Positions 1-64,000 of a stretch of DNA of 64,000 nucleotides are shown in pieces. The notes beneath the pieces are model-generated. The model made no database searches. It had not been told where the DNA came from and saw only the letters and a program-made list of their open reading frames with translations. Each line of letters starts with the position of its first letter. Position 1 is the first letter of the stretch. Origin of the DNA: an uncultured Pelagibacteraceae bacterium (GTDB taxonomy: Bacteria; Pseudomonadota; Alphaproteobacteria; Pelagibacterales; Pelagibacteraceae); assembly GCA_902578775.1 (NCBI GenBank), contig CACHEF010000004.1, positions 1-64,000 of the forward strand, read 5' to 3'. A program made the translations under genes and the position numbers.

Positions 1-2507
1 CTGGTAACCAAAAAGAATTGGACAGAATTAGCAAAATTGTAAATGAAATAAACCATTTAGAAGAAAAAATTGTATTATTATCAAATGAAGATTTCCCAAA
101 GAAAACCCAAGAATTAAAAAATAGAATTAAAAATGGAGAGTCATTAAATAAAATTTTGCCAATTGCTTACGCTTTGGTAAGAGAAGCTTCTAAAAGATCT
201 AGGAATGAAAGACATTATGATGTTCAATTAATTGGCGGAATAGTTTTGCATGAAAATAAAATAGCAGAAATGAGAACCGGTGAGGGCAAAACTTTAACTA
301 TTGTATTATCAGCTTATTTAAATGCCCTTGAGGAGAAAGGTGTCCATGTTGTAACTGTTAATGATTATTTAGCAAAAAGAGACTCTCAAGAGATGGGTCA
401 AATTTACAATTTTTTAGGTTTAACATCTGGATTTATTAATAATGATCAAAACGATCTTGACAGAAAGAAAAATTATAATTGTGACATTACATATGCCACT
501 AATAGTGAATTGGGCTTTGATTATTTAAGAGATAACATGAAATATTCAAAAGATGAGAAAGTTCAAAGAGGTCATTACTATTCGATTGTAGATGAAATAG
601 ACTCTTGTTTAATTGATGAAGCAAGAACACCTTTGGTAATTTCAGGCGCTGCCGAAGATAAAACTAATCAATATTTAGTAATTGATCAATTGGTAAAAAA
701 ACTAAAAAAAGATGATTATGAAATTGATGAAAAAGATAAAAATATCTTACTAACAAACAACGGCATTAATAATGTTGAAAAAATATTTTCAAATGCTGGA
801 ATTTTAAAAAATAATAATTTTTATGACCCAGAAAATTTAGCTCTAGTTCACCATGTAAACCAAGGATTAAGAGCAAATCACTTATTTGAAAAAGGTAAAG
901 ATTATATTGTGCAAGACAAAAGTTTAAAAATTATTGATGAATTAACTGGTAGAATTCTTGAAGGAAGGAGATTTGGAGATGGTCTTCATCAAGCTTTAGA
1001 GGCTAAAGAAAAATTAGAAATCCAATCTGAAAATCAAACCCTAGCATCTATTACTTATCAAAATTATTTCAAACTTTATAAAAAAATATCAGGTTGTACA
1101 GGCACGGCAGCTACAGAGGCTGAAGAATTTTACGAAATTTATAATTTACCTGTAGTCGTAATTCCAACTAATAACCCGATGATAAGAAAAGATTATAATG
1201 ATCAAATTTTCAGAACAGAAGAAGAAAAAAATAAAGCAATTATAAAAAAGATAAAAGAATGTAACGAAACTGGCCAACCATTATTAGTTTTTACCTCAAG
1301 CATTAATAAATCTGAAATTTATTCAAAATTACTTTTTAAAGAAAATATTAAGCACGTTGTTCTTAATGCTAAAAATCATGAAAATGAGGCGGAAATCATA
1401 GCTAATGCAGGTAAAGAAAATTCAGTAATTATTACAACAAGTATTTCTGGTCGTGGAGTTGATATTCAACTAGGTGGAAAAAAAGGATCAATTCCGGAAG
1501 ATCAATTAAAGAAGGAGAAAGATAAAATTAAATCTTGCGGTGGTTTATTTGTAATTGGTACTGAAAGAATGGAGTCAAGAAGAGTTGATAATCAAGCTAG
1601 AGGAAGATCAGGACGACAGGGTGATGAAGGAAGTTCAATATTCTATGTTAGTCTAGAGGACGATTTAATGAGAATTTTTGGTTCAGAATCGATGAATAAT
1701 ATTCTTCAAAAACTTGGACTAAAAGACGGAGAAAGTATTGATCATCCATGGATTAATAAAGCTTTAGAGAGAGCACAACAAAAAGTAGAGGCTAGAAACT
1801 TTGATATTCGAAAAACATTAATTAAATTTGATAATGTTCTAAATGACCAAAGACATGTAATTTTCTCTCAAAGAAATGATGCGATGAATAGTGATCAAAT
1901 ATTTTCATATTCTGAGGAATTTTTAAAAGAAATAATTGACGATTTGTTAAAATTAAAAATACAAAAAATAGCAAACCCAAAAAGTAATGAATTTAATAAT
2001 AAATTAAAATTGCTAATGGGAAAGAGCTTAGAAGAAAAAGATTTCTCAAAACTTGTCACATTGAAAGATATTGAGTTAAAAGAAAAAATTTTTGACTATT
2101 TTAATAACAATAGAGTTGAAAGAACAAGGTTATTGGGTGAAAATCAGTCCAAAGAAATAGAAAAAAGAGTTTTATTACAATCGATTGATATAAATTGGAA
2201 GTCACATATACAATATTTAGAACAATTAAGACAAGTTGTTGGACTTAGATCCTATGGGCAAAGAGATCCTTTAGTCGAATATAAAAAAGAAGCATTCAAT
2301 TTATTTTCAGCGCTCTTGGAAAAATTAAAAATTGATTATGTAACAATTTTAATGAATTTAAAAGTTGTTGAGGCCCCAAGAGAAACTAAGCAAAATATTG
2401 AACCTTCAAAAATTGATCCAAAATATCTAGGAAAAAAAATGAGTAGAAATGAACCTTGTTTTTGTGGATCAGGAAAAAAATTTAAAAAATGTTGTGGGGC
2501 TCTATAA
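1..2507 (+). CDS. secA: Preprotein translocase subunit SecA, 5'-truncated by the window edge
   Basis: DEAD motor motifs (MRTGEGKTLT, GRGVDIQLGG, ARGRSGRQGD) and C-terminal SEC-C zinc motif (CFCGSGKKFKKCC). The frame is open upstream of the listed TTG (..GNQKELDRISKI), so the true start is outside the window. Confidence 0.97.
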   Translation, partial: GNQKELDRISKIVNEINHLEEKIVLLSNEDFPKKTQELKNRIKNGESLNKILPIAYALVREASKRSRNERHYDVQLIGGIVLHENKIAEMRTGEGKTLTIVLSAYLNALEEKGVHVVTVNDYLAKRDSQEMGQIYNFLGLTSGFINNDQNDLDRKKNYNCDITYATNSELGFDYLRDNMKYSKDEKVQRGHYYSIVDEIDSCLIDEARTPLVISGAAEDKTNQYLVIDQLVKKLKKDDYEIDEKDKNILLTNNGINNVEKIFSNAGILKNNNFYDPENLALVHHVNQGLRANHLFEKGKDYIVQDKSLKIIDELTGRILEGRRFGDGLHQALEAKEKLEIQSENQTLASITYQNYFKLYKKISGCTGTAATEAEEFYEIYNLPVVVIPTNNPMIRKDYNDQIFRTEEEKNKAIIKKIKECNETGQPLLVFTSSINKSEIYSKLLFKENIKHVVLNAKNHENEAEIIANAGKENSVIITTSISGRGVDIQLGGKKGSIPEDQLKKEKDKIKSCGGLFVIGTERMESRRVDNQARGRSGRQGDEGSSIFYVSLEDDLMRIFGSESMNNILQKLGLKDGESIDHPWINKALERAQQKVEARNFDIRKTLIKFDNVLNDQRHVIFSQRNDAMNSDQIFSYSEEFLKEIIDDLLKLKIQKIANPKSNEFNNKLKLLMGKSLEEKDFSKLVTLKDIELKEKIFDYFNNNRVERTRLLGENQSKEIEKRVLLQSIDINWKSHIQYLEQLRQVVGLRSYGQRDPLVEYKKEAFNLFSALLEKLKIDYVTILMNLKVVEAPRETKQNIEPSKIDPKYLGKKMSRNEPCFCGSGKKFKKCCGAL

Positions 2508-3599
2508 AAATATTACTAAAAAAGATAATAAAATTATAAATACTACAGCTAAAAATACATTTTTCTTATTTTTAATAAAAAATTGATCTAAACTGTTTTT
2601 TTTATTATCTAGAGAGCTTAAATTTTCCAGATTATTAATAAAACCTTTGCTTCTTCCAATTTTTAAAAATTTATTTTTTCTTTGTTCTAAAATCTCTTCA
2701 GCTTTCATTTCATTGAATGAGTTTAAATTTTTTGAAATTGACTCTCTAACATTGCTCAAGATCAAATTTCTATCTCGATGAGCACCACCAAGGGGTTCTG
2801 GGATTATCTCGTCGATAATCTTCAAATCATAAAGGTCTTTTGCAGATAACTTCATAGCCTTTGCTGCATCAAGCATCTTTTTTGGATCTCTCCATAAAAT
2901 TGTTGCACATCCTTCTGGAGATATAACTGAATAGATTGCATTTTCTAACATTATGACTTTACTCGATGAAGCAAGTGCTATCGCACCACCGGAACCACCC
3001 TCTCCAATTATGATTGCTAAAGTAGGAACTTTTAATTTCATACAACATTCTATTGATTTAGCAATTGCTTCTGCTTGACCTCTCTCTTCTGCTCCTACGC
3101 CAGGATATGCCCCAGGGGTATCAATGAAAGATATTATTGGAATATTAAATTTATCAGCTAGCTTCATGAGACGTATAGTTTTTCTATAACCCTCTGGTCT
3201 CATCATTCCAAAGTTTCTTTCAATTCTAGTATCTAAATTTTCACCTTTTTCTTGTCCTATAACTAAAACTGATTGACCATTATATTTTGCAAATCCAGTG
3301 ATTACTGATTTGTCCTCTCCATAATATCTGTCACCAGCAAAAGAAACAAAATCCTCAAATAAATTATCTATAAAAAATTTTGACTTAGGCCTATCTTCAT
3401 GTCTTGCAACCATTGTGGTTTGCCAAGGATCTAGAGATGAATAAACTTCTTTTAATTTTTTATCAAGCTCTTCTTGGGTTTTCGAAATTTTATCTGTGTC
3501 AACCTCAGTGAGACCGCCTTGATTATAAGGGTCCTTCAATTCATTGAGCTCATTCTCTAATTTTTTTATATCAGTTTCAAAATTTAGATAATTTTTCAT
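2502..3599 (-). CDS. accA: Acetyl-CoA carboxylase carboxyltransferase subunit alpha, with C-terminal hydrophobic extension
   Basis: AccA signatures (DTPGAYPGVGAEERGQAEAIA, GEGGSGGAIAL, SVISPEGCATILW). ATG at 3599 preferred over 3608. Confidence 0.95.
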   Translation of the reverse strand: MKNYLNFETDIKKLENELNELKDPYNQGGLTEVDTDKISKTQEELDKKLKEVYSSLDPWQTTMVARHEDRPKSKFFIDNLFEDFVSFAGDRYYGEDKSVITGFAKYNGQSVLVIGQEKGENLDTRIERNFGMMRPEGYRKTIRLMKLADKFNIPIISFIDTPGAYPGVGAEERGQAEAIAKSIECCMKLKVPTLAIIIGEGGSGGAIALASSSKVIMLENAIYSVISPEGCATILWRDPKKMLDAAKAMKLSAKDLYDLKIIDEIIPEPLGGAHRDRNLILSNVRESISKNLNSFNEMKAEEILEQRKNKFLKIGRSKGFINNLENLSSLDNKKNSLDQFFIKNKKNVFLAVVFIILLSFLVIFL

Positions 3600-3698
3600 A
3601 AGAAACAATTATGTCATAAAATCTAAAAGTGACAACAAAATGTCAATGCTTCTATTAATAGTTTGACTTAATTTTACTTGAGTTTTAAAAATTGTAAA

Positions 3699-5858
3699 AT
3701 GACTGTATTTTACAAAAAAGTACACAACTTAAAAGTTGCTGAAGATTTATTATCTTTTGTAAACAACGAACTATTTAAAGATACTGATATCTCGCCAGAA
3801 AAATTTTGGTTAGGTTTCGACAAAATAACCCACGAGCTATCTCCTAAAAACAAAAAATTAATACAAACAAGAGAAAATTTACAAAAAAAAATTGACTTGT
3901 GGCATATAAAAAATAAAGGCAAAAAAATTGAAATTGAAAAGTATAAAGAGTTTCTATTTAAAATTGGCTATCTAAAAAAAGAAGGCCCAGATTTTAATAT
4001 TGAAACAAAAAATATAGATGAGGAGATATCTAATATAGCGGGACCACAATTAGTAGTCCCAGTTATGAATGCTCGATATACTCTTAATGCTGCTAATGCA
4101 AGATGGGTAAGTTTATATGATAGTTTATATGGAACAAATATTATTGAGTCAGAGGAAGGCGGCAGTGAAAGATATGATCCTAGTAGGGGGCAACAGGTTA
4201 TAAAATATGTAAGAGAAATTTTTGATAAGTATGTGCCAATAGATGGCACAAGTTGGAAAAATATTGCCGGTTTAAAAGTAAAAGATAAAAATCTAATCAT
4301 TTTAAAAGATGATTATGAATACTTTTTAAAAAATAAAGATAAATTTGTAGGACATAGAGGTGACGCTAATAAACCTTCAACAATTATTATTAAAAATAAT
4401 AATCTCCATTTTGAAATAATAATAAATCCAAAAGCTTTTAGTGCCGCGCATGACATTGCTGGTATCAGTGATGTTATAGCTGAGTCTGCGATTTCAACAA
4501 TATGTGATAATGAGGATAGTGTTGCTGCTGTGGACTCAGAAGATAAGATAATTTGTTATAAAAATTGGCTAGGTTTAATGAAAGGAGATTTGAAAATTCA
4601 ATTTGAAAAAAATGGTAAGAACTTAGAAAGAAAACTTAATCCAGATAGAAGCTATATATCAAGGGACGGCAAAGGTTTAAAGCTTCATGGAAGAAGTTTG
4701 CTTTTGATAAGAAACGTAGGTCACCTTATGACTAATCCATCTATCATTCTTAAGGATGGAACTGAAATACCTGAGGGAATAATGGATGCATTTTTTACAA
4801 CAGCAGCTGCACTACATGATCTAAGAAAAAAAAGAAATTCCAGATCAGGATCAATTTATATAGTTAAACCCAAAATGCATGGCCCAGAAGAAACAGCTTT
4901 TACTGATTTAATTTTTTCCAAAGTAGAGGAGTTATTTGGACTTAAAAAATTTACATGTAAAATTGGAATAATGGATGAGGAAAGAAGAACTTCAACCAAC
5001 CTTAAGGAATGTATTAGAAATCTTAAAAACAGAGTTTTTTTTATAAATACCGGATTTTTAGATAGAACTGGAGATGAAATGCATACCTCTATGGAAGCTG
5101 GACCTATGATTAAAAAAGGAGAAATGAAATCATCAAAATGGATTATCGCATATGAAAATAACAATGTAGATATTGGTTTAAAATGTGGCTTTTCTGGTAA
5201 AGCTCAAATTGGAAAAGGTATGTGGGCAATGCCAGATAAAATGAAAGAAATGATGGTTGATAAAATAAATCATCTAAAATCTGGAGCAAATTGCGCTTGG
5301 GTGCCTTCACCAACAGCAGCATCATTACACGCATTGCATTATCATCAAATAAATATATTTGAAGAACAACAAAAAATTAAAAAACGTGATCAAGCAAAAT
5401 TAGATGATCTTTTACATATCCCGATTAAAGATAAACCAAATTGGTCTGAACAAGAAATAAAGACAGAAATATCAAACTCAGCTCAAACTTTATTGGGATA
5501 TGTAGTAAGATGGATAGATCAAGGAATAGGCTGTTCAAAAGTTCCCGATATAAATGATGTTGGCCTTATGGAAGATAGAGCGACTCTAAGAATTTCATCC
5601 CAACATATTGCTAATTGGATTCATCACGGAATAATTACGAAAAATAAAGTATTAGAGATCATGAAAGAAATGGCAAAAATTGTTGATAAGCAGAATAATA
5701 ATGACAAAAGATATATTAATATGAGCGATGATTATGAGAGATCACAGGCATTTAAGACTGCTTGTGATTTAATTTTTAAAGGTAAAGAACAGCCTTCTGG
5801 TTATACAGAACCACTTTTACATGAAAATAGATTAAAAAGAAAAATTAATCAGAATTAA
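3699..5858 (+). CDS. glcB: Malate synthase G
   Basis: Full-length MSG family sequence (MKGDLKIQFEKNGKNLERKLNPDR, GPEETAFTDLIFSKVEELFGL, RTSTNLKECI). ATG at 3699 preferred over the TTG at 3678. Confidence 0.95.
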   Translation: MTVFYKKVHNLKVAEDLLSFVNNELFKDTDISPEKFWLGFDKITHELSPKNKKLIQTRENLQKKIDLWHIKNKGKKIEIEKYKEFLFKIGYLKKEGPDFNIETKNIDEEISNIAGPQLVVPVMNARYTLNAANARWVSLYDSLYGTNIIESEEGGSERYDPSRGQQVIKYVREIFDKYVPIDGTSWKNIAGLKVKDKNLIILKDDYEYFLKNKDKFVGHRGDANKPSTIIIKNNNLHFEIIINPKAFSAAHDIAGISDVIAESAISTICDNEDSVAAVDSEDKIICYKNWLGLMKGDLKIQFEKNGKNLERKLNPDRSYISRDGKGLKLHGRSLLLIRNVGHLMTNPSIILKDGTEIPEGIMDAFFTTAAALHDLRKKRNSRSGSIYIVKPKMHGPEETAFTDLIFSKVEELFGLKKFTCKIGIMDEERRTSTNLKECIRNLKNRVFFINTGFLDRTGDEMHTSMEAGPMIKKGEMKSSKWIIAYENNNVDIGLKCGFSGKAQIGKGMWAMPDKMKEMMVDKINHLKSGANCAWVPSPTAASLHALHYHQINIFEEQQKIKKRDQAKLDDLLHIPIKDKPNWSEQEIKTEISNSAQTLLGYVVRWIDQGIGCSKVPDINDVGLMEDRATLRISSQHIANWIHHGIITKNKVLEIMKEMAKIVDKQNNNDKRYINMSDDYERSQAFKTACDLIFKGKEQPSGYTEPLLHENRLKRKINQN

Positions 5859-6456
5859 AATTTAAATTTAATCTATTTTTAAATGCAGAAAAAAGAGTTC
5901 CATCATCAAGACTCTCGATTTCACCTCCAACTGGTAAACCTTGTGCTAATTTTGTAATTTTCACTTTAGTTTTCTTTAAACTGTCTTGAATGAAGTAAGC
6001 TGTTGTTTGTCCCTCCACAGTAGCACTTGTTGCTAAAATAACTTCATCTATTTTATCTTTAAGCACTCTATGGACCAAAGAATCAATTAAAAGATCTTGT
6101 TTTCTATTAGCAACTGAAGCAATAGTCCCTCCAAGGATATGAAAATATCCTTTATAAATGTTAGAATTTTCTATAGACCATTGATCAGCTATATCTTCAA
6201 CAACACAAATTTTATTAAATTTTTCTTTAATATTTTCACAATTATTACAACCCTCAGTATTTGATTTTAGTGAACCACATGAGTTACATCGAGTCACATT
6301 TTTATAAACTTGGGCCAAAGTATTAGCCATAGGTTTTATAATTTCATCTCTGTTATTGATTAATTTCAAAACTATTCGTTTAGCAGATTTTGGTCCTAAA
6401 CCTGGTAATTTTGAAATTAATTTAATTAGATCATCAATTTCAGAAATATTTTGCAT
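5845..6456 (-). CDS. recR: Recombination mediator protein RecR
   Basis: LPGLGPKSAKRI HhH, Cys4 zinc finger (CNSCGSLKSNTEGCNNC), Toprim (CVVEDIADQWSIE), LAQGLPVGGEIE. Confidence 0.96.
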   Translation of the reverse strand: MQNISEIDDLIKLISKLPGLGPKSAKRIVLKLINNRDEIIKPMANTLAQVYKNVTRCNSCGSLKSNTEGCNNCENIKEKFNKICVVEDIADQWSIENSNIYKGYFHILGGTIASVANRKQDLLIDSLVHRVLKDKIDEVILATSATVEGQTTAYFIQDSLKKTKVKITKLAQGLPVGGEIESLDDGTLFSAFKNRLNLNFNSD

Positions 6457-6459
6457 TAA

Positions 6460-6777
6460 CTATAATGGCCATTTAAAACCAGGAATACCCAAGCCACCAG
6501 TTGCTTTAGAAATTTCTTCAGTTGTTTTAGATTTTAATTGAGCTTTAGCATTATTGTGAGCTGCAACAATCAAATCTTCCACAATAGATTTTTCTTCTTT
6601 TAAAATTTCATCTGAAATTTCAATTTTTTGCATTTCCCCCTCACCATCTAAAGTAACTTTTACAGAATTTGAGCCAGAAATACCATCAACCCTTATTTTT
6701 TTAATTTTTTCTTGGCTTTCCTTCATTTTTGCCTCAAGTTCTCTCGCTTTATCTAATATCTTTGTGAAATCTGTCAT
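6460..6777 (-). CDS. YbaB/EbfC family nucleoid-associated protein
   Basis: YbaB-family size and sequence (VKVTLDGEGEMQKIEISDEIL); recR-ybaB-dnaX synteny. Confidence 0.93.
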   Translation of the reverse strand: MTDFTKILDKARELEAKMKESQEKIKKIRVDGISGSNSVKVTLDGEGEMQKIEISDEILKEEKSIVEDLIVAAHNNAKAQLKSKTTEEISKATGGLGIPGFKWPL

Positions 6778-8438
6778 TACTCTTTATCCTTTCCAACCGG
6801 CTTAACATCAATTAACTCTGCATCTGAAAAATGATTTAAAACAGTCTTATACAAATCAGATTTTTTTGTATTTTCAATTAATTTTTTTTGTTTATTTTTT
6901 TTCTTTTCATTTATTGATAATTCACCTTCGTTTTTACTAAAACTTATAATCCATCTATGACTGGTCCATTCAAATAATTTTGAAGATAAATTTTTAACAA
7001 AGTCTTTATCTAAATTATCATTAAAAGAAATTTCAATTCTTCCATTTTCAAATTTTACTAAGTTCACGTTTTTTTCGAGTTCATATTTAAGACTCATCTC
7101 TTTTTTATAAGAACACAATTCTATTAATTCCTTAAATGAATTTATAATTTTTTCATTTGTAGCTTTTGTATGAATTTTAGGTTCAGATTTGATTTTTTTT
7201 TCTTGAGAAACATTTTTAATTTGATTTATGGTTTCTTTATTTAATATTTGAGATGATACATTGGCTTGATTATCATTTTTTTTATTACTTATTTTTTCAT
7301 TATCATTTTTTTCTTCATATTTGAGTTTAGAATCTTTGAGGTGAATTAATCTTAATAAAAGCATTTCAATTGATAAATGTTGATTTGAAACAATATCTAA
7401 TTCTCCTAAAGTTTTAATTGTAAATTGCCAAAATAAAATTAATACTTCATTATCAACATCACTTGATATTTTTTTAATCTTATCAAATTCTTCATCATTC
7501 AATGAAAAATTTGTACTTTCGGGAGTAAGAGAGCTAATATTTTTAAAATAATATAAAATTTCTAAAAAATCATTTATAAATATTTTAGGTTCAACGCCTT
7601 GGTCATAGATATTTCTATAACTTTCAATAACTTTGTTCTCATCACCTTTTAAAATCAAATGAAATATATCAATCAGTTGAGATTTATCAAAGTAACCAAA
7701 TATTTTTTGTGCAGTACCTAAATCCAATTCCTTATTATTTTCAAGACTTAGTAATGCCCTGTCAAGTAAGGATAGTGCATCTCTAACAGAACCTTCAGAA
7801 ATTTTTACAATAAGCTTTAGTGCTTCATCTGAAACTTTGCCATTTTCTTTATCTTTTATCTTTTTTATAAAGTCAAATAATTGAGTCGATTTTATCCTAG
7901 CAAGATCAAATCTTTGACATCTAGATACTACTGTTATTGGAATTTTTTTAATTTCGGTTGTAGCAAATATAAACTTCAAATATTCAGGTGGTTCCTCTAA
8001 TGTTTTTAATAAAGCATTAAAGGCTTGTTTACTTAACATATGAACTTCATCAATAATAAAGATCTTAAATTTTGTTGAAGTAGGTCCATATCTTGAGAAC
8101 TCAATTAAATCTCTAACATCATCTACTCCTGTTTTGCTAGCTGCATCCATCTCAAGAACATCTATGTGGCTTGAGTTTGCTATTGCTTCACAATTTTCGC
8201 ACATGCTTGTTTTACATAAATCTTCGACACCTTTTAAACAATTTAAAGACTTTGCAACTATCCTTGCTGTCGTGGTTTTTCCTATTCCTCTAATTCCTGT
8301 AAAAAGATAAGCATTTGGCACTTTATTTGCTTTAATAGAGTTTATGATAGTTTCGGAGACAACTTCTTGACCTATCAGATCATCAAATGTTTGAGGTCTG
8401 TATTTAAGTGCTAAAACCTTTGAATTTTTATTCATCAT
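6777..8438 (-). CDS. dnaX: DNA polymerase III subunit gamma/tau
   Basis: LALKYRPQTFDDLIGQ, Walker A GIRGIGKTTTAR, FIIDEVHMLSKQAFNALLKTLEEPP. Confidence 0.97.
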   Translation of the reverse strand: MMNKNSKVLALKYRPQTFDDLIGQEVVSETIINSIKANKVPNAYLFTGIRGIGKTTTARIVAKSLNCLKGVEDLCKTSMCENCEAIANSSHIDVLEMDAASKTGVDDVRDLIEFSRYGPTSTKFKIFIIDEVHMLSKQAFNALLKTLEEPPEYLKFIFATTEIKKIPITVVSRCQRFDLARIKSTQLFDFIKKIKDKENGKVSDEALKLIVKISEGSVRDALSLLDRALLSLENNKELDLGTAQKIFGYFDKSQLIDIFHLILKGDENKVIESYRNIYDQGVEPKIFINDFLEILYYFKNISSLTPESTNFSLNDEEFDKIKKISSDVDNEVLILFWQFTIKTLGELDIVSNQHLSIEMLLLRLIHLKDSKLKYEEKNDNEKISNKKNDNQANVSSQILNKETINQIKNVSQEKKIKSEPKIHTKATNEKIINSFKELIELCSYKKEMSLKYELEKNVNLVKFENGRIEISFNDNLDKDFVKNLSSKLFEWTSHRWIISFSKNEGELSINEKKKNKQKKLIENTKKSDLYKTVLNHFSDAELIDVKPVGKDKE

Positions 8439-8447
8439 ACCATTTTA

Positions 8448-8531
8448 GGAGACTAGAACCTGAATAACTGTCTTTACGACTGCTTCTGTTAAGATCTGGT
8501 CGGGTTCAAGCAGCATTCACCTCTAGCCTCC
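8448..8531 (-). ncRNA. ffs: Small bacterial SRP RNA (4.5S)
   Basis: Minus-strand RNA GGAGGCUAGA...UCUAGUCUCC pairs end to end. Apical SRP motif CAGAUCUUAACAGAAGCAG aligns to canonical CAGGUCCGGAAGGAAGCAG. Confidence 0.93.
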
Positions 8532-8537
8532 AAAACT

Positions 8538-8567
8538 ATTATAGCAGTATTGTTTTCTAATCTACAA
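8538..8567 (-). promoter_or_regulatory. Putative sigma70-type promoter of ffs
   Basis: Minus-strand TTGTAG, 18-nt spacer, TATAAT, then the first G of ffs about 7 nt downstream. Confidence 0.7.
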
Positions 8568-8574
8568 GAAAAGA

Positions 8575-9411
8575 TTATGATTTTTTTTCTCTAACGGGAT
8601 CAGCCTCAAAAACACCTAGAACATGAAAATCTTGACAATGAAGACCCAGCTCTTCTAATGATTTTTGAACTTTTTTATCTTCAATATGTCCATCAAGATC
8701 ACATAAAAAAAAGAATGAATCAAAAGAATTTTTTTCTGGATAACTTTGTAACTTAGTTAAATTTACTCCATTAATTGCGAAACCACCTAAAGATTGATAA
8801 AGAGCTGCAGGTTTACTTTTAAGTTTAAATAAAAAAGAAGTAATATATTTTTTTTTTTTATATTCTGGTTGTATCAAATCTTTTCCCATAACTAAAAATC
8901 TAGTTAAATTTCCAGGTTCATTTTCAATATTCTTTTCAAGAATTTCTAATCCATAGGTTTTAGCACTCAAAGTAGAGGCAATTGCTGCATCATATTTATT
9001 CTTGTTTCTTGAAATCATTTCTGCTGAACCAGCTGTGTCAGCCCTAACATGTTCTATAAGATTATTTTTTTTAATAAACATAGAGCATTGAGACAATGCT
9101 TGAGCATGAGAGAATACATTTTTTATATCTGTAATCTTAGCACCTGGTTGGCCTAATAAATTATGCTCAATTTTCTGAAAATATTCAGAATAAATATTCA
9201 AACGATATTTAAAAATTAGATACTCAATTCCAATATTTCCAGTAATTCTATTAGACTCAGGAATTACAATTTTTGAATTTTTATCATTTGAAGCCTTTAA
9301 AAAACATTCATCAAATGTTTTACATGGAATAATTTTTGCATTTGGGTAAATTGCGAGAGATGCTAAATGAGAATATGCTCCATAAATACCTTGAAAGTAA
9401 ATTTTATTCAT
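8575..9411 (-). CDS. pheA: Prephenate dehydratase
   Basis: Prephenate dehydratase domain with C-terminal ACT domain (TSFLFKLKSKPAALYQSLGGFAINGVNLTKLQSYP). Confidence 0.93.
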   Translation of the reverse strand: MNKIYFQGIYGAYSHLASLAIYPNAKIIPCKTFDECFLKASNDKNSKIVIPESNRITGNIGIEYLIFKYRLNIYSEYFQKIEHNLLGQPGAKITDIKNVFSHAQALSQCSMFIKKNNLIEHVRADTAGSAEMISRNKNKYDAAIASTLSAKTYGLEILEKNIENEPGNLTRFLVMGKDLIQPEYKKKKYITSFLFKLKSKPAALYQSLGGFAINGVNLTKLQSYPEKNSFDSFFFLCDLDGHIEDKKVQKSLEELGLHCQDFHVLGVFEADPVREKKS

Positions 9412-9413
9412 AA

Positions 9414-10148
9414 CTATATATATTTCATTATTTTTTTTATAGCTATATAATCCTCTTCAGTATCTACACCTATTGGAGATCGATTGGCGAGGGCTACATT
9501 AATATTTATATTGTTATCTAAAGCTCTCAATTGTTCTAATTTATTCTCTAACTCATTCTTAGATTGCTTTAATGAGACAAATTTTTTTAATGTAGCTATC
9601 TCAAAGCAATATATTCCTATATGATGACAAAAATCATCTTTATTTTGTCCTTTTAAATTTCTAACAAAACTTTGAGCTATAGGAAAAGAATTTTTATTAA
9701 ATGATTCTCCAATTTTTACTTTAACTATATTTTCATTATTATACATTTCTTCACTATGAATCTTTGCGGCTAAAGTGCCAATTTTTGATGTATTGATCCT
9801 CATCTTATTATGAAGGACTTTTATATCATCTAAGTCAATATCGGGCTCATCTCCTTGTATATTCATAACATAATGAATATCTTTTTTGTTTAATAAAGTA
9901 AGGGCTTCATAAATTCTATCAGTACCAGTTTTATGATTTTTAGAGGTTAAAATTACATTTCCCCCATTACTTTTAACATCGTCTACTATTTCTTGATCCT
10001 CAGTAGCCACTATAACTTCTCCTATCTCAGCACTTTCAGCCTTTTTAAATACATGTGAAATTATAGATCTACCGTTAATTTTAAGTAAAGGTTTACCTGG
10101 CAATCTCGTAGCTGACATTCTAGAAGGTATAATTATTAATGTTTTCAT
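9414..10148 (-). CDS. kdsB: 3-deoxy-manno-octulosonate cytidylyltransferase
   Basis: IIPSRMSATRLPGKPLLKINGRSII...GTDRI..NIQGDEPDI. Confidence 0.95.
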   Translation of the reverse strand: MKTLIIIPSRMSATRLPGKPLLKINGRSIISHVFKKAESAEIGEVIVATEDQEIVDDVKSNGGNVILTSKNHKTGTDRIYEALTLLNKKDIHYVMNIQGDEPDIDLDDIKVLHNKMRINTSKIGTLAAKIHSEEMYNNENIVKVKIGESFNKNSFPIAQSFVRNLKGQNKDDFCHHIGIYCFEIATLKKFVSLKQSKNELENKLEQLRALDNNININVALANRSPIGVDTEEDYIAIKKIMKYI

Positions 10149-10255
10149 AGGTTATTTATATTTATTTAGATTATAAATAGAGGCAAAATTGTACAGTAAA
10201 ATATAAGAATTTTTGAAATATTAATGTTATAGGTTCTTTAAATAAGTTATCAAAA

Positions 10256-10798
10256 ATGGATTCATTTGAAATTAACAAAATTGTTGCTGCAATTCTTTTG
10301 GTTGCATTACTAGTTATTGGAATTGGGAAAGTTTCTAATATAATATTTTATGTGGAAAAACCTGAAAAGCCAAGTTACGTCGTAGAAGTTGAGCAAGTTG
10401 CTACAAATAGCACTGAGCCAGCATCTGAAACAACTGAACAAAAAATTGATATTGATGCATTAATGGCTATGGGAGATATAGCTACGGGAGAAAAAGTTTT
10501 TAAAAAATGTGCTGCTTGTCATTCAATTATCAAAGGCGGCAAAAATAATATTGGACCAGCGTTATATAATGTTGTCGGTAGACGAGTTGGCTCCATAAGT
10601 GATTATAAATATTCTAAAGCTCTTTCTGAATACGACAAGAATTGGACAATAGAAGAATTAAATGGTTACTTAATAAAACCAGCCAAATGGATTAAAGGAA
10701 CTAAAATGGCATTTGCTGGATTGAGAAAAGAGAAAGATAGAGCTTCAGTAATCAAATATCTCAATCAAAATACAGACAACCCACTTCAGTTACCTTAA
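10256..10798 (+). CDS. Membrane-anchored c-type cytochrome
   Basis: N-terminal TM segment, CAACH haem-binding motif, GPALYNVVGRRVGS and distal Met (GTKMAF). Confidence 0.92.
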   Translation: MDSFEINKIVAAILLVALLVIGIGKVSNIIFYVEKPEKPSYVVEVEQVATNSTEPASETTEQKIDIDALMAMGDIATGEKVFKKCAACHSIIKGGKNNIGPALYNVVGRRVGSISDYKYSKALSEYDKNWTIEELNGYLIKPAKWIKGTKMAFAGLRKEKDRASVIKYLNQNTDNPLQLP

Positions 10799-11719
10799 TT
10801 TTCCAAAACAATATAACAATATGCTTTTTTGCACATGAACTCTATTAATGGCCTGCAACCATACTTTTGAATTTTTACTTCTAAAAACAATATCATCTAC
10901 CTCAGACCCTCTGGGTAAACAATGTAAAAAAACACAATTTTTTTTCGCATAACTCATTAGTTTTTCGCTTACTTTAAATTTTTTAAAATGATTTATTTTA
11001 TTAATCTTATTTACTTTGTCATTAATAGATATAACCTTATCTGAAAATATTACATCTGCATTCATTGCTGCTTTTTTTACATCGTGAAAAATATTAATTT
11101 TTTTATTCTGACTTTTGACCCAATCTAAAATAAATTTTTTAGGTCTATATTTTTTGGGACAACCAATACTTAATTTAAACGAAAACTTTACAGATGCAGC
11201 TATCAAACTATTGAGCACGTTATTTGAGTCACCTATCCAAGTAATATTTAATTTTGAAATTGGTTTTTTTTTAATTTCTTCAACAGTAAATACATCTGAT
11301 AAAACTTGGGTTGGATGTGAACATGGAGATAAACCATTAATAATGGGTATAGTTAAATATTTTTTGAAGTTGTCCAATTTTTCATTACTATCGGTTCTCA
11401 ACATAAAACCATCTCCATAACTAGAGAGAATTTTTGCAGTATCTTCCAGGGATTCTCCACCTTCTCCAAGATGCAATTCATTAGATCGTAATGTAATTGT
11501 TCCACCACCTAATTGTTTAATCGCAAGGTAAAAACTCAATCTTGTTCGTAAGCTTGATTTTTCAAACATTTGGATCAACAATTTACCTTTTAAGGGAATA
11601 TCTTTATCTGGTTGTAAAGTGCTTAATTTTAGTCTTTTTTGTTTTCTTTTTTTTGCGTCTGTTAATATTTTTCTAAGATCTTTTGATGAAATATCTTTAA
11701 TATTAATAAAATGTTTCAT
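10790..11719 (-). CDS. argF: Ornithine carbamoyltransferase
   Basis: FEKSSLRTRLSF, NGLSPCSHPTQ, FLHCLPRGSEVDDIVF. Confidence 0.95.
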   Translation of the reverse strand: MKHFINIKDISSKDLRKILTDAKKRKQKRLKLSTLQPDKDIPLKGKLLIQMFEKSSLRTRLSFYLAIKQLGGGTITLRSNELHLGEGGESLEDTAKILSSYGDGFMLRTDSNEKLDNFKKYLTIPIINGLSPCSHPTQVLSDVFTVEEIKKKPISKLNITWIGDSNNVLNSLIAASVKFSFKLSIGCPKKYRPKKFILDWVKSQNKKINIFHDVKKAAMNADVIFSDKVISINDKVNKINKINHFKKFKVSEKLMSYAKKNCVFLHCLPRGSEVDDIVFRSKNSKVWLQAINRVHVQKSILLYCFGKLR

Positions 11720-11723
11720 TTAA

Positions 11724-12887
11724 TTAGTAACTAGAACAAACTTTATTTAATATTTTTAAAGCCATATCAAGTTCAGTTTTTTTTACATTAAGTGGTGGTA
11801 AAATTCTTACTACATTTTCTGCAGCTCTAATTGTGAGCATTTTATAATCCATCAACTTCTTTATAAATTTTGTTTGATCCTTATATAATTGTAATCCTAT
11901 TAAAAAACCTCTTCCTCTAACCTCTTTAATTATATTTGGATATTTTTTTTGAATATTATTTAGTTGAGCAAGGAAATATTTTGAATTTTTTTTTACATTA
12001 TTTAAAAAACTTTTCTTAGAGATAATATCAAAAACAGTATTTCCTATTTGCATTGCCAAAGGATTACCCCCAAAAGTCGACCCATGTGTACCGGCTATCA
12101 TGCCCGATGCAACTTTTTTATTCATTAAAACTGCACCTATTGGAAAACCTCCACCAATACCTTTCGCAATTGGAACAATATCAGGTTTAACTTTCGATTT
12201 TTCGAAAGCAAAAAAATCCCCTGATCTACCAATTCCGCACTGAACCTCATCTAAAATAAGTAATATTTTTTTTTTATTACATAGTTTTCTTAAACCTTTT
12301 AAACACCAATCGGGTATAACTTTAATTCCACCTTCTCCCATAATAGTTTCAACCATAATTGCTGCTGTATTCTTAGTAATCTTTTTCTTTAAAGACTTGT
12401 GATCACCAAACTTAAAATGATCAAATCCCAAAACTTTGGGACCAAATCCTTCTGTCATTTTTTTACTTCCACTAGCATAAATGGCCGCAATAGTTCTACC
12501 GTGGAAAGAATTTTTAATGCATAAAATTCGATTTTTTTTAGGCTTACCTATGGAATAAAAATACCTTCTAGCCACTTTAATTGCAGCTTCAGTTGCCTCA
12601 GCACCACTGTTTTGAAACATTACATAATCTGCAAATGTATTTTGTGCAATTTTTTTTGCTAATCTTTCTCCTTCTGGAATAATAAATGCATTAGACACAT
12701 GCCAGATTTTTTTAGATTGATTTCTTAATGTTTTAATTAATTTTGGGTTTGCATGTCCTAAGGAATTAACTGCTATACCCTGAACGAAATCTAAATATTT
12801 TTCTCCTTTGGTTGAGAATAAAAAACTACCTTTACCTCTAATAAAAGCAATTTTTTTTCGTCTATAATTTTTAGTAAGAAAACTCAT
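11724..12887 (-). CDS. argD: Acetylornithine aminotransferase
   Basis: Class III aminotransferase (ILDEVQCGIGRSGDFFAFE, PIAKGIGGGFPIGAVL, GTHGSTFGGNPLA); adjacent to argF. Confidence 0.93.
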   Translation of the reverse strand: MSFLTKNYRRKKIAFIRGKGSFLFSTKGEKYLDFVQGIAVNSLGHANPKLIKTLRNQSKKIWHVSNAFIIPEGERLAKKIAQNTFADYVMFQNSGAEATEAAIKVARRYFYSIGKPKKNRILCIKNSFHGRTIAAIYASGSKKMTEGFGPKVLGFDHFKFGDHKSLKKKITKNTAAIMVETIMGEGGIKVIPDWCLKGLRKLCNKKKILLILDEVQCGIGRSGDFFAFEKSKVKPDIVPIAKGIGGGFPIGAVLMNKKVASGMIAGTHGSTFGGNPLAMQIGNTVFDIISKKSFLNNVKKNSKYFLAQLNNIQKKYPNIIKEVRGRGFLIGLQLYKDQTKFIKKLMDYKMLTIRAAENVVRILPPLNVKKTELDMALKILNKVCSSY

Positions 12888-13069
12888 ATTAAGTTTTATT
12901 ATTTAATTGATTTAAATTAAATTAGATAGATTCAATTATCGATTGAAAAATATTAAATTGATTCTTAAATAATGTTGATAAGTGCCAATAATTTCTTGTT
13001 ATTATTAAAATAATAACACTATATTGTGTTTATAAATAAATTATATACATTATATAGATATTGATAGTT

Positions 13070-13564
13070 ATGAGTTGGACAGATGAAAAAGTCGCCAAAC
13101 TAAAAGAATTATGGGGTAAAGGGAATACTGCTAGTCAAATTGCTGAAATTATTGGTGGAATTAGTAGGAACGCCGTAATTGGTAAAGCTCATAGACTAAA
13201 TTTATCAGCAAAAATAAAAACTAGAACAGCAACATCAAACAAAAGCTTTGAAAATTCTATTGAGCAAAATAATAATAAATTCAAAAGAAGTAGAAAAAGT
13301 AGATTTAAATCATTAATCATCGAAAAAGACTTTGAACCAGAAAATCCAAAACATTTAGAAGAATTAGATGAGAGCTTGTGTAAGTGGCCTATTGGACACC
13401 CCGATGAAAAAAATTTTTATTTTTGTGGTAGATCCTCTTTGAAGGATTTTTCATATTGTAAATTACATTTACTTTACGCATATCAGCCTAAAGGCAAAAA
13501 AGAAGATGTGAGTGATAAAGAGGAAGATTCAGAAATTATTGAAAAGAAAATTCAATCTGTTTAA
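13070..13564 (+). CDS. gcrA: GcrA-family cell cycle regulator
   Basis: N-terminal MSWTDEKVAKLKELWGKGNTASQIAEIIGGISRNAVIGKAHRLNL is the GcrA DNA-binding signature. ATG at 13070 preferred over 13061. Confidence 0.93.
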   Translation: MSWTDEKVAKLKELWGKGNTASQIAEIIGGISRNAVIGKAHRLNLSAKIKTRTATSNKSFENSIEQNNNKFKRSRKSRFKSLIIEKDFEPENPKHLEELDESLCKWPIGHPDEKNFYFCGRSSLKDFSYCKLHLLYAYQPKGKKEDVSDKEEDSEIIEKKIQSV

Positions 13565-14542
13565 TTAAGATTTTGTAATCTCATTAGAAGTATATTTTTC
13601 AGTAGAAAATTGACCACCTTCGCGCCACATATAAGCATACTTTTTTACTTCATCATTAAAATACCTTTTGCTGGGTATGCCAATTTCAGAATTGCTTCTA
13701 AATTTTCCAGTTAAAATATTATCATATTTCAGAAGTCTCAATTGATCCTCTGTTAAAAGAGGATTTGGTAATAATTGAAAGATTTTTGCAGATAGAAATG
13801 CGATTGGTAATGGCATTGGAAGAAGTAATCTTTTTTTATTAATTAATTTTAAAAGTCTTTGAACGATTTCTTTGAGAGAAATTTGCTCTGGGCCAACACA
13901 TTCTATTATTTTTGAATTGATACTTTTTGTAACAACACCATAAATTATATCAGATAAATCTGAAACATGGATTGGAGTAAACTTTGTATTTCCAGAATAA
14001 TATAATGGAAAAATTGGAAGTCTACTAAGTAGAGTCATAAAGTTAGTAGTAAAATTATCATCTACAGAATAAACAACTGAAGGTCTTAAAATTGTTGCAA
14101 TCGGAAAACTATTATAAATTTTTTTTTCTCCTTCAAGTTTACTTTTTGCATAATTACTGTCTACGGCTTCATTTATTCCAAGAGCTGATACATGGATAAG
14201 ATTTTTTAATTTATATTCTCTCGACAATTTTGCAATTAAAGATGGGAATAGTGTATGAATATTATAAAAGGTATTACCTTTTTTCTTTTCAAATAAAATT
14301 CCAATTAGATTTATGCAAACATCAGATTTAGAAAAAAGATCTCTCAATTTTTGCTCATCATAAATATTTGCTTCAACTATATCTATATAACCAGCGTTTC
14401 CTTGAGTTTTAATAATATAACTTTTTTGATGGATATTTCTTGTTACAACAGTGACTCTTATATTGTTTTTTGTTAATTTTCTTATTAGATGTCTTCCAAT
14501 TTGACCGCTACCACCAAATATTAGACAATTTTTAGGTTTCAT
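13565..14542 (-). CDS. NAD(P)-binding SDR, complex I NDUFA9-like
   Basis: IFGGSGQIGRHLIRKL Rossmann motif, HVSALGINEAVDSNYAKSKLEGE, ILRPSVVY. Confidence 0.85.
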   Translation of the reverse strand: MKPKNCLIFGGSGQIGRHLIRKLTKNNIRVTVVTRNIHQKSYIIKTQGNAGYIDIVEANIYDEQKLRDLFSKSDVCINLIGILFEKKKGNTFYNIHTLFPSLIAKLSREYKLKNLIHVSALGINEAVDSNYAKSKLEGEKKIYNSFPIATILRPSVVYSVDDNFTTNFMTLLSRLPIFPLYYSGNTKFTPIHVSDLSDIIYGVVTKSINSKIIECVGPEQISLKEIVQRLLKLINKKRLLLPMPLPIAFLSAKIFQLLPNPLLTEDQLRLLKYDNILTGKFRSNSEIGIPSKRYFNDEVKKYAYMWREGGQFSTEKYTSNEITKS

Positions 14543-14559
14543 ATATAAATAATTAAAAA

Positions 14560-15171
14560 ATGAGTATTGATATTAAACTTCACAAAAATGATTTACCAGA
14601 TGATCTAAAATTAGGCAATGTAATTGCAGTTGATGGTGAATTTATGGGTCTAAATGTAAAAAGAGATCCATTATGTCTCATTCAAATTTCAACTGGCAAC
14701 TCCGATGCACACATAATTCAACTTGATAGATCTAGCTACAATGCCCCTAATTTAGTTAGAATATTAGCAGATCATTCTATTACAAAGATTTTTCATTATG
14801 GAAGGGCAGATATGGCTCATATAAAATACTACTTGAAAACTGACACTAATAATATTTTTGATACTAAAATTGCGTCTAAATTAGCAAGATCTTATTCTGA
14901 TAATCATTCTTTAAAAACATTAATTAAAGAATTCATGAATATAGATATTAGCAAACAATTTCAAAGTTCTGATTTTGGTGGTGAACTCACTTCTGCTCAG
15001 CTTAAATATTGTGCTAATGATGTAATTTTTTTACATAAAATTCATGAAGAGTTAACCAAAATTCTTAAAAGAGAAAAAAGAATAGACCTTTACAAAGATT
15101 GTCTGAATTTTCTAAAAACAAGAGTTGATCTCGATCTAGCATTGTTTAAGGATGATATCTGGTCGCATTAA
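14560..15171 (+). CDS. Ribonuclease D family 3'-5' exonuclease
   Basis: DEDD motifs: AVDGEFMGL, HYGRADMAHI, LKYCANDVIFLHKIHEEL. Confidence 0.9.
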   Translation: MSIDIKLHKNDLPDDLKLGNVIAVDGEFMGLNVKRDPLCLIQISTGNSDAHIIQLDRSSYNAPNLVRILADHSITKIFHYGRADMAHIKYYLKTDTNNIFDTKIASKLARSYSDNHSLKTLIKEFMNIDISKQFQSSDFGGELTSAQLKYCANDVIFLHKIHEELTKILKREKRIDLYKDCLNFLKTRVDLDLALFKDDIWSH

Positions 15172-15172
15172 A

Positions 15173-16138
15173 ATGAAAAAAAATATTTACGAAATTGGTA
15201 ATGATGTTGTCGACTTACAAATAAAAGCTCTAAAAAAATTAAAAAGTGCAATTGATAAATCTTTTTATGAAGCCGTAAAAGCAATCATCAAGTGTAAGTC
15301 AAAAGTGGTTGTTTGTGGTGTAGGAAAAAGTGGAAAAATCGCATCAAAAATATCCTCAACATTATCATCTGTTGGCTGTCCTTCGTTTTCGATTTCAGCT
15401 AATGATTGCTCTCATGGTGACTTAGGAAGAATTACCAATCAAGATCTGTTAATATTAATTAGTTATTCAGGAAATACTGATGAATTAAAAGATTTGATAA
15501 AATATGCAAAAAGTAACAAAATTAATTTAATAGGAATCGTTTCAAATCGAGAGTCATTTTTATTTAAGTCAGCAAATATTAAGTTATTAATACCCAGTGT
15601 TAAAGAATCTGGATTTGGAATTGTACCGACATCAAGCACAACTGCACAATTATGTTTGGGCGACGCATTAGCGATAGCTTCAATGAGTCAAAAGAAATTT
15701 GATAAATTAGATTTTAAAAAATTTCATCCAGGTGGAAATCTTGGAAATAAGTTAAAAACTGCTAATGATGTAATGTTAATAAAGAACAAAATACCTTTTG
15801 TTAATGAAAATGAAATTATGATAAATGCTTTGAAGATATTAAATAAAAAAAAACTTGGTTTTTTAGTAATAGTAAACAATGAAGGCTTAAATACTGGAGT
15901 ATTTACTGATGGTGATTTGAAGAGATTAATGCAGAAAAGAAAATTCATAAATAATTTAAAAATAAAACAATTTATGACAAAAAAACCATATGTTGTTGAA
16001 AAAGATACGTTGGCTAGTGATATTCTTAATCTCATGAATAAAAAAAAAATTACTAATGTATGTGTTTACAGTAAAAAGAATAAAAAAAAGACTATAGGTG
16101 TAATTCATATTCATAACCTTATTAAATTAATCAAATAG
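15173..16138 (+). CDS. kdsD: Arabinose-5-phosphate isomerase (KdsD/KpsF)
   Basis: SIS domain (VVCGVGKSGKIASKISSTLSS, ISYSGNTDEL) with two CBS domains. ATG at 15173 preferred. Confidence 0.93.
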   Translation: MKKNIYEIGNDVVDLQIKALKKLKSAIDKSFYEAVKAIIKCKSKVVVCGVGKSGKIASKISSTLSSVGCPSFSISANDCSHGDLGRITNQDLLILISYSGNTDELKDLIKYAKSNKINLIGIVSNRESFLFKSANIKLLIPSVKESGFGIVPTSSTTAQLCLGDALAIASMSQKKFDKLDFKKFHPGGNLGNKLKTANDVMLIKNKIPFVNENEIMINALKILNKKKLGFLVIVNNEGLNTGVFTDGDLKRLMQKRKFINNLKIKQFMTKKPYVVEKDTLASDILNLMNKKKITNVCVYSKKNKKKTIGVIHIHNLIKLIK

Positions 16139-16145
16139 CTTTTTA

Positions 16146-16727
16146 ATGAAAAGAATTGTTCAATTTACTTTACTTTGTTCAGTCATATTAGCATTGATTA
16201 TTTTTAATAATAAATATTTTTCAAAAAGTGATAAATCTTCTACAAAACAAGTAATAGCAACACCTGATAACCAGTTAGAACAAGTAAGTGAAAATAATCT
16301 TATAAAAAATTTGAAATATGAAATAAATCTGGACCAAAAAAAAAATTATATCATTACTTCAGAATTAAGTGAAATAATTGATTTTAATAACAATGAAATA
16401 GTAAAAATGAAAACAGTAAATGCTATAATAACTGATGAAAAAAAAATACCTTTACTAATTAGATCTGATAATGCTGAATATAATAATTTCAACTATCATA
16501 CTAAATTTAGAGATAATGTTTCAATTGAATATATGAATAATAAAATTTTTTCAGATAAGTTAGATTTAGATATTAAAAATAGTATAGCTAAAATTTACGA
16601 AAATGTTAGATACGTTGGAAACAACGGTATAATTACATCTGATAATATTAGGGTTGATTTAAAAACAAAAAAAATTGATATATACATGAATAATGAAAAT
16701 GATGATGTTAAGATTGAAAAAAATTAA
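16146..16727 (+). CDS. LptC/OstA-like LPS export protein
   Basis: N-terminal TM and beta-rich region (IRSDNAEYNNFNYHTKFRDNVSIEYMNNKIFSDKLDLDIKNSIAKIYENV); immediately upstream of lptB. Confidence 0.75.
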   Translation: MKRIVQFTLLCSVILALIIFNNKYFSKSDKSSTKQVIATPDNQLEQVSENNLIKNLKYEINLDQKKNYIITSELSEIIDFNNNEIVKMKTVNAIITDEKKIPLLIRSDNAEYNNFNYHTKFRDNVSIEYMNNKIFSDKLDLDIKNSIAKIYENVRYVGNNGIITSDNIRVDLKTKKIDIYMNNENDDVKIEKN

Positions 16728-16729
16728 TT

Positions 16730-17506
16730 ATGTCAAATATAAAAAAATTTAGAATAAAATCATTTAAAAAAAAGGATGTAATTTTAAAGTTGGATAGGCT
16801 TTCTTTCAAATATGGGAGAAAAATAATTTTAGATAATTTGAATTTAGAACTTGGTTATGGTCAAATATTAGGACTTCTTGGGCCAAATGGTGTTGGAAAA
16901 TCAACAATATTTAATTTAATTATAGGCCTATTATCTCCTAGTTACGGATCTGTTATTATTGAGTCTAAAAATATTAATAATTATCCAATTTATCAAAGAA
17001 CTATAGCATTTAAGATTGGTTTTGTTCCACAAAATGGAGGTTATTTTCACGATTTAACTGTATATGAAAATCTTAAAGCAATTGCAGAAATTGTGATTGA
17101 AAATTTAAGTTATCGAGAGGAAAAAATTAATTCTTTAATTTCAAAATTTGAGCTTGACTCAATTAGAGACATTAAAGCTGATTTTTTATCTGGAGGACAA
17201 AAAAAAAAGTTAGTAATAGCCCTTGCATTGCTATCTGATCCTAAAATTCTTTTGTTAGATGAACCATTTGCTGCTCTGGATGTAATGACAATAAAAATTC
17301 TACAAGAAATAATTGTAGATTTACAAAGTGTTAATAATATTTCTATTATTCTATGTGATCACCAAGCTAGAGATCTATTAGCATGTGTTGATACAGCCGT
17401 AATAATTAATAATGGAAAAGTAATTGCTCAAGGGACGCCTGCTGATTTATTACAAAATATTGAAGCTAGAAGAGCTTATTTTGGTGACTCATTCAAAATA
17501 AGTTAA
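16730..17506 (+). CDS. lptB: LPS export ABC transporter ATP-binding protein
   Basis: Walker A GPNGVGKST, signature LSGGQKKK, GFVPQNGGYFHDLTVYENL, LLDEPFAALD. Confidence 0.93.
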   Translation: MSNIKKFRIKSFKKKDVILKLDRLSFKYGRKIILDNLNLELGYGQILGLLGPNGVGKSTIFNLIIGLLSPSYGSVIIESKNINNYPIYQRTIAFKIGFVPQNGGYFHDLTVYENLKAIAEIVIENLSYREEKINSLISKFELDSIRDIKADFLSGGQKKKLVIALALLSDPKILLLDEPFAALDVMTIKILQEIIVDLQSVNNISIILCDHQARDLLACVDTAVIINNGKVIAQGTPADLLQNIEARRAYFGDSFKIS

Positions 17507-17516
17507 TTAATTTTTG

Positions 17517-18833
17517 ATGAAAAATATATTTCATTTAAATCAATCTATAAAACCTTTTAATAAACAATTAGTTTTAGAAGGAGATAAAAGTTTATCTATT
17601 AGATGGGCTTTATTAGCTTCTCAAGCTATTGGTAAATCTACTGCAAAAAATATTCTAAAATCAGATGATGTTTTAAGTACTCTAAGTTGTTTAAAAAAGC
17701 TTGGTGTAAAAATTAAACTTAATAAAGATACTTGTGTTATTCATGGATTGGGCATCAATGGATACAAATATCAAAAAAATATAATTTTAAATGCTGGAAA
17801 CTCAGGAACCTTGGGAAGATTAATAATTGGTTTACTTATCCATTCAAAGAATAATATTAAAATCATCGGTGATAAAAGTTTATCTAAAAGAGACTTCTCA
17901 AGAGTTATAAAACCGTTAAAGAGATTTGGAGCAAAATTCCTTTCGAATAATGGTAAGTTACCAATAATAATTAAAGGGACGACAAAACCTAAACCAATAA
18001 AATATATTGAAAAAAAAGGATCTGCACAATGTAAAACTTCCATTATGCTTGCTTCATTGAATACAAAAGGAACAACTTTTATAAAAGCTAAAAAATCTAG
18101 AAACCATAGTGAATTATTATTTAAATATTTAAACCTACCAATTAAAACAACTCCAGGAAAAACTTATGATTTAATTAAAATTGTTGGAAAAAAAAAAATC
18201 TACGCATTTAATTATAAAATTCCATCTGATATAAGTTCTTGTGCTTTTTTAATTGTTTTGACTGCATTATCTCAAAATTCGAAATTAATCTTAAAAAATG
18301 TAAACGTAAATCCATCAAGAATAGGTGTCATCAAAATATTAAAAATGATGGGTGTGCAAATATTATTAAAGAATATAAAATACTATAAAGGAGAAAAAAT
18401 TGCTAATATACATGTCAGAAGTGCTAAAAAAATAAAACCAATTAATTGTCCATCAATACTTAATAGCAGTATGATAGATGAGTTCTTAATTATTTTTTTA
18501 GTTGCAGCAAAGGCAAATGGTATATCTTATTTTAAAAATCTTTCAGAGTTAAATCAAAAAGAAAGTCCTAGATTAAAGTGGGGATCAAAAATTTTAAATT
18601 TAATAGGTATAAAAACAAAAATCTCAAACAACTCTATTAAAATATATGGAAATCCATATCTTATAAATAAAAAAAAAATTGTGATAAAGGGTTATCTTAA
18701 AGATCACAGAGTATTTATGACAAGTGTTGTAGCTGCATTAACTTTTGGTGGAAAATGGATTATCCACGATAAAGACTCTATAAAAACTTCTTTTCCATCT
18801 TTTTTAAAAGTAATAAAAAGTTTAAAAAAGTAA
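17517..18833 (+). CDS. aroA: 3-phosphoshikimate 1-carboxyvinyltransferase
   Basis: LNAGNSGTLGRLIIGLL, GDKSLSKRDFSRVIKPLKRFG, KDHRVFMTSVVAAL. ATG at 17517 preferred over TTG 17514. Confidence 0.93.
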   Translation: MKNIFHLNQSIKPFNKQLVLEGDKSLSIRWALLASQAIGKSTAKNILKSDDVLSTLSCLKKLGVKIKLNKDTCVIHGLGINGYKYQKNIILNAGNSGTLGRLIIGLLIHSKNNIKIIGDKSLSKRDFSRVIKPLKRFGAKFLSNNGKLPIIIKGTTKPKPIKYIEKKGSAQCKTSIMLASLNTKGTTFIKAKKSRNHSELLFKYLNLPIKTTPGKTYDLIKIVGKKKIYAFNYKIPSDISSCAFLIVLTALSQNSKLILKNVNVNPSRIGVIKILKMMGVQILLKNIKYYKGEKIANIHVRSAKKIKPINCPSILNSSMIDEFLIIFLVAAKANGISYFKNLSELNQKESPRLKWGSKILNLIGIKTKISNNSIKIYGNPYLINKKKIVIKGYLKDHRVFMTSVVAALTFGGKWIIHDKDSIKTSFPSFLKVIKSLKK

Positions 18834-18951
18834 AAATTCCAGCTATCTTGATAGTGTGCCTTTAACTAATCAAAAAGCTCAAAAACATAGCAATATAAGC
18901 AGTTTGGCAATATTTTTTAGATTATTTGCTATTGATTTAAAGCTGAATTTT
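18833..18951 (+). ncRNA. Candidate structured 5' leader of rpsA
   Basis: Outer stem 18833-18844 with 18941-18951 (11 bp, one bulge); inner stem AUAGCAA (18887-18893) with UUGCUAU (18926-18932). Hand-folded only. Confidence 0.45.
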
Positions 18952-19000
18952 AACTAAAAGATCGTGTTTTTTTAAAAATAGGCAAGAAATATACATTTTA

Positions 19001-20728
19001 ATGGAAATTTACAAAGAATTAACAAGTCCAGCATCTAAAGAATTCGAAAAACTATTAAATAGTCAGTTATCAAAAGTAAATATTGAGGAAGGGAAAATTG
19101 TAAACGGAAAAATAAATAAAATTAGCGAGAAATTTGTTTTTCTTTTTGTCGAGGGATTAAAAAGTGAGCCAGTTTTAGACATAAATGAACTAAAAAACAT
19201 GGGACTTGTAGACAAAATAAAGATTGGTGAGACTATCCCTGTGCTACTGGAAAAAATTGAGGATAAAAATGGAGAAGTCTTAGTTTCTGCAAGTAAAGCA
19301 CAAAAAATTAAAGGATGGGATAAATTAGTTGAAGCTTATGAAAAAAATGAGCCAATTATGGGTAAAATTACATCGAAATGTAAAGGTGGTTGCATAGTTG
19401 AACATATAGATACAGGCTCATTAATGTTTTTACCTGGATCTCAAATAAGCGATAAACCTTTAAAAGATATAAGTCATTTAATGAATGAACCTCAAAAATT
19501 TGCTCTAATAAAATTAGATAAAATTAGAGGTAATGCTTGTGTTTCAAGAAGGGAAATAATTTCATCTTATAAAAAAGAAGATAAAGCTAAAATTATAGAA
19601 AAATATAATGTAGGTGATATTATTAAAGGAGCTGAAGTTAAAGGATACAGCTCATTTGGATGCTTTTTTAATGTCAATAATGAACTTGATGTTTTAGTTC
19701 ATTTACAAGAAATTTCTTATTCAAGAGTAAATCATCCTGATGAAGTATTTAATATTGGTGAAAAACATGACTTAAAAGTAATTTCTGTAGACAAAGAAAA
19801 ATTACAGGTTGGCTGTTCTGTGAAACAACTGTCTCCAGATCCATTTGAGCATATTGAAAATTACGAACTAAATAAAATTTATAGAGCAAAGGTTGTAAAA
19901 ATTATGGACTTTGGAGCTTTTTGTGAACTAGAACCAGGTCTAACAACATTGCTTCACTCAAGTGAATTAAGCTGGACTAAAAAAAATATTTCAGCAAAAA
20001 AAATGTTCAAAGTTGGTGATGAGATTGACTGCATAATTACAGAAATTGACAAAGAAAAAAGAAGAGTTGCAATTTCTCACAGACTTACACAAGAAAATCC
20101 ATTTGAATCTTTTGAAAAAAAATATCCTGTCAATACAATCGTAGAAGGCCAAATAACAAATAAAAATGAATATTCTTTATTTTTAAAAGTAGAAGATTTA
20201 GATGTAGATGCTTTTTTACATTGCAATGATTTAACTTATCTTAATAATGGTGAGGAAGAATTAGCAAAATATAAAAAGGGTGACAAATTAAAGGTAAAAG
20301 TCTTAGAAATTAAAACATCAGAACAGAAAATTAGAGTGGGACTAAGACAAACACAACCAGATCCATTTGATTGGTTTAAGGATAAAAAAGTAAATCAAGC
20401 TATCACAGTTAAAATAATATCCACAGATAATAAAGGTTTAATAGTCAGACCAGAGGGATGTGAAATGGATTTTCAAATTAAAAAATCTCAAATTGCAATT
20501 AATGCAGCAGACGCGAGACCCTCAAGATTTACTGGAGGTGAAAGGATAGATTGTGCAATTTCAGATTTATCTTTAGATAAAAGAAAAGCAACTTTAAGTA
20601 TTAAACTTCTAGAAGAAATTGAAAAAAAAGAGGCTTTAGAAAAATATGGAGCTGAAGGTTCTGGAAAAAATCTTCCATTTTCATCATTGTCAGATGATTT
20701 GAAAAAAAAGGATGAAGAAAAAGAATAA
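19001..20728 (+). CDS. rpsA: 30S ribosomal protein S1
   Basis: Multiple S1/OB repeats (VKIMDFGAFCELEPGLTTLLHSSELSWTKK); upstream of ihfB. Confidence 0.97.
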   Translation: MEIYKELTSPASKEFEKLLNSQLSKVNIEEGKIVNGKINKISEKFVFLFVEGLKSEPVLDINELKNMGLVDKIKIGETIPVLLEKIEDKNGEVLVSASKAQKIKGWDKLVEAYEKNEPIMGKITSKCKGGCIVEHIDTGSLMFLPGSQISDKPLKDISHLMNEPQKFALIKLDKIRGNACVSRREIISSYKKEDKAKIIEKYNVGDIIKGAEVKGYSSFGCFFNVNNELDVLVHLQEISYSRVNHPDEVFNIGEKHDLKVISVDKEKLQVGCSVKQLSPDPFEHIENYELNKIYRAKVVKIMDFGAFCELEPGLTTLLHSSELSWTKKNISAKKMFKVGDEIDCIITEIDKEKRRVAISHRLTQENPFESFEKKYPVNTIVEGQITNKNEYSLFLKVEDLDVDAFLHCNDLTYLNNGEEELAKYKKGDKLKVKVLEIKTSEQKIRVGLRQTQPDPFDWFKDKKVNQAITVKIISTDNKGLIVRPEGCEMDFQIKKSQIAINAADARPSRFTGGERIDCAISDLSLDKRKATLSIKLLEEIEKKEALEKYGAEGSGKNLPFSSLSDDLKKKDEEKE

Positions 20729-20749
20729 TAATAATAAAAGTGAAATAAT

Positions 20750-21043
20750 TTGGCTATTGTAAAATCAAAGCTTTTAAAACAACTTTCACAAAATTATCCT
20801 AATTTTTCTAAAAAAAGTTTAGATAAATTTACTGATATAATCCTAAAAGAAATAAAGAGAACACTTAGAAGAGGTGAAAGAGTAGAACTTAGGGGGTTTG
20901 GTGTTTTTTCTACTAATAAACAAAAAGCAAGAATATCTAGAAATCCTAAAACTGGTGAAAAAGTTCATACCCCTGAAAAGAAAACAATTCACTTTAAAAT
21001 GTCAAAAGACTTGTTTAAAAAATTAAACAATGAAGAAGAATAA
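20750..21043 (+). CDS. ihfB: Integration host factor subunit beta (HU/IHF family)
   Basis: RRGERVELRGFGVFSTNKQKARISRNPKTGEKVHTPEKKTIHFKMSKDL; TTG start. Confidence 0.92.
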   Translation: MAIVKSKLLKQLSQNYPNFSKKSLDKFTDIILKEIKRTLRRGERVELRGFGVFSTNKQKARISRNPKTGEKVHTPEKKTIHFKMSKDLFKKLNNEEE

Positions 21044-21701
21044 AATATTTATAGCTTGTGATAGTACAAATATTCCAAAAATTAGAGAAATAATTAAAAA
21101 ATCAAAAACTTCTAAATTAAAAATAGGTTACAAATTTGGATTGGAGTTTTTAAATTCAAAAAATGGAAGAAAATTTGTTTCACAATTGAAAAATCAAATA
21201 ACTTTTGGAGATTACAAATTTTCAGACATCCCAAATACTTGCTCCTCAGCTTTAAAAGCAATTACAGATCTTAAATTTAATTATTGCACTATTCATATTA
21301 GTTCTGGGTTAGAGTCATTAAAAGCAGCTAAACAAGCTTCTGGTAGAACTAAATTAGTAGGTGTAACAATTCTAACATCTTTAGACAATAAAGCTCTGAA
21401 AGAAATTGGATTTAATAAAGATGTTAAAAAATTAGTTTATCAACAAGCTAAGTTGGCAAATAAAGCAAAATTAGATGCTATTGTTTGTAGTGCTCAAGAA
21501 GTTAAAATTGTTAGAAAAGTATTTAAGAAAGAAATTATAACACCTGGAATAAGATTTAATTCAAATTTAAATGATCAGAAAAGAGTCTTGACCCCTAAAC
21601 AGGCATATAAAAATGGAAGTAATTGGTTAGTAATTGGAAGACCAATTACTAATGGAAACGTTAGAAAAAATATTAAAAAATTAATCAATCATTTAAACTA
21701 A
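21030..21701 (+). CDS. pyrF: Orotidine 5'-phosphate decarboxylase
   Basis: GDYKFSDIPNT, DAIVCSAQEV, TPGIRF, WLVIGRPITNG. Confidence 0.92.
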   Translation: MKKNKIFIACDSTNIPKIREIIKKSKTSKLKIGYKFGLEFLNSKNGRKFVSQLKNQITFGDYKFSDIPNTCSSALKAITDLKFNYCTIHISSGLESLKAAKQASGRTKLVGVTILTSLDNKALKEIGFNKDVKKLVYQQAKLANKAKLDAIVCSAQEVKIVRKVFKKEIITPGIRFNSNLNDQKRVLTPKQAYKNGSNWLVIGRPITNGNVRKNIKKLINHLN

Positions 21702-22327
21702 TGAAAGGTTGTAAAATTTGTGGGATCTCAGATCTCGAAACTTTAAAATTTGTAATTAACCATCGATACCCACCTAAATTCATTGGGTTCATTTGCAATT
21801 ATGAAAAAAGCTCGAGATATGTTGAAGTTGAAAAATTAAACGAACTATTAGCTTTAAATAAAAAAAAGTCTTATTTTGTTGCGGTGTTGGTTAAACCTGA
21901 TAAAGAAATTCTAGAAAAAATCAAGCACCTACCTTTTGATTATTATCAAATATATGATTGTACACCTGAAGAAATCAAGGAAATAAAAAAAAGATATAAC
22001 AAAAGAATTATTGTTGCTTTAACTATAAAAGATAAAAGTGATGTTCAAAAATACCATTTGTTTACTGAGGTAACAGATATTTATTTATTTGATAGTAAAG
22101 GCTACGAAAAAAGTATGGCTTTTAATCATGAACTTATTAAAAAAATAAAGATTAACAAGCCGTTAATGATAGCAGGTGACATACAAATAAACGACCATCT
22201 TGAAAATTATAAAAAAATAGCAGATATTATAGATATATCTGGGGGTCTAGAGACTTCTGGAGTAAAAGATAAATCCAAAATAGATATATTTTTAAATAGA
22301 ATTAAACAGGTACACAATGAAACTTAA
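21701..22327 (+). CDS. trpF: Phosphoribosylanthranilate isomerase
   Basis: KGCKICGISDLETL, IAGDIQ, DISGGLETSGVKDKSKI. Confidence 0.93.
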   Translation: MKGCKICGISDLETLKFVINHRYPPKFIGFICNYEKSSRYVEVEKLNELLALNKKKSYFVAVLVKPDKEILEKIKHLPFDYYQIYDCTPEEIKEIKKRYNKRIIVALTIKDKSDVQKYHLFTEVTDIYLFDSKGYEKSMAFNHELIKKIKINKPLMIAGDIQINDHLENYKKIADIIDISGGLETSGVKDKSKIDIFLNRIKQVHNET

Positions 22328-23552
22328 AAAGGGAATTCCGTTAATAGATCAACATGATCAACATGGCTTTTGGGGTGGCAAATTTGGGGGAAGTTTTATT
22401 CCTGAGACTTTAAAAAAACCTGTAGAAGATTTAACAAAAGAATTTAAAAAACTAAGAAAAGATAAAAAATTTCTTAATAAAAGAGATTATTATTTCAAAA
22501 ATTTTATCGGAGTTCCTACATCGTTCGTAAAACTTGAGAATTTAACACAGCAACTTGGTGGTGCTCAAATTTGGGCAAAAGTTGTTTCTGAAGCAAATGG
22601 AGGTGCGCACAAAATATATAATGCAACTGTTCATGCTCTGATTTGTAGGGCAATGGGTAAAAAATATATAGTTGGTGATACTGGAGCTGGTTATGCAGGA
22701 AAAATGCTAAGTATGGCAGCTAAAAAATTTGGCCTTAAATGTAAAATATTTATGGGTGCAAAAGATATTAGAAGACAAAAACCTAACTGTGATGCAATGA
22801 GAAAGAATGGAGCAGAGATAGTTCCTGTTCACTCTGGAAGCCAAACTTTAGTTGATGCTGTAAGCGAATGTATGAGATATTGGGTATCAAATTGTGACAA
22901 CACTCATATGTGTGTTGGAAGCACTGTCGGTCCAAATATTTTTGTTAAAATTTGCGGTTGGAGTACAGCACAAATTTCTAGAGAGTTAAAACTACAATTA
23001 AAATCAGAATTTAAAAAAATACCTAATAAAATCAAATTAATTAATTGTGTTGGAGGTGGAAGTTCTGCTTATGGATTTTGGAGTGAGTTTATTGATTATG
23101 ATAAAGAAAGAATTGAGTTAATTGGTGTTGAAGCGGGTGGACCTAAAAAATCAAAACTTCATGCAGCTCCACTAAGTCGTAAAACTAAAATTGGAATATT
23201 GCATGGAGCTGCTTCTTATGTATGTCAAAATAAAGAGGGGCAAATTAATGAAACTGAATCTATTAGTGCTGGATTAGACTATCCTGGCGTAAGTCCTATG
23301 CACTGTTTTTTAAAAGATGTAAAAAGAGCAAGATATACCTATGCAACAGATGAAGAAGCATTAAGTGCATATCAAATGGTAACTAAATATGAGAATTTAA
23401 ATCCAAGTTTAGAACCAAGTCACGCATTTGCTGAAGCGATTAAAATTGCTCCTAAGTTGAATAAAGAAACAATTATAATTGTAAATTCATGCGGTGATGC
23501 AAAAAAAGATAGAGATATTTTAAGAGAGAGATTAGGTAAAAAAAAATTATGA
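22317..23552 (+). CDS. trpB: Tryptophan synthase beta chain
   Basis: GGAHKIYNA PLP-lysine region, GDTGAGYAGKMLSMAAKKFGL, CVGGGSSAYG. Confidence 0.97.
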   Translation: MKLKKGIPLIDQHDQHGFWGGKFGGSFIPETLKKPVEDLTKEFKKLRKDKKFLNKRDYYFKNFIGVPTSFVKLENLTQQLGGAQIWAKVVSEANGGAHKIYNATVHALICRAMGKKYIVGDTGAGYAGKMLSMAAKKFGLKCKIFMGAKDIRRQKPNCDAMRKNGAEIVPVHSGSQTLVDAVSECMRYWVSNCDNTHMCVGSTVGPNIFVKICGWSTAQISRELKLQLKSEFKKIPNKIKLINCVGGGSSAYGFWSEFIDYDKERIELIGVEAGGPKKSKLHAAPLSRKTKIGILHGAASYVCQNKEGQINETESISAGLDYPGVSPMHCFLKDVKRARYTYATDEEALSAYQMVTKYENLNPSLEPSHAFAEAIKIAPKLNKETIIIVNSCGDAKKDRDILRERLGKKKL

Positions 23553-24349
23553 TTTCTTTAATTAATCAGGCTTTTCAAAAAGCTAAAAAAGAAAATAGAC
23601 CAGCTTTACTTACTTACACAGTAGCTGGAGACAACACTAAAAAAAAATCCTTAGAAATATTAAAATCAATATCTGATCATGCTGACATTTGTGAATTAGG
23701 ATTTCCACACAACACACCAATTGCAGATGGTGGTCAAATACAAACTAGCGCTTATCGTGCTATTAAAAATGGAATTAAAATTAACGATGTATTTTCAATC
23801 GCTAAAGATTTTAAAAAAACAAAAAAAAATAAACCTATTATCCTTATGGGTTATTACAATATGATTTTTCAATATAATGAAAATAAATTTTTAGAAAAAT
23901 GTGAGAAATCAAAAGTTGATGGATTAATTGTTGTAGATCTACCTCACCCAGAAAATAAAAATTTTGCCATAAAATGTAAAAAAAAAGGGATTAATTTTAT
24001 TCAACTAGTGTCACCTACTACATCTAAGACAAGGTTAAAAAAAATTATTAAAGACTCTCATGATATGATTTATTATATAAGTATGCTTTCGACCACTGGG
24101 GGTAAATTAAAAGTCTCCTCTAAAGAAATATTGGAAAGATATAATAAAATTAAAAACCAAAATAAATCTAAAAAAATTGTAATTGGATTTGGAATTACCG
24201 AAAAGACAATAAAATCACTCAAAAAAGCTGATGGTTTAGTTGTTGGAAGCGCAATTTGTAAGGAAATTACTAATTCTATTAATAGAAGACAAAATGCTGT
24301 CACAAATGTTACTAGTATTGTAAGGAGACTTAAAAATAAAATTATATGA
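23549..24349 (+). CDS. trpA: Tryptophan synthase alpha chain
   Basis: CELGFPHNTPIADGGQIQ, GLIVVDLPHPE, GFGITEKTIKSLKKADGLVVGSAI. Confidence 0.95.
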   Translation: MISLINQAFQKAKKENRPALLTYTVAGDNTKKKSLEILKSISDHADICELGFPHNTPIADGGQIQTSAYRAIKNGIKINDVFSIAKDFKKTKKNKPIILMGYYNMIFQYNENKFLEKCEKSKVDGLIVVDLPHPENKNFAIKCKKKGINFIQLVSPTTSKTRLKKIIKDSHDMIYYISMLSTTGGKLKVSSKEILERYNKIKNQNKSKKIVIGFGITEKTIKSLKKADGLVVGSAICKEITNSINRRQNAVTNVTSIVRRLKNKII

Positions 24350-25275
24350 ATTGGATTACAAAAATAATTAAAGCAGGTGAAAAAATCAAAACTGCTATAC
24401 ATAAAAGAGCATCAAAAGAGGAAATAGCTAATAGTGACTGGACTTCTTGTTGTAAGGGCCCAATTTTAAAAAAAAATTTAGAAAAAAATTTATGGGTTTG
24501 TCCAGATTGTAATAAACACCATAGAATTAAACCTCATCAAAGATTTGATTTACTTTTTGGAAAAAATAATTATGAAATTTTTAAAACACCAATTCCAAAA
24601 GATGATCCTTTAGAGTGGACAGACTCAAAATCATATAAGGATAGATTAAAAAGTGCTCGAAAGAAAACAGGTCTGGATTGTGGCATGATGGTTGCTTGTG
24701 GAAATATTAATAATATTAAAACAACAGCTGTTGCGTCTGATTTTGATTTTTTAGGTGCTTCAATGGCATCAGCAGAAGGTGAGGCTTTTTTATATGGAAT
24801 TCAACATGCCATAGAAAATAAAACACCATTTATTTGCATAAGTGCAGGTGGAGGAATGAGAATGATGGAAAGTTTAATATCTTTATCCCAGATGACTAGA
24901 ACAACGCTGGCTATTAATGAGTTAAAAAATAATAATCTCCCATATCTTGTATTGATTACTGATCCAACTGCTGGGGGAATTACTGCTTCATATGCAATGC
25001 TTGGTGATATTCATATAGCTGAACCTGGTGCATTGATAGCCTTTGCTGGAAAGCGGGTTATTCAAGGAACCGTTAAAGAGGAATTACCAGAAAATTTTCA
25101 AACTAGTGAATATGTTCAAAAAACTGGATTTGTTGACTTGATAGTTGAAAGAAAAGATTTAGTCGAAAAAATTGGATCTTTATTATCAATATTGTTAAAG
25201 AAAAATTCTGCTATAAGCACTGAAGAAAATGAAACTACAGAAAATAGTCAGTCGCTTACAAAAGCTGCATCCTAA
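24346..25275 (+). CDS. accD: Acetyl-CoA carboxylase carboxyltransferase subunit beta
   Basis: Zinc ribbon (CCKGPI..CPDCNKHHRI), SAGGGMRMMESLISLSQMTRT, DPTAGGITASYAMLGD. Confidence 0.96.
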   Translation: MNWITKIIKAGEKIKTAIHKRASKEEIANSDWTSCCKGPILKKNLEKNLWVCPDCNKHHRIKPHQRFDLLFGKNNYEIFKTPIPKDDPLEWTDSKSYKDRLKSARKKTGLDCGMMVACGNINNIKTTAVASDFDFLGASMASAEGEAFLYGIQHAIENKTPFICISAGGGMRMMESLISLSQMTRTTLAINELKNNNLPYLVLITDPTAGGITASYAMLGDIHIAEPGALIAFAGKRVIQGTVKEELPENFQTSEYVQKTGFVDLIVERKDLVEKIGSLLSILLKKNSAISTEENETTENSQSLTKAAS

Positions 25276-26497
25276 AGAAATTGATCTAAGTTTAGATCGT
25301 ATATTAAATCTTTGTCATAAATTAAATAATCCGCAAAATAAAATTAAAGCAATTTCTGTTGTTGGAACAAATGGAAAATACTCAACAATCCAGGCTATGT
25401 ATGCAATTTTGAAAGAAGCACAAATAAAATGTAATATTTATACAAGTCCTCATATTAAGAATATTAATGAAAGGTTTGTATTTAATAATAAAGAACTTAA
25501 TGACGATGAGTTGTCAGACTTATTAGAAAAAGTTGAAAAAGCTAATCGTGATCAACCAATTACTTTTTTTGAAATTTTAACAGCTGCTTATTTTTATAAA
25601 GCTGCTGAATACCCTGGTAATATCAATTTAATAGAAACAGGATTATTTCATAGATTTGATGCAACTAATATATTTAGTGAAAATTTAGCAAGTGTAGTAA
25701 CATCAATTGGTTTAGATCATTTGGATTGGCTTCCAAAAAATGAACAAACTATTGAAAAAATTATTTTTGAAAAAACATCAAAATTACTAAATTCTAATAT
25801 TATTGTTGCAAAACAAAGTTCAAATGAAATTTCAAAATTAATTGAACTAACAATTAAAGATAATAAATCTAATAAATTATTCTTTAGTGAAGATTATAAT
25901 TACTCAGAGAGTGAAAATAATTTCTTCTATTATGAAGATGTTTTTGGGGGAATTAAGCTTCCAAAACCTAATGTAAATGGTCAATTTCAATTAGAAAATA
26001 TTTCAACAGCAATCGCAACTCTAAGAATAATCAAAGAAATTAATATAAATGATGAACATGTTAAGAATGGAATCACAAAAATTGAGAGTATTGCAAGACT
26101 ACAAGAAATCACTGAGGGAAAATTAAAAGATTTAGTTGAAGAAAATAGATTATTAGTAGATGGATCTCATAATCCTCTAGGTGCGAAGGTTTTAAATGAT
26201 TACTTAAAAAGTTTAAATTGTAATAAACATATCATTCTTGGAATGATGGCTAATAAAGATCATCAAGAATATATGAGCCACTTTAAGGAAATTGCGACCT
26301 TGACCACAATAGATATTCCAAATCAACCTAACTCAATTGGGGGACAGGACTTAAAAAATAAGTTAATTAACCTAAAAAATGTTCAATATAAAGAAAATAT
26401 ATTTGAGGCAATAAAGTCTATACCAATCAAAAAAAATGACTTGATCTTAATAACAGGTTCTTTGTATCTAGCTGGTGAAGTACTGAATTTAAATTAG
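25229..26497 (+). CDS. folC: Folylpolyglutamate / dihydrofolate synthase
   Basis: SVVGTNGKYSTIQA, YTSPHIKNINERF, LVDGSHNPLGAK. Overlaps the accD 3' end. Confidence 0.92.
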   Translation: MKLQKIVSRLQKLHPKEIDLSLDRILNLCHKLNNPQNKIKAISVVGTNGKYSTIQAMYAILKEAQIKCNIYTSPHIKNINERFVFNNKELNDDELSDLLEKVEKANRDQPITFFEILTAAYFYKAAEYPGNINLIETGLFHRFDATNIFSENLASVVTSIGLDHLDWLPKNEQTIEKIIFEKTSKLLNSNIIVAKQSSNEISKLIELTIKDNKSNKLFFSEDYNYSESENNFFYYEDVFGGIKLPKPNVNGQFQLENISTAIATLRIIKEININDEHVKNGITKIESIARLQEITEGKLKDLVEENRLLVDGSHNPLGAKVLNDYLKSLNCNKHIILGMMANKDHQEYMSHFKEIATLTTIDIPNQPNSIGGQDLKNKLINLKNVQYKENIFEAIKSIPIKKNDLILITGSLYLAGEVLNLN

Positions 26498-26811
26498 ATA
26501 TTTTTTTCTAAAAATTCCTTCATGTGCCCTTCGGGTACACCACCTACCTTTCTATCTACTTCAACACCTTTTTTATAGACAATTACAGTAGGTACCCCTC
26601 TTATACCCGCGGCGCTTCCGGTATTAATTCCCCCATCCTCAATATCTGCATAATAAAAACCAGCTTTGTCTTTATATTCATCTGATAATTTATCCATTAC
26701 AGGTTTTAAAGCTTTGCAAGGACCGCACCATGCAGCAGAAAATTGAATTACTGATATGTCTTCATTTTTAATTTTTTTTTCAAAATCTTCGTCTTTAAAT
26801 TCTAAAAGCAT
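26494..26811 (-). CDS. trxA: Thioredoxin
   Basis: AAWCGPCKALKPVMDKL and cis-Pro RGVPTVIVYKKG. Confidence 0.93.
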   Translation of the reverse strand: MLLEFKDEDFEKKIKNEDISVIQFSAAWCGPCKALKPVMDKLSDEYKDKAGFYYADIEDGGINTGSAAGIRGVPTVIVYKKGVEVDRKVGGVPEGHMKEFLEKNI

Positions 26812-26877
26812 ATAGTGGATATAATTGATTCAGATTAATATTCAATGATCAAAAACAATCTTTTTTAGATTTATTAA

Positions 26878-28326
26878 CTAAGCATCAGAATATTTCTGCT
26901 CTAAATTCATGACATAATCGTTAATTCCATCAAGAAATTTAAGCTTTTCGTCTACTGTTTTAAATGAAAACATTTTGTCATCATTTTCTCTAATTTCATC
27001 ACACTCTGAATAAAATGCTGAAACTGTCCACCACTTCTCTTTGTTCGTACTCAGTATTCTGGATGCAATTCTTCTTTTAATTTTTGTATGAATTTCCTTT
27101 GGTAAAATTTCTGGAGCCTCATTATATATCAGATTATGACCAAAGGTAACCAATCTGTCATCTTTAAACATATCTAATAAAGCCAATCGCTCTTTCCACT
27201 CTGAAGAGTGAAATTTTTCAAATAGTGGGACATCTTTATTGAATGTATCAAAACCTCCAGAATAGATTGTCTCCTCTGGCTCAACATCTTCTTGTGATGC
27301 TGTTTCCATTTTTTCTTCTGCTGCTTCTTTTAAAATATTACATATATCTTGAGAAAATTTTTCATTTGATTTCATTAATTCTGCTCTTTTGTTAAGCAAA
27401 TTAATTCCAATTTTTTTGTACAGATCTACTTTCAAACCTAAACTTTTATCTAAAATTATAGGAGCTTTATTTGATTTAATTGTTTTATAAAAACGGGGCG
27501 ATTTTTTCATTTCTTTTTTTAAATCTTGATAATTAAGTTTTTGAAGTTCTTCAATATTTGCAGATAAATTTACCACTTGCCCCCATCTATAAACTGGATG
27601 CATGCATGAATTTGGGTGTAGAGGAGCGACTAAAAATAAATAATTTTTACCAAAGAAATTTTCATTAATTGTAAACATTTTTTCTTGTTTGATTAGATTT
27701 TCAACAACAACTTTACTTTTAGTTTTTAAATATTCATGCCACAAATCTGGTTGCTTATTCTTTAATAAACCCAGAACCTTTACAGTTAATTCAGTATCGA
27801 AAAGAGCTCCATGGGCCCCTGAAGAATCAAAACCATTAAGTCTTGCTAGCGACTCTAATTTCATAGATTTATTTCCTTTGGGATTTAACTCAGTTTTAAG
27901 AATATTTTCATCAATAGCAAATGCTGCTTTAATCATGTTCAACGCATCATGCCTTGAATTGCCTTCTGTGTTAATCAAATAGGGTTTTCTCAATGATTTA
28001 AAAAACTCTCGCCTAAGAATTTCATCATCAAATCCGACTGAGCTAAATCCCATAAAGGTTGCGGGTGACCATTCACGGAATTTTTTCTCCACTTGAGCAA
28101 TCATTTGATAATGGCTTAAGTTGCCTTTTGTAATCAAATCAACATTTGATTTATTTATGCATAAAGCAGTTGCAGATGGAACTCTGTCTTGGGGCATCCT
28201 GCATCTAGCTGTAAATCTTTCTTTTTCATTAAAATTTTCATCTAATAGAATGGCACCTATCTCAATCATTGTAGCCCAATCAAGTTGCGCTGAGTCTGTC
28301 TCAATATCCCAAACTACATAATTCAA
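26878..28326 (-). CDS. sbcB: Exodeoxyribonuclease I
   Basis: DEDD exonuclease (VVWDIETDS, SVGFDDEILRREFFKSL, GAHGALFDTELTVKVLGLL) with ExoI C-terminal domain. Confidence 0.9.
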   Translation of the reverse strand: MNYVVWDIETDSAQLDWATMIEIGAILLDENFNEKERFTARCRMPQDRVPSATALCINKSNVDLITKGNLSHYQMIAQVEKKFREWSPATFMGFSSVGFDDEILRREFFKSLRKPYLINTEGNSRHDALNMIKAAFAIDENILKTELNPKGNKSMKLESLARLNGFDSSGAHGALFDTELTVKVLGLLKNKQPDLWHEYLKTKSKVVVENLIKQEKMFTINENFFGKNYLFLVAPLHPNSCMHPVYRWGQVVNLSANIEELQKLNYQDLKKEMKKSPRFYKTIKSNKAPIILDKSLGLKVDLYKKIGINLLNKRAELMKSNEKFSQDICNILKEAAEEKMETASQEDVEPEETIYSGGFDTFNKDVPLFEKFHSSEWKERLALLDMFKDDRLVTFGHNLIYNEAPEILPKEIHTKIKRRIASRILSTNKEKWWTVSAFYSECDEIRENDDKMFSFKTVDEKLKFLDGINDYVMNLEQKYSDA

Positions 28327-29009
28327 TTTGCCATCCTTTGTGAATAATACTGTTCTACTTTTTCCATAAATTGATTTTGATATTTTTTAAAACGCTCACC
28401 ATCAATTATAAATCTTTGAAAAATATTTTCTTTAGTGCACAAGAGAATTACACCTTGAGAAATCTTGGTTCCATAGACAGTGTTATGCGCCATTGCATAG
28501 GCCGCACATTGTAAATAATAATCATCTATCCACTCATCCTTCTTCGGCTTATTGGCATTTTTAAAGTCTATTAGACTTTCTTTGTTTTCATAAATACCAA
28601 TACAATCCGCTGTACCTGAAAATTTAGACGGATAATAAATTGTAGCTTCGCAGCCCCATATCTCGTCTAATTTATTCCTAAGACCATTTTCAATAATTTG
28701 ATCTGCCATCATTTTTTCTCTGGTATTATCTCCTAATAATTCCAAATTTAATTTTCCAAGTAAAAACTTTTCAAGATAATCGTGCATAGAACTTCCACGA
28801 CTAGTTGCTTCTCTTGAAATAATTTCGGCTTGCTTGTGTCCAATTCTATTTTTCCATTCTGCTAATTTTGCTTTTTTTTCCTCAGACTCTGTTGCTTTTA
28901 AAATTGTAGTAACTGAAGGCAATAGTTCATCATTAACAGAATAATGCCTTGAACCTTGTACAATTGATCTTGTAGATTTAGGATAAACAAATTTATTATT
29001 CCACTGCAT
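28323..29009 (-). CDS. PD-(D/E)XK nuclease resembling mitochondrial MGME1
   Basis: SGTADCIGIYENKESLIDFKNANKPKKDEWIDDYYLQCAAYAMAHN gives D, D-x-K and Q..Y motifs; LPSVTTILKATES...LAEWKNRIG N-terminal block. ATG at 29009 preferred. Confidence 0.82.
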   Translation of the reverse strand: MQWNNKFVYPKSTRSIVQGSRHYSVNDELLPSVTTILKATESEEKKAKLAEWKNRIGHKQAEIISREATSRGSSMHDYLEKFLLGKLNLELLGDNTREKMMADQIIENGLRNKLDEIWGCEATIYYPSKFSGTADCIGIYENKESLIDFKNANKPKKDEWIDDYYLQCAAYAMAHNTVYGTKISQGVILLCTKENIFQRFIIDGERFKKYQNQFMEKVEQYYSQRMAN

Positions 29010-29046
29010 TGAATTTCTTATAATCGGTATTAATTGAAAAAAGAAA

Positions 29047-30144
29047 TTAATTTTTAACTTGCTTATTTCTTTCAACAAATTTCTCTACATTCTCTGTCAA
29101 TACAGCTTTTTCAACTTGTTCGGGATCTTTTATATTTTCTAAAGTTCTAGTAATTGATCTTGCATCTTTTCCAAAACTATCAACAACCGTCATGGCCTCT
29201 TCAAGTTTTTTTCTTAATTTATAAATATTATCAAAATGGCTAGAAAATCTTGTGCTTATTGCTTTTAGATGATCATAAATCTCTGTAGCGTTTTTTGATA
29301 TTTTGATACTTTGAAATCCCATATGTAAAGATTGCAAATAAGCTGAAAGAGTATTAGGGCCACAAATTACTATTTTGTATTTCTTCATTAATTCTTGAGT
29401 CAACAACTCTTTAGTGCTTGGGTCTTGATATTCAGTTAATTCTTTGTAAAGACTTTCAGTAGGCGCATAAACTATTGCAAAATTTGAAGTTTTTGGTGGA
29501 ACAATGTATTTTTCCATGACACTTTTTGCTTTGGCCTTAAATGCACTCGCTAATTTTGTTCTAGCATCAGCAACCGCTTTTTTATCATCTGCATCATATG
29601 CATCAGTGATGGCTTTGAATTTTTCTACTGGAAAATGAGAGTCTACTGGAACTAAGACATCTCCTTGGAGCTTGATTGCAAATTCTACGTTCTCACTGGT
29701 ATCTTCTTTCATTTTGACATTTGTCATGAATTGAGATGCAGGTAACAAATCTTTAATTAAAGCATCCAAAGAATATTCAGCTAAAGTTCCATACTTTTTA
29801 ACTCCTGCTAAAATTTTAGTAATGCCCTCTTGGCTTTGATTTAATAATTTTACTTGTTCGTTAAAATTACCAACTTTCTCATCTACTTTGGTTAAGGCCT
29901 CAGTCATATCTTTTGTAACTCCAGTTGATAAAGAATTAAATGAGGTAGACATTGAACTTAATGATGTATTGATTGTAGAATTAAGGCTGTCTTTTAACCT
30001 CACTATTTCAGTATTTAAATTGGCTAATTCCTCAACTTCTTTATTTTCATTTTCATCTTTAGGTTTTGACCTTAAATTTAAGTATAAAATACCTAAAGTA
30101 GCACCAAGCAATATAGTTAGAATTATTAATAGAATCATATCCAT
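29047..30144 (-). CDS. rmuC: DNA recombination protein RmuC
   Basis: N-terminal TM, coiled coil, RmuC core (VPVDSHFPVEKFKAITDA, IVPPKTSNFAIVYAPTESLYKEL, GPNTLSAYLQSLHMGFQ). Confidence 0.93.
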   Translation of the reverse strand: MDMILLIILTILLGATLGILYLNLRSKPKDENENKEVEELANLNTEIVRLKDSLNSTINTSLSSMSTSFNSLSTGVTKDMTEALTKVDEKVGNFNEQVKLLNQSQEGITKILAGVKKYGTLAEYSLDALIKDLLPASQFMTNVKMKEDTSENVEFAIKLQGDVLVPVDSHFPVEKFKAITDAYDADDKKAVADARTKLASAFKAKAKSVMEKYIVPPKTSNFAIVYAPTESLYKELTEYQDPSTKELLTQELMKKYKIVICGPNTLSAYLQSLHMGFQSIKISKNATEIYDHLKAISTRFSSHFDNIYKLRKKLEEAMTVVDSFGKDARSITRTLENIKDPEQVEKAVLTENVEKFVERNKQVKN

Positions 30145-30195
30145 ATGTTCAAAGATATACGTGATAATTTAAATATCAATATTTATTGGAAAGAT

Positions 30196-30888
30196 CTAAT
30201 TCTTAGAAAGAAATTTAATCAAACTTTTCAAAGCTTTTTTTTTAGCAGATGATCTGGAAACCATCATACAGGCTTCGGATTTTAATATTTCTCCATCTTT
30301 CAATATTCTTAAGTTATTAGCTTTTAATGTTTCTCCAGTTGAAGTTATATCTGTAATAATCTCACTAGACTCTGTGAAAGGATAAGCTTCTGTTGCACCC
30401 AAGCTACTTACTAACTTAAATTGAGTTACTCCTTTAGAGAACAAAAATTCTCTTGTTAAATTTGGATATTTTGTTGCCACTCTTAATCTTTTCTTTTTTT
30501 TATCTTTAAAATCAAATCCTATTTCCTCTAAATCAGCAATCGTTTGTACATCAATCCATTCATCAGGGATGGCAACAACTAATTTTGCTTTACCAAAATT
30601 ATATTTTTTACTGACACTAATTTTATTTTGAATATTAATTTCACTTTCTTTTAATAAATCAATTCCAGAAAATCCCAAATCTAAAGAACCCTCTCCTAAT
30701 CTTTGAATAATTTCTCGTGCATGTAAATAAATTATCTTAATATTCTTTTTACCTTTAATTGATGCAAGTAAATCCCTTTCTCCTCTTTCAGAAAAAAGTC
30801 TTAATTTCTTCTTTTTAAAAATATTTAAAACATCTTTTCTAAGTCTACCTTTGCTGGGAATTCCAACATTTATGATATCGTTAATCAT
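30196..30888 (-). CDS. hisG: ATP phosphoribosyltransferase, short form
   Basis: VGIPSKGRLRKDVL, GFSGIDLLKE, RVATKYPNLTREFL; about 230 aa with hisZ adjacent. Confidence 0.93.
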   Translation of the reverse strand: MINDIINVGIPSKGRLRKDVLNIFKKKKLRLFSERGERDLLASIKGKKNIKIIYLHAREIIQRLGEGSLDLGFSGIDLLKESEINIQNKISVSKKYNFGKAKLVVAIPDEWIDVQTIADLEEIGFDFKDKKKKRLRVATKYPNLTREFLFSKGVTQFKLVSSLGATEAYPFTESSEIITDITSTGETLKANNLRILKDGEILKSEACMMVSRSSAKKKALKSLIKFLSKN

Positions 30889-31931
30889 ATATTTATAGCA
30901 GCCCCAACTGCTGGAACTTCTTTTTTAGATCCAAGATCAGAGATTAAGTGGTCATACCTTCCACCATTAATAACATTTTTATTTTTTAAATTTGATTTGA
31001 TATCAATTCTAAAAACCATTCCTGTATAATACTCAAGTTGTCTTCCAAACGAGGCGGAAAAAATAACATTTAATTTTGAAACTTTATTTTGAGATAACGG
31101 GAAATATCTTTGGTCTACAGCAAGATTAATTTTATATTTCTTAAAAAATTTGTTTAATTCACAAGCTGCTTTATTTATTGGACATTTTATTTTTAAAAAA
31201 TCTTTAATTATTTTTGAAACATTTTTACCTTTATTTGTTCTTCTTGGGTCTTTAATTTTATGATCAAATCTTTTTAAAATTTCTTTTATTGATCTTCCTG
31301 CAACAACTTTAGATTGATTATCTTTCAACATCTTTAAGTAGCGTCTTTTATCAACTTCAACAATAGTTGGATCAACATCAGAGTTGGTTTCCAGTCTTTT
31401 TAAAAGATCATTAAAATAATTTTCTCTCCAAAAGTGTCTTAATAACCTTAATTTCCATCTTTTTGGAATATCTAATTTTGAAATAAGAAGATTAAAAATT
31501 TCAATATTGCCAATTGTTAAAGTACCAGAAGTATATTTTAGATTTTGTAAAGATTTAATAGAGGTATTAATTATTTCTTTGTCATCATTTTTTTCATTTT
31601 TAGAACCAATGATCTCAAATCCGATTTGATTTCTAATAATAGAGTCTTTTTTATTTTGTGATTTTCTATAAGCCTGGCCACTATAGAATATTTTTTCTTT
31701 GCCTTTGAGATTGTCCTCTAAATACCTTAGACACGATACAATCGTTAAATCTGGTCTTAAACATAATTCACTGCCATTTTGATCAATAAATGAAAATATA
31801 AATTTCCTAAAGTTTTCACCTGATCTTTGAACAATGTGATTAGCTTCTATTACTGAAGGTAAATTAATAAACTTAAATCCTTTTGACTTTACTGATTTAA
31901 GGATATTTTCAGATAAGTTTTTTGATTTCAT
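30885..31931 (-). CDS. hisZ: ATP phosphoribosyltransferase regulatory subunit
   Basis: Class II aaRS-like fold (LCLRPDLTIVSCLRYL, FYSGQAYRKS, GGRYDHLI), overlaps hisG start and hisS end. Confidence 0.87.
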   Translation of the reverse strand: MKSKNLSENILKSVKSKGFKFINLPSVIEANHIVQRSGENFRKFIFSFIDQNGSELCLRPDLTIVSCLRYLEDNLKGKEKIFYSGQAYRKSQNKKDSIIRNQIGFEIIGSKNEKNDDKEIINTSIKSLQNLKYTSGTLTIGNIEIFNLLISKLDIPKRWKLRLLRHFWRENYFNDLLKRLETNSDVDPTIVEVDKRRYLKMLKDNQSKVVAGRSIKEILKRFDHKIKDPRRTNKGKNVSKIIKDFLKIKCPINKAACELNKFFKKYKINLAVDQRYFPLSQNKVSKLNVIFSASFGRQLEYYTGMVFRIDIKSNLKNKNVINGGRYDHLISDLGSKKEVPAVGAAINI

Positions 31932-33303
31932 TAACTAAATTTTCTTTTGAAATAGTTTGATTATTTTCACCCTTAACGCCTTTAAGGTTTTTAATTGTAA
32001 CTGTGTTTTCTTCAAATTCATTTTCACCACAAATTATAGCAAGATCAAGTTTACGTTTATTTGCGTAAGTAAGTTGTTTTCCTAAATTTTTTTTTGTATC
32101 CAAAAATATCTCAGCATTGATATTGTTAGCTTTTAATTGCTCTAAAATTTCATAATAATTTTTCAAATATTTTTCATCCATAACACAAACTAGAACCAGC
32201 TTTTGTTCTTTAACTTCTATTTGTTCTAATTGCATTAGTGCAAATAACAAACGATCAACTCCAAATGAAATTCCTGTTCCTGGTATATCTACACCCTTAA
32301 ATCTTGATATGAGTTTTGCATAAGCACCTCCTGAGCAAATACTACCTATATCAATTACTTTATTTTTATTATTTTTTACTTCAAAATTTAAATTTGTCTC
32401 TACGATAAACCCATCATAATAAGCAAGGCCTCTTACAATTGTAAAATTTGTTTGAACTTGGTTTTTATATTTTCCAAATCCAAGTATTTGGAAGACGTCT
32501 TCTATTTCTTTTATCCCCTCTTGAGATAGTGGATTTGTTAAATTATTTTTTAATTTTTTAAGATCTTTTATTTTTAGAAAATCTAAAATTCTTTCCACTT
32601 GAACGTTATTTAAATCTGCACCTTTTGTGATTGCACCCGAGCTATCTTTTCTCTCTTTTTTAAGTAAAGCCTCGACCCCTGATAAACCAAATCCAGGTTT
32701 ATTTAATTTATCAATTGCTCTAATCACTTTTGTTTGTTTTTCAGAAGAAATATTAAGCTCATCAATCAGACCTTGAACAATTTTTCTATTACTAACATTA
32801 ATCGTAAATTGATCTTTTTTAAGACCACATTCTAATAAAGTAGCTGAAATTAAGTTGCAAAGTTCAGCATTTGATTGTGCGGGATTGGTATTGCCAATTA
32901 TATCAAAGTCAGCTTGAAGAAATTCTCTATACCTTCCATTGCCAGGTTTTTCATTTCTAAAAACATTTTGAATAGCATATCTTTTGTAAATTGTTGGAAG
33001 TTCCTGGTTATTCTGAGCTACAAACCTGGCGAGCGGACTAGATAAATCATATCTTAAAGTAATATTTTTATCTCCATCCTGAAATGAAAAAATATCAGAC
33101 ATAGGATTAGCTTCATCTTCTGCTAGAAAAGATCCTATATTTTCACTTATCTCAAAAGATGGGGTTTCTAAAGGTTCGGCCCCAAATTTTATAAAATTTT
33201 TTTCAATCACTTGTAAAAGCTGTTTTTTCAAAACTAGCTTTTTTCCCCAACGATCTTCAAATCCAGATGGTAAGGATGGATTGAGTTTGTTTTCTTTATT
33301 CAT
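31909..33303 (-). CDS. hisS: Histidyl-tRNA synthetase
   Basis: LPSGFEDRWGKKL, TLRYDLSSPLARFVA, FRNEKPGNGRYREFLQADFDIIG, SGGAYAKLI, GISFGVDRLLFAL. ATG at 33303; the upstream extension reads through tRNA-His. Confidence 0.95.
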   Translation of the reverse strand: MNKENKLNPSLPSGFEDRWGKKLVLKKQLLQVIEKNFIKFGAEPLETPSFEISENIGSFLAEDEANPMSDIFSFQDGDKNITLRYDLSSPLARFVAQNNQELPTIYKRYAIQNVFRNEKPGNGRYREFLQADFDIIGNTNPAQSNAELCNLISATLLECGLKKDQFTINVSNRKIVQGLIDELNISSEKQTKVIRAIDKLNKPGFGLSGVEALLKKERKDSSGAITKGADLNNVQVERILDFLKIKDLKKLKNNLTNPLSQEGIKEIEDVFQILGFGKYKNQVQTNFTIVRGLAYYDGFIVETNLNFEVKNNKNKVIDIGSICSGGAYAKLISRFKGVDIPGTGISFGVDRLLFALMQLEQIEVKEQKLVLVCVMDEKYLKNYYEILEQLKANNINAEIFLDTKKNLGKQLTYANKRKLDLAIICGENEFEENTVTIKNLKGVKGENNQTISKENLVNEIKKLI

Positions 33304-33307
33304 TTTT

Positions 33308-33381
33308 TGGTACCTTGGGTAGGTTACGCTCCTACGACTTCGGATCCACAAACCGACGTGATGCTATTTCACCACCAAGGC
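33308..33381 (-). tRNA. tRNA-His (GTG), CCA encoded
   Basis: GCCUUGG UG GUGA AAUAGCA UCAC G UCGGU UUGUGGA UCCGA AGUC GUAGG AGCGUAA CCUAC CCAAGGU A CCA. Cloverleaf stems pair apart from a U31-U39 mismatch and a G1-U72 wobble; anticodon GUG. Confidence 0.88.
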
Positions 33382-33442
33382 ATATCCTCTTTTGTTTTAT
33401 ATTATTTTTAGTGGATTTAAAATTATATTATAAAAGTTAATT

Positions 33443-33458
33443 GCTAGCTTTAGCCAGC
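33443..33458 (-). terminator. Hairpin overlapping the leader ORF stop codon (possible attenuator)
   Basis: Minus-strand GCUGGC-UAAA-GCUAGC followed by AAUUAACUUUU. Confidence 0.5.
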
Positions 33459-33551
33459 ATGGAAATGACTGTGCACACCTCTATTAGTTCCTCGAAGTGT
33501 AGATCTTTGAGTACTTATATTTGATCTTGTTTTTATCGCTTTTATAATCAT
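33450..33551 (-). CDS. 33-codon ORF, putative His leader peptide
   Basis: MIIKAIKTRSNISTQRSTLRGTNRGVHSHFHAG*. Three His codons within five residues, locally GC-richer, ends on a hairpin upstream of tRNA-His/hisS. Below the ORF-track length cutoff. Confidence 0.45.
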   Translation of the reverse strand: MIIKAIKTRSNISTQRSTLRGTNRGVHSHFHAG

Positions 33552-33599
33552 GATGGGTCTTTTAGACAAAAAAATTATTTAATCAACCCTAAAAATAAA

Positions 33600-33638
33600 A
33601 AAGGACGTTTATCTAATTTAATAGATAAAACGCCCTTT
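33600..33638 (-). terminator. Rho-independent terminator of cspA
   Basis: AAAGGgCGTTTTATCTA...TAGATAAACGtCCTTTTTT hairpin with U-tract on the minus strand, 15 nt after the cspA stop. Confidence 0.85.
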
Positions 33639-33652
33639 AAATATTTTTCTAA

Positions 33653-33865
33653 TTAATCTAATTTTTTCAAATTTACTGCTGAAGGACCTTTGGGGCCATC
33701 TTCTAATGTAAACTCAAGCTTATCACCTTCATTTAAATATCTCATTCCAGCTTCTTTTACTGCTGAAGCATGAACGAATGCATCTTTTTCTTTGTCATCT
33801 CTTTCGATAAAACCATAACCTTTTTTACCGTTAAACCACTTTACTTTACCTTGTATTGTACTCAT
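33653..33865 (-). CDS. Cold shock protein
   Basis: CSD: GKVKWFNGKKGYGFIERDDKEKDAFVHASAV. Confidence 0.96.
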   Translation of the reverse strand: MSTIQGKVKWFNGKKGYGFIERDDKEKDAFVHASAVKEAGMRYLNEGDKLEFTLEDGPKGPSAVNLKKLD

Positions 33866-33946
33866 CTTATTTCTTATTCCTTTTTTTGTTATTTATAATG
33901 AGTAGAAATTAATTTTATTTTTTAAATATTTCAAGATGAAAAGTGG

Positions 33947-34021
33947 TGGTGGCTGAGGAAGGATTCGCACCTCCGACACAAGCCTTTTCAGGGCTCTGCT
34001 CTACTCCTGAGCTACTCAGCC
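33947..34021 (-). tRNA. tRNA-Phe (GAA), CCA encoded
   Basis: GGCUGAG UA GCUC AGGAGUA GAGC A GAGCC CUGAAAA GGCUU GUGUC GGAGG UGCGAAU CCUUC CUCAGCC A CCA; all stems pair. Confidence 0.95.
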
Positions 34022-34027
34022 TTAAGA

Positions 34028-34243
34028 TTAACCTCTAAAGATTATTCTACCTTTAGTAAGATCATAAGGGGTCATTTCTACTGTCACATTATCACCTTGC
34101 AAAACTCTAATTCTATTTTTTCGAAGTTTTCCAGCAGTATGAGCTGTAACTGTATGACCGTTTTCTAATTGAACTCTAAACATCGCATTTGGTAACAAAT
34201 CAGTTACTTTCCCTTTGAATTCAAGTAGATCTTGTTTTGACAA
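34028..34243 (-). CDS. infA: Translation initiation factor IF-1
   Basis: [64 protein letters not shown]. Confidence 0.97.
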
Positions 34244-34245
34244 AT

Positions 34246-35532
34246 TTATTTTCTCCTAATTCTTTTTTTTATTGAGTAAGCATGTCCTGCTAACCCTTCA
34301 TAATTTGCAAGAGTTATAACTGATGGTCCAAGACTTTCAATACCCTTTTTTGATAAGTTAACATAAGAAATTCTTTTATAAAATTCATTCACACTAATTC
34401 CTGATGAGTATTTTGCAGAGCCATTAGTTGGCAATACATGATTTGATCCAACATTATAATCTGTCATAGCCATAATCGCATATTTACCTAAACAAATTGA
34501 TCCTGCATTATTAATTTTAGGTACAAATGATTTATAATTCTTAACATTTAATTCTAAATGTTCTGGTGCTATTGTATTAATAATTTCTATAATTCTTTTA
34601 TCAGAATTGACGTACATTAAAATTCCATTATTCATTAAACTTTTTTTTGCAATATACTTCCGTGGAATTTCTTTTAGCTGTTTTATAATTTCTAATTTTA
34701 CTTTAGAGATTAATTTTTTGTCTTTTGAAATTAAAATACATTGAGCTAATGGATCGTGTTCTGCTTGACCAATTAAATCACTAGCCACCCAAATAGGATT
34801 TGAATATTTATCACAAACAATGGTTATTTCTGATGGCCCTGCTGTCATTCCCTCAATTCCAACATCGCCAAAAACTTCTTTTTTTGCAGCAGCTACATAA
34901 GCATTACCAGGTCCAACAATTTTATTTACAGATTTTATTTTTTTTGTTCCATAAGCTGCAGCTGCAATAGCTGAAGGACCTCCAATTGAATAAACTTCTT
35001 TTATTTTACATTTCTTGGCTGCATATAAAACAGCTGAATTAAGTTTTCCTTTATAACAAGGATTGATCATAATTAATCTTTTTACACCAGCAACAATAGC
35101 AGGAATAGCATTCATTAAAACACTTGAGGGGTAAGAAGCAGTAGAGCCGGGTACATATATTGCAACAGAATCAATTGGTAAATATCTGTACTCAAGTTTA
35201 TTCTTAAATTTATCAATATATGAAATATTCTTAAATTTTTGCAAAGAATGAAATTTGTAAATACGATCATAAGCTATATCAATAGCTTGTTTAACTTTTT
35301 TATCTAAACTTTTAATAGATTTTGAGATTTGTTTTGAGGTTGGAACTAAAATTGAATTTTTATTAAATTTTTTCTCATATTTCAGTAAAGCTTTGTCCCC
35401 ATTTTTTTTTACATCTTTAATTATATTAGTGACTGATACTGAGCCCGATTGAACTTTCTTTTTTCGTCTAGATATCAACCTATTTAATTCGTGAATAAAA
35501 TTTTTGTTTTTACTGCTTAATATTTTGACCAT
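34246..35532 (-). CDS. hisD: Histidinol dehydrogenase
   Basis: [59 protein letters not shown]. Confidence 0.96.
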
Positions 35533-35927
35533 TATTTAATCTCGTTTTGATCCTCTAGTCTTACTTCAATAGTTTCTGACTTCAATGAAATATGAGCATT
35601 ATTTTTGAATATCAAATTGATCTCATAATCATCTTTATGCTTAAGGTAATCAATGCCAATTAGCTCTAAAAACAAATCTTTATTTTCTTGATCAATATTT
35701 TTTGATTTTACTTGATCAACAAAATCAAATTTGCAAACGCTATTGATTTTTTTCAGTTCTTTACCATCCTCTAAATTTTTTCTTTCAATTGAAAGTAAAA
35801 ATACTTTGTTAGACTGTAAAAATTTTATATTTGAAATTTTAACTTTTGCACCTGAACAACATGCTGAAATCATTTGAAGACCCTCATTATCCGTTGCAAT
35901 AATTTTTGCTAAATATTTTTTTTCCAT
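35532..35927 (-). CDS. DUF2948-like protein
   Basis: Alphaproteobacterial family located between murA and hisD; size and context match. Confidence 0.65.
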   Translation of the reverse strand: MEKKYLAKIIATDNEGLQMISACCSGAKVKISNIKFLQSNKVFLLSIERKNLEDGKELKKINSVCKFDFVDQVKSKNIDQENKDLFLELIGIDYLKHKDDYEINLIFKNNAHISLKSETIEVRLEDQNEIK

Positions 35928-37180
35928 TAGCTTACTCTTTTAATTTTTGCTCCAACCTTTTTCAATTTTTTTTCAATATTTTCATAGCCTCTATCAAGAT
36001 GATAAATTCTATTAATAACTGATTTTCCTTTTGCTATTAAAGCTGCTAAAACTAAGGAAACAGAAGCCCTCAAATCTGTTGCCATTAATTCTGCTGGCGC
36101 AAAATTTGTATTTCCTTCAATAACTGCCTTATTTCCATTCGTTAAAATTTTTGCACCCATTCTATTTAACTCAGCCACATGCATAAATCTATTTTCAAAA
36201 ATATCCTCTTTTATAGTTGAACTTTTATTTGCCTTACATAACAGAACCATTATTTGTGCTTGTAAATCTGTTGGAAATCCTGGATAAGGGGCTGTTTTAA
36301 TTTTCATACTTTTAATTTTTTTATTTCCAATAATTGTTAATTCATTTTTTTTTGTAATTATTTTTGATCCTATTTTTTTAAGTATATTTATTTCTGTTTG
36401 CATAATCTCAGGAGTTATATTTACAATTTTTAAATTTCCTTCTGTAAGTGCTGCTGCAACTAAATATGTTCCAGCCTCTATTCGATCGAACATCACAGAA
36501 TAATTAATTTCCTTAGTTTCACTTACTCCAATTATCCTTATCTTTCTTTTTGATATCCATTTAATATTACATCCCATTTGATTTAAAAAATTTACTAAGT
36601 CTTTAATCTCTGGCTCAATAGCACAATTTGATAATTCGGTAGTGCCTTTTGCATGGCTTGCGGCAATTATTAAATTTTCAGTTGCCCCTACTGAGATTTT
36701 TGGGAATTTAATTTTATTTCCTTTTAATCCTTTTATTGCTTTAGCAATTACATATCCTTGATCAATTTTGTATTTAACCCCTAATTTTGAAAGTGCTTTG
36801 AGATGTATATCTATAGGACGAGTTCCAATTGCACATCCACCAGGTAAAGATACTTTTGCTGAATTATATTTCGCAAGTAGTGGCCCTAAGACTAAAATCC
36901 CTGCCCGCATAGTTTTTACTAAGTTATAGGAGGCAAATTTTTTTTTTTGTTTGGAATTATCTATTATAATTTTATTTTTATTAAATCTTATTTTAGACCC
37001 TAAAGACTTAAGTAATGTAAGCATTGTTTCAATGTCACGAACATTAGGTAGATTCTTTAAAACTATTTTTTTGTTCGATAAAATAGATGCAGCCAAAATT
37101 GGTAGTGATGCATTTTTAGAACCTGAAATTTTTATTTGCCCTTTGAGCTTATTTGCCCCAAAGACTTCTAATTTTTGCAT
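35927..37180 (-). CDS. murA: UDP-N-acetylglucosamine 1-carboxyvinyltransferase
   Basis: LKGQIKISGSKNASLPILAA, LPGGCAIGTRPIDIHLKAL, GYENIEKKLKKVGA. Confidence 0.96.
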   Translation of the reverse strand: MQKLEVFGANKLKGQIKISGSKNASLPILAASILSNKKIVLKNLPNVRDIETMLTLLKSLGSKIRFNKNKIIIDNSKQKKKFASYNLVKTMRAGILVLGPLLAKYNSAKVSLPGGCAIGTRPIDIHLKALSKLGVKYKIDQGYVIAKAIKGLKGNKIKFPKISVGATENLIIAASHAKGTTELSNCAIEPEIKDLVNFLNQMGCNIKWISKRKIRIIGVSETKEINYSVMFDRIEAGTYLVAAALTEGNLKIVNITPEIMQTEINILKKIGSKIITKKNELTIIGNKKIKSMKIKTAPYPGFPTDLQAQIMVLLCKANKSSTIKEDIFENRFMHVAELNRMGAKILTNGNKAVIEGNTNFAPAELMATDLRASVSLVLAALIAKGKSVINRIYHLDRGYENIEKKLKKVGAKIKRVS

Positions 37181-37182
37181 GA

Positions 37183-37737
37183 TTAAACTTTTGGTAAAGT
37201 TACTCCAGTTTGTCCCATATACTTTCCGTCTCTATCTGCATATGTTATTTCTGGTTTTTCATTGCCTTTTAAGAAAATAAATTGAGCAACCCCTTCATTT
37301 GCATAAATTTTAGCAGGCAAAGGTGTGGTATTTGAAAACTCTAAAGTCACATAGCCCTCCCAACCTGGTTCTAGTGGGGTAACATTCACTATAATCCCAC
37401 ATCTTGCATATGTTGATTTTCCAAGACATATAACAAGCACATCATTTGGTATTTTAAATTTTTCGACAGTTCTTGCTAGAACAAAGGAGTTAGGAGGTAT
37501 AATACACTCCGAAACTTTCTTTGTTACAAAATTTGTTGGTTTAAAATTTTTAGGATCTACTATTTCAGAATTTACATTTGTAAAAATTTTAAATTCATCT
37601 GAAACCCTTGCATCATAGCCAAAGGATGAAAGCCCGTATGAGATGCTATCCCCTCGTATTTGCTTTTCCTCAAATGGGAAAATCATTCCATTTTCTTTAG
37701 ACATTTTTTTAATCCAATTGTCTGAGAGAACCGACAT
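37183..37737 (-). CDS. dcd: dCTP deaminase
   Basis: [51 protein letters not shown]. Confidence 0.95.
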
Positions 37738-37838
37738 TATTTACTTTTCTTTTTAGTTTTTTTTTGAAAAATTTTTCTTTTCTTTAAATTTTTCCTAAGA
37801 GCATAACCTAAGCGCTCATTTTTTTCTTTATTGCTCAT
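37737..37838 (-). CDS. 33-aa Lys-rich small ORF
   Basis: [33 protein letters not shown]. Start overlaps the upstream ORF stop (ATGA), stop overlaps the dcd start (TAATG). Confidence 0.6.
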
Positions 37839-38035
37839 TCTTTATTTGGATTTGTCAAAAAGTCTAACGTAATTGGTTTTGAGGCATCTAAAGTTTGTGG
37901 TCTTTGATCTTCTTTTTTTGAACCCTCCTTAGCTAATCTTTTTGCTTTTTTTTCAGCAAGCTTTTTTTCTCTCTTAGCCTGCTTCTCCATAAGTTTAGCA
38001 CTTTTAGTAGATTTATAATCGTAATGAATGCCCAT
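37835..38035 (-). CDS. Lys-rich small hypothetical protein
   Basis: 66-aa ORF with charged helix (KLMEKQAKREKKLAEKKAKRLAKEG), coupled to the next small ORF. Confidence 0.6.
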   Translation of the reverse strand: MGIHYDYKSTKSAKLMEKQAKREKKLAEKKAKRLAKEGSKKEDQRPQTLDASKPITLDFLTNPNKE

Positions 38036-38135
38036 AAAAAATTCCTAAGTGTATATAATGCATATTATTAAAAAAATTAAGGCAATAATTTGAAAAAAAT
38101 GCTTTATTATCAATGAAATACAATTGTTCAATTAT

Positions 38136-38209
38136 GCTCCTGTAGTTAAATGGTATAACAAGTCATTGGTAATGACTAATTCCCTGGTCAGTACAGGGTG
38201 GGAGCACCA
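38136..38209 (+). tRNA. tRNA-Thr (GGT), CCA encoded
   Basis: GCUCCUG UA GUUA AAUGGUA UAAC A AGUCA UUGGUAA UGACU AAUU CCCUG GUCAGUA CAGGG UGGGAGC A CCA. Confidence 0.92.
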
Positions 38210-38929
38210 CTAATTTTTATAGAATATTTTTCTAAAAAAAATTGTAATAGCCAATAATACAAAAAAAGCAATCATTGGAATATAAATTGATGGAGATGTT
38301 AATAAATCAATAACGCTTGGTGCCTCTAGGTTTTTATCAATTATTTCTTCTAGACCACTTCCAATAGAAATTATTAAAAATAACGAGGGTATCATTCCTA
38401 AAAATGTTGACCAAAAAAAATTAATTACTTTAACATCAAAAATACATGGTAATACATTTTGTATCTGAAATGGAATTCCTCCTACAAATCTGTATATCAA
38501 CAAATATATGAATTCAGATTTTTTAAATTTTTCTTCAAGTTTTTTAAATCTATTTAAAAATTTATCTCTTATCATTTCTTTTAAAAAATAATTTGCAAAA
38601 ATGTAAAGTAAAGTTGCTCCAAATGTCATTCCTATAATTGCAAATAACAGACCAAACCATTTACCAAAAATAAATCCAGCAAATAAAGCTAAAGGTGATC
38701 CAAATCCAGCTGCAAAAACCCATAGAGTTGCAAATAAAATAAACATTAAACCTATTAACAATAAATTTGATTGTCTGAGTTGATAGAAGTAATCCCGATT
38801 ATTTTTTATAAACTCGTAGCTAGTAATTTCTTGGAAAGTAAATTTGGTAAATATCAGATATAAAAATAAACTAACTAAAGAAACATAAAATAGGCCAATA
38901 AATAATTTAATTTTTTTAGATTTTACCAT
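38210..38929 (-). CDS. TVP38/TMEM64 (VTT/DedA-like) membrane protein
   Basis: Multi-TM with AAGFGSPLALFAGFIFGKWFGLLFAIIGMTFGATLLYIFANY and YRFVGGIPFQIQNVLPCIF. Confidence 0.85.
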   Translation of the reverse strand: MVKSKKIKLFIGLFYVSLVSLFLYLIFTKFTFQEITSYEFIKNNRDYFYQLRQSNLLLIGLMFILFATLWVFAAGFGSPLALFAGFIFGKWFGLLFAIIGMTFGATLLYIFANYFLKEMIRDKFLNRFKKLEEKFKKSEFIYLLIYRFVGGIPFQIQNVLPCIFDVKVINFFWSTFLGMIPSLFLIISIGSGLEEIIDKNLEAPSVIDLLTSPSIYIPMIAFFVLLAITIFFRKIFYKN

Positions 38930-39021
38930 TTATTCAGATTTTAATAAGAAAATCTTCTATTTGCTATTTATATATTTAGTTACTATAAAGGGCAAAATTT
39001 AACAAACATTTAACAGCATTT

Positions 39022-39177
39022 ATGAAAAGAACTTATCAACCGAAAAAAGGCAAAAGATTAAAAAAACATGGATTTCGATCTAAGATGAAAACTAAAGGGG
39101 GTCGAAAACTTCTGAAAAGAAGACGAGCCAGGGGAAGAAAAAATTTAACTGTTTCATCAACTGTTAAAAAAAAATAA
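39022..39177 (+). CDS. rpmH: 50S ribosomal protein L34
   Basis: [51 protein letters not shown] (51 aa, missed by the ORF-length cutoff); upstream of rnpA. Confidence 0.97.
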
Positions 39178-39187
39178 TCTGATTTAA

Positions 39188-39529
39188 ATGAAAAGCAAAA
39201 TACTTGCTCTTTCAAAAAGCGAAGACTTTAAAAATCTTTTAAGTCAAAAAAAAATTTCTAACAAATATGTAACTATTTTTTTTGGAAAATTAAGGAATAA
39301 GAATGAAGAGAAACTTAATATAAGCTTTGTAACTAAGAAAAAAATTGGTAATGCAATAAAGAGAAACAAAATTAAACGACGTTTGAGGAATATAGTTAAT
39401 GATGCTGTAAAAAATATTGATTTAAAATTTAATTATTCATATCTTGTTATTGCCAAGCCAACTATGTTAAACAAAGAATATACAATTATAAAAGAAACCT
39501 TATTTAGGGAATTAGAAAGAATACGTTAA
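39188..39529 (+). CDS. rnpA: Ribonuclease P protein component
   Basis: KKKIGNAIKRNKIKRRLRNIVND (RNR motif); between rpmH and yidD. Confidence 0.94.
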   Translation: MKSKILALSKSEDFKNLLSQKKISNKYVTIFFGKLRNKNEEKLNISFVTKKKIGNAIKRNKIKRRLRNIVNDAVKNIDLKFNYSYLVIAKPTMLNKEYTIIKETLFRELERIR

Positions 39530-39780
39530 TGAATATTTTAACAATAATACTTATTAAATTAATAAAAGGTTATCGATATTTACTAAGTCCTTTGCTAGGA
39601 CATTCATGTCGTTATTTACCAACTTGTTCAGAATATAGTATTGAGGCACTAAAAACTTTTGGTTTATTTAGGGGTTTATTTCTTAGTATAAAAAGAATTC
39701 TATCATGTCATCCAATTAAATTTCTTGGAGGTGGAGAAGGTCTAGACCCTGTAATTAAGAAAATGAAGATTAAAAAATAA
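39529..39780 (+). CDS. yidD: Membrane protein insertion efficiency factor YidD
   Basis: LIKGYRYLLSPLLGHSCRYLPTCSEYSIEAL, RILSCHPIKFLGGGEGLDPV. Confidence 0.95.
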   Translation: MNILTIILIKLIKGYRYLLSPLLGHSCRYLPTCSEYSIEALKTFGLFRGLFLSIKRILSCHPIKFLGGGEGLDPVIKKMKIKK

Positions 39781-41462
39781 TGGATACAAAAAATGTAATT
39801 GCAGCAATTTCTTTATCAGCGGCTGTTATAGTTTTATATTCACTATTTTTTGTGCCAGAGCCTGTTCAAAGAACAGAAGATTTATCTGAAAAAAATAAAA
39901 TAGAAAAAAATTCAGATACCCCTAGTTTAGATCAAAAAGAACAATTAGTTAAGATTTCAAGAAATGAAGCAATAATCCAAAATGAGAGAGTAAATTTTGA
40001 AAATAATAATATTAAAGGTTCTATATCTCTTAAAGGTGCAGTAATTGATGACTTAACATTTAAAAAATATAATACAGACTTAGAGAGTAATGAAAACGTA
40101 GTTTTATTAAATCCAAGAAATGTAGAAGATGGATATTTCATAGAAAGTGGATTTGTAACTTCTGATAAAAATATCGATATTCCAAATTCAGACGCTGTAT
40201 GGTCGCTTGAGAGGAATAATAAACTAACTGAACAATCTCCTATAAAATTATCATGGACAAATAAACAAGGAATTACATTTGTGAAAGAGATTTCATTAGA
40301 TAATCAGTTTTTATTTACAGTTAAGCAAAAGATAATCAATTCTACTAACAAAAAATTTGACTTTTATTCATATGGTCAAATAATAAGAAACAAGATCCCT
40401 GAAGGTCTTTCAAATTTTTATATTCTTCATGAAGGATTGCTAGCCGCACTTGATGGAGATCTAATTGAAGAAGACTATGATGATATTCAAGAACAAAAAT
40501 TTAGTAAAAATGCAAAAAAAGGGTGGTTTGGGATTGGGGATAAATACTGGATAAGTTCTATTATTCCTCCAAGAGACAAGGATTTTAAAATTACTTTTGA
40601 TTATAAAGATAAATTTAGAGCAAATTATATTGCAACTGAACCTATTGAGCTTGGTGGTAATTCTACAATTGAAGATAAGATGCAAATTATTATTGCAGCA
40701 AAAAGAGTGGATGTTGTGGATGGTTATGCTGAGCAATTAGATATAGATAAATTTGATTTAGTTATTGATTGGGGTTTTTTATATTTTATTACTAAACCTC
40801 TCTTTTATGGAATTGATTATTTTTTTAAACTATTAGGAAACTATGGATTAGCAATTATAGCTATTACAATTTGTATTAGATTGGCTTTTTTTCCACTTGC
40901 TAATTTTTCATTTAGAAGTATGGCAAAAATGAAAGCTCTTCAGCCTGAAATGGTAAGATTAAAAGAACTACACAAAAATGATAAAATGAAGCTTCAACAA
41001 GAAATGATGGCACTTTATAAAAAAGAAAAAGTTAATCCAATGTCAGGGTGTTTGCCAATTTTAGTTCAAATACCAGTATTTTTTGCATTATACAAAGTTT
41101 TATTCGTAACTATCGAAATGAGACAAATGCCATTTTATGGATGGATACATGATTTAAGTGAGCGTGATCCCACAAGTTTGTTTAATCTATTCGGCCTATT
41201 ACCTTACGACGTTCCATCTTTCTTAGTTATTGGAGCGTGGCCGGTGGCAATGGGAGTTTCAATGTGGATTCAGCAAAAACTAAATCCAGCACCAACTGAC
41301 GCTATGCAGGCTCGGATTTTTCAATTTTTTCCACTTTTCTTAACTGTAATCCTTGCTCCATTCCCTAGTGGATTAGTAATTTATTGGACAGTAAATAATA
41401 TTTTAACTATGGCGCAACAAGTTTTTATAATGAAAAGAACAACAGTTAAAACTGTAACTTAA
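39780..41462 (+). CDS. yidC: Membrane protein insertase YidC
   Basis: 60KD_IMP domain (FPLANFSFRSMAKMKALQPEM, NPMSGCLPILVQIPVFFALYKVL, LVIYWTVNNILTMAQQ). Confidence 0.96.
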   Translation: MDTKNVIAAISLSAAVIVLYSLFFVPEPVQRTEDLSEKNKIEKNSDTPSLDQKEQLVKISRNEAIIQNERVNFENNNIKGSISLKGAVIDDLTFKKYNTDLESNENVVLLNPRNVEDGYFIESGFVTSDKNIDIPNSDAVWSLERNNKLTEQSPIKLSWTNKQGITFVKEISLDNQFLFTVKQKIINSTNKKFDFYSYGQIIRNKIPEGLSNFYILHEGLLAALDGDLIEEDYDDIQEQKFSKNAKKGWFGIGDKYWISSIIPPRDKDFKITFDYKDKFRANYIATEPIELGGNSTIEDKMQIIIAAKRVDVVDGYAEQLDIDKFDLVIDWGFLYFITKPLFYGIDYFFKLLGNYGLAIIAITICIRLAFFPLANFSFRSMAKMKALQPEMVRLKELHKNDKMKLQQEMMALYKKEKVNPMSGCLPILVQIPVFFALYKVLFVTIEMRQMPFYGWIHDLSERDPTSLFNLFGLLPYDVPSFLVIGAWPVAMGVSMWIQQKLNPAPTDAMQARIFQFFPLFLTVILAPFPSGLVIYWTVNNILTMAQQVFIMKRTTVKTVT

Positions 41463-42328
41463 TGTCAAAGATTTCAGAAGAGGAAATTCAAAAAATTTTA
41501 CCAGAAAAAGGCCCATCTTTCGATGAAGTAAAAAATTATTTATATAAATATAACGATGAATTCATTGTTATTAAATGTGGGGGAAGCGTTTTAGTAGATC
41601 CAAAATTATTTAAAATTTTTATTGAAGATGTTGCAATTTTAAAAAAACTTGGTTTTAATCCCATAGTTATCCACGGTGGTGGAAAAAGAATAAACAACAA
41701 ACTAAGTGAACTTAATATTAAAAGTGATTTTATTAATGGACTAAGAGTTACAGATAAAAATACTATAAATATAGTTGAGGATGTATTGATTGAATTTAAT
41801 AAGGAAATTGTCAATGCTTTAAATGATCAATCATGTAAAACAAGAAGAATTACTTCAAAAGAATACAATATAATAACTGTGAAACCTGAAAGTGATGAAT
41901 TAGGTTTCGTAGGTTCTCCCACTCACATTAAAACTAATGTTTTAAAAGAAACCATTCAGGTTAATGAAGTACCCGTCGTTGCGCCATTAGGATTAGATGA
42001 AAATAATCAAACTTTTAATATCAATGCAGATACAGCTGCAGGTGCTATAGCAAAAAAACTTAAAGCTAGAAGATTAATAATAATGAGCGATATTGAGGGT
42101 GTTTTAGATAATGATAATAAATTAATATCTGAAATTAATACTGATAAAGTTAATGAATTAATAAAAAATGAAATAATAGTTGGTGGAATGATACCAAAAA
42201 TTAAAAATTGTTTAGATGTCGCAAATAATGGTGTCAAAGGAGTTGTAATTATTGACGGAAGAAAAAATCATTCAATATTATTTGAATTACTTTCAGACAA
42301 AGGGTCAGGCACGCTAATAAGAAAATGA
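41462..42328 (+). CDS. argB: Acetylglutamate kinase
   Basis: VIKCGGSVLVD, PIVIHGGGKRIN, NINADTAAGAIAKKLKARRLIIMSDIEGVL. Confidence 0.95.
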   Translation: MSKISEEEIQKILPEKGPSFDEVKNYLYKYNDEFIVIKCGGSVLVDPKLFKIFIEDVAILKKLGFNPIVIHGGGKRINNKLSELNIKSDFINGLRVTDKNTINIVEDVLIEFNKEIVNALNDQSCKTRRITSKEYNIITVKPESDELGFVGSPTHIKTNVLKETIQVNEVPVVAPLGLDENNQTFNINADTAAGAIAKKLKARRLIIMSDIEGVLDNDNKLISEINTDKVNELIKNEIIVGGMIPKIKNCLDVANNGVKGVVIIDGRKNHSILFELLSDKGSGTLIRK

Positions 42329-43014
42329 ATATAAAAGAAAAAAAATATCTTTTATTAGATCTTGATGGTGTCTGTTATGGAAAACATAACAACTACTCTT
42401 TAGAGAGAGTATTTGGTCAAGTATCAAAAAAAATGACACAGTTTATTTCAGAAAGACTTAAAATAGATATAGATAAAGCGAAAAAACTTCAAACAAATTA
42501 TTTTTACAAATATAATACAAGCCTTAATGGTTTAATGATACACCATGATATTCCACCACAAGAATTCTTAAAATATGTCCATAATATTGATCTTTCATTT
42601 ATGAAGGAAGATAAAATTATGAGAAATGAACTTGAACAACTAGATATGGAAAAATTTATATTCACAAATGGCAGTGCTGAACATGCAAAAAATATTTTAA
42701 CTCATCTTGGTATATATGATTTATTTGGAAGAGACAAAGTTTTTGATATCCAAGATGCTGGATATATTCCAAAACCAGAAGCAAAAACCTTTGACTTAAT
42801 GGTAAAAAAATTTGGTATTGATCCTAAAGAGACAATCTATATTGAGGATATCGCAAAAAATCTAAGCATTGGGCATGAAAGAGGATGTACAACTGTTTGG
42901 TTAATCAATGATGAACAATTTGGAAAGATAGACTCAGATAAAGATTATATTTCTCATAAAATTGAAAATCTGTCTTTATTTCTAAAAGAAATAAGGTTAT
43001 TAAAAAGCCAGTAA
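42325..43014 (+). CDS. HAD hydrolase, pyrimidine 5'-nucleotidase-like
   Basis: LLDLDGVCYG, IFTNGSAEHAKNIL, PKPEAKTFDLMVKKFGIDPKETIYIEDIAKN. Confidence 0.88.
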   Translation: MNIKEKKYLLLDLDGVCYGKHNNYSLERVFGQVSKKMTQFISERLKIDIDKAKKLQTNYFYKYNTSLNGLMIHHDIPPQEFLKYVHNIDLSFMKEDKIMRNELEQLDMEKFIFTNGSAEHAKNILTHLGIYDLFGRDKVFDIQDAGYIPKPEAKTFDLMVKKFGIDPKETIYIEDIAKNLSIGHERGCTTVWLINDEQFGKIDSDKDYISHKIENLSLFLKEIRLLKSQ

Positions 43015-43017
43015 ATT

Positions 43018-43845
43018 ATGTCTATAGAAAAAATTATAAATGATGCCTGGGAAAATAAAGATCAGATAAATCAAAATTCAGACAAATCACTAAAAGTTGC
43101 CATCAATCAGGTAATAAGTGATTTGGATAGTGGCAAATCTCGTGTTGCTGAAAAAATAAATGATAAATGGATTACGCACCAATATTTAAAGAAAGCAATT
43201 ATGTTAAGTTTCCGAATTTATCCAATGGAAAATTTAAATGGTCCATATAGTAGCTGGTATGATAAATCACATTTATTAAAAGGTAAAACAGCTGGGTGGT
43301 CAAAAGAAGATCATGAAAAAGCTGGTTTCCGAATGGTTCCTAACTCTCCTGTAAGAAAAGGATCTTTCGTTGGTAAGAACGCTGTACTTATGCCATGTTA
43401 TGTAAATATAGGTGCGTATATTGATGAAGGCACAATGATTGACACATTTGCAAGAGCTGGAAGTTGTTGTCAAATTGGAAAGAACTGTCACATATCAGCT
43501 GGTTCAGGTGTTGGAGGTGTTTTAGAACCTGCTCAAGCTTTACCAACGATAATTGAGGACAATGTTTTTTTAGGAGCTATGTCTGAAGTAGTAGAGGGAG
43601 TAATTGTAGGCGAAGGATCCGTTTTAAGTATGGGGATGTATATTGGTCAATCAACAAAAATAGTTGATAGGAAAACTGGAGCAATTTCTTATGGTAAAAT
43701 TCCACCTTATTCTGTAGTAGTTCCTGGTTCGCTACCAGATAAAAACGACTCTTCAAAACCATCTTTATATTGTGCAGTAATTATTAAACAAGTTGATGAA
43801 AAAACAAGATCAAAAACATCAGTAAATGATCTTTTAAGAGAATAA
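43018..43845 (+). CDS. dapD: Tetrahydrodipicolinate N-succinyltransferase
   Basis: Left-handed beta-helix repeats, RMVPNSPVRKGSFVGKNAVLMPCYVNIGAYIDEGTMIDTFA. Confidence 0.96.
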   Translation: MSIEKIINDAWENKDQINQNSDKSLKVAINQVISDLDSGKSRVAEKINDKWITHQYLKKAIMLSFRIYPMENLNGPYSSWYDKSHLLKGKTAGWSKEDHEKAGFRMVPNSPVRKGSFVGKNAVLMPCYVNIGAYIDEGTMIDTFARAGSCCQIGKNCHISAGSGVGGVLEPAQALPTIIEDNVFLGAMSEVVEGVIVGEGSVLSMGMYIGQSTKIVDRKTGAISYGKIPPYSVVVPGSLPDKNDSSKPSLYCAVIIKQVDEKTRSKTSVNDLLRE

Positions 43846-43846
43846 A

Positions 43847-45004
43847 ATGCAAAAAATTAATGAACTTCAATTAGCTAAAGAGCTGATTAGGTTTCCATCT
43901 ATTACTCCAGTTGATGCAGGCGTAATGAAATTTTTAGAAAAAAAATTAAAAAAGTTAGGTTTCAAAACAAAAATATTAGAATTTAAAGAAAAAGGTTTTG
44001 AACCAGTGAAAAATTTATATGCAAGATTAGGGAATAAAGGACCAAATTTTATGTTTGCAGGTCATGTCGATATCGTTCCTCCAGGAAATATAGAAAACTG
44101 GACAATTAATCCATTTAGACCTTCTGTTAAAAAAGGACATTTGATTGGTAGAGGTGCAAATGACATGAAAAGTTCTATTGCAGCCTTTGTTTCTGCCCTA
44201 AGCCTTTTTTTATCAAAAAATAAAAAATTCAATGGATCAATTAGTTTATTAATTACCGGAGACGAAGAAGGTGATGCAGTAAATGGAACAAAAAAAGTAG
44301 TCGAATATCTTAAAAAAAAGAAAGAAAAAATTGATTTCTGTTTAGTGGGTGAACCAACAAATCCAAATAAATTAGGTGAAATGATAAAAATTGGTCGCAG
44401 GGGTAGTTTGACTGGCAACTTAACTGTATTTGGATTACAGGGACACGTAGCATATCCTCAAAGAGCAATTAATCCCTCAACTATAATTGTTAAAATTTTA
44501 AAAGAATTAAAAGAAATTATATTTGATAAAGGTACAAAAAATTTTCAGCCCACAAACTTAGAAGTGACAAAAATAAATATTAATAATGCTGCCGATAATG
44601 TTATTCCAGGAAAAGCTGAAGCAACGTTTAATATAAGATTTAATAATAAACATTCATCGACTTCTATTAAGAAAAGACTCAATAAAATTTTTGTTAAAAT
44701 AAATAAAAAAAATAAATCTAAATTTAAAATTAGCTATAGAGTTTCTGGAGAAGCTTTTTTAACAAAACCTGACAAAACAACATATATGATACAAGATATT
44801 ATAAAAAAAGTTACTAAGATAAAACCAAAATTATCTACAACTGGTGGAACATCAGATTTAAGATTTATAAAAAAAATATCTCCTGGTTTGGAATTTGGTT
44901 TAGTGGGGAAGACTATGCATAAAATTGATGAAGCGGTATCTTTGAAAGATTTAAAAAATTTAAAAAAAATTTATATAAATATTTTGCAAAATTATTTTAA
45001 ATGA
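43847..45004 (+). CDS. dapE: Succinyl-diaminopimelate desuccinylase
   Basis: M20: FAGHVDIVPPG, GRGANDMKSSIAAFVSA, GDEEGDAVNGTKKV. Confidence 0.95.
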   Translation: MQKINELQLAKELIRFPSITPVDAGVMKFLEKKLKKLGFKTKILEFKEKGFEPVKNLYARLGNKGPNFMFAGHVDIVPPGNIENWTINPFRPSVKKGHLIGRGANDMKSSIAAFVSALSLFLSKNKKFNGSISLLITGDEEGDAVNGTKKVVEYLKKKKEKIDFCLVGEPTNPNKLGEMIKIGRRGSLTGNLTVFGLQGHVAYPQRAINPSTIIVKILKELKEIIFDKGTKNFQPTNLEVTKININNAADNVIPGKAEATFNIRFNNKHSSTSIKKRLNKIFVKINKKNKSKFKISYRVSGEAFLTKPDKTTYMIQDIIKKVTKIKPKLSTTGGTSDLRFIKKISPGLEFGLVGKTMHKIDEAVSLKDLKNLKKIYINILQNYFK

Positions 45005-45924
45005 AAACTGCCATCATAAATTCAGATTCTTTTGAAAAACACAACACAGGGGATGGTCATCCTGAACAACCCAAGAGAATAATTGCCATAAAAGAAAAAT
45101 TAAAAAAAAGAAAAGACTTAATTTGGGAAAAACCAAGTAATTTACCTGAAGATATATTGTCTATGACACATTCTAAAGACTATATAGATAATTTAAAAAA
45201 TTCTTTTCCTCAAAAAGGTCTCAAGTTTTTAGATGGCGATACTGTAGTATCGCCTGAAAGTAAAAAAGCTGTCTTTGAAGCAGCAGGTTCAACAATTAAA
45301 GCAATAGACGGTATAGAAAACAATCAATTCCAAAATGCATTTTGTTTGGCGAGACCTCCAGGGCATCATGCAGAAAAAAATAAAGCAATGGGATTTTGTT
45401 GCATTTCAAACGCTGGAGTGGCTACAAACTATTTGATCAGTAAATACAAATATCAAAGAATCGCATGTGTGGATTTTGATGTTCATTGGGGTAACGGTAA
45501 TTATGATGTAATGCGTGATAATAAAAATTCATTATACATTTCTACACATCAATATCCTTTTTATCCTGGAGGAGGAACTGATAAAGATAAAGGTGATTTT
45601 AATAATTCACTAAATATTCCTTTGCCAGCAGGTACAAACTCAGAGCAATACTTTAACGCGTTCGATAGAGTTTTAAAAAGATTAGTTGAATATAAGCCTG
45701 ATTTTCTGTTGTTCTCAGCAGGATTTGATGCTCATAAAGATGATCCATTAGCTCAGTTTCAATTAAACTCAAAAGATTTCTATGAGATAACTAGAAGAAC
45801 TTTATCAGCCACTAATAAATTTACTAATGGTAAAGTTGTTTCTATACTTGAGGGTGGATATGATTTAAATGCTCTAGCTGAAAGCGCTAATGAGCATGTT
45901 AATGCACTAATAGAATTCAATTGA
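45001..45924 (+). CDS. Histone deacetylase-family (class II-like) deacetylase
   Basis: RPPGHHAEKNKAMGFC, DFDVHWGNGN, FSAGFDAHKDDPLA, LEGGYDL; catalytic/zinc residues and Tyr present. Confidence 0.93.
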   Translation: MKTAIINSDSFEKHNTGDGHPEQPKRIIAIKEKLKKRKDLIWEKPSNLPEDILSMTHSKDYIDNLKNSFPQKGLKFLDGDTVVSPESKKAVFEAAGSTIKAIDGIENNQFQNAFCLARPPGHHAEKNKAMGFCCISNAGVATNYLISKYKYQRIACVDFDVHWGNGNYDVMRDNKNSLYISTHQYPFYPGGGTDKDKGDFNNSLNIPLPAGTNSEQYFNAFDRVLKRLVEYKPDFLLFSAGFDAHKDDPLAQFQLNSKDFYEITRRTLSATNKFTNGKVVSILEGGYDLNALAESANEHVNALIEFN

Positions 45925-45954
45925 TTAATATATAGTTCAAGATAAATCACTCTC

Positions 45955-46446
45955 ATGAAATTATATAGAATAAAAAAATCTGCTATTGATAAAAAAGGTA
46001 GGGGTCTTTATGCCACTCAGGATATAAAAGAGGGAACTAAAATAATTGATTATCTAGGTAAACTAATTACAAAGAAACAAACTGAAGAGTCAGATAAATA
46101 CGATAACGGAAAGCCAATTTACTTATTCACTATTAATAAAAGATATGATCTTGATGGAGACTTTTCATGGAATACAGCAGGTTTAATTAATCATTCATGT
46201 GATAATAATTGTGATTATGATGGTAAAGGACTAAAAATTTGGGTTAAAGCAATAAAAGATATCAAAAAAGGAGAGGAGTTTACTTGTGATTACGGTTTTG
46301 GTTTTGATGAGAATTACAAACAATTTCCTTGTAAATGCAAATCTAAAAACTGTTGTGGTTATATTGTAAGGGCAGAATCTAGATGGAGGATCAATAAAAA
46401 ATTTGCAATGAGTAATAAAAAAAAATTAATAAATAACTCTCGCTAA
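45955..46446 (+). CDS. SET domain-containing methyltransferase with post-SET Cys motif
   Basis: GRGLYATQDIKEGTKIIDYLGKLI, LINHSCDNNCDY, GEEFTCDYGFGF, post-SET CKCKSKNCCG. Confidence 0.92.
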   Translation: MKLYRIKKSAIDKKGRGLYATQDIKEGTKIIDYLGKLITKKQTEESDKYDNGKPIYLFTINKRYDLDGDFSWNTAGLINHSCDNNCDYDGKGLKIWVKAIKDIKKGEEFTCDYGFGFDENYKQFPCKCKSKNCCGYIVRAESRWRINKKFAMSNKKKLINNSR

Positions 46447-47166
46447 ATAAAGACCCTCAGGAGGTGCTGGGGGTGCACATAAATTTCTTTTTTTTGAAGT
46501 CATTACATTTATAAATTTTTTTAATGTCCATTTTTCTTCCCCTACATATTTTAAACAACCCACCATTGAGCGAACTTGCTGTTGTAAGAAAGATTGAGAT
46601 TGGAATTCTATTTCAATCTTATTATTTTTGTGCTTTATTTTGACAGATTTCATAGTCTTTATTGGACTTTTTGCTCTACAGCTTGAGGCTCTAAAAGTAG
46701 AAAAATCATGGGTGCCAATTAATTTTTTTGCTGCTTTTTTCATGATTTTTAAATCTAACTTATTCATGATATGCCAACATCTATTTTTATCTAAAACAGG
46801 TTTACTTAAACGATTGATAATTACATACTTGTAAATTCTTATTTTTGCAGAAAATCTTGAATGAAAATCTTGGTCCTTTTTTTTTATTTTAAGTATGGTA
46901 ACAAAATACCTATTTAAAAAAAAATTCATTGACTTTAAAAATTTATCGTAATTTGTAATTTTTTTTTTACACTCAAAATGAGCTGATTGCTCAATTGCAT
47001 GCACACCTGTATCTGTCCTACCTGATCCAGTTAAATTTATTTTCTGCTTTAAAATTTTTGTTAATATTTTTTGAATAAGGCCTTGAATTGTAGAGCCTTT
47101 TTTTTGTATTTGCCAACCTCTAAAATTTGTTCCTTCATACTCAATCAACAGCTGATATTTAAACAT
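46426..47166 (-). CDS. truA: tRNA pseudouridine synthase A
   Basis: LIEYEGTNFRGWQIQ, GSGRTDTGVHAIEQSAHF, QQQVRSMVGCLKYVG. Confidence 0.95.
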   Translation of the reverse strand: MFKYQLLIEYEGTNFRGWQIQKKGSTIQGLIQKILTKILKQKINLTGSGRTDTGVHAIEQSAHFECKKKITNYDKFLKSMNFFLNRYFVTILKIKKKDQDFHSRFSAKIRIYKYVIINRLSKPVLDKNRCWHIMNKLDLKIMKKAAKKLIGTHDFSTFRASSCRAKSPIKTMKSVKIKHKNNKIEIEFQSQSFLQQQVRSMVGCLKYVGEEKWTLKKFINVMTSKKRNLCAPPAPPEGLYLARVIY

Positions 47167-47167
47167 T

Positions 47168-48091
47168 TTATATAATTATTCCTTTTTTAATTCGGGAGCC
47201 AAGCATAAATTCTCCAATGTTTTGAGGCTTTTTTCCTTGTCTTTGAATTTCTTTAATTTTTATTGATTGCTTGTCTCCACAAGCAATTTCCAAATATTCA
47301 GATAAGACCTCACCTGGCTTGCCAATGCTATTTCCAATTTCTGCTTTTAAAATTTTGTACCTTTCTCCTTTATAAACAAAAAAAGCTCCTGGTACTGGAT
47401 ACAGACCATTTATCTTTCCATTTATATTTTTTGCATCATTGTGCCAATTTATCTCGCCCTCTGATTTTTGAATTTTAGGAGCATACGTTGCTTTTAAATG
47501 ATCTTGTTCAATAAAATTTGCTTTATCTTCCAATATTTCATCAATATTATCCAATATTTTTTCAGCAGCTATTAAAGACAATTCATCAGCAGCATCTCTA
47601 GCATTTAAATCAACTTTTAAATTTAATTTATAAGTATAACATACTGGACCTGCATCTAATTGTTCATTAATTTTCATAATGCTGAAACCTATCTCCTTAT
47701 CGAGGTTCATTATTGATCTTTGTATAGGTGCTGCTCCTCTCCATTTTGGCAGTAAAGATGCGTGAATATTTATAAATCCTTTTTTTGTTAAGTTTAAAAA
47801 TTCCTTTGGTATTATTTGGCCATAGGCCACTACAACAGCAAGATCAGCGTTTATCTTTTTAAAATATTCGTATTCTTCTTTATTATTTTTAAGATAATTT
47901 GGTGCTCTGAATTCTAAATTTAAAGTTTCAGCTATACCTTGAATTGGAGACTTATTTATTTTTTGTCCTCTTTTCGATTTTTGAGGTGGTTGAGTATAAA
48001 CATGTGAAATTGGATATCCGTTTTGATATAGAGATTTTAGAATAGGTACAGCAAACATAGGTGTGCCCATAAAAATAATTTTTTTGGCCAT
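47168..48091 (-). CDS. fmt: Methionyl-tRNA formyltransferase
   Basis: FMGTPMFAVPILKSL, INIHASLLPKWRGAAPIQRSI, LDAGPVCY. Confidence 0.96.
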   Translation of the reverse strand: MAKKIIFMGTPMFAVPILKSLYQNGYPISHVYTQPPQKSKRGQKINKSPIQGIAETLNLEFRAPNYLKNNKEEYEYFKKINADLAVVVAYGQIIPKEFLNLTKKGFINIHASLLPKWRGAAPIQRSIMNLDKEIGFSIMKINEQLDAGPVCYTYKLNLKVDLNARDAADELSLIAAEKILDNIDEILEDKANFIEQDHLKATYAPKIQKSEGEINWHNDAKNINGKINGLYPVPGAFFVYKGERYKILKAEIGNSIGKPGEVLSEYLEIACGDKQSIKIKEIQRQGKKPQNIGEFMLGSRIKKGIII

Positions 48092-48092
48092 T

Positions 48093-48617
48093 TCAAACTA
48101 TTATTCTGTCTGGATTTTTTTTAAATTTTGAAATTTTCTTGATAATCATATCTTTTTTTAATTTTGATAAATGATCAATTATGAGTTTTCCATCTAAATG
48201 ATTTATTTCATGTTGTACACAAGTTGACAATAGACCATCAAATTTCTGCATTTTAATTTTTCCGTCAATATCTACATACTCCACTTCACAAATTTTTGGT
48301 CTTTCAATTTCAATGAAAGTATCTGGTATAGAAAGACATCCCTCTTCATATACTGATACTTCATTACTAATTTTTTTTATAATAGGATTTATAAAACAGA
48401 TTGGTTTTTTTTCCTCTTCTCTTGATGAAACATCTACAACGAGTACTCTTTTTAAAATACCTACTTGAACAGCTGCAAGGCCGATCCCGTTAGAATCATA
48501 CATAGTTTCAAATAAATCTTTAATCAATTTCTTTTCGTTAATTCCAACTTTTTCTATAGGTTCAGAAATTTTTTTTAATTTTTCGTCTGGTACAGTAATT
48601 ATCTCTCTTATACTCAT
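48093..48617 (-). CDS. def: Peptide deformylase
   Basis: GIGLAAVQVG, EEGCLSIP, CVQHEINHLDGKL. Confidence 0.96.
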   Translation of the reverse strand: MSIREIITVPDEKLKKISEPIEKVGINEKKLIKDLFETMYDSNGIGLAAVQVGILKRVLVVDVSSREEEKKPICFINPIIKKISNEVSVYEEGCLSIPDTFIEIERPKICEVEYVDIDGKIKMQKFDGLLSTCVQHEINHLDGKLIIDHLSKLKKDMIIKKISKFKKNPDRIIV

Positions 48618-48640
48618 GATTTTAATAGATAAACTAATTT

Positions 48641-50413
48641 CTAAACTTTTAAAGGTAGAACTTTTAATAAAATTTTATTTCTAATGAAATCAATATCTAG
48701 CTGATTTAATGCACTTATGATAAAGTATAATGTATCGTCATCCAAAACCTCAAGATCATCTTGTCCAATGACCTCAATTATTCTTAAAAGTGTTGAGCCG
48801 ATTTCATTGTTATTAATCATTACTTGCATATCCGTTGGCATTTCTGTGTCTTTTATTTCATACAGATTTTCATATTTTTTGGAAATTTCGATGCCATCAG
48901 ACTTAATTGACTCTATTAAAATTATATCCTTCTTAGATAAGGTATATTTTTTATTTTTCTTTATTTTTTTTAAAAAATTATTTAAATCTTTTTTAATTTT
49001 AGATTTTGCAAAATCTCCATTAAAATAATTAACCAATCTTGATTGATGTAAAATGTCTTTATTAAACTTGATATCACTTAATTCTTTATTCTCTTCTGCT
49101 ATATAGTTTAAATAAAATGTTGTATAATTAGATGGTACATTTTCCAGTGTAATTTCCTCTAAAAACTTTCTTAACTCATTATCAAATGCATTTGAATATC
49201 CATCTTTTATAAATAAGTCTTTCAAAAGTTTAATTAATTCAAATTTTTTATTTATGTCTGACTCAAGTAAAATTCTTTGATAAATTAAAGCTCTAGCTTC
49301 TATATTTGATAACGACTTATATGAATCCTTCACATTTAAGAGTTGATTTATATTAAATTGAAACCTCTTATATAATGAAAATAAGTCTTTTTCTGAATAA
49401 TTTTTTTCATGCGTAGCTTGTTCTATTAATGAGATTTTCTCTTCTTCAATAATATCTATTTCTTCAATGTTATATAATAAATTTGAGGCAGATAAATATT
49501 TCCAAATTTGTTTACTTGTATTTTTCTTTGGTTCAAAAACAAAATCAGGATTTGTTCTATGAGCAAGATGAAAGTCTAAAACTGAGTCCTCTGAAATTAT
49601 TAAATCAGTGTCTTTACTGTAACCTAATAAATAATTAATTTTATTTTCAAAATACTTATCATTAAAACCAAGTTCTTTCTTTAAATCTAATATCAATTGA
49701 GCCTCTTCGTTCCTTCCTGCGTTTATTAAACAATAAAGATTAAATTTCGAAAGATAATCATCATTAATAACTTTTGTATTTTTTAAAAATATTTCACAAG
49801 ATTTTTCAATATTTGCCTCAGATAGGTATTGATCAATCAAATATCTACTTAATTCTGGATGCAAATTTAATATTTGATTTTTTATTAGATATTCTTCAAT
49901 TAGTTTTTTATCTTCATTTTTGATAAGCCAATTAGATTTAATTTTTAGAAATTCATCCTTTGTTATATTAATTTCAGGAATATAGGAGTTAGTTAATAAA
50001 ACTATATTCATTAATTCTGAAGCGTCTTTAGAAAGTTTCATTTTTGCTATATTGGAAAAAAGATATTTAATTTGATCACCATCTGAATTAGACCATAAGT
50101 CTATTTTCAAATCATAATCTTCAGGATCATAAAGGCCAATGATTTCGACCTCTTGTGAATTTAAAGATGAACTTACCTTTACAGTATCAATTTTTTTTTG
50201 GGATTGTATATCAAAGACACTTGGTTGACTTAATTCTAAATTGTTGTTTTCTATTTCATTTAGATTATTGTTTAACTCAGACTCCTCAGTTTTATTTTGA
50301 TCTATATTCCAAATATCTACTGGCTCATCTTCAGATTTAGCATTAAATGCAACTAGAAAAATAATCAGAAAAATTGATAAATAACTATTATTTAACAATT
50401 TTAAAATTTTCAT
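48641..50413 (-). CDS. Predicted secreted/periplasmic protein of unknown function
   Basis: 590-aa ORF with signal peptide (SIFLIIFLVAFNAKSE), then acidic helix-rich sequence. Confidence 0.85.
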   Translation of the reverse strand: MKILKLLNNSYLSIFLIIFLVAFNAKSEDEPVDIWNIDQNKTEESELNNNLNEIENNNLELSQPSVFDIQSQKKIDTVKVSSSLNSQEVEIIGLYDPEDYDLKIDLWSNSDGDQIKYLFSNIAKMKLSKDASELMNIVLLTNSYIPEINITKDEFLKIKSNWLIKNEDKKLIEEYLIKNQILNLHPELSRYLIDQYLSEANIEKSCEIFLKNTKVINDDYLSKFNLYCLINAGRNEEAQLILDLKKELGFNDKYFENKINYLLGYSKDTDLIISEDSVLDFHLAHRTNPDFVFEPKKNTSKQIWKYLSASNLLYNIEEIDIIEEEKISLIEQATHEKNYSEKDLFSLYKRFQFNINQLLNVKDSYKSLSNIEARALIYQRILLESDINKKFELIKLLKDLFIKDGYSNAFDNELRKFLEEITLENVPSNYTTFYLNYIAEENKELSDIKFNKDILHQSRLVNYFNGDFAKSKIKKDLNNFLKKIKKNKKYTLSKKDIILIESIKSDGIEISKKYENLYEIKDTEMPTDMQVMINNNEIGSTLLRIIEVIGQDDLEVLDDDTLYFIISALNQLDIDFIRNKILLKVLPLKV

Positions 50414-50567
50414 TAGAAATGATTTTTTCTATTTGTTTTTTTGGTGCAGGAAAATCTATTTTGCTTAAAAGAAAAATTGCTACAAGAAAAAAAACAATTA
50501 TTAAGCCTAATTTTAAAATTAACTTAGTAGCATTTCTGCTTGAACTTGTGTTTCTTGTAAATTGCAT
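50388..50567 (-). CDS. Small single-TM protein (59 aa)
   Basis: MQFTRNTSSSRNATKLILKLGLIIVFFLVAIFLLSKIDFPAPKKQIEKIISNENFKIVK*. Overlaps the 48641-50413 gene start by 26 bp; just under the ORF-track cutoff. Confidence 0.7.
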   Translation of the reverse strand: MQFTRNTSSSRNATKLILKLGLIIVFFLVAIFLLSKIDFPAPKKQIEKIISNENFKIVK

Positions 50568-50624
50568 ATATCGTTGGATAAAATCAAATTAAGACATAAT
50601 TGTGTTTTTTCAATACATAAACTT

Positions 50625-51137
50625 ATGAATTCAAAAGAAAATTTAGTTTTTTTAGGTATGATGGGTTCTGGTAAGTCATCCATTGGCTTATTAGTATCAA
50701 AAAAATTAAATATTGAATTTATCGATGTAGATCATGAAATTGAAAAAAAGATTGGCATGACAATTTCAAAAATATTTGAAAATAATGGAGAAGAATATTT
50801 TAGAGAAATTGAAGAGGTTGCCACCCTTAAATACTTAAAGAGAAAAAATACAGTAATTTCATTAGGTGGTGGCGCTTTTTTAAATAATAGAATAAAAAAA
50901 GAAGTTCTAAATAATCATATTTCATTTTGGTTAAATTGGGACATTAAAACTTTAGTTGATAGAATTAAAGATAGCAAAAAAAGACCTATTGCACACATGT
51001 CTTCAAAAAATCAAATTGAGGAATTAATAAAAAAACGATCTATTATTTATTCAAAAGCAATGTATAAAATTGACTGTGAAAATCTCTCAAAAAATCAAAT
51101 CGCTAGACATATAATTAAAATTTATGAAACCCATTAA
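50625..51137 (+). CDS. aroK: Shikimate kinase
   Basis: LGMMGSGKSSIGLLVSKKL, FIDVDHEIEKK, ISLGGGAFLN; followed by aroB. ATG at 50625 preferred. Confidence 0.94.
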   Translation: MNSKENLVFLGMMGSGKSSIGLLVSKKLNIEFIDVDHEIEKKIGMTISKIFENNGEEYFREIEEVATLKYLKRKNTVISLGGGAFLNNRIKKEVLNNHISFWLNWDIKTLVDRIKDSKKRPIAHMSSKNQIEELIKKRSIIYSKAMYKIDCENLSKNQIARHIIKIYETH

Positions 51138-52230
51138 ATTAAACGTAAAAACTAAATTACATGATTATCCAATTTTAATTGGATCGAATCTAATTAAGAA
51201 TTTAAACTTATACTTAAATAAAAATTCAATTATTTTTAATAAATGTCTTTTAATAATTGACAAAAAAGTTCCAAATAAAATGATTTCAAAAATAACAAAA
51301 TCTTTACAAAAAAAAGAAATTTCAAAATTTATATTTACAGCAAATGAAAAAAATAAAAGTATCAAATATGTGAATAAAATTTTGCAAGTTTTATTAAACA
51401 AAAATTTTTCAAGACAAGATTGTGTAATTACAATTGGGGGAGGTATCACTGGTGATGTTGGTGCATTTGTAGCTAGTTTATATAAAAGAGGCTTAAACTT
51501 TATTAATATTCCAACTACCCTGTTGTCCCAGGTCGACTCATCTATTGGAGGTAAGACAGGTGTAAATACAAAAGAAGGTAAAAACTTAATAGGTAGTTTT
51601 TACCAACCAAAAATGGTTGTTAGTGATACAGAATTTTTAAAATCTCTTTCCAGACGGGAAATTATTTGTGGCTATGGAGAAATTTTAAAACATTCATTAA
51701 TTTTAAATAAAAATTTTTTTAAATACCTTAATAAAAATTCAACAAAAATTTTGAATTTACAAAACCCTTTTATTGAAAAAGCAATTTTAGAAAGTTGTAA
51801 AATAAAAAAAATAATTGTTCAAAAAGATGAGCACGAAAAGAGTATAAGAAAAATCTTAAATTTCGGACACACTTTTGCTCATGCGTTCGAAGCATCTTTG
51901 GGATACTCTAAAAAATTAAATCATGGGGAAGCTGTAATTTTAGGAATAAGCACTGCACTTAAATTTAGCTATAGTTTGAAATTAATAAAATTTAATGACT
52001 TTAATGACATAATAAAACATATTTATAATTTGAAACTACCTTCAAATATCAAAAACTATTTTTCGATTAATGATCTAAATAAAATTTTAAATTTTATGTA
52101 CAAAGATAAAAAAAATGTTTCAAAAAAAGTAAATTTAATATTAATAAGAAAAATTGGTTCAACACTTATCAATAATGAGTATGGTGGTTCAAAAATTAAA
52201 AAATTTTTAAAAAGTGAATTAACTGATTAA
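51124..52230 (+). CDS. aroB: 3-dehydroquinate synthase
   Basis: GGGITGDVGAFVASLYKRG, PTTLLSQVDSSIGGKTGVN, LNFGHTFAHAFE, LNHGEAV. Confidence 0.96.
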   Translation: MKPIKLNVKTKLHDYPILIGSNLIKNLNLYLNKNSIIFNKCLLIIDKKVPNKMISKITKSLQKKEISKFIFTANEKNKSIKYVNKILQVLLNKNFSRQDCVITIGGGITGDVGAFVASLYKRGLNFINIPTTLLSQVDSSIGGKTGVNTKEGKNLIGSFYQPKMVVSDTEFLKSLSRREIICGYGEILKHSLILNKNFFKYLNKNSTKILNLQNPFIEKAILESCKIKKIIVQKDEHEKSIRKILNFGHTFAHAFEASLGYSKKLNHGEAVILGISTALKFSYSLKLIKFNDFNDIIKHIYNLKLPSNIKNYFSINDLNKILNFMYKDKKNVSKKVNLILIRKIGSTLINNEYGGSKIKKFLKSELTD

Positions 52231-52479
52231 AATTTGCAATGAGTGAATATATTCTTTCATTTCCTTATCTATAGCTTTATAGATTTTTTTATTGCTCTCA
52301 ATTCTTGTAAGAATTTTTAACTCATTTGATTGTATCATAAGTTTTAAATGAAATTTACCCTCTTGATGGCCTTGGTGTTTTTTATGCAAAAATGATTTAT
52401 CCTCAATTTCAATTTTTTCAATTGGAAATTTATTAGTTAATTTTTTTTTTATGATTGCAATTAAATCATTTATATTCAT
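52219..52479 (-). CDS. BolA family protein
   Basis: HQEGKFHLKLMIQSNELKILTRIESNKKIYKAIDKEMKEYIHSLQI. Confidence 0.88.
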   Translation of the reverse strand: MNINDLIAIIKKKLTNKFPIEKIEIEDKSFLHKKHQGHQEGKFHLKLMIQSNELKILTRIESNKKIYKAIDKEMKEYIHSLQILIS

Positions 52480-52498
52480 AAATATTATTTATTATAAC

Positions 52499-53032
52499 AT
52501 GAAAAATATTTGTGACTGGAATAATTGTAAAGAAATTGGTGAATACAAAGCACCTATTGAAAAAGATAATAGCAAAAAATATCGTATGCTATGTCTAGAG
52601 CATGTTAAGGAATTTAATAAAAATTGGAATTATTTCTCTGGTATGAACGATAATCAAATAATTGATTTTTTAAAGTCAGATATGATTTGGCATAAACCAA
52701 CGCAAAGTTTCAGCTCCTCTGATAATTTTTTCAAAGTTTTATGGAACAACACACTGAAAGATGAATTAGATAAAGATAAATTTAATGGTGAATATGATCA
52801 TATGCGTCAATTTAAATTTGACCATAAAGATATTAAAGCTTTTAGTATTTTGGGAGTTTCTGTAGGTTTAAGATGGCAAAAAATTCAACATAAGTTCAAA
52901 ATCCTTGTCAAAAAATTTCATCCCGATATAAATGCTGGAAATAAAAAATACGAGGAAAAACTAAAACAAATTACTTTAGCTTACACTCAACTAAAAAATA
53001 CATATAGAGAAAAAATTGACACCTCATCTTAA
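52499..53032 (+). CDS. J-domain (DnaJ-like) protein
   Basis: C-terminal J domain AFSILGVSVGLRWQKIQHKFKILVKKFHPDINAG (HPD present); upstream of cobS. ATG at 52499 preferred. Confidence 0.9.
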   Translation: MKNICDWNNCKEIGEYKAPIEKDNSKKYRMLCLEHVKEFNKNWNYFSGMNDNQIIDFLKSDMIWHKPTQSFSSSDNFFKVLWNNTLKDELDKDKFNGEYDHMRQFKFDHKDIKAFSILGVSVGLRWQKIQHKFKILVKKFHPDINAGNKKYEEKLKQITLAYTQLKNTYREKIDTSS

Positions 53033-53990
53033 TTCACAACCAGATATAAAAATTTCTGTTAAACAAACTTTTGGCATAGATTCTGACCTAGAGATTGATG
53101 CCTTTTCAAAAAAAAGTGAACATGTACCAGAAATTGATAAATCTTATAAATTTGATAAAGATACAACTCTTGCAATAATTTCAGGTTTTGCGTTTAATAA
53201 AAGAGTTTTAGTTCAAGGCTATCATGGCACTGGAAAGTCAACTCATATTGAACAAATTGCAGCACGATTAAATTGGCCATGCATAAGAGTTAATTTAGAT
53301 AGTCACATAAGCCGTATAGATTTGATCGGTAAAGACGCTATTGTTTTAAAGGAAGGAAAACAAGTGACTCAATTTAATGAAGGAATTTTACCTTGGTCAA
53401 TTCAAAATCCTGTTGCATTAGTATTTGATGAATACGATGCTGGAAGGCCAGATGTAATGTTTGTTATTCAAAGGGTTCTTGAGGCTGAAGGTAGTTTTAC
53501 ATTACTTGACAAAAATAAAGTTATTAAGCAAAATAAATATTTTAGATTATTCGCTACATCAAATACAGTTGGATTAGGAGACACAACCGGTCTTTATCAC
53601 GGTACACAACAAATAAATCAAGGACAAATGGATAGATGGAATATAGTTTCAACTCTAAATTATTTAAGCCTTGATAAAGAAATGGAAATTATCTTAGCAA
53701 AAAATAAAAAATTAGATAATCCAAAAGGTAAAGAAAAAATTGCTAATATGATTAAGGTGGCTACACTTACGAGAAAAGGATTTATGGCTGGGGATATATC
53801 GACAGTTATGAGCCCACGAACAGTATTACATTGGTCTGATAATGCGGAAATATTTAAAGATACAGGTTATGCCTTCAGAGTAACTTTTCTAAACAAATGT
53901 GATGAGATGGAAAAAAATACAATAGCAGAATATTATCAAAGATGTTTTGGTGAAGATTTACCAGAGTCTTCACTCAATATTCAAATTTGA
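53016..53990 (+). CDS. cobS: CobS-type AAA+ ATPase
   Basis: [68 protein letters not shown] start. Confidence 0.93.
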
Positions 53991-55792
53991 TGAGTGATAG
54001 AGAAACAAATCTTAAAGAAAAATTTAAACAAGCTTTAACATCTACGATTAGAGTAATTTCAGATGATTTAGAATTAAAAAAGAACGAAAAAGATACTAAA
54101 AGTTCTAAAAATTCTGAACTTTTTGAGCTGATAAATTTAAACGAAAAAATTGATTTTATTAAAGCAAGAGCTGAAGCAGACTCGTTAGCTTTAAAAAAAA
54201 AATTTTCTAATGATGAAATCTATAAGAAAAATCTTCCCAATAATTCAAATTGTAAATCTTTATATGCAATAGCAGAAAAGATTAGATATGAGTCTCTAGG
54301 GAGTAATATGCTGAAAGGTATAGAAAAAAATCTCAAGGAAAATTATAATCAAATAATAAGTTCAAAAAGAAAAGATCAACTTAAAACAATAGATGATGTG
54401 CCAGTAGATGAAGCATTTGAATTATACTTGCTTAAAAATTTTTATAATATAAAGCTTAATTCAATTTCTTCCCAAATGTTAAATTTTTGGGAAAAAGAAT
54501 TCGATAAATCTATAAATAAACATATTAAATTTTTAAAAAATAATTTTGAAGATCAAAATGTTTATAGTTCTAAATTCTCAGAAATTTTGCAAGAAATGGA
54601 TATACTACATAATGAGAATAACGATGAGACTGAAGAAGAAAATCAAAACGATGGCCATGATAATCCATCTAATGACGATCAAGAAAGTGAGTCTGAAGAT
54701 AAAAAGGATGAAAATAGAGATCAAGAAACCCAAGCAAGTCTAGACTCTGATTATGATATTGATGAGTATAAATTAGATGAGCAACTAATTGATACAGATT
54801 CTGACCAAAAAAATTCAGAACAAGTAATTCAAAAGAAAGATATAAATGATTTAGCTATAGAGTATAAGATTTTTACAACAAAATTTGATGAAATTGTAAA
54901 GGCAGAAAATTTAGAAAACGTAAACGAAACTAACAAGCTTAGGAAAACTTTAGATCAACAATTAATCGGCTTTCAAGATGTTGTAACTAAACTTGCAAAT
55001 AAATTGCAGAGAAAATTATTAGCTAAACAAAATAGAGCTTGGGAGTTTGATTTAGAGGAAGGATTGCTAGATAGTTCAAAACTTCCAAGAATAATTATGG
55101 ATCCCTATAATTCTTTATCCTTTAAAAAAGAAAAAAATTTAGACTTTAAAGATACCATAGTGACTCTTCTGATTGATAATTCAGGCTCCATGAGAGGTAG
55201 GCCTATTACAATCGCAGCAATATGTGCTGATATTTTATCAAGAACATTGGAAAGATGTTCTGTTAAAGTTGAAATTTTAGGTTTTACAACTAAAAATTGG
55301 AAAGGAGGTCAAAGTAGAGAATATTGGAATAAAAAAGAAAAACCGAAATTGCCTGGAAGACTAAATGATCTAAGGCACATAATATATAAAAGTGCAGATA
55401 CACATTGGAGGCAAGCGAAAAATAATCTTGGTTTAATGTTGAAAGAGGGCTTGCTTAAAGAAAATATTGATGGAGAAGCGATTAATTGGGCTTTTTCGAG
55501 ACTTAAAAAAAGAAAAGAAGAGCGTAAAATATTAATGGTAATTTCAGATGGAGCTCCAGTCGATGATTCAACTTTGTCAGTTAATTCTGGAGATTTTTTA
55601 GAAAAACATTTAAAAAAAATGGTTAAATTTATAGAGGAAAAAACTGGAATTGAAGTTTTAGCAATCGGAATAGGTCATGATGTTTCAAGATATTATAACC
55701 GGGCAATTAAAATTACTGATGTTAATGAATTGGGTGATGTAATGATATCCCAATTGAGCTCATTATTTGAAAATAAAAAAAAATTTCATTAA
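53987..55792 (+). CDS. cobT: CobT-type VWA protein
   Basis: Acidic linker and C-terminal VWA MIDAS ([34 protein letters not shown]). Confidence 0.93.
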
Positions 55793-57069
55793 ATATTAAA
55801 TAAGTCACTATTTTTCCAAGAAATAATGACCTCAGCACCACTTCTGGTTTTTGAGTTTCTGCACAATACTGATGCAAAATTCTTTTCTAATAATGTTTTA
55901 CCAATGAATAATCCAAGACCAAGACCGCTATTAGAATTTTCAGAGCTATCACTAGATTTTAAATATGGCTCTCCTATTTTTGATAAAATATCTCTTGGAT
56001 ATCCGTTTCCATCATCTTCTATTATAATTTCTGTTATTTGACTGTCACTTTTAATATTGATGTAAACATTTTTTTTTGCGAATTTATTTGCATTACCAAT
56101 AAAATTTCTTAATCCATAAACAATTTCTATAGATTTTGTGATTTTTTTATCATTAGAATTTTGATCAAAATTAAAAATAAAATTTTTTTTACTTATTTCT
56201 TTAAATGATGAAATAATTTCTTTCAAATATTCTTCCATTGAAATATCCTTATCTATAAAAGTATCTTCCTCGACTGGATTTAAAGTTAATCTTTTTAAAA
56301 TTTTATTACATCTCTCAACTTGACTAGATAATAACTCTATATCTTTTTCTATATCTTTATTTCCTTTAAATTGCTTAACAAGATCTTGTGTAATAATTTT
56401 TATTGTCGACAAAGGTGTTCCAAGTGAGTGAGCTGCTGCTGCTGCTTGACCACCTAAAGATAAAAGTTCATGTTCTGTGGCCATCACTTCTTCCATTTTT
56501 GCTAATGCTTCTCTTCTCAATATAGATTGTTTTCCAAATGTCATTGCTAAATAATTTAAAAAAATTAAAGCTATTATTAATGCGATGGGAATAGCATAAA
56601 AGTAATAATTACTTACATGAAAATGAACATTTAGTGGAAAAGGTAAATCTAAAGAGTAAAATGTTAATAAAAAAATGATGATTATAGTCAGAGCAACTAA
56701 TAAAAAATTTGTTTTAAAACTAAGGTTAGAAGAAGAAAAAATACTTGGAATTAACAAAAAAATTACAAACGGATTAGTAACTCCTCCTGTCAGATAAAGC
56801 AAAGCTCCTAGTTGAAAAATATCAATTACTAAAAAAATAAATGCTGATCTATCTGATAATTGGGTCTTTTTATAAATAAAGATTAAATACAGATTACTAA
56901 GTATTCCTAAAGAAATTATTAAATTAGAAATAAAAAAATTAAATTTAAAATTAAGATAAAAATAAACTAAGTATATTGATATGAGCTGTCCAATTATACC
57001 AATCCATCTTAAGCTTACATAAGTAGATTTTTTAAAGAAATGATATTTTGAAGTTTCAAAGAACTTCAT
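55789..57069 (-). CDS. RegB/PrrB-type redox sensor histidine kinase
   Basis: Six TM helices, [37 protein letters not shown]-box, CNKILKRLT, ATPase N/G boxes. Confidence 0.9.
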
Positions 57070-57070
57070 T

Positions 57071-59167
<2,097 letters not shown>

Positions 59168-59318
59168 TTAAAATGCTTAAAATTTTATAAATATTTAAAT
59201 CATTAATGGCTAAAAAAGTATTTAATGGCAATGCTTATTTCTAATTTGAAAAAATTTAATCATTTATATATCAATACAAAAAATAATTATATGATATATT
59301 TAATTTTCTTTAGCTTTT

Positions 59319-60170
59319 ATGAAAATTTTTTGTATATCAATTTTAAATCAAAATTATAATCAACTTAAAAATCTGAATTTGATACCTGTTGGTCTTGGGA
59401 AAAATCAATTTGACCACGAGTGGCTATCAGACAAAGTAGGGGAAAATATATCAAATAAAAATTTTAATTTTGGAGAATATAGTTTTCATTATAATTTATG
59501 GAAAAATAAAAATTTTATTTCTAATTATAATGAATGGATTGGTTTCTGTTCTTACAGAAGATTCTGGACGACTTCTATGGAAAGAAATATTAATAAATTT
59601 GAAGACCTTGAAAAAATTATTCTTAAAAAACCTCAAAAAAATTGGGAAAAATTTGATGTAATTTTAGGTGACCCAGTTATTTTCAGAAAGATCAAAAATA
59701 TAAAGTTGTTAAAAAGAAATTTGTTTGAAGTTCTTAAAAAACCATCAATGTTAATTAAAGATAATACACTTGAAGATCAATTTAGAGTGTTTCATGGATC
59801 TTTTTTTTTGGATACAGCCATAAATTTAATGCCATCAAAATATAAAGAGGATTTCAAAAATTATATGAAAGGAAATCTTTTTTATCCTTACAATATGTTT
59901 ATATGCAAAAATTATAATATATTAAAAAATTTTTATAATGAAATTTTTCCATGGCTTTTCAAATGTGAAGAGGCATTTAATGACAAAAAATTAATTGGTT
60001 ATAGTAAGATAAGAATATATGGTTTTTTAGCAGAGAGATTTATGCCATTTTGGTTTATCAAAAATTATAAGATTACTACTTGCCCAATAACTTTTTTTGA
60101 TGAAAGATTAAATAAATATAATTATAAAAATGGCGGAGATGGTGGGATTCGAACCCACGGTACTCTTTAA
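59319..60170 (+). CDS. DUF4422-like protein (putative surface glycan gene); 3' end runs into tRNA-Ser
   Basis: EWLSDKVGENISNKNFNFGEYSFHYNLWKN...IGFCSYRRFW, EDQFRVFHG. The C-terminal GGDGGIRTHGTL is the antisense translation of the tRNA. Confidence 0.8.
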   Translation: MKIFCISILNQNYNQLKNLNLIPVGLGKNQFDHEWLSDKVGENISNKNFNFGEYSFHYNLWKNKNFISNYNEWIGFCSYRRFWTTSMERNINKFEDLEKIILKKPQKNWEKFDVILGDPVIFRKIKNIKLLKRNLFEVLKKPSMLIKDNTLEDQFRVFHGSFFLDTAINLMPSKYKEDFKNYMKGNLFYPYNMFICKNYNILKNFYNEIFPWLFKCEEAFNDKKLIGYSKIRIYGFLAERFMPFWFIKNYKITTCPITFFDERLNKYNYKNGGDGGIRTHGTL

Positions 60171-60220
60171 AGTACACACACTTTCCAAGCGTGCTGATTA
60201 AACCACTCTCACACATCTCC
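60131..60220 (-). tRNA. tRNA-Ser (GGA), CCA encoded
   Basis: GGAGAUG...CACGC UUGGAAA GUGUG, long variable arm, GUGGG UUCGAAU CCCAC CAUCUCC G CCA. Confidence 0.97.
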
Positions 60221-60227
60221 AAAAAAA

Positions 60228-61028
60228 TTATAGTATATATTTTTTATATTTTTTTTTATTATCTAACAAAAATTTTGGGAAGTCTTTGTTTAATTTAACT
60301 TTTTTATATACGTGGCCACGTTCGAATAAATCTTTTTTATTTTTTATTTTTTTATCAATAATTTTTTGTGAACTAAATCTTTCTCCAGAAAATTCCGAAT
60401 GAGCAAAGGTTTTTAATTTTAGTGAAATCGTTTTTGAATTCATAATATTGTTAAAATGCCACCCACCATTATTTATAATTTCAATATCTTTTTCAATTCT
60501 AAATTTAAAAAATTTTTTTAAATTTTTCGATAAAATTTTTTGTCTCATATAATCAATTGATTTAAGATCTTTTTTTTTTGCAACTCGAGTACCTTCCCAT
60601 GGAGATTCGTATTTATTAAAAAGATTAAATTTATAATTAAAAAAATCTTGAAAAAAAATTCCATATTTTTTTTTTAATTTAAAATTTTTTAATTTTTCTG
60701 GTCTTATGATTTCATCAGGGTCTGAAAAAAAAATATAGTCATCTGCAGAGGCAAATTTTAATTTTTTTAAAAGATAGTCTCGTTGAATTGCTTGGTTCTT
60801 CCACCTATCATTTTTTTTTGGAAATGGAGATTTCATAAGGATATAAGTAATTTTTTTTTTGTCATATTTTGACTTCCAAATAAAATTTTTTTTCTTTTTC
60901 TTCCCGGCATGATCATATAATGACTCACAAATTACAAAATGATCCACATAATCATTTAATATATTATACCTTAACTCAAACATTAAATTGTTATCAAAAA
61001 AAGTTATACAATCAAAAATTTTTGCCAT
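60228..61028 (-). CDS. GT17-family glycosyltransferase (MGAT3-like)
   Basis: MAKIFDCITFFDNNLMFELRYNILNDYVDHFVICES, DDYIFFSDPDEIIRPE. Confidence 0.87.
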   Translation of the reverse strand: MAKIFDCITFFDNNLMFELRYNILNDYVDHFVICESLYDHAGKKKKKNFIWKSKYDKKKITYILMKSPFPKKNDRWKNQAIQRDYLLKKLKFASADDYIFFSDPDEIIRPEKLKNFKLKKKYGIFFQDFFNYKFNLFNKYESPWEGTRVAKKKDLKSIDYMRQKILSKNLKKFFKFRIEKDIEIINNGGWHFNNIMNSKTISLKLKTFAHSEFSGERFSSQKIIDKKIKNKKDLFERGHVYKKVKLNKDFPKFLLDNKKKYKKYIL

Positions 61029-61036
61029 CGATTTTT

Positions 61037-62845
61037 TTAAGTATCCTTATTTATTTTAAGAACACCAATAAATGCTTCCTGGGGAATTTCTACACGCCCA
61101 AATTGTTTAGATCTAGCTTTACCTTTTTTTTGTTTTTCTAATAGTTTTCTTTTTCTATCAGTGGCCCCACCACCATGAATCTTGGTTAACACATCTTTTT
61201 TAAACCCCTTTATTGTTTCTCTTGCAATTATTTTTCCACCAATTGCAGCCTGAACTGGTATCATAAAATTATGTCTTGGAATAAGATCTTTTAATTTTTC
61301 ACAAACTTCTCTTCCAGTTCTTTGCGCAAAATCTTTGTGTATCATCATTGCCAATGCATCAACTGGTTCATTATTAACTAAAATTCCTAATTTTACTAAA
61401 TCACCTTCTTTATATTCTGCAATCTCATAATCAAAGCTTGCATATCCACTTGTCATAGATTTAATTTTATCATTAAAATCAAAAACAACCTCGTTTAGGG
61501 GTAATGCATAATTTAAAACAGCTCTATTTCCAGAATATGTTAAATTTATCTGAATACCCCTTTTATCTTGGCAAAGCTTAATTATTGAGCCTAAATATTG
61601 ATCTGGTGTAATCACCGTAGCTTTTATCCAAGGCTCTTCAATTGTTTTAATTAAAGTTGAATCTGGCAAACTTGAAGGGTTCTGAAGATCGATACTTTTT
61701 CCATTATTTAAATTCACTTTATAAACAACACCTGGAGTTGTTGTTAACAAGTTGACATCAAATTCCCTTTCTAATCTCTCTGTAACAATTTCAAGATGAA
61801 GAAGCCCTAAAAATCCACATCGGAAACCCAATCCTAGAGCAGAGGAAGACTCTGCCTCGAATGAAAAACTTGCATCATTTAATTGTAATTTTGCTAAACC
61901 ATCTTTTAATTTTTGGTATTCAGAACTGTCGACAGGGAATAATCCACAAAATACTACTGGTTTGCTCGGTTTAAAACCAGGAAGAGCTTCTGCGTTAGAT
62001 TTTGTTGCATCACAAATTGTATCACCAACTTTGGTTTCAGATAAAACTTTTATTCCTGTCGTAATAAAACCAATCTCACCTGAATTTAATTCATTAATAT
62101 CTTTAGTCTTTGGAGTGAATACACCTACTTTTTCAACTATATAATCTTGATTTGTTGAAAGCATTTTGATCTTCATATTTTTTTTTAATGTCCCATTAAT
62201 TACCCTTACTAAAATTACAACCCCAAGATAAGTATCATACCAGCTATCGACTAAAAGACATTTAAGATCATCTAATGGTTGTCCTTTTGGCCCAGGCAAT
62301 ATAGTAACAATTTTTTCTAATATATCTTCAATACCTTCACCTGTTTTTCCTGAGCATGGAACAGCATTATCAGTTTCTATACCAATCACATCCTCAATTT
62401 GTTTTTTTGTTCGGTCGAGATCTGAGGCTGGTAAATCTATTTTATTTAACACTGGAATTATTTCATGATTTATATCTAAGGCTTGATAAACATTTGCAAG
62501 CGTTTGAGCTTCAACACCTTGTGTACTATCTACAATTAAAATAGATCCTTCACATGCATACAATGATCGACTTACCTCATAACTAAAATCAACATGTCCA
62601 GGAGTATCTATTATATTTAGAATATAATTTTTTCCATCTTTTGATTTATAATTTAATTTAACTGTTTGAGCCTTAATAGTAATTCCTCTTTCCCGCTCAA
62701 TATCCATAGAATCTAAAACTTGAGCTTTCATTTCTCTTTCTGTTAATCCACCACATCTGTGAATAATTCTGTCAGCGATAGTTGACTTACCGTGGTCAAT
62801 ATGGGCTATAATTGCAAAATTTCTTATATGATCAATAGTGCTCAT
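61037..62845 (-). CDS. lepA: Elongation factor 4
   Basis: [31 protein letters not shown]-terminal [34 protein letters not shown]. Confidence 0.97.
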
Positions 62846-62850
62846 CGTTT

Positions 62851-64000
62851 CTATGATCTTATTCTAGCACCTGTTTTATTTTCAACTGTTTTGATGATTA
62901 AATTATTAATATTCTCTAAATCATTTTCATTTAAAGTTTTTTCAGATGACTGAATTGTTACACTTATTGCAATTGATTTTTGATTTTCAGGTATGTTTTC
63001 TCCTATATAAACATCAAAAATCTTAATGTTGCTAATTAAATCTTTATCTACATTTGAAATAACGCTTATTAAATCTTGAGCTTTTACATCTTTGTTTACT
63101 ATAAAAGCAAAATCTCTTTCAGATTTTTGAAAATCTGACACGATAAATTTTGGCTTTCGATCATTCAGTGTTTTTTTAGGAAGCTTTAAATTATCTATAA
63201 AAATTTCGAAACCCACTAATGACTCAGATTTTATATCCAGTTTTTTTATTATATTTGGATGAATTTCTCCAAAATAAGCAGCTACTTTTTCTTTTTCATT
63301 ATTTAAAAATAATCTGCCTGATTTACCGGGGTGATAATAATTTGGTGTCTCATTATCTATGACAAATTTATCAGAATTATACCCAGCCTCAACTAAAGTT
63401 TGAACTACGTCTCTTTTAACATCAAAAATATCAACATTTCTCTCTTTGTTAATCCAAGATAATCTATTTTTTTTACCTGCTGATAAACCACACACAACAG
63501 TGGTTTGATCACCTGGTTTAGAGCCTCTGAAAATAGGACCTATTTCAAATATTGATAAATCTTTAAAACCTCGATCTAGATTTTTACCAATATACATGAC
63601 TAAATTTGAGAATATTGAGTTTCTTAAAACTCCTAATTCAGAACTTATAGGATTTACAATCTTAATTTCTTTATTACTACCTATAAAGTAATCGTTGAAA
63701 TTCGAGTCTGTGAATGACCATGTGATTGCCTCCATGTAACCTTTTGATGCAATTGCTCTTTGTAAGAAATGAAATAATTTTTGAGTTTGAGTTAAAGTAG
63801 ATTTAGTTCTTTCTTTAATTGGATCAATGATATTAATTTTTTCATAACCTTTTATTCTTACTAGCTCTTCTACAATATCTATTGCTTGTAAAATGTCAGG
63901 TCTCCAGGATGGGGCTGTTAATTTTAAATGTTTTTTTTCTTTTTTATATTTAAAACCTAGATTTTCTAAAATTTTAGTCATCTCATTAATTGTTATTTTA
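62851..64000 (-). CDS. pheT: Phenylalanyl-tRNA synthetase subunit beta, partial
   Basis: B5 domain ([26 protein letters not shown]) and C-terminal ferredoxin-fold anticodon-binding domain. Frame remains open beyond 63981 (..[10 protein letters not shown]). Confidence 0.94.

Follow-up and report, generated by a model that had tools for sequence, protein, structure and literature searches.

The hisL leader of enterobacteria encodes a short peptide rich in His codons, which is followed by a hairpin and lies upstream of hisG-containing genes. SAR11 bacteria are among the most abundant marine bacterial groups and have few transcription factors. In Bacillus, a histidine leader peptide precedes a hisS paralogue and hisZ; the study reporting it names Pelagibacter only for a different motif (Naville and Gautheret 2010, PMC2965389). 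The trpL transcript of Sinorhizobium meliloti (rnTrpL/peTrpL) begins at the ATG and thus carries a leaderless leader peptide (PMC7298713), and the uORFC-8-2 motif lies upstream of cysS in Rhodobacterales (PMC8632094). Leaderless polycysteine uORF attenuators have been described in mycobacteria (Canestrari 2020, as cited in PMC13236596).

The stretch of DNA analysed here (64,000 nucleotides, "the window") is part of a SAR11-type genome, and its HisRS shares 97% identity with the closest named relatives, which are uncultured Pelagibacteraceae. Its minus strand carries hisD, infA, tRNA-Phe, a cspA-like gene that ends in a strong terminator, a short leader ORF, tRNA-His, hisS, hisZ and hisG, in this order (Table 1). 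A sequence-only reading had placed a His-codon ORF between the cspA terminator and tRNA-His and proposed that it controls the genes downstream. The ORF is present as described, and the downstream genes are backed by Rfam (tRNA-His) and NCBIfam (hisS, hisZ and hisG). The leader is located between a predicted promoter and the operon, which runs in the same direction, and the terminator of the cspA-like gene ends immediately ahead of that promoter. Comparison with related genomes indicates that this ORF very probably encodes a His-sensing leader peptide for the tRNA-His-hisS-hisZ-hisG operon. Within the operon, the tRNA-His gene was missed by ARAGORN and detected by Rfam. The hisS start lies 5-7 nt past the tRNA CCA end and has no Shine-Dalgarno (SD) sequence, both in the window (33301-33311) and in relatives, so that tRNA processing would free a nearly leaderless hisS mRNA. 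Some genomes whose HisRS is divergent (L119, L125 and L126) carry a short hairpin between tRNA-His and hisS with SD-like bases in its loop.

Table 1. Features of the leader region and operon in the window.
Feature	Coordinates	Strand	Basis
Intrinsic terminator of the upstream cspA-like gene	33591..33638	-	strong stem, tail TTTTTTATTTTT, T-score 5.4, fold energy -17.3
Predicted -35 element TTGATT of the leader promoter	33581..33586	-	TTG at -35 to -33 from ATG
Predicted -10 element TAAAAG, 7 nt ahead of the leader start codon	33559..33564	-	fixed spacing
Leader ORF, 33 codons, MIIKAIKTRSNISTQRSTLRGTNRGVHSHFHAG*	33450..33551	-	conserved His-rich ORF, 140/141 distinct hisS-upstream regions
Predicted regulatory His codons CAC-AGT-CAT-TTC-CAT	33459..33473	-	His at -7, -5, -3 across the same stem class
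Hairpin UGCUGGC-UAAA-GCUAGCA	33442..33459	-	terminator scan, fold -9.0 kcal/mol, pairing kept in >20 stem variants of relatives
A/U-rich tail behind the hairpin, a weak U-tract	33422..33441	-	T-score 1.4
Conserved AT block AATTTTAAA-N-TAATATAAAA before tRNA-His	33395..33423	-	conservation profile, 102 loci
tRNA-His gene, anticodon GTG	33311..33381	-	Rfam RF00005, 48.3 bits
hisS, histidine--tRNA ligase	31909..33303	-	TIGR00442, 341.5 bits, above cut-off (NCBIfam)
hisZ, ATP phosphoribosyltransferase regulatory subunit	30885..31931	-	NF008953, 396 bits, above cut-off (NCBIfam)
hisG, ATP phosphoribosyltransferase	30196..30888	-	TIGR00070, 181.7 bits, above cut-off (NCBIfam)

The leader ends in the codons GTG CAC AGT CAT TTC CAT GCT GGC TAA, with His codons at 33473-33471 (CAC), 33467-33465 (CAT) and 33461-33459 (CAT). 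In dinucleotide shuffles of the window spacer, at least three His within seven codons of an ATG ORF occurred in 9 of 5000 cases. A DNA search of the family hit 61 of 197 genomes, with some hits being short and due to chance; HisRS searches retrieved orthologues across the genus and order, and extraction of their upstream regions left 141 after duplicate removal. These fall into two families (f1 and f2). In 140 of the 141, an ORF starting with ATG has two or more His in eight codons and ends at or in a hairpin. At least three His in eight codons are found in 105 of these 140, and in the sole exception (L026), read by eye, the hairpin is retained together with a related ORF that has a single His. 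Two, three and four His in seven codons arise in 5.5%, 0.4% and 0.01% of dinucleotide-shuffled regions, against 140, 99 and 53 of the 140 observed, which are related loci and not independent events.

For the coding comparison, loci were grouped into three classes anchored on the position of the stem. Among the 22 distinct sequences of the class with a TAAA loop, codons -7, -5 and -3 are His in 21, 22 and 22, respectively, numbers that are partly selected since the class loci were drawn from the His-cluster call; synonymous exchange is free of this selection. Both CAT and CAC are used at the His positions of this class, codon -6 takes five different residues, and the other two classes show the same tendency. 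Overall, the leaders use 290 CAT and 119 CAC codons. This swapping of CAT and CAC next to changing neighbours fits selection on His codons and not on the base sequence; the His codons are kept in orthologous spacers, as expected of a leader that reads histidine supply.

Outside the His cluster, the peptides have little in common: lengths range from 11 to 38 residues, N-termini are unrelated, and Pfam gave no supported match. Peptides of family f1 include VHSHFHAG, THRHHFHAGCTLAI, THRNCFHSQ and SHSHRMHAKLLLSL; family f2 has the 11-residue MIVFTHHHIHI, with which five more f2 loci, read afterwards, agree. We consider it very improbable that the ORF arose by chance or that its product is a small functional protein, with the hairpin serving only for termination or processing. 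Phe between the His codons, and Arg, do recur across classes, but the variable lengths and N-termini and the Pfam result speak against it, and the conserved part is a His cluster at a near-fixed distance to a hairpin, before hisS.

When 61 genus genomes were scanned for the pattern, 10 of them had one copy each, before hisS, and the reversed pattern gave no match in the same 61. In family f2, the leader directly precedes hisS-hisZ-hisG, without tRNA-His. We found no comparable His-rich uORF in 28 alphaproteobacteria from outside the order, which suggests that the system is limited to Pelagibacterales within this sample; two long ORFs in those genomes were judged incidental. At two loci (L080 and L049), HisRS is 92% identical and the leaders are near-identical, and the tRNA-His genes differ. 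Two others (L021 and L130) have the same leader peptide, with HisRS only 83% and 54% identical to that of the window.

The hairpin begins within the final His codon and holds the leader stop codon in its loop. The sequence-only reading had drawn it over the end of the leader, and both folding and a terminator scan, in which it is among the 2 matches to the region (0.6 expected in shuffles), recover it there. A stem is found at the ORF end in all 140 loci, mostly with 6-8 pairs of which 3-4 are GC, and with a mean energy of -8.0 kcal/mol. Pairing is kept in relatives via compensatory changes, as illustrated by the stems GCTGGC/GCTAGC, GCAAGC/GCTTGC, GGTAGC/GCTATC, GCTAAGC/GCTTAGC, ATAGCC/GGCTAT and ATGGCT/GGCCAT. 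In 55 distinct cases with a four-base loop, 93% of cells are paired, compared to 17-43% when the 3' arm is slid, although these cases were chosen as stems and the paired fraction leans toward pairing accordingly. The frequent G-U pair in GCUGGC/GCUAGC argues for a structure that acts as RNA and not as a DNA palindrome. In one large class, the ORF reads through the entire hairpin.

The tail behind the hairpin is U-enriched but weak, as the sequence-only reading had cautioned: its T-score averages 2.1 across loci and is 1.4 in the window, compared to 5.4 for the cspA terminator and 1.1 (90th percentile 2.4) for downstream control positions. A second stem proposed further upstream, ACACUUC/GAGGUGU, forms in the minimum-energy fold of the window; since the equivalent bases in the nearest relative (L003) are ACUCUUC/GAGGUAC and no longer pair, we regard it as unsupported. 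By eye, the long-peptide class seemed to offer another upstream stem (CTTTAAG/CTTAAAG), which was set aside because its consensus fold was weak. Loci L145-L154 of family f2 have a conserved CCCC(C)-U run after the leader hairpin and, close to the hisS start codon, another hairpin.

Across 120 distinct f1 loci, TTG mostly occupies -35 to -33 relative to the leader ATG, followed by an A/T-rich -10 element at -13 to -8, with no purine-rich SD before the ATG, in line with an earlier remark that no SD is evident in the window. The placement of the -10 element, its fixed spacing and the missing SD together suggest that the transcript probably starts on the AUG or no more than a base or two from it, and that the leader mRNA is leaderless. 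This fixed-spacing promoter and the probable leaderless mRNA are what the comparison adds to the first observation. The AT block between the hairpin and tRNA-His is possibly a second promoter. No TTG -35 accompanies it in the 102 loci profiled; upstream of 20 other tRNA genes in one relative, some regions share a TAGTATAA-like -10 element, but with a -35.

Comparison across loci thus supports selection on the His codons and on the RNA hairpin, a fixed geometry, linkage to the operon and the position of a promoter. The kept His codons and the compensated hairpin strongly support the part of the original proposal that concerns a His-responsive leader; the exact classical form of an attenuator, a U-tract terminator with an antiterminator, fares less well, as the U-tract is weak and we recognised no stem competing with the hairpin that is conserved across the clades examined. 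We consider it reasonably likely that transcription is attenuated at the leader hairpin through direct masking by the ribosome, with termination a plausible outcome. Under this model, transcription would start at or near the leader AUG and ribosomes would load on the leaderless message. When charged tRNA-His is ample, the ribosome would complete the leader and depart, the hairpin at the last His codon would form, and RNA polymerase would most likely stop or pause in the A/U tail, lowering expression of tRNA-His-hisS-hisZ-hisG. When charged tRNA-His is scarce, the ribosome would wait at the second or a later His codon and cover the 5' arm, so that no hairpin forms and polymerase proceeds into tRNA-His, hisS, hisZ and hisG.

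A ribosome reaches about 13-14 nt from its A site. All 128 distinct loci have at least one His codon near enough for a waiting ribosome to overlap the 5' arm. The first His codon lies mostly 13-21 nt ahead of the stem, and in 106 of the 128 it is at least 14 nt away, where a ribosome would leave the stem free. A ribosome stalling there would therefore halt just before the stem, and under severe starvation the hairpin would stay unmasked. The simplest model is direct masking, which accommodates a stall at the first His codon poorly. The same spacing would suit a classical attenuator with an unrecognised antiterminator, as in enterobacterial hisL or trpL, since a ribosome that stalls this early would leave the hairpin free, and individual clades do have short extra stems (such as CAUUCU-CAC-AGAAUG, which surrounds a His codon in the SHSH class). 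We nevertheless hold this alternative to be improbable, given that no hairpin-competing stem recurs across clades and that the second stem of the window is lost in its nearest relative.

A further feature concerns the two ends of the leader region. In the window, part of the tail (33436-33427) is complementary to the leader 5' end (33548-33539), with a duplex energy of -8.1 kcal/mol. Elsewhere, the 5' end, often including the AUG, likewise complements bases behind the hairpin (AUGAUUAAA/UUUAAUCAU, AUGAUUAUAA/UUAUAAUCA), and a 5'-end helix of at least 6 pairs is part of the minimum-energy fold in 102 of 133 loci. Among 19 mutually dissimilar loci, cognate ends pair better than swapped ones (mean -4.4 versus -3.2, p = 0.0005), although this complementarity had been spotted prior to its test. 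It fits a leader that senses histidine through a hairpin that is not a terminator, in which the position of the ribosome would set the later fate of the RNA: a leaderless AUG masked by the sequence behind the hairpin, a leader that is cleaved or decays, or tRNA-His and hisS mRNA that are set free. The weak U-tract and the closeness of the hisS start to the CCA end would also suit this alternative, which we rate as rather unlikely. Against it, the complementarity is almost solely A/U, is missing in many long-peptide loci including L003, and by eye has no counterpart in family f2. For its composition, its failure in the nearest relatives of the window and the order in which it was noticed and tested, we treat the 5'-end pairing as a lead only. 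Direct masking and this pairing could tentatively be joined into a minimal His attenuator that is leaderless, in which the ribosome masks one hairpin and post-hairpin pairing later closes the start codon region. Working without an antiterminator or a standard terminator, such a device might control a tRNA gene along with the cognate synthetase and the enzyme of the first pathway step.

A conserved amino-acid sensor built from no more than the ribosome and some 110 nt of RNA would illustrate how streamlined genomes still regulate biosynthesis. Here, one sensor would govern a tRNA gene, the matching synthetase and the enzyme that starts the pathway, and, judging from the loci compared, the leader is retained while the adjacent tRNA-His and hisS get exchanged.

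Rfam detected only the tRNA in this region, plus a sub-threshold speF match; there was no match to His_leader (RF00514) at the gathering threshold or at E up to 5, and none to the T-box riboswitch at gathering or relaxed thresholds. We found no earlier report of a SAR11 His leader in the literature searched. Like hisL (RF00514), the SAR11 leader combines a short His-rich peptide with a hairpin and hisG-containing genes downstream. It differs in having 2-5 spaced His codons in place of a long run, in being probably leaderless with no recognised antiterminator and a weak U-tract, and in an operon that adds tRNA-His and hisS. The Bacillus leader similarly places hisS- and hisZ-type genes under a His-codon leader, in Firmicutes, and was found through predicted Rho-independent terminators (PMC2965389). 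S. meliloti trpL is likewise alphaproteobacterial and shares the leaderless start, which is predicted for SAR11, but has tryptophan codons, 14 aa and a terminator/antiterminator switch (PMC7298713). The uORFC-8-2 motif also sets a cognate-codon uORF ahead of an aminoacyl-tRNA synthetase gene in Alphaproteobacteria, with two tandem Cys codons, two stems and a clear U-run in contrast to the SAR11 leader (PMC8632094). The mycobacterial uORFs, as far as the citing source describes them, are also leaderless short cognate-codon ORFs that control an operon, and differ in using cysteine and in belonging to Actinobacteria (PMC13236596). By analogy, the logic of the SAR11 leader would be that of an amino-acid leader-peptide attenuator, with the Bacillus His leader, S. 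meliloti trpL and the Rhodobacterales cysS uORF as its nearest described counterparts.
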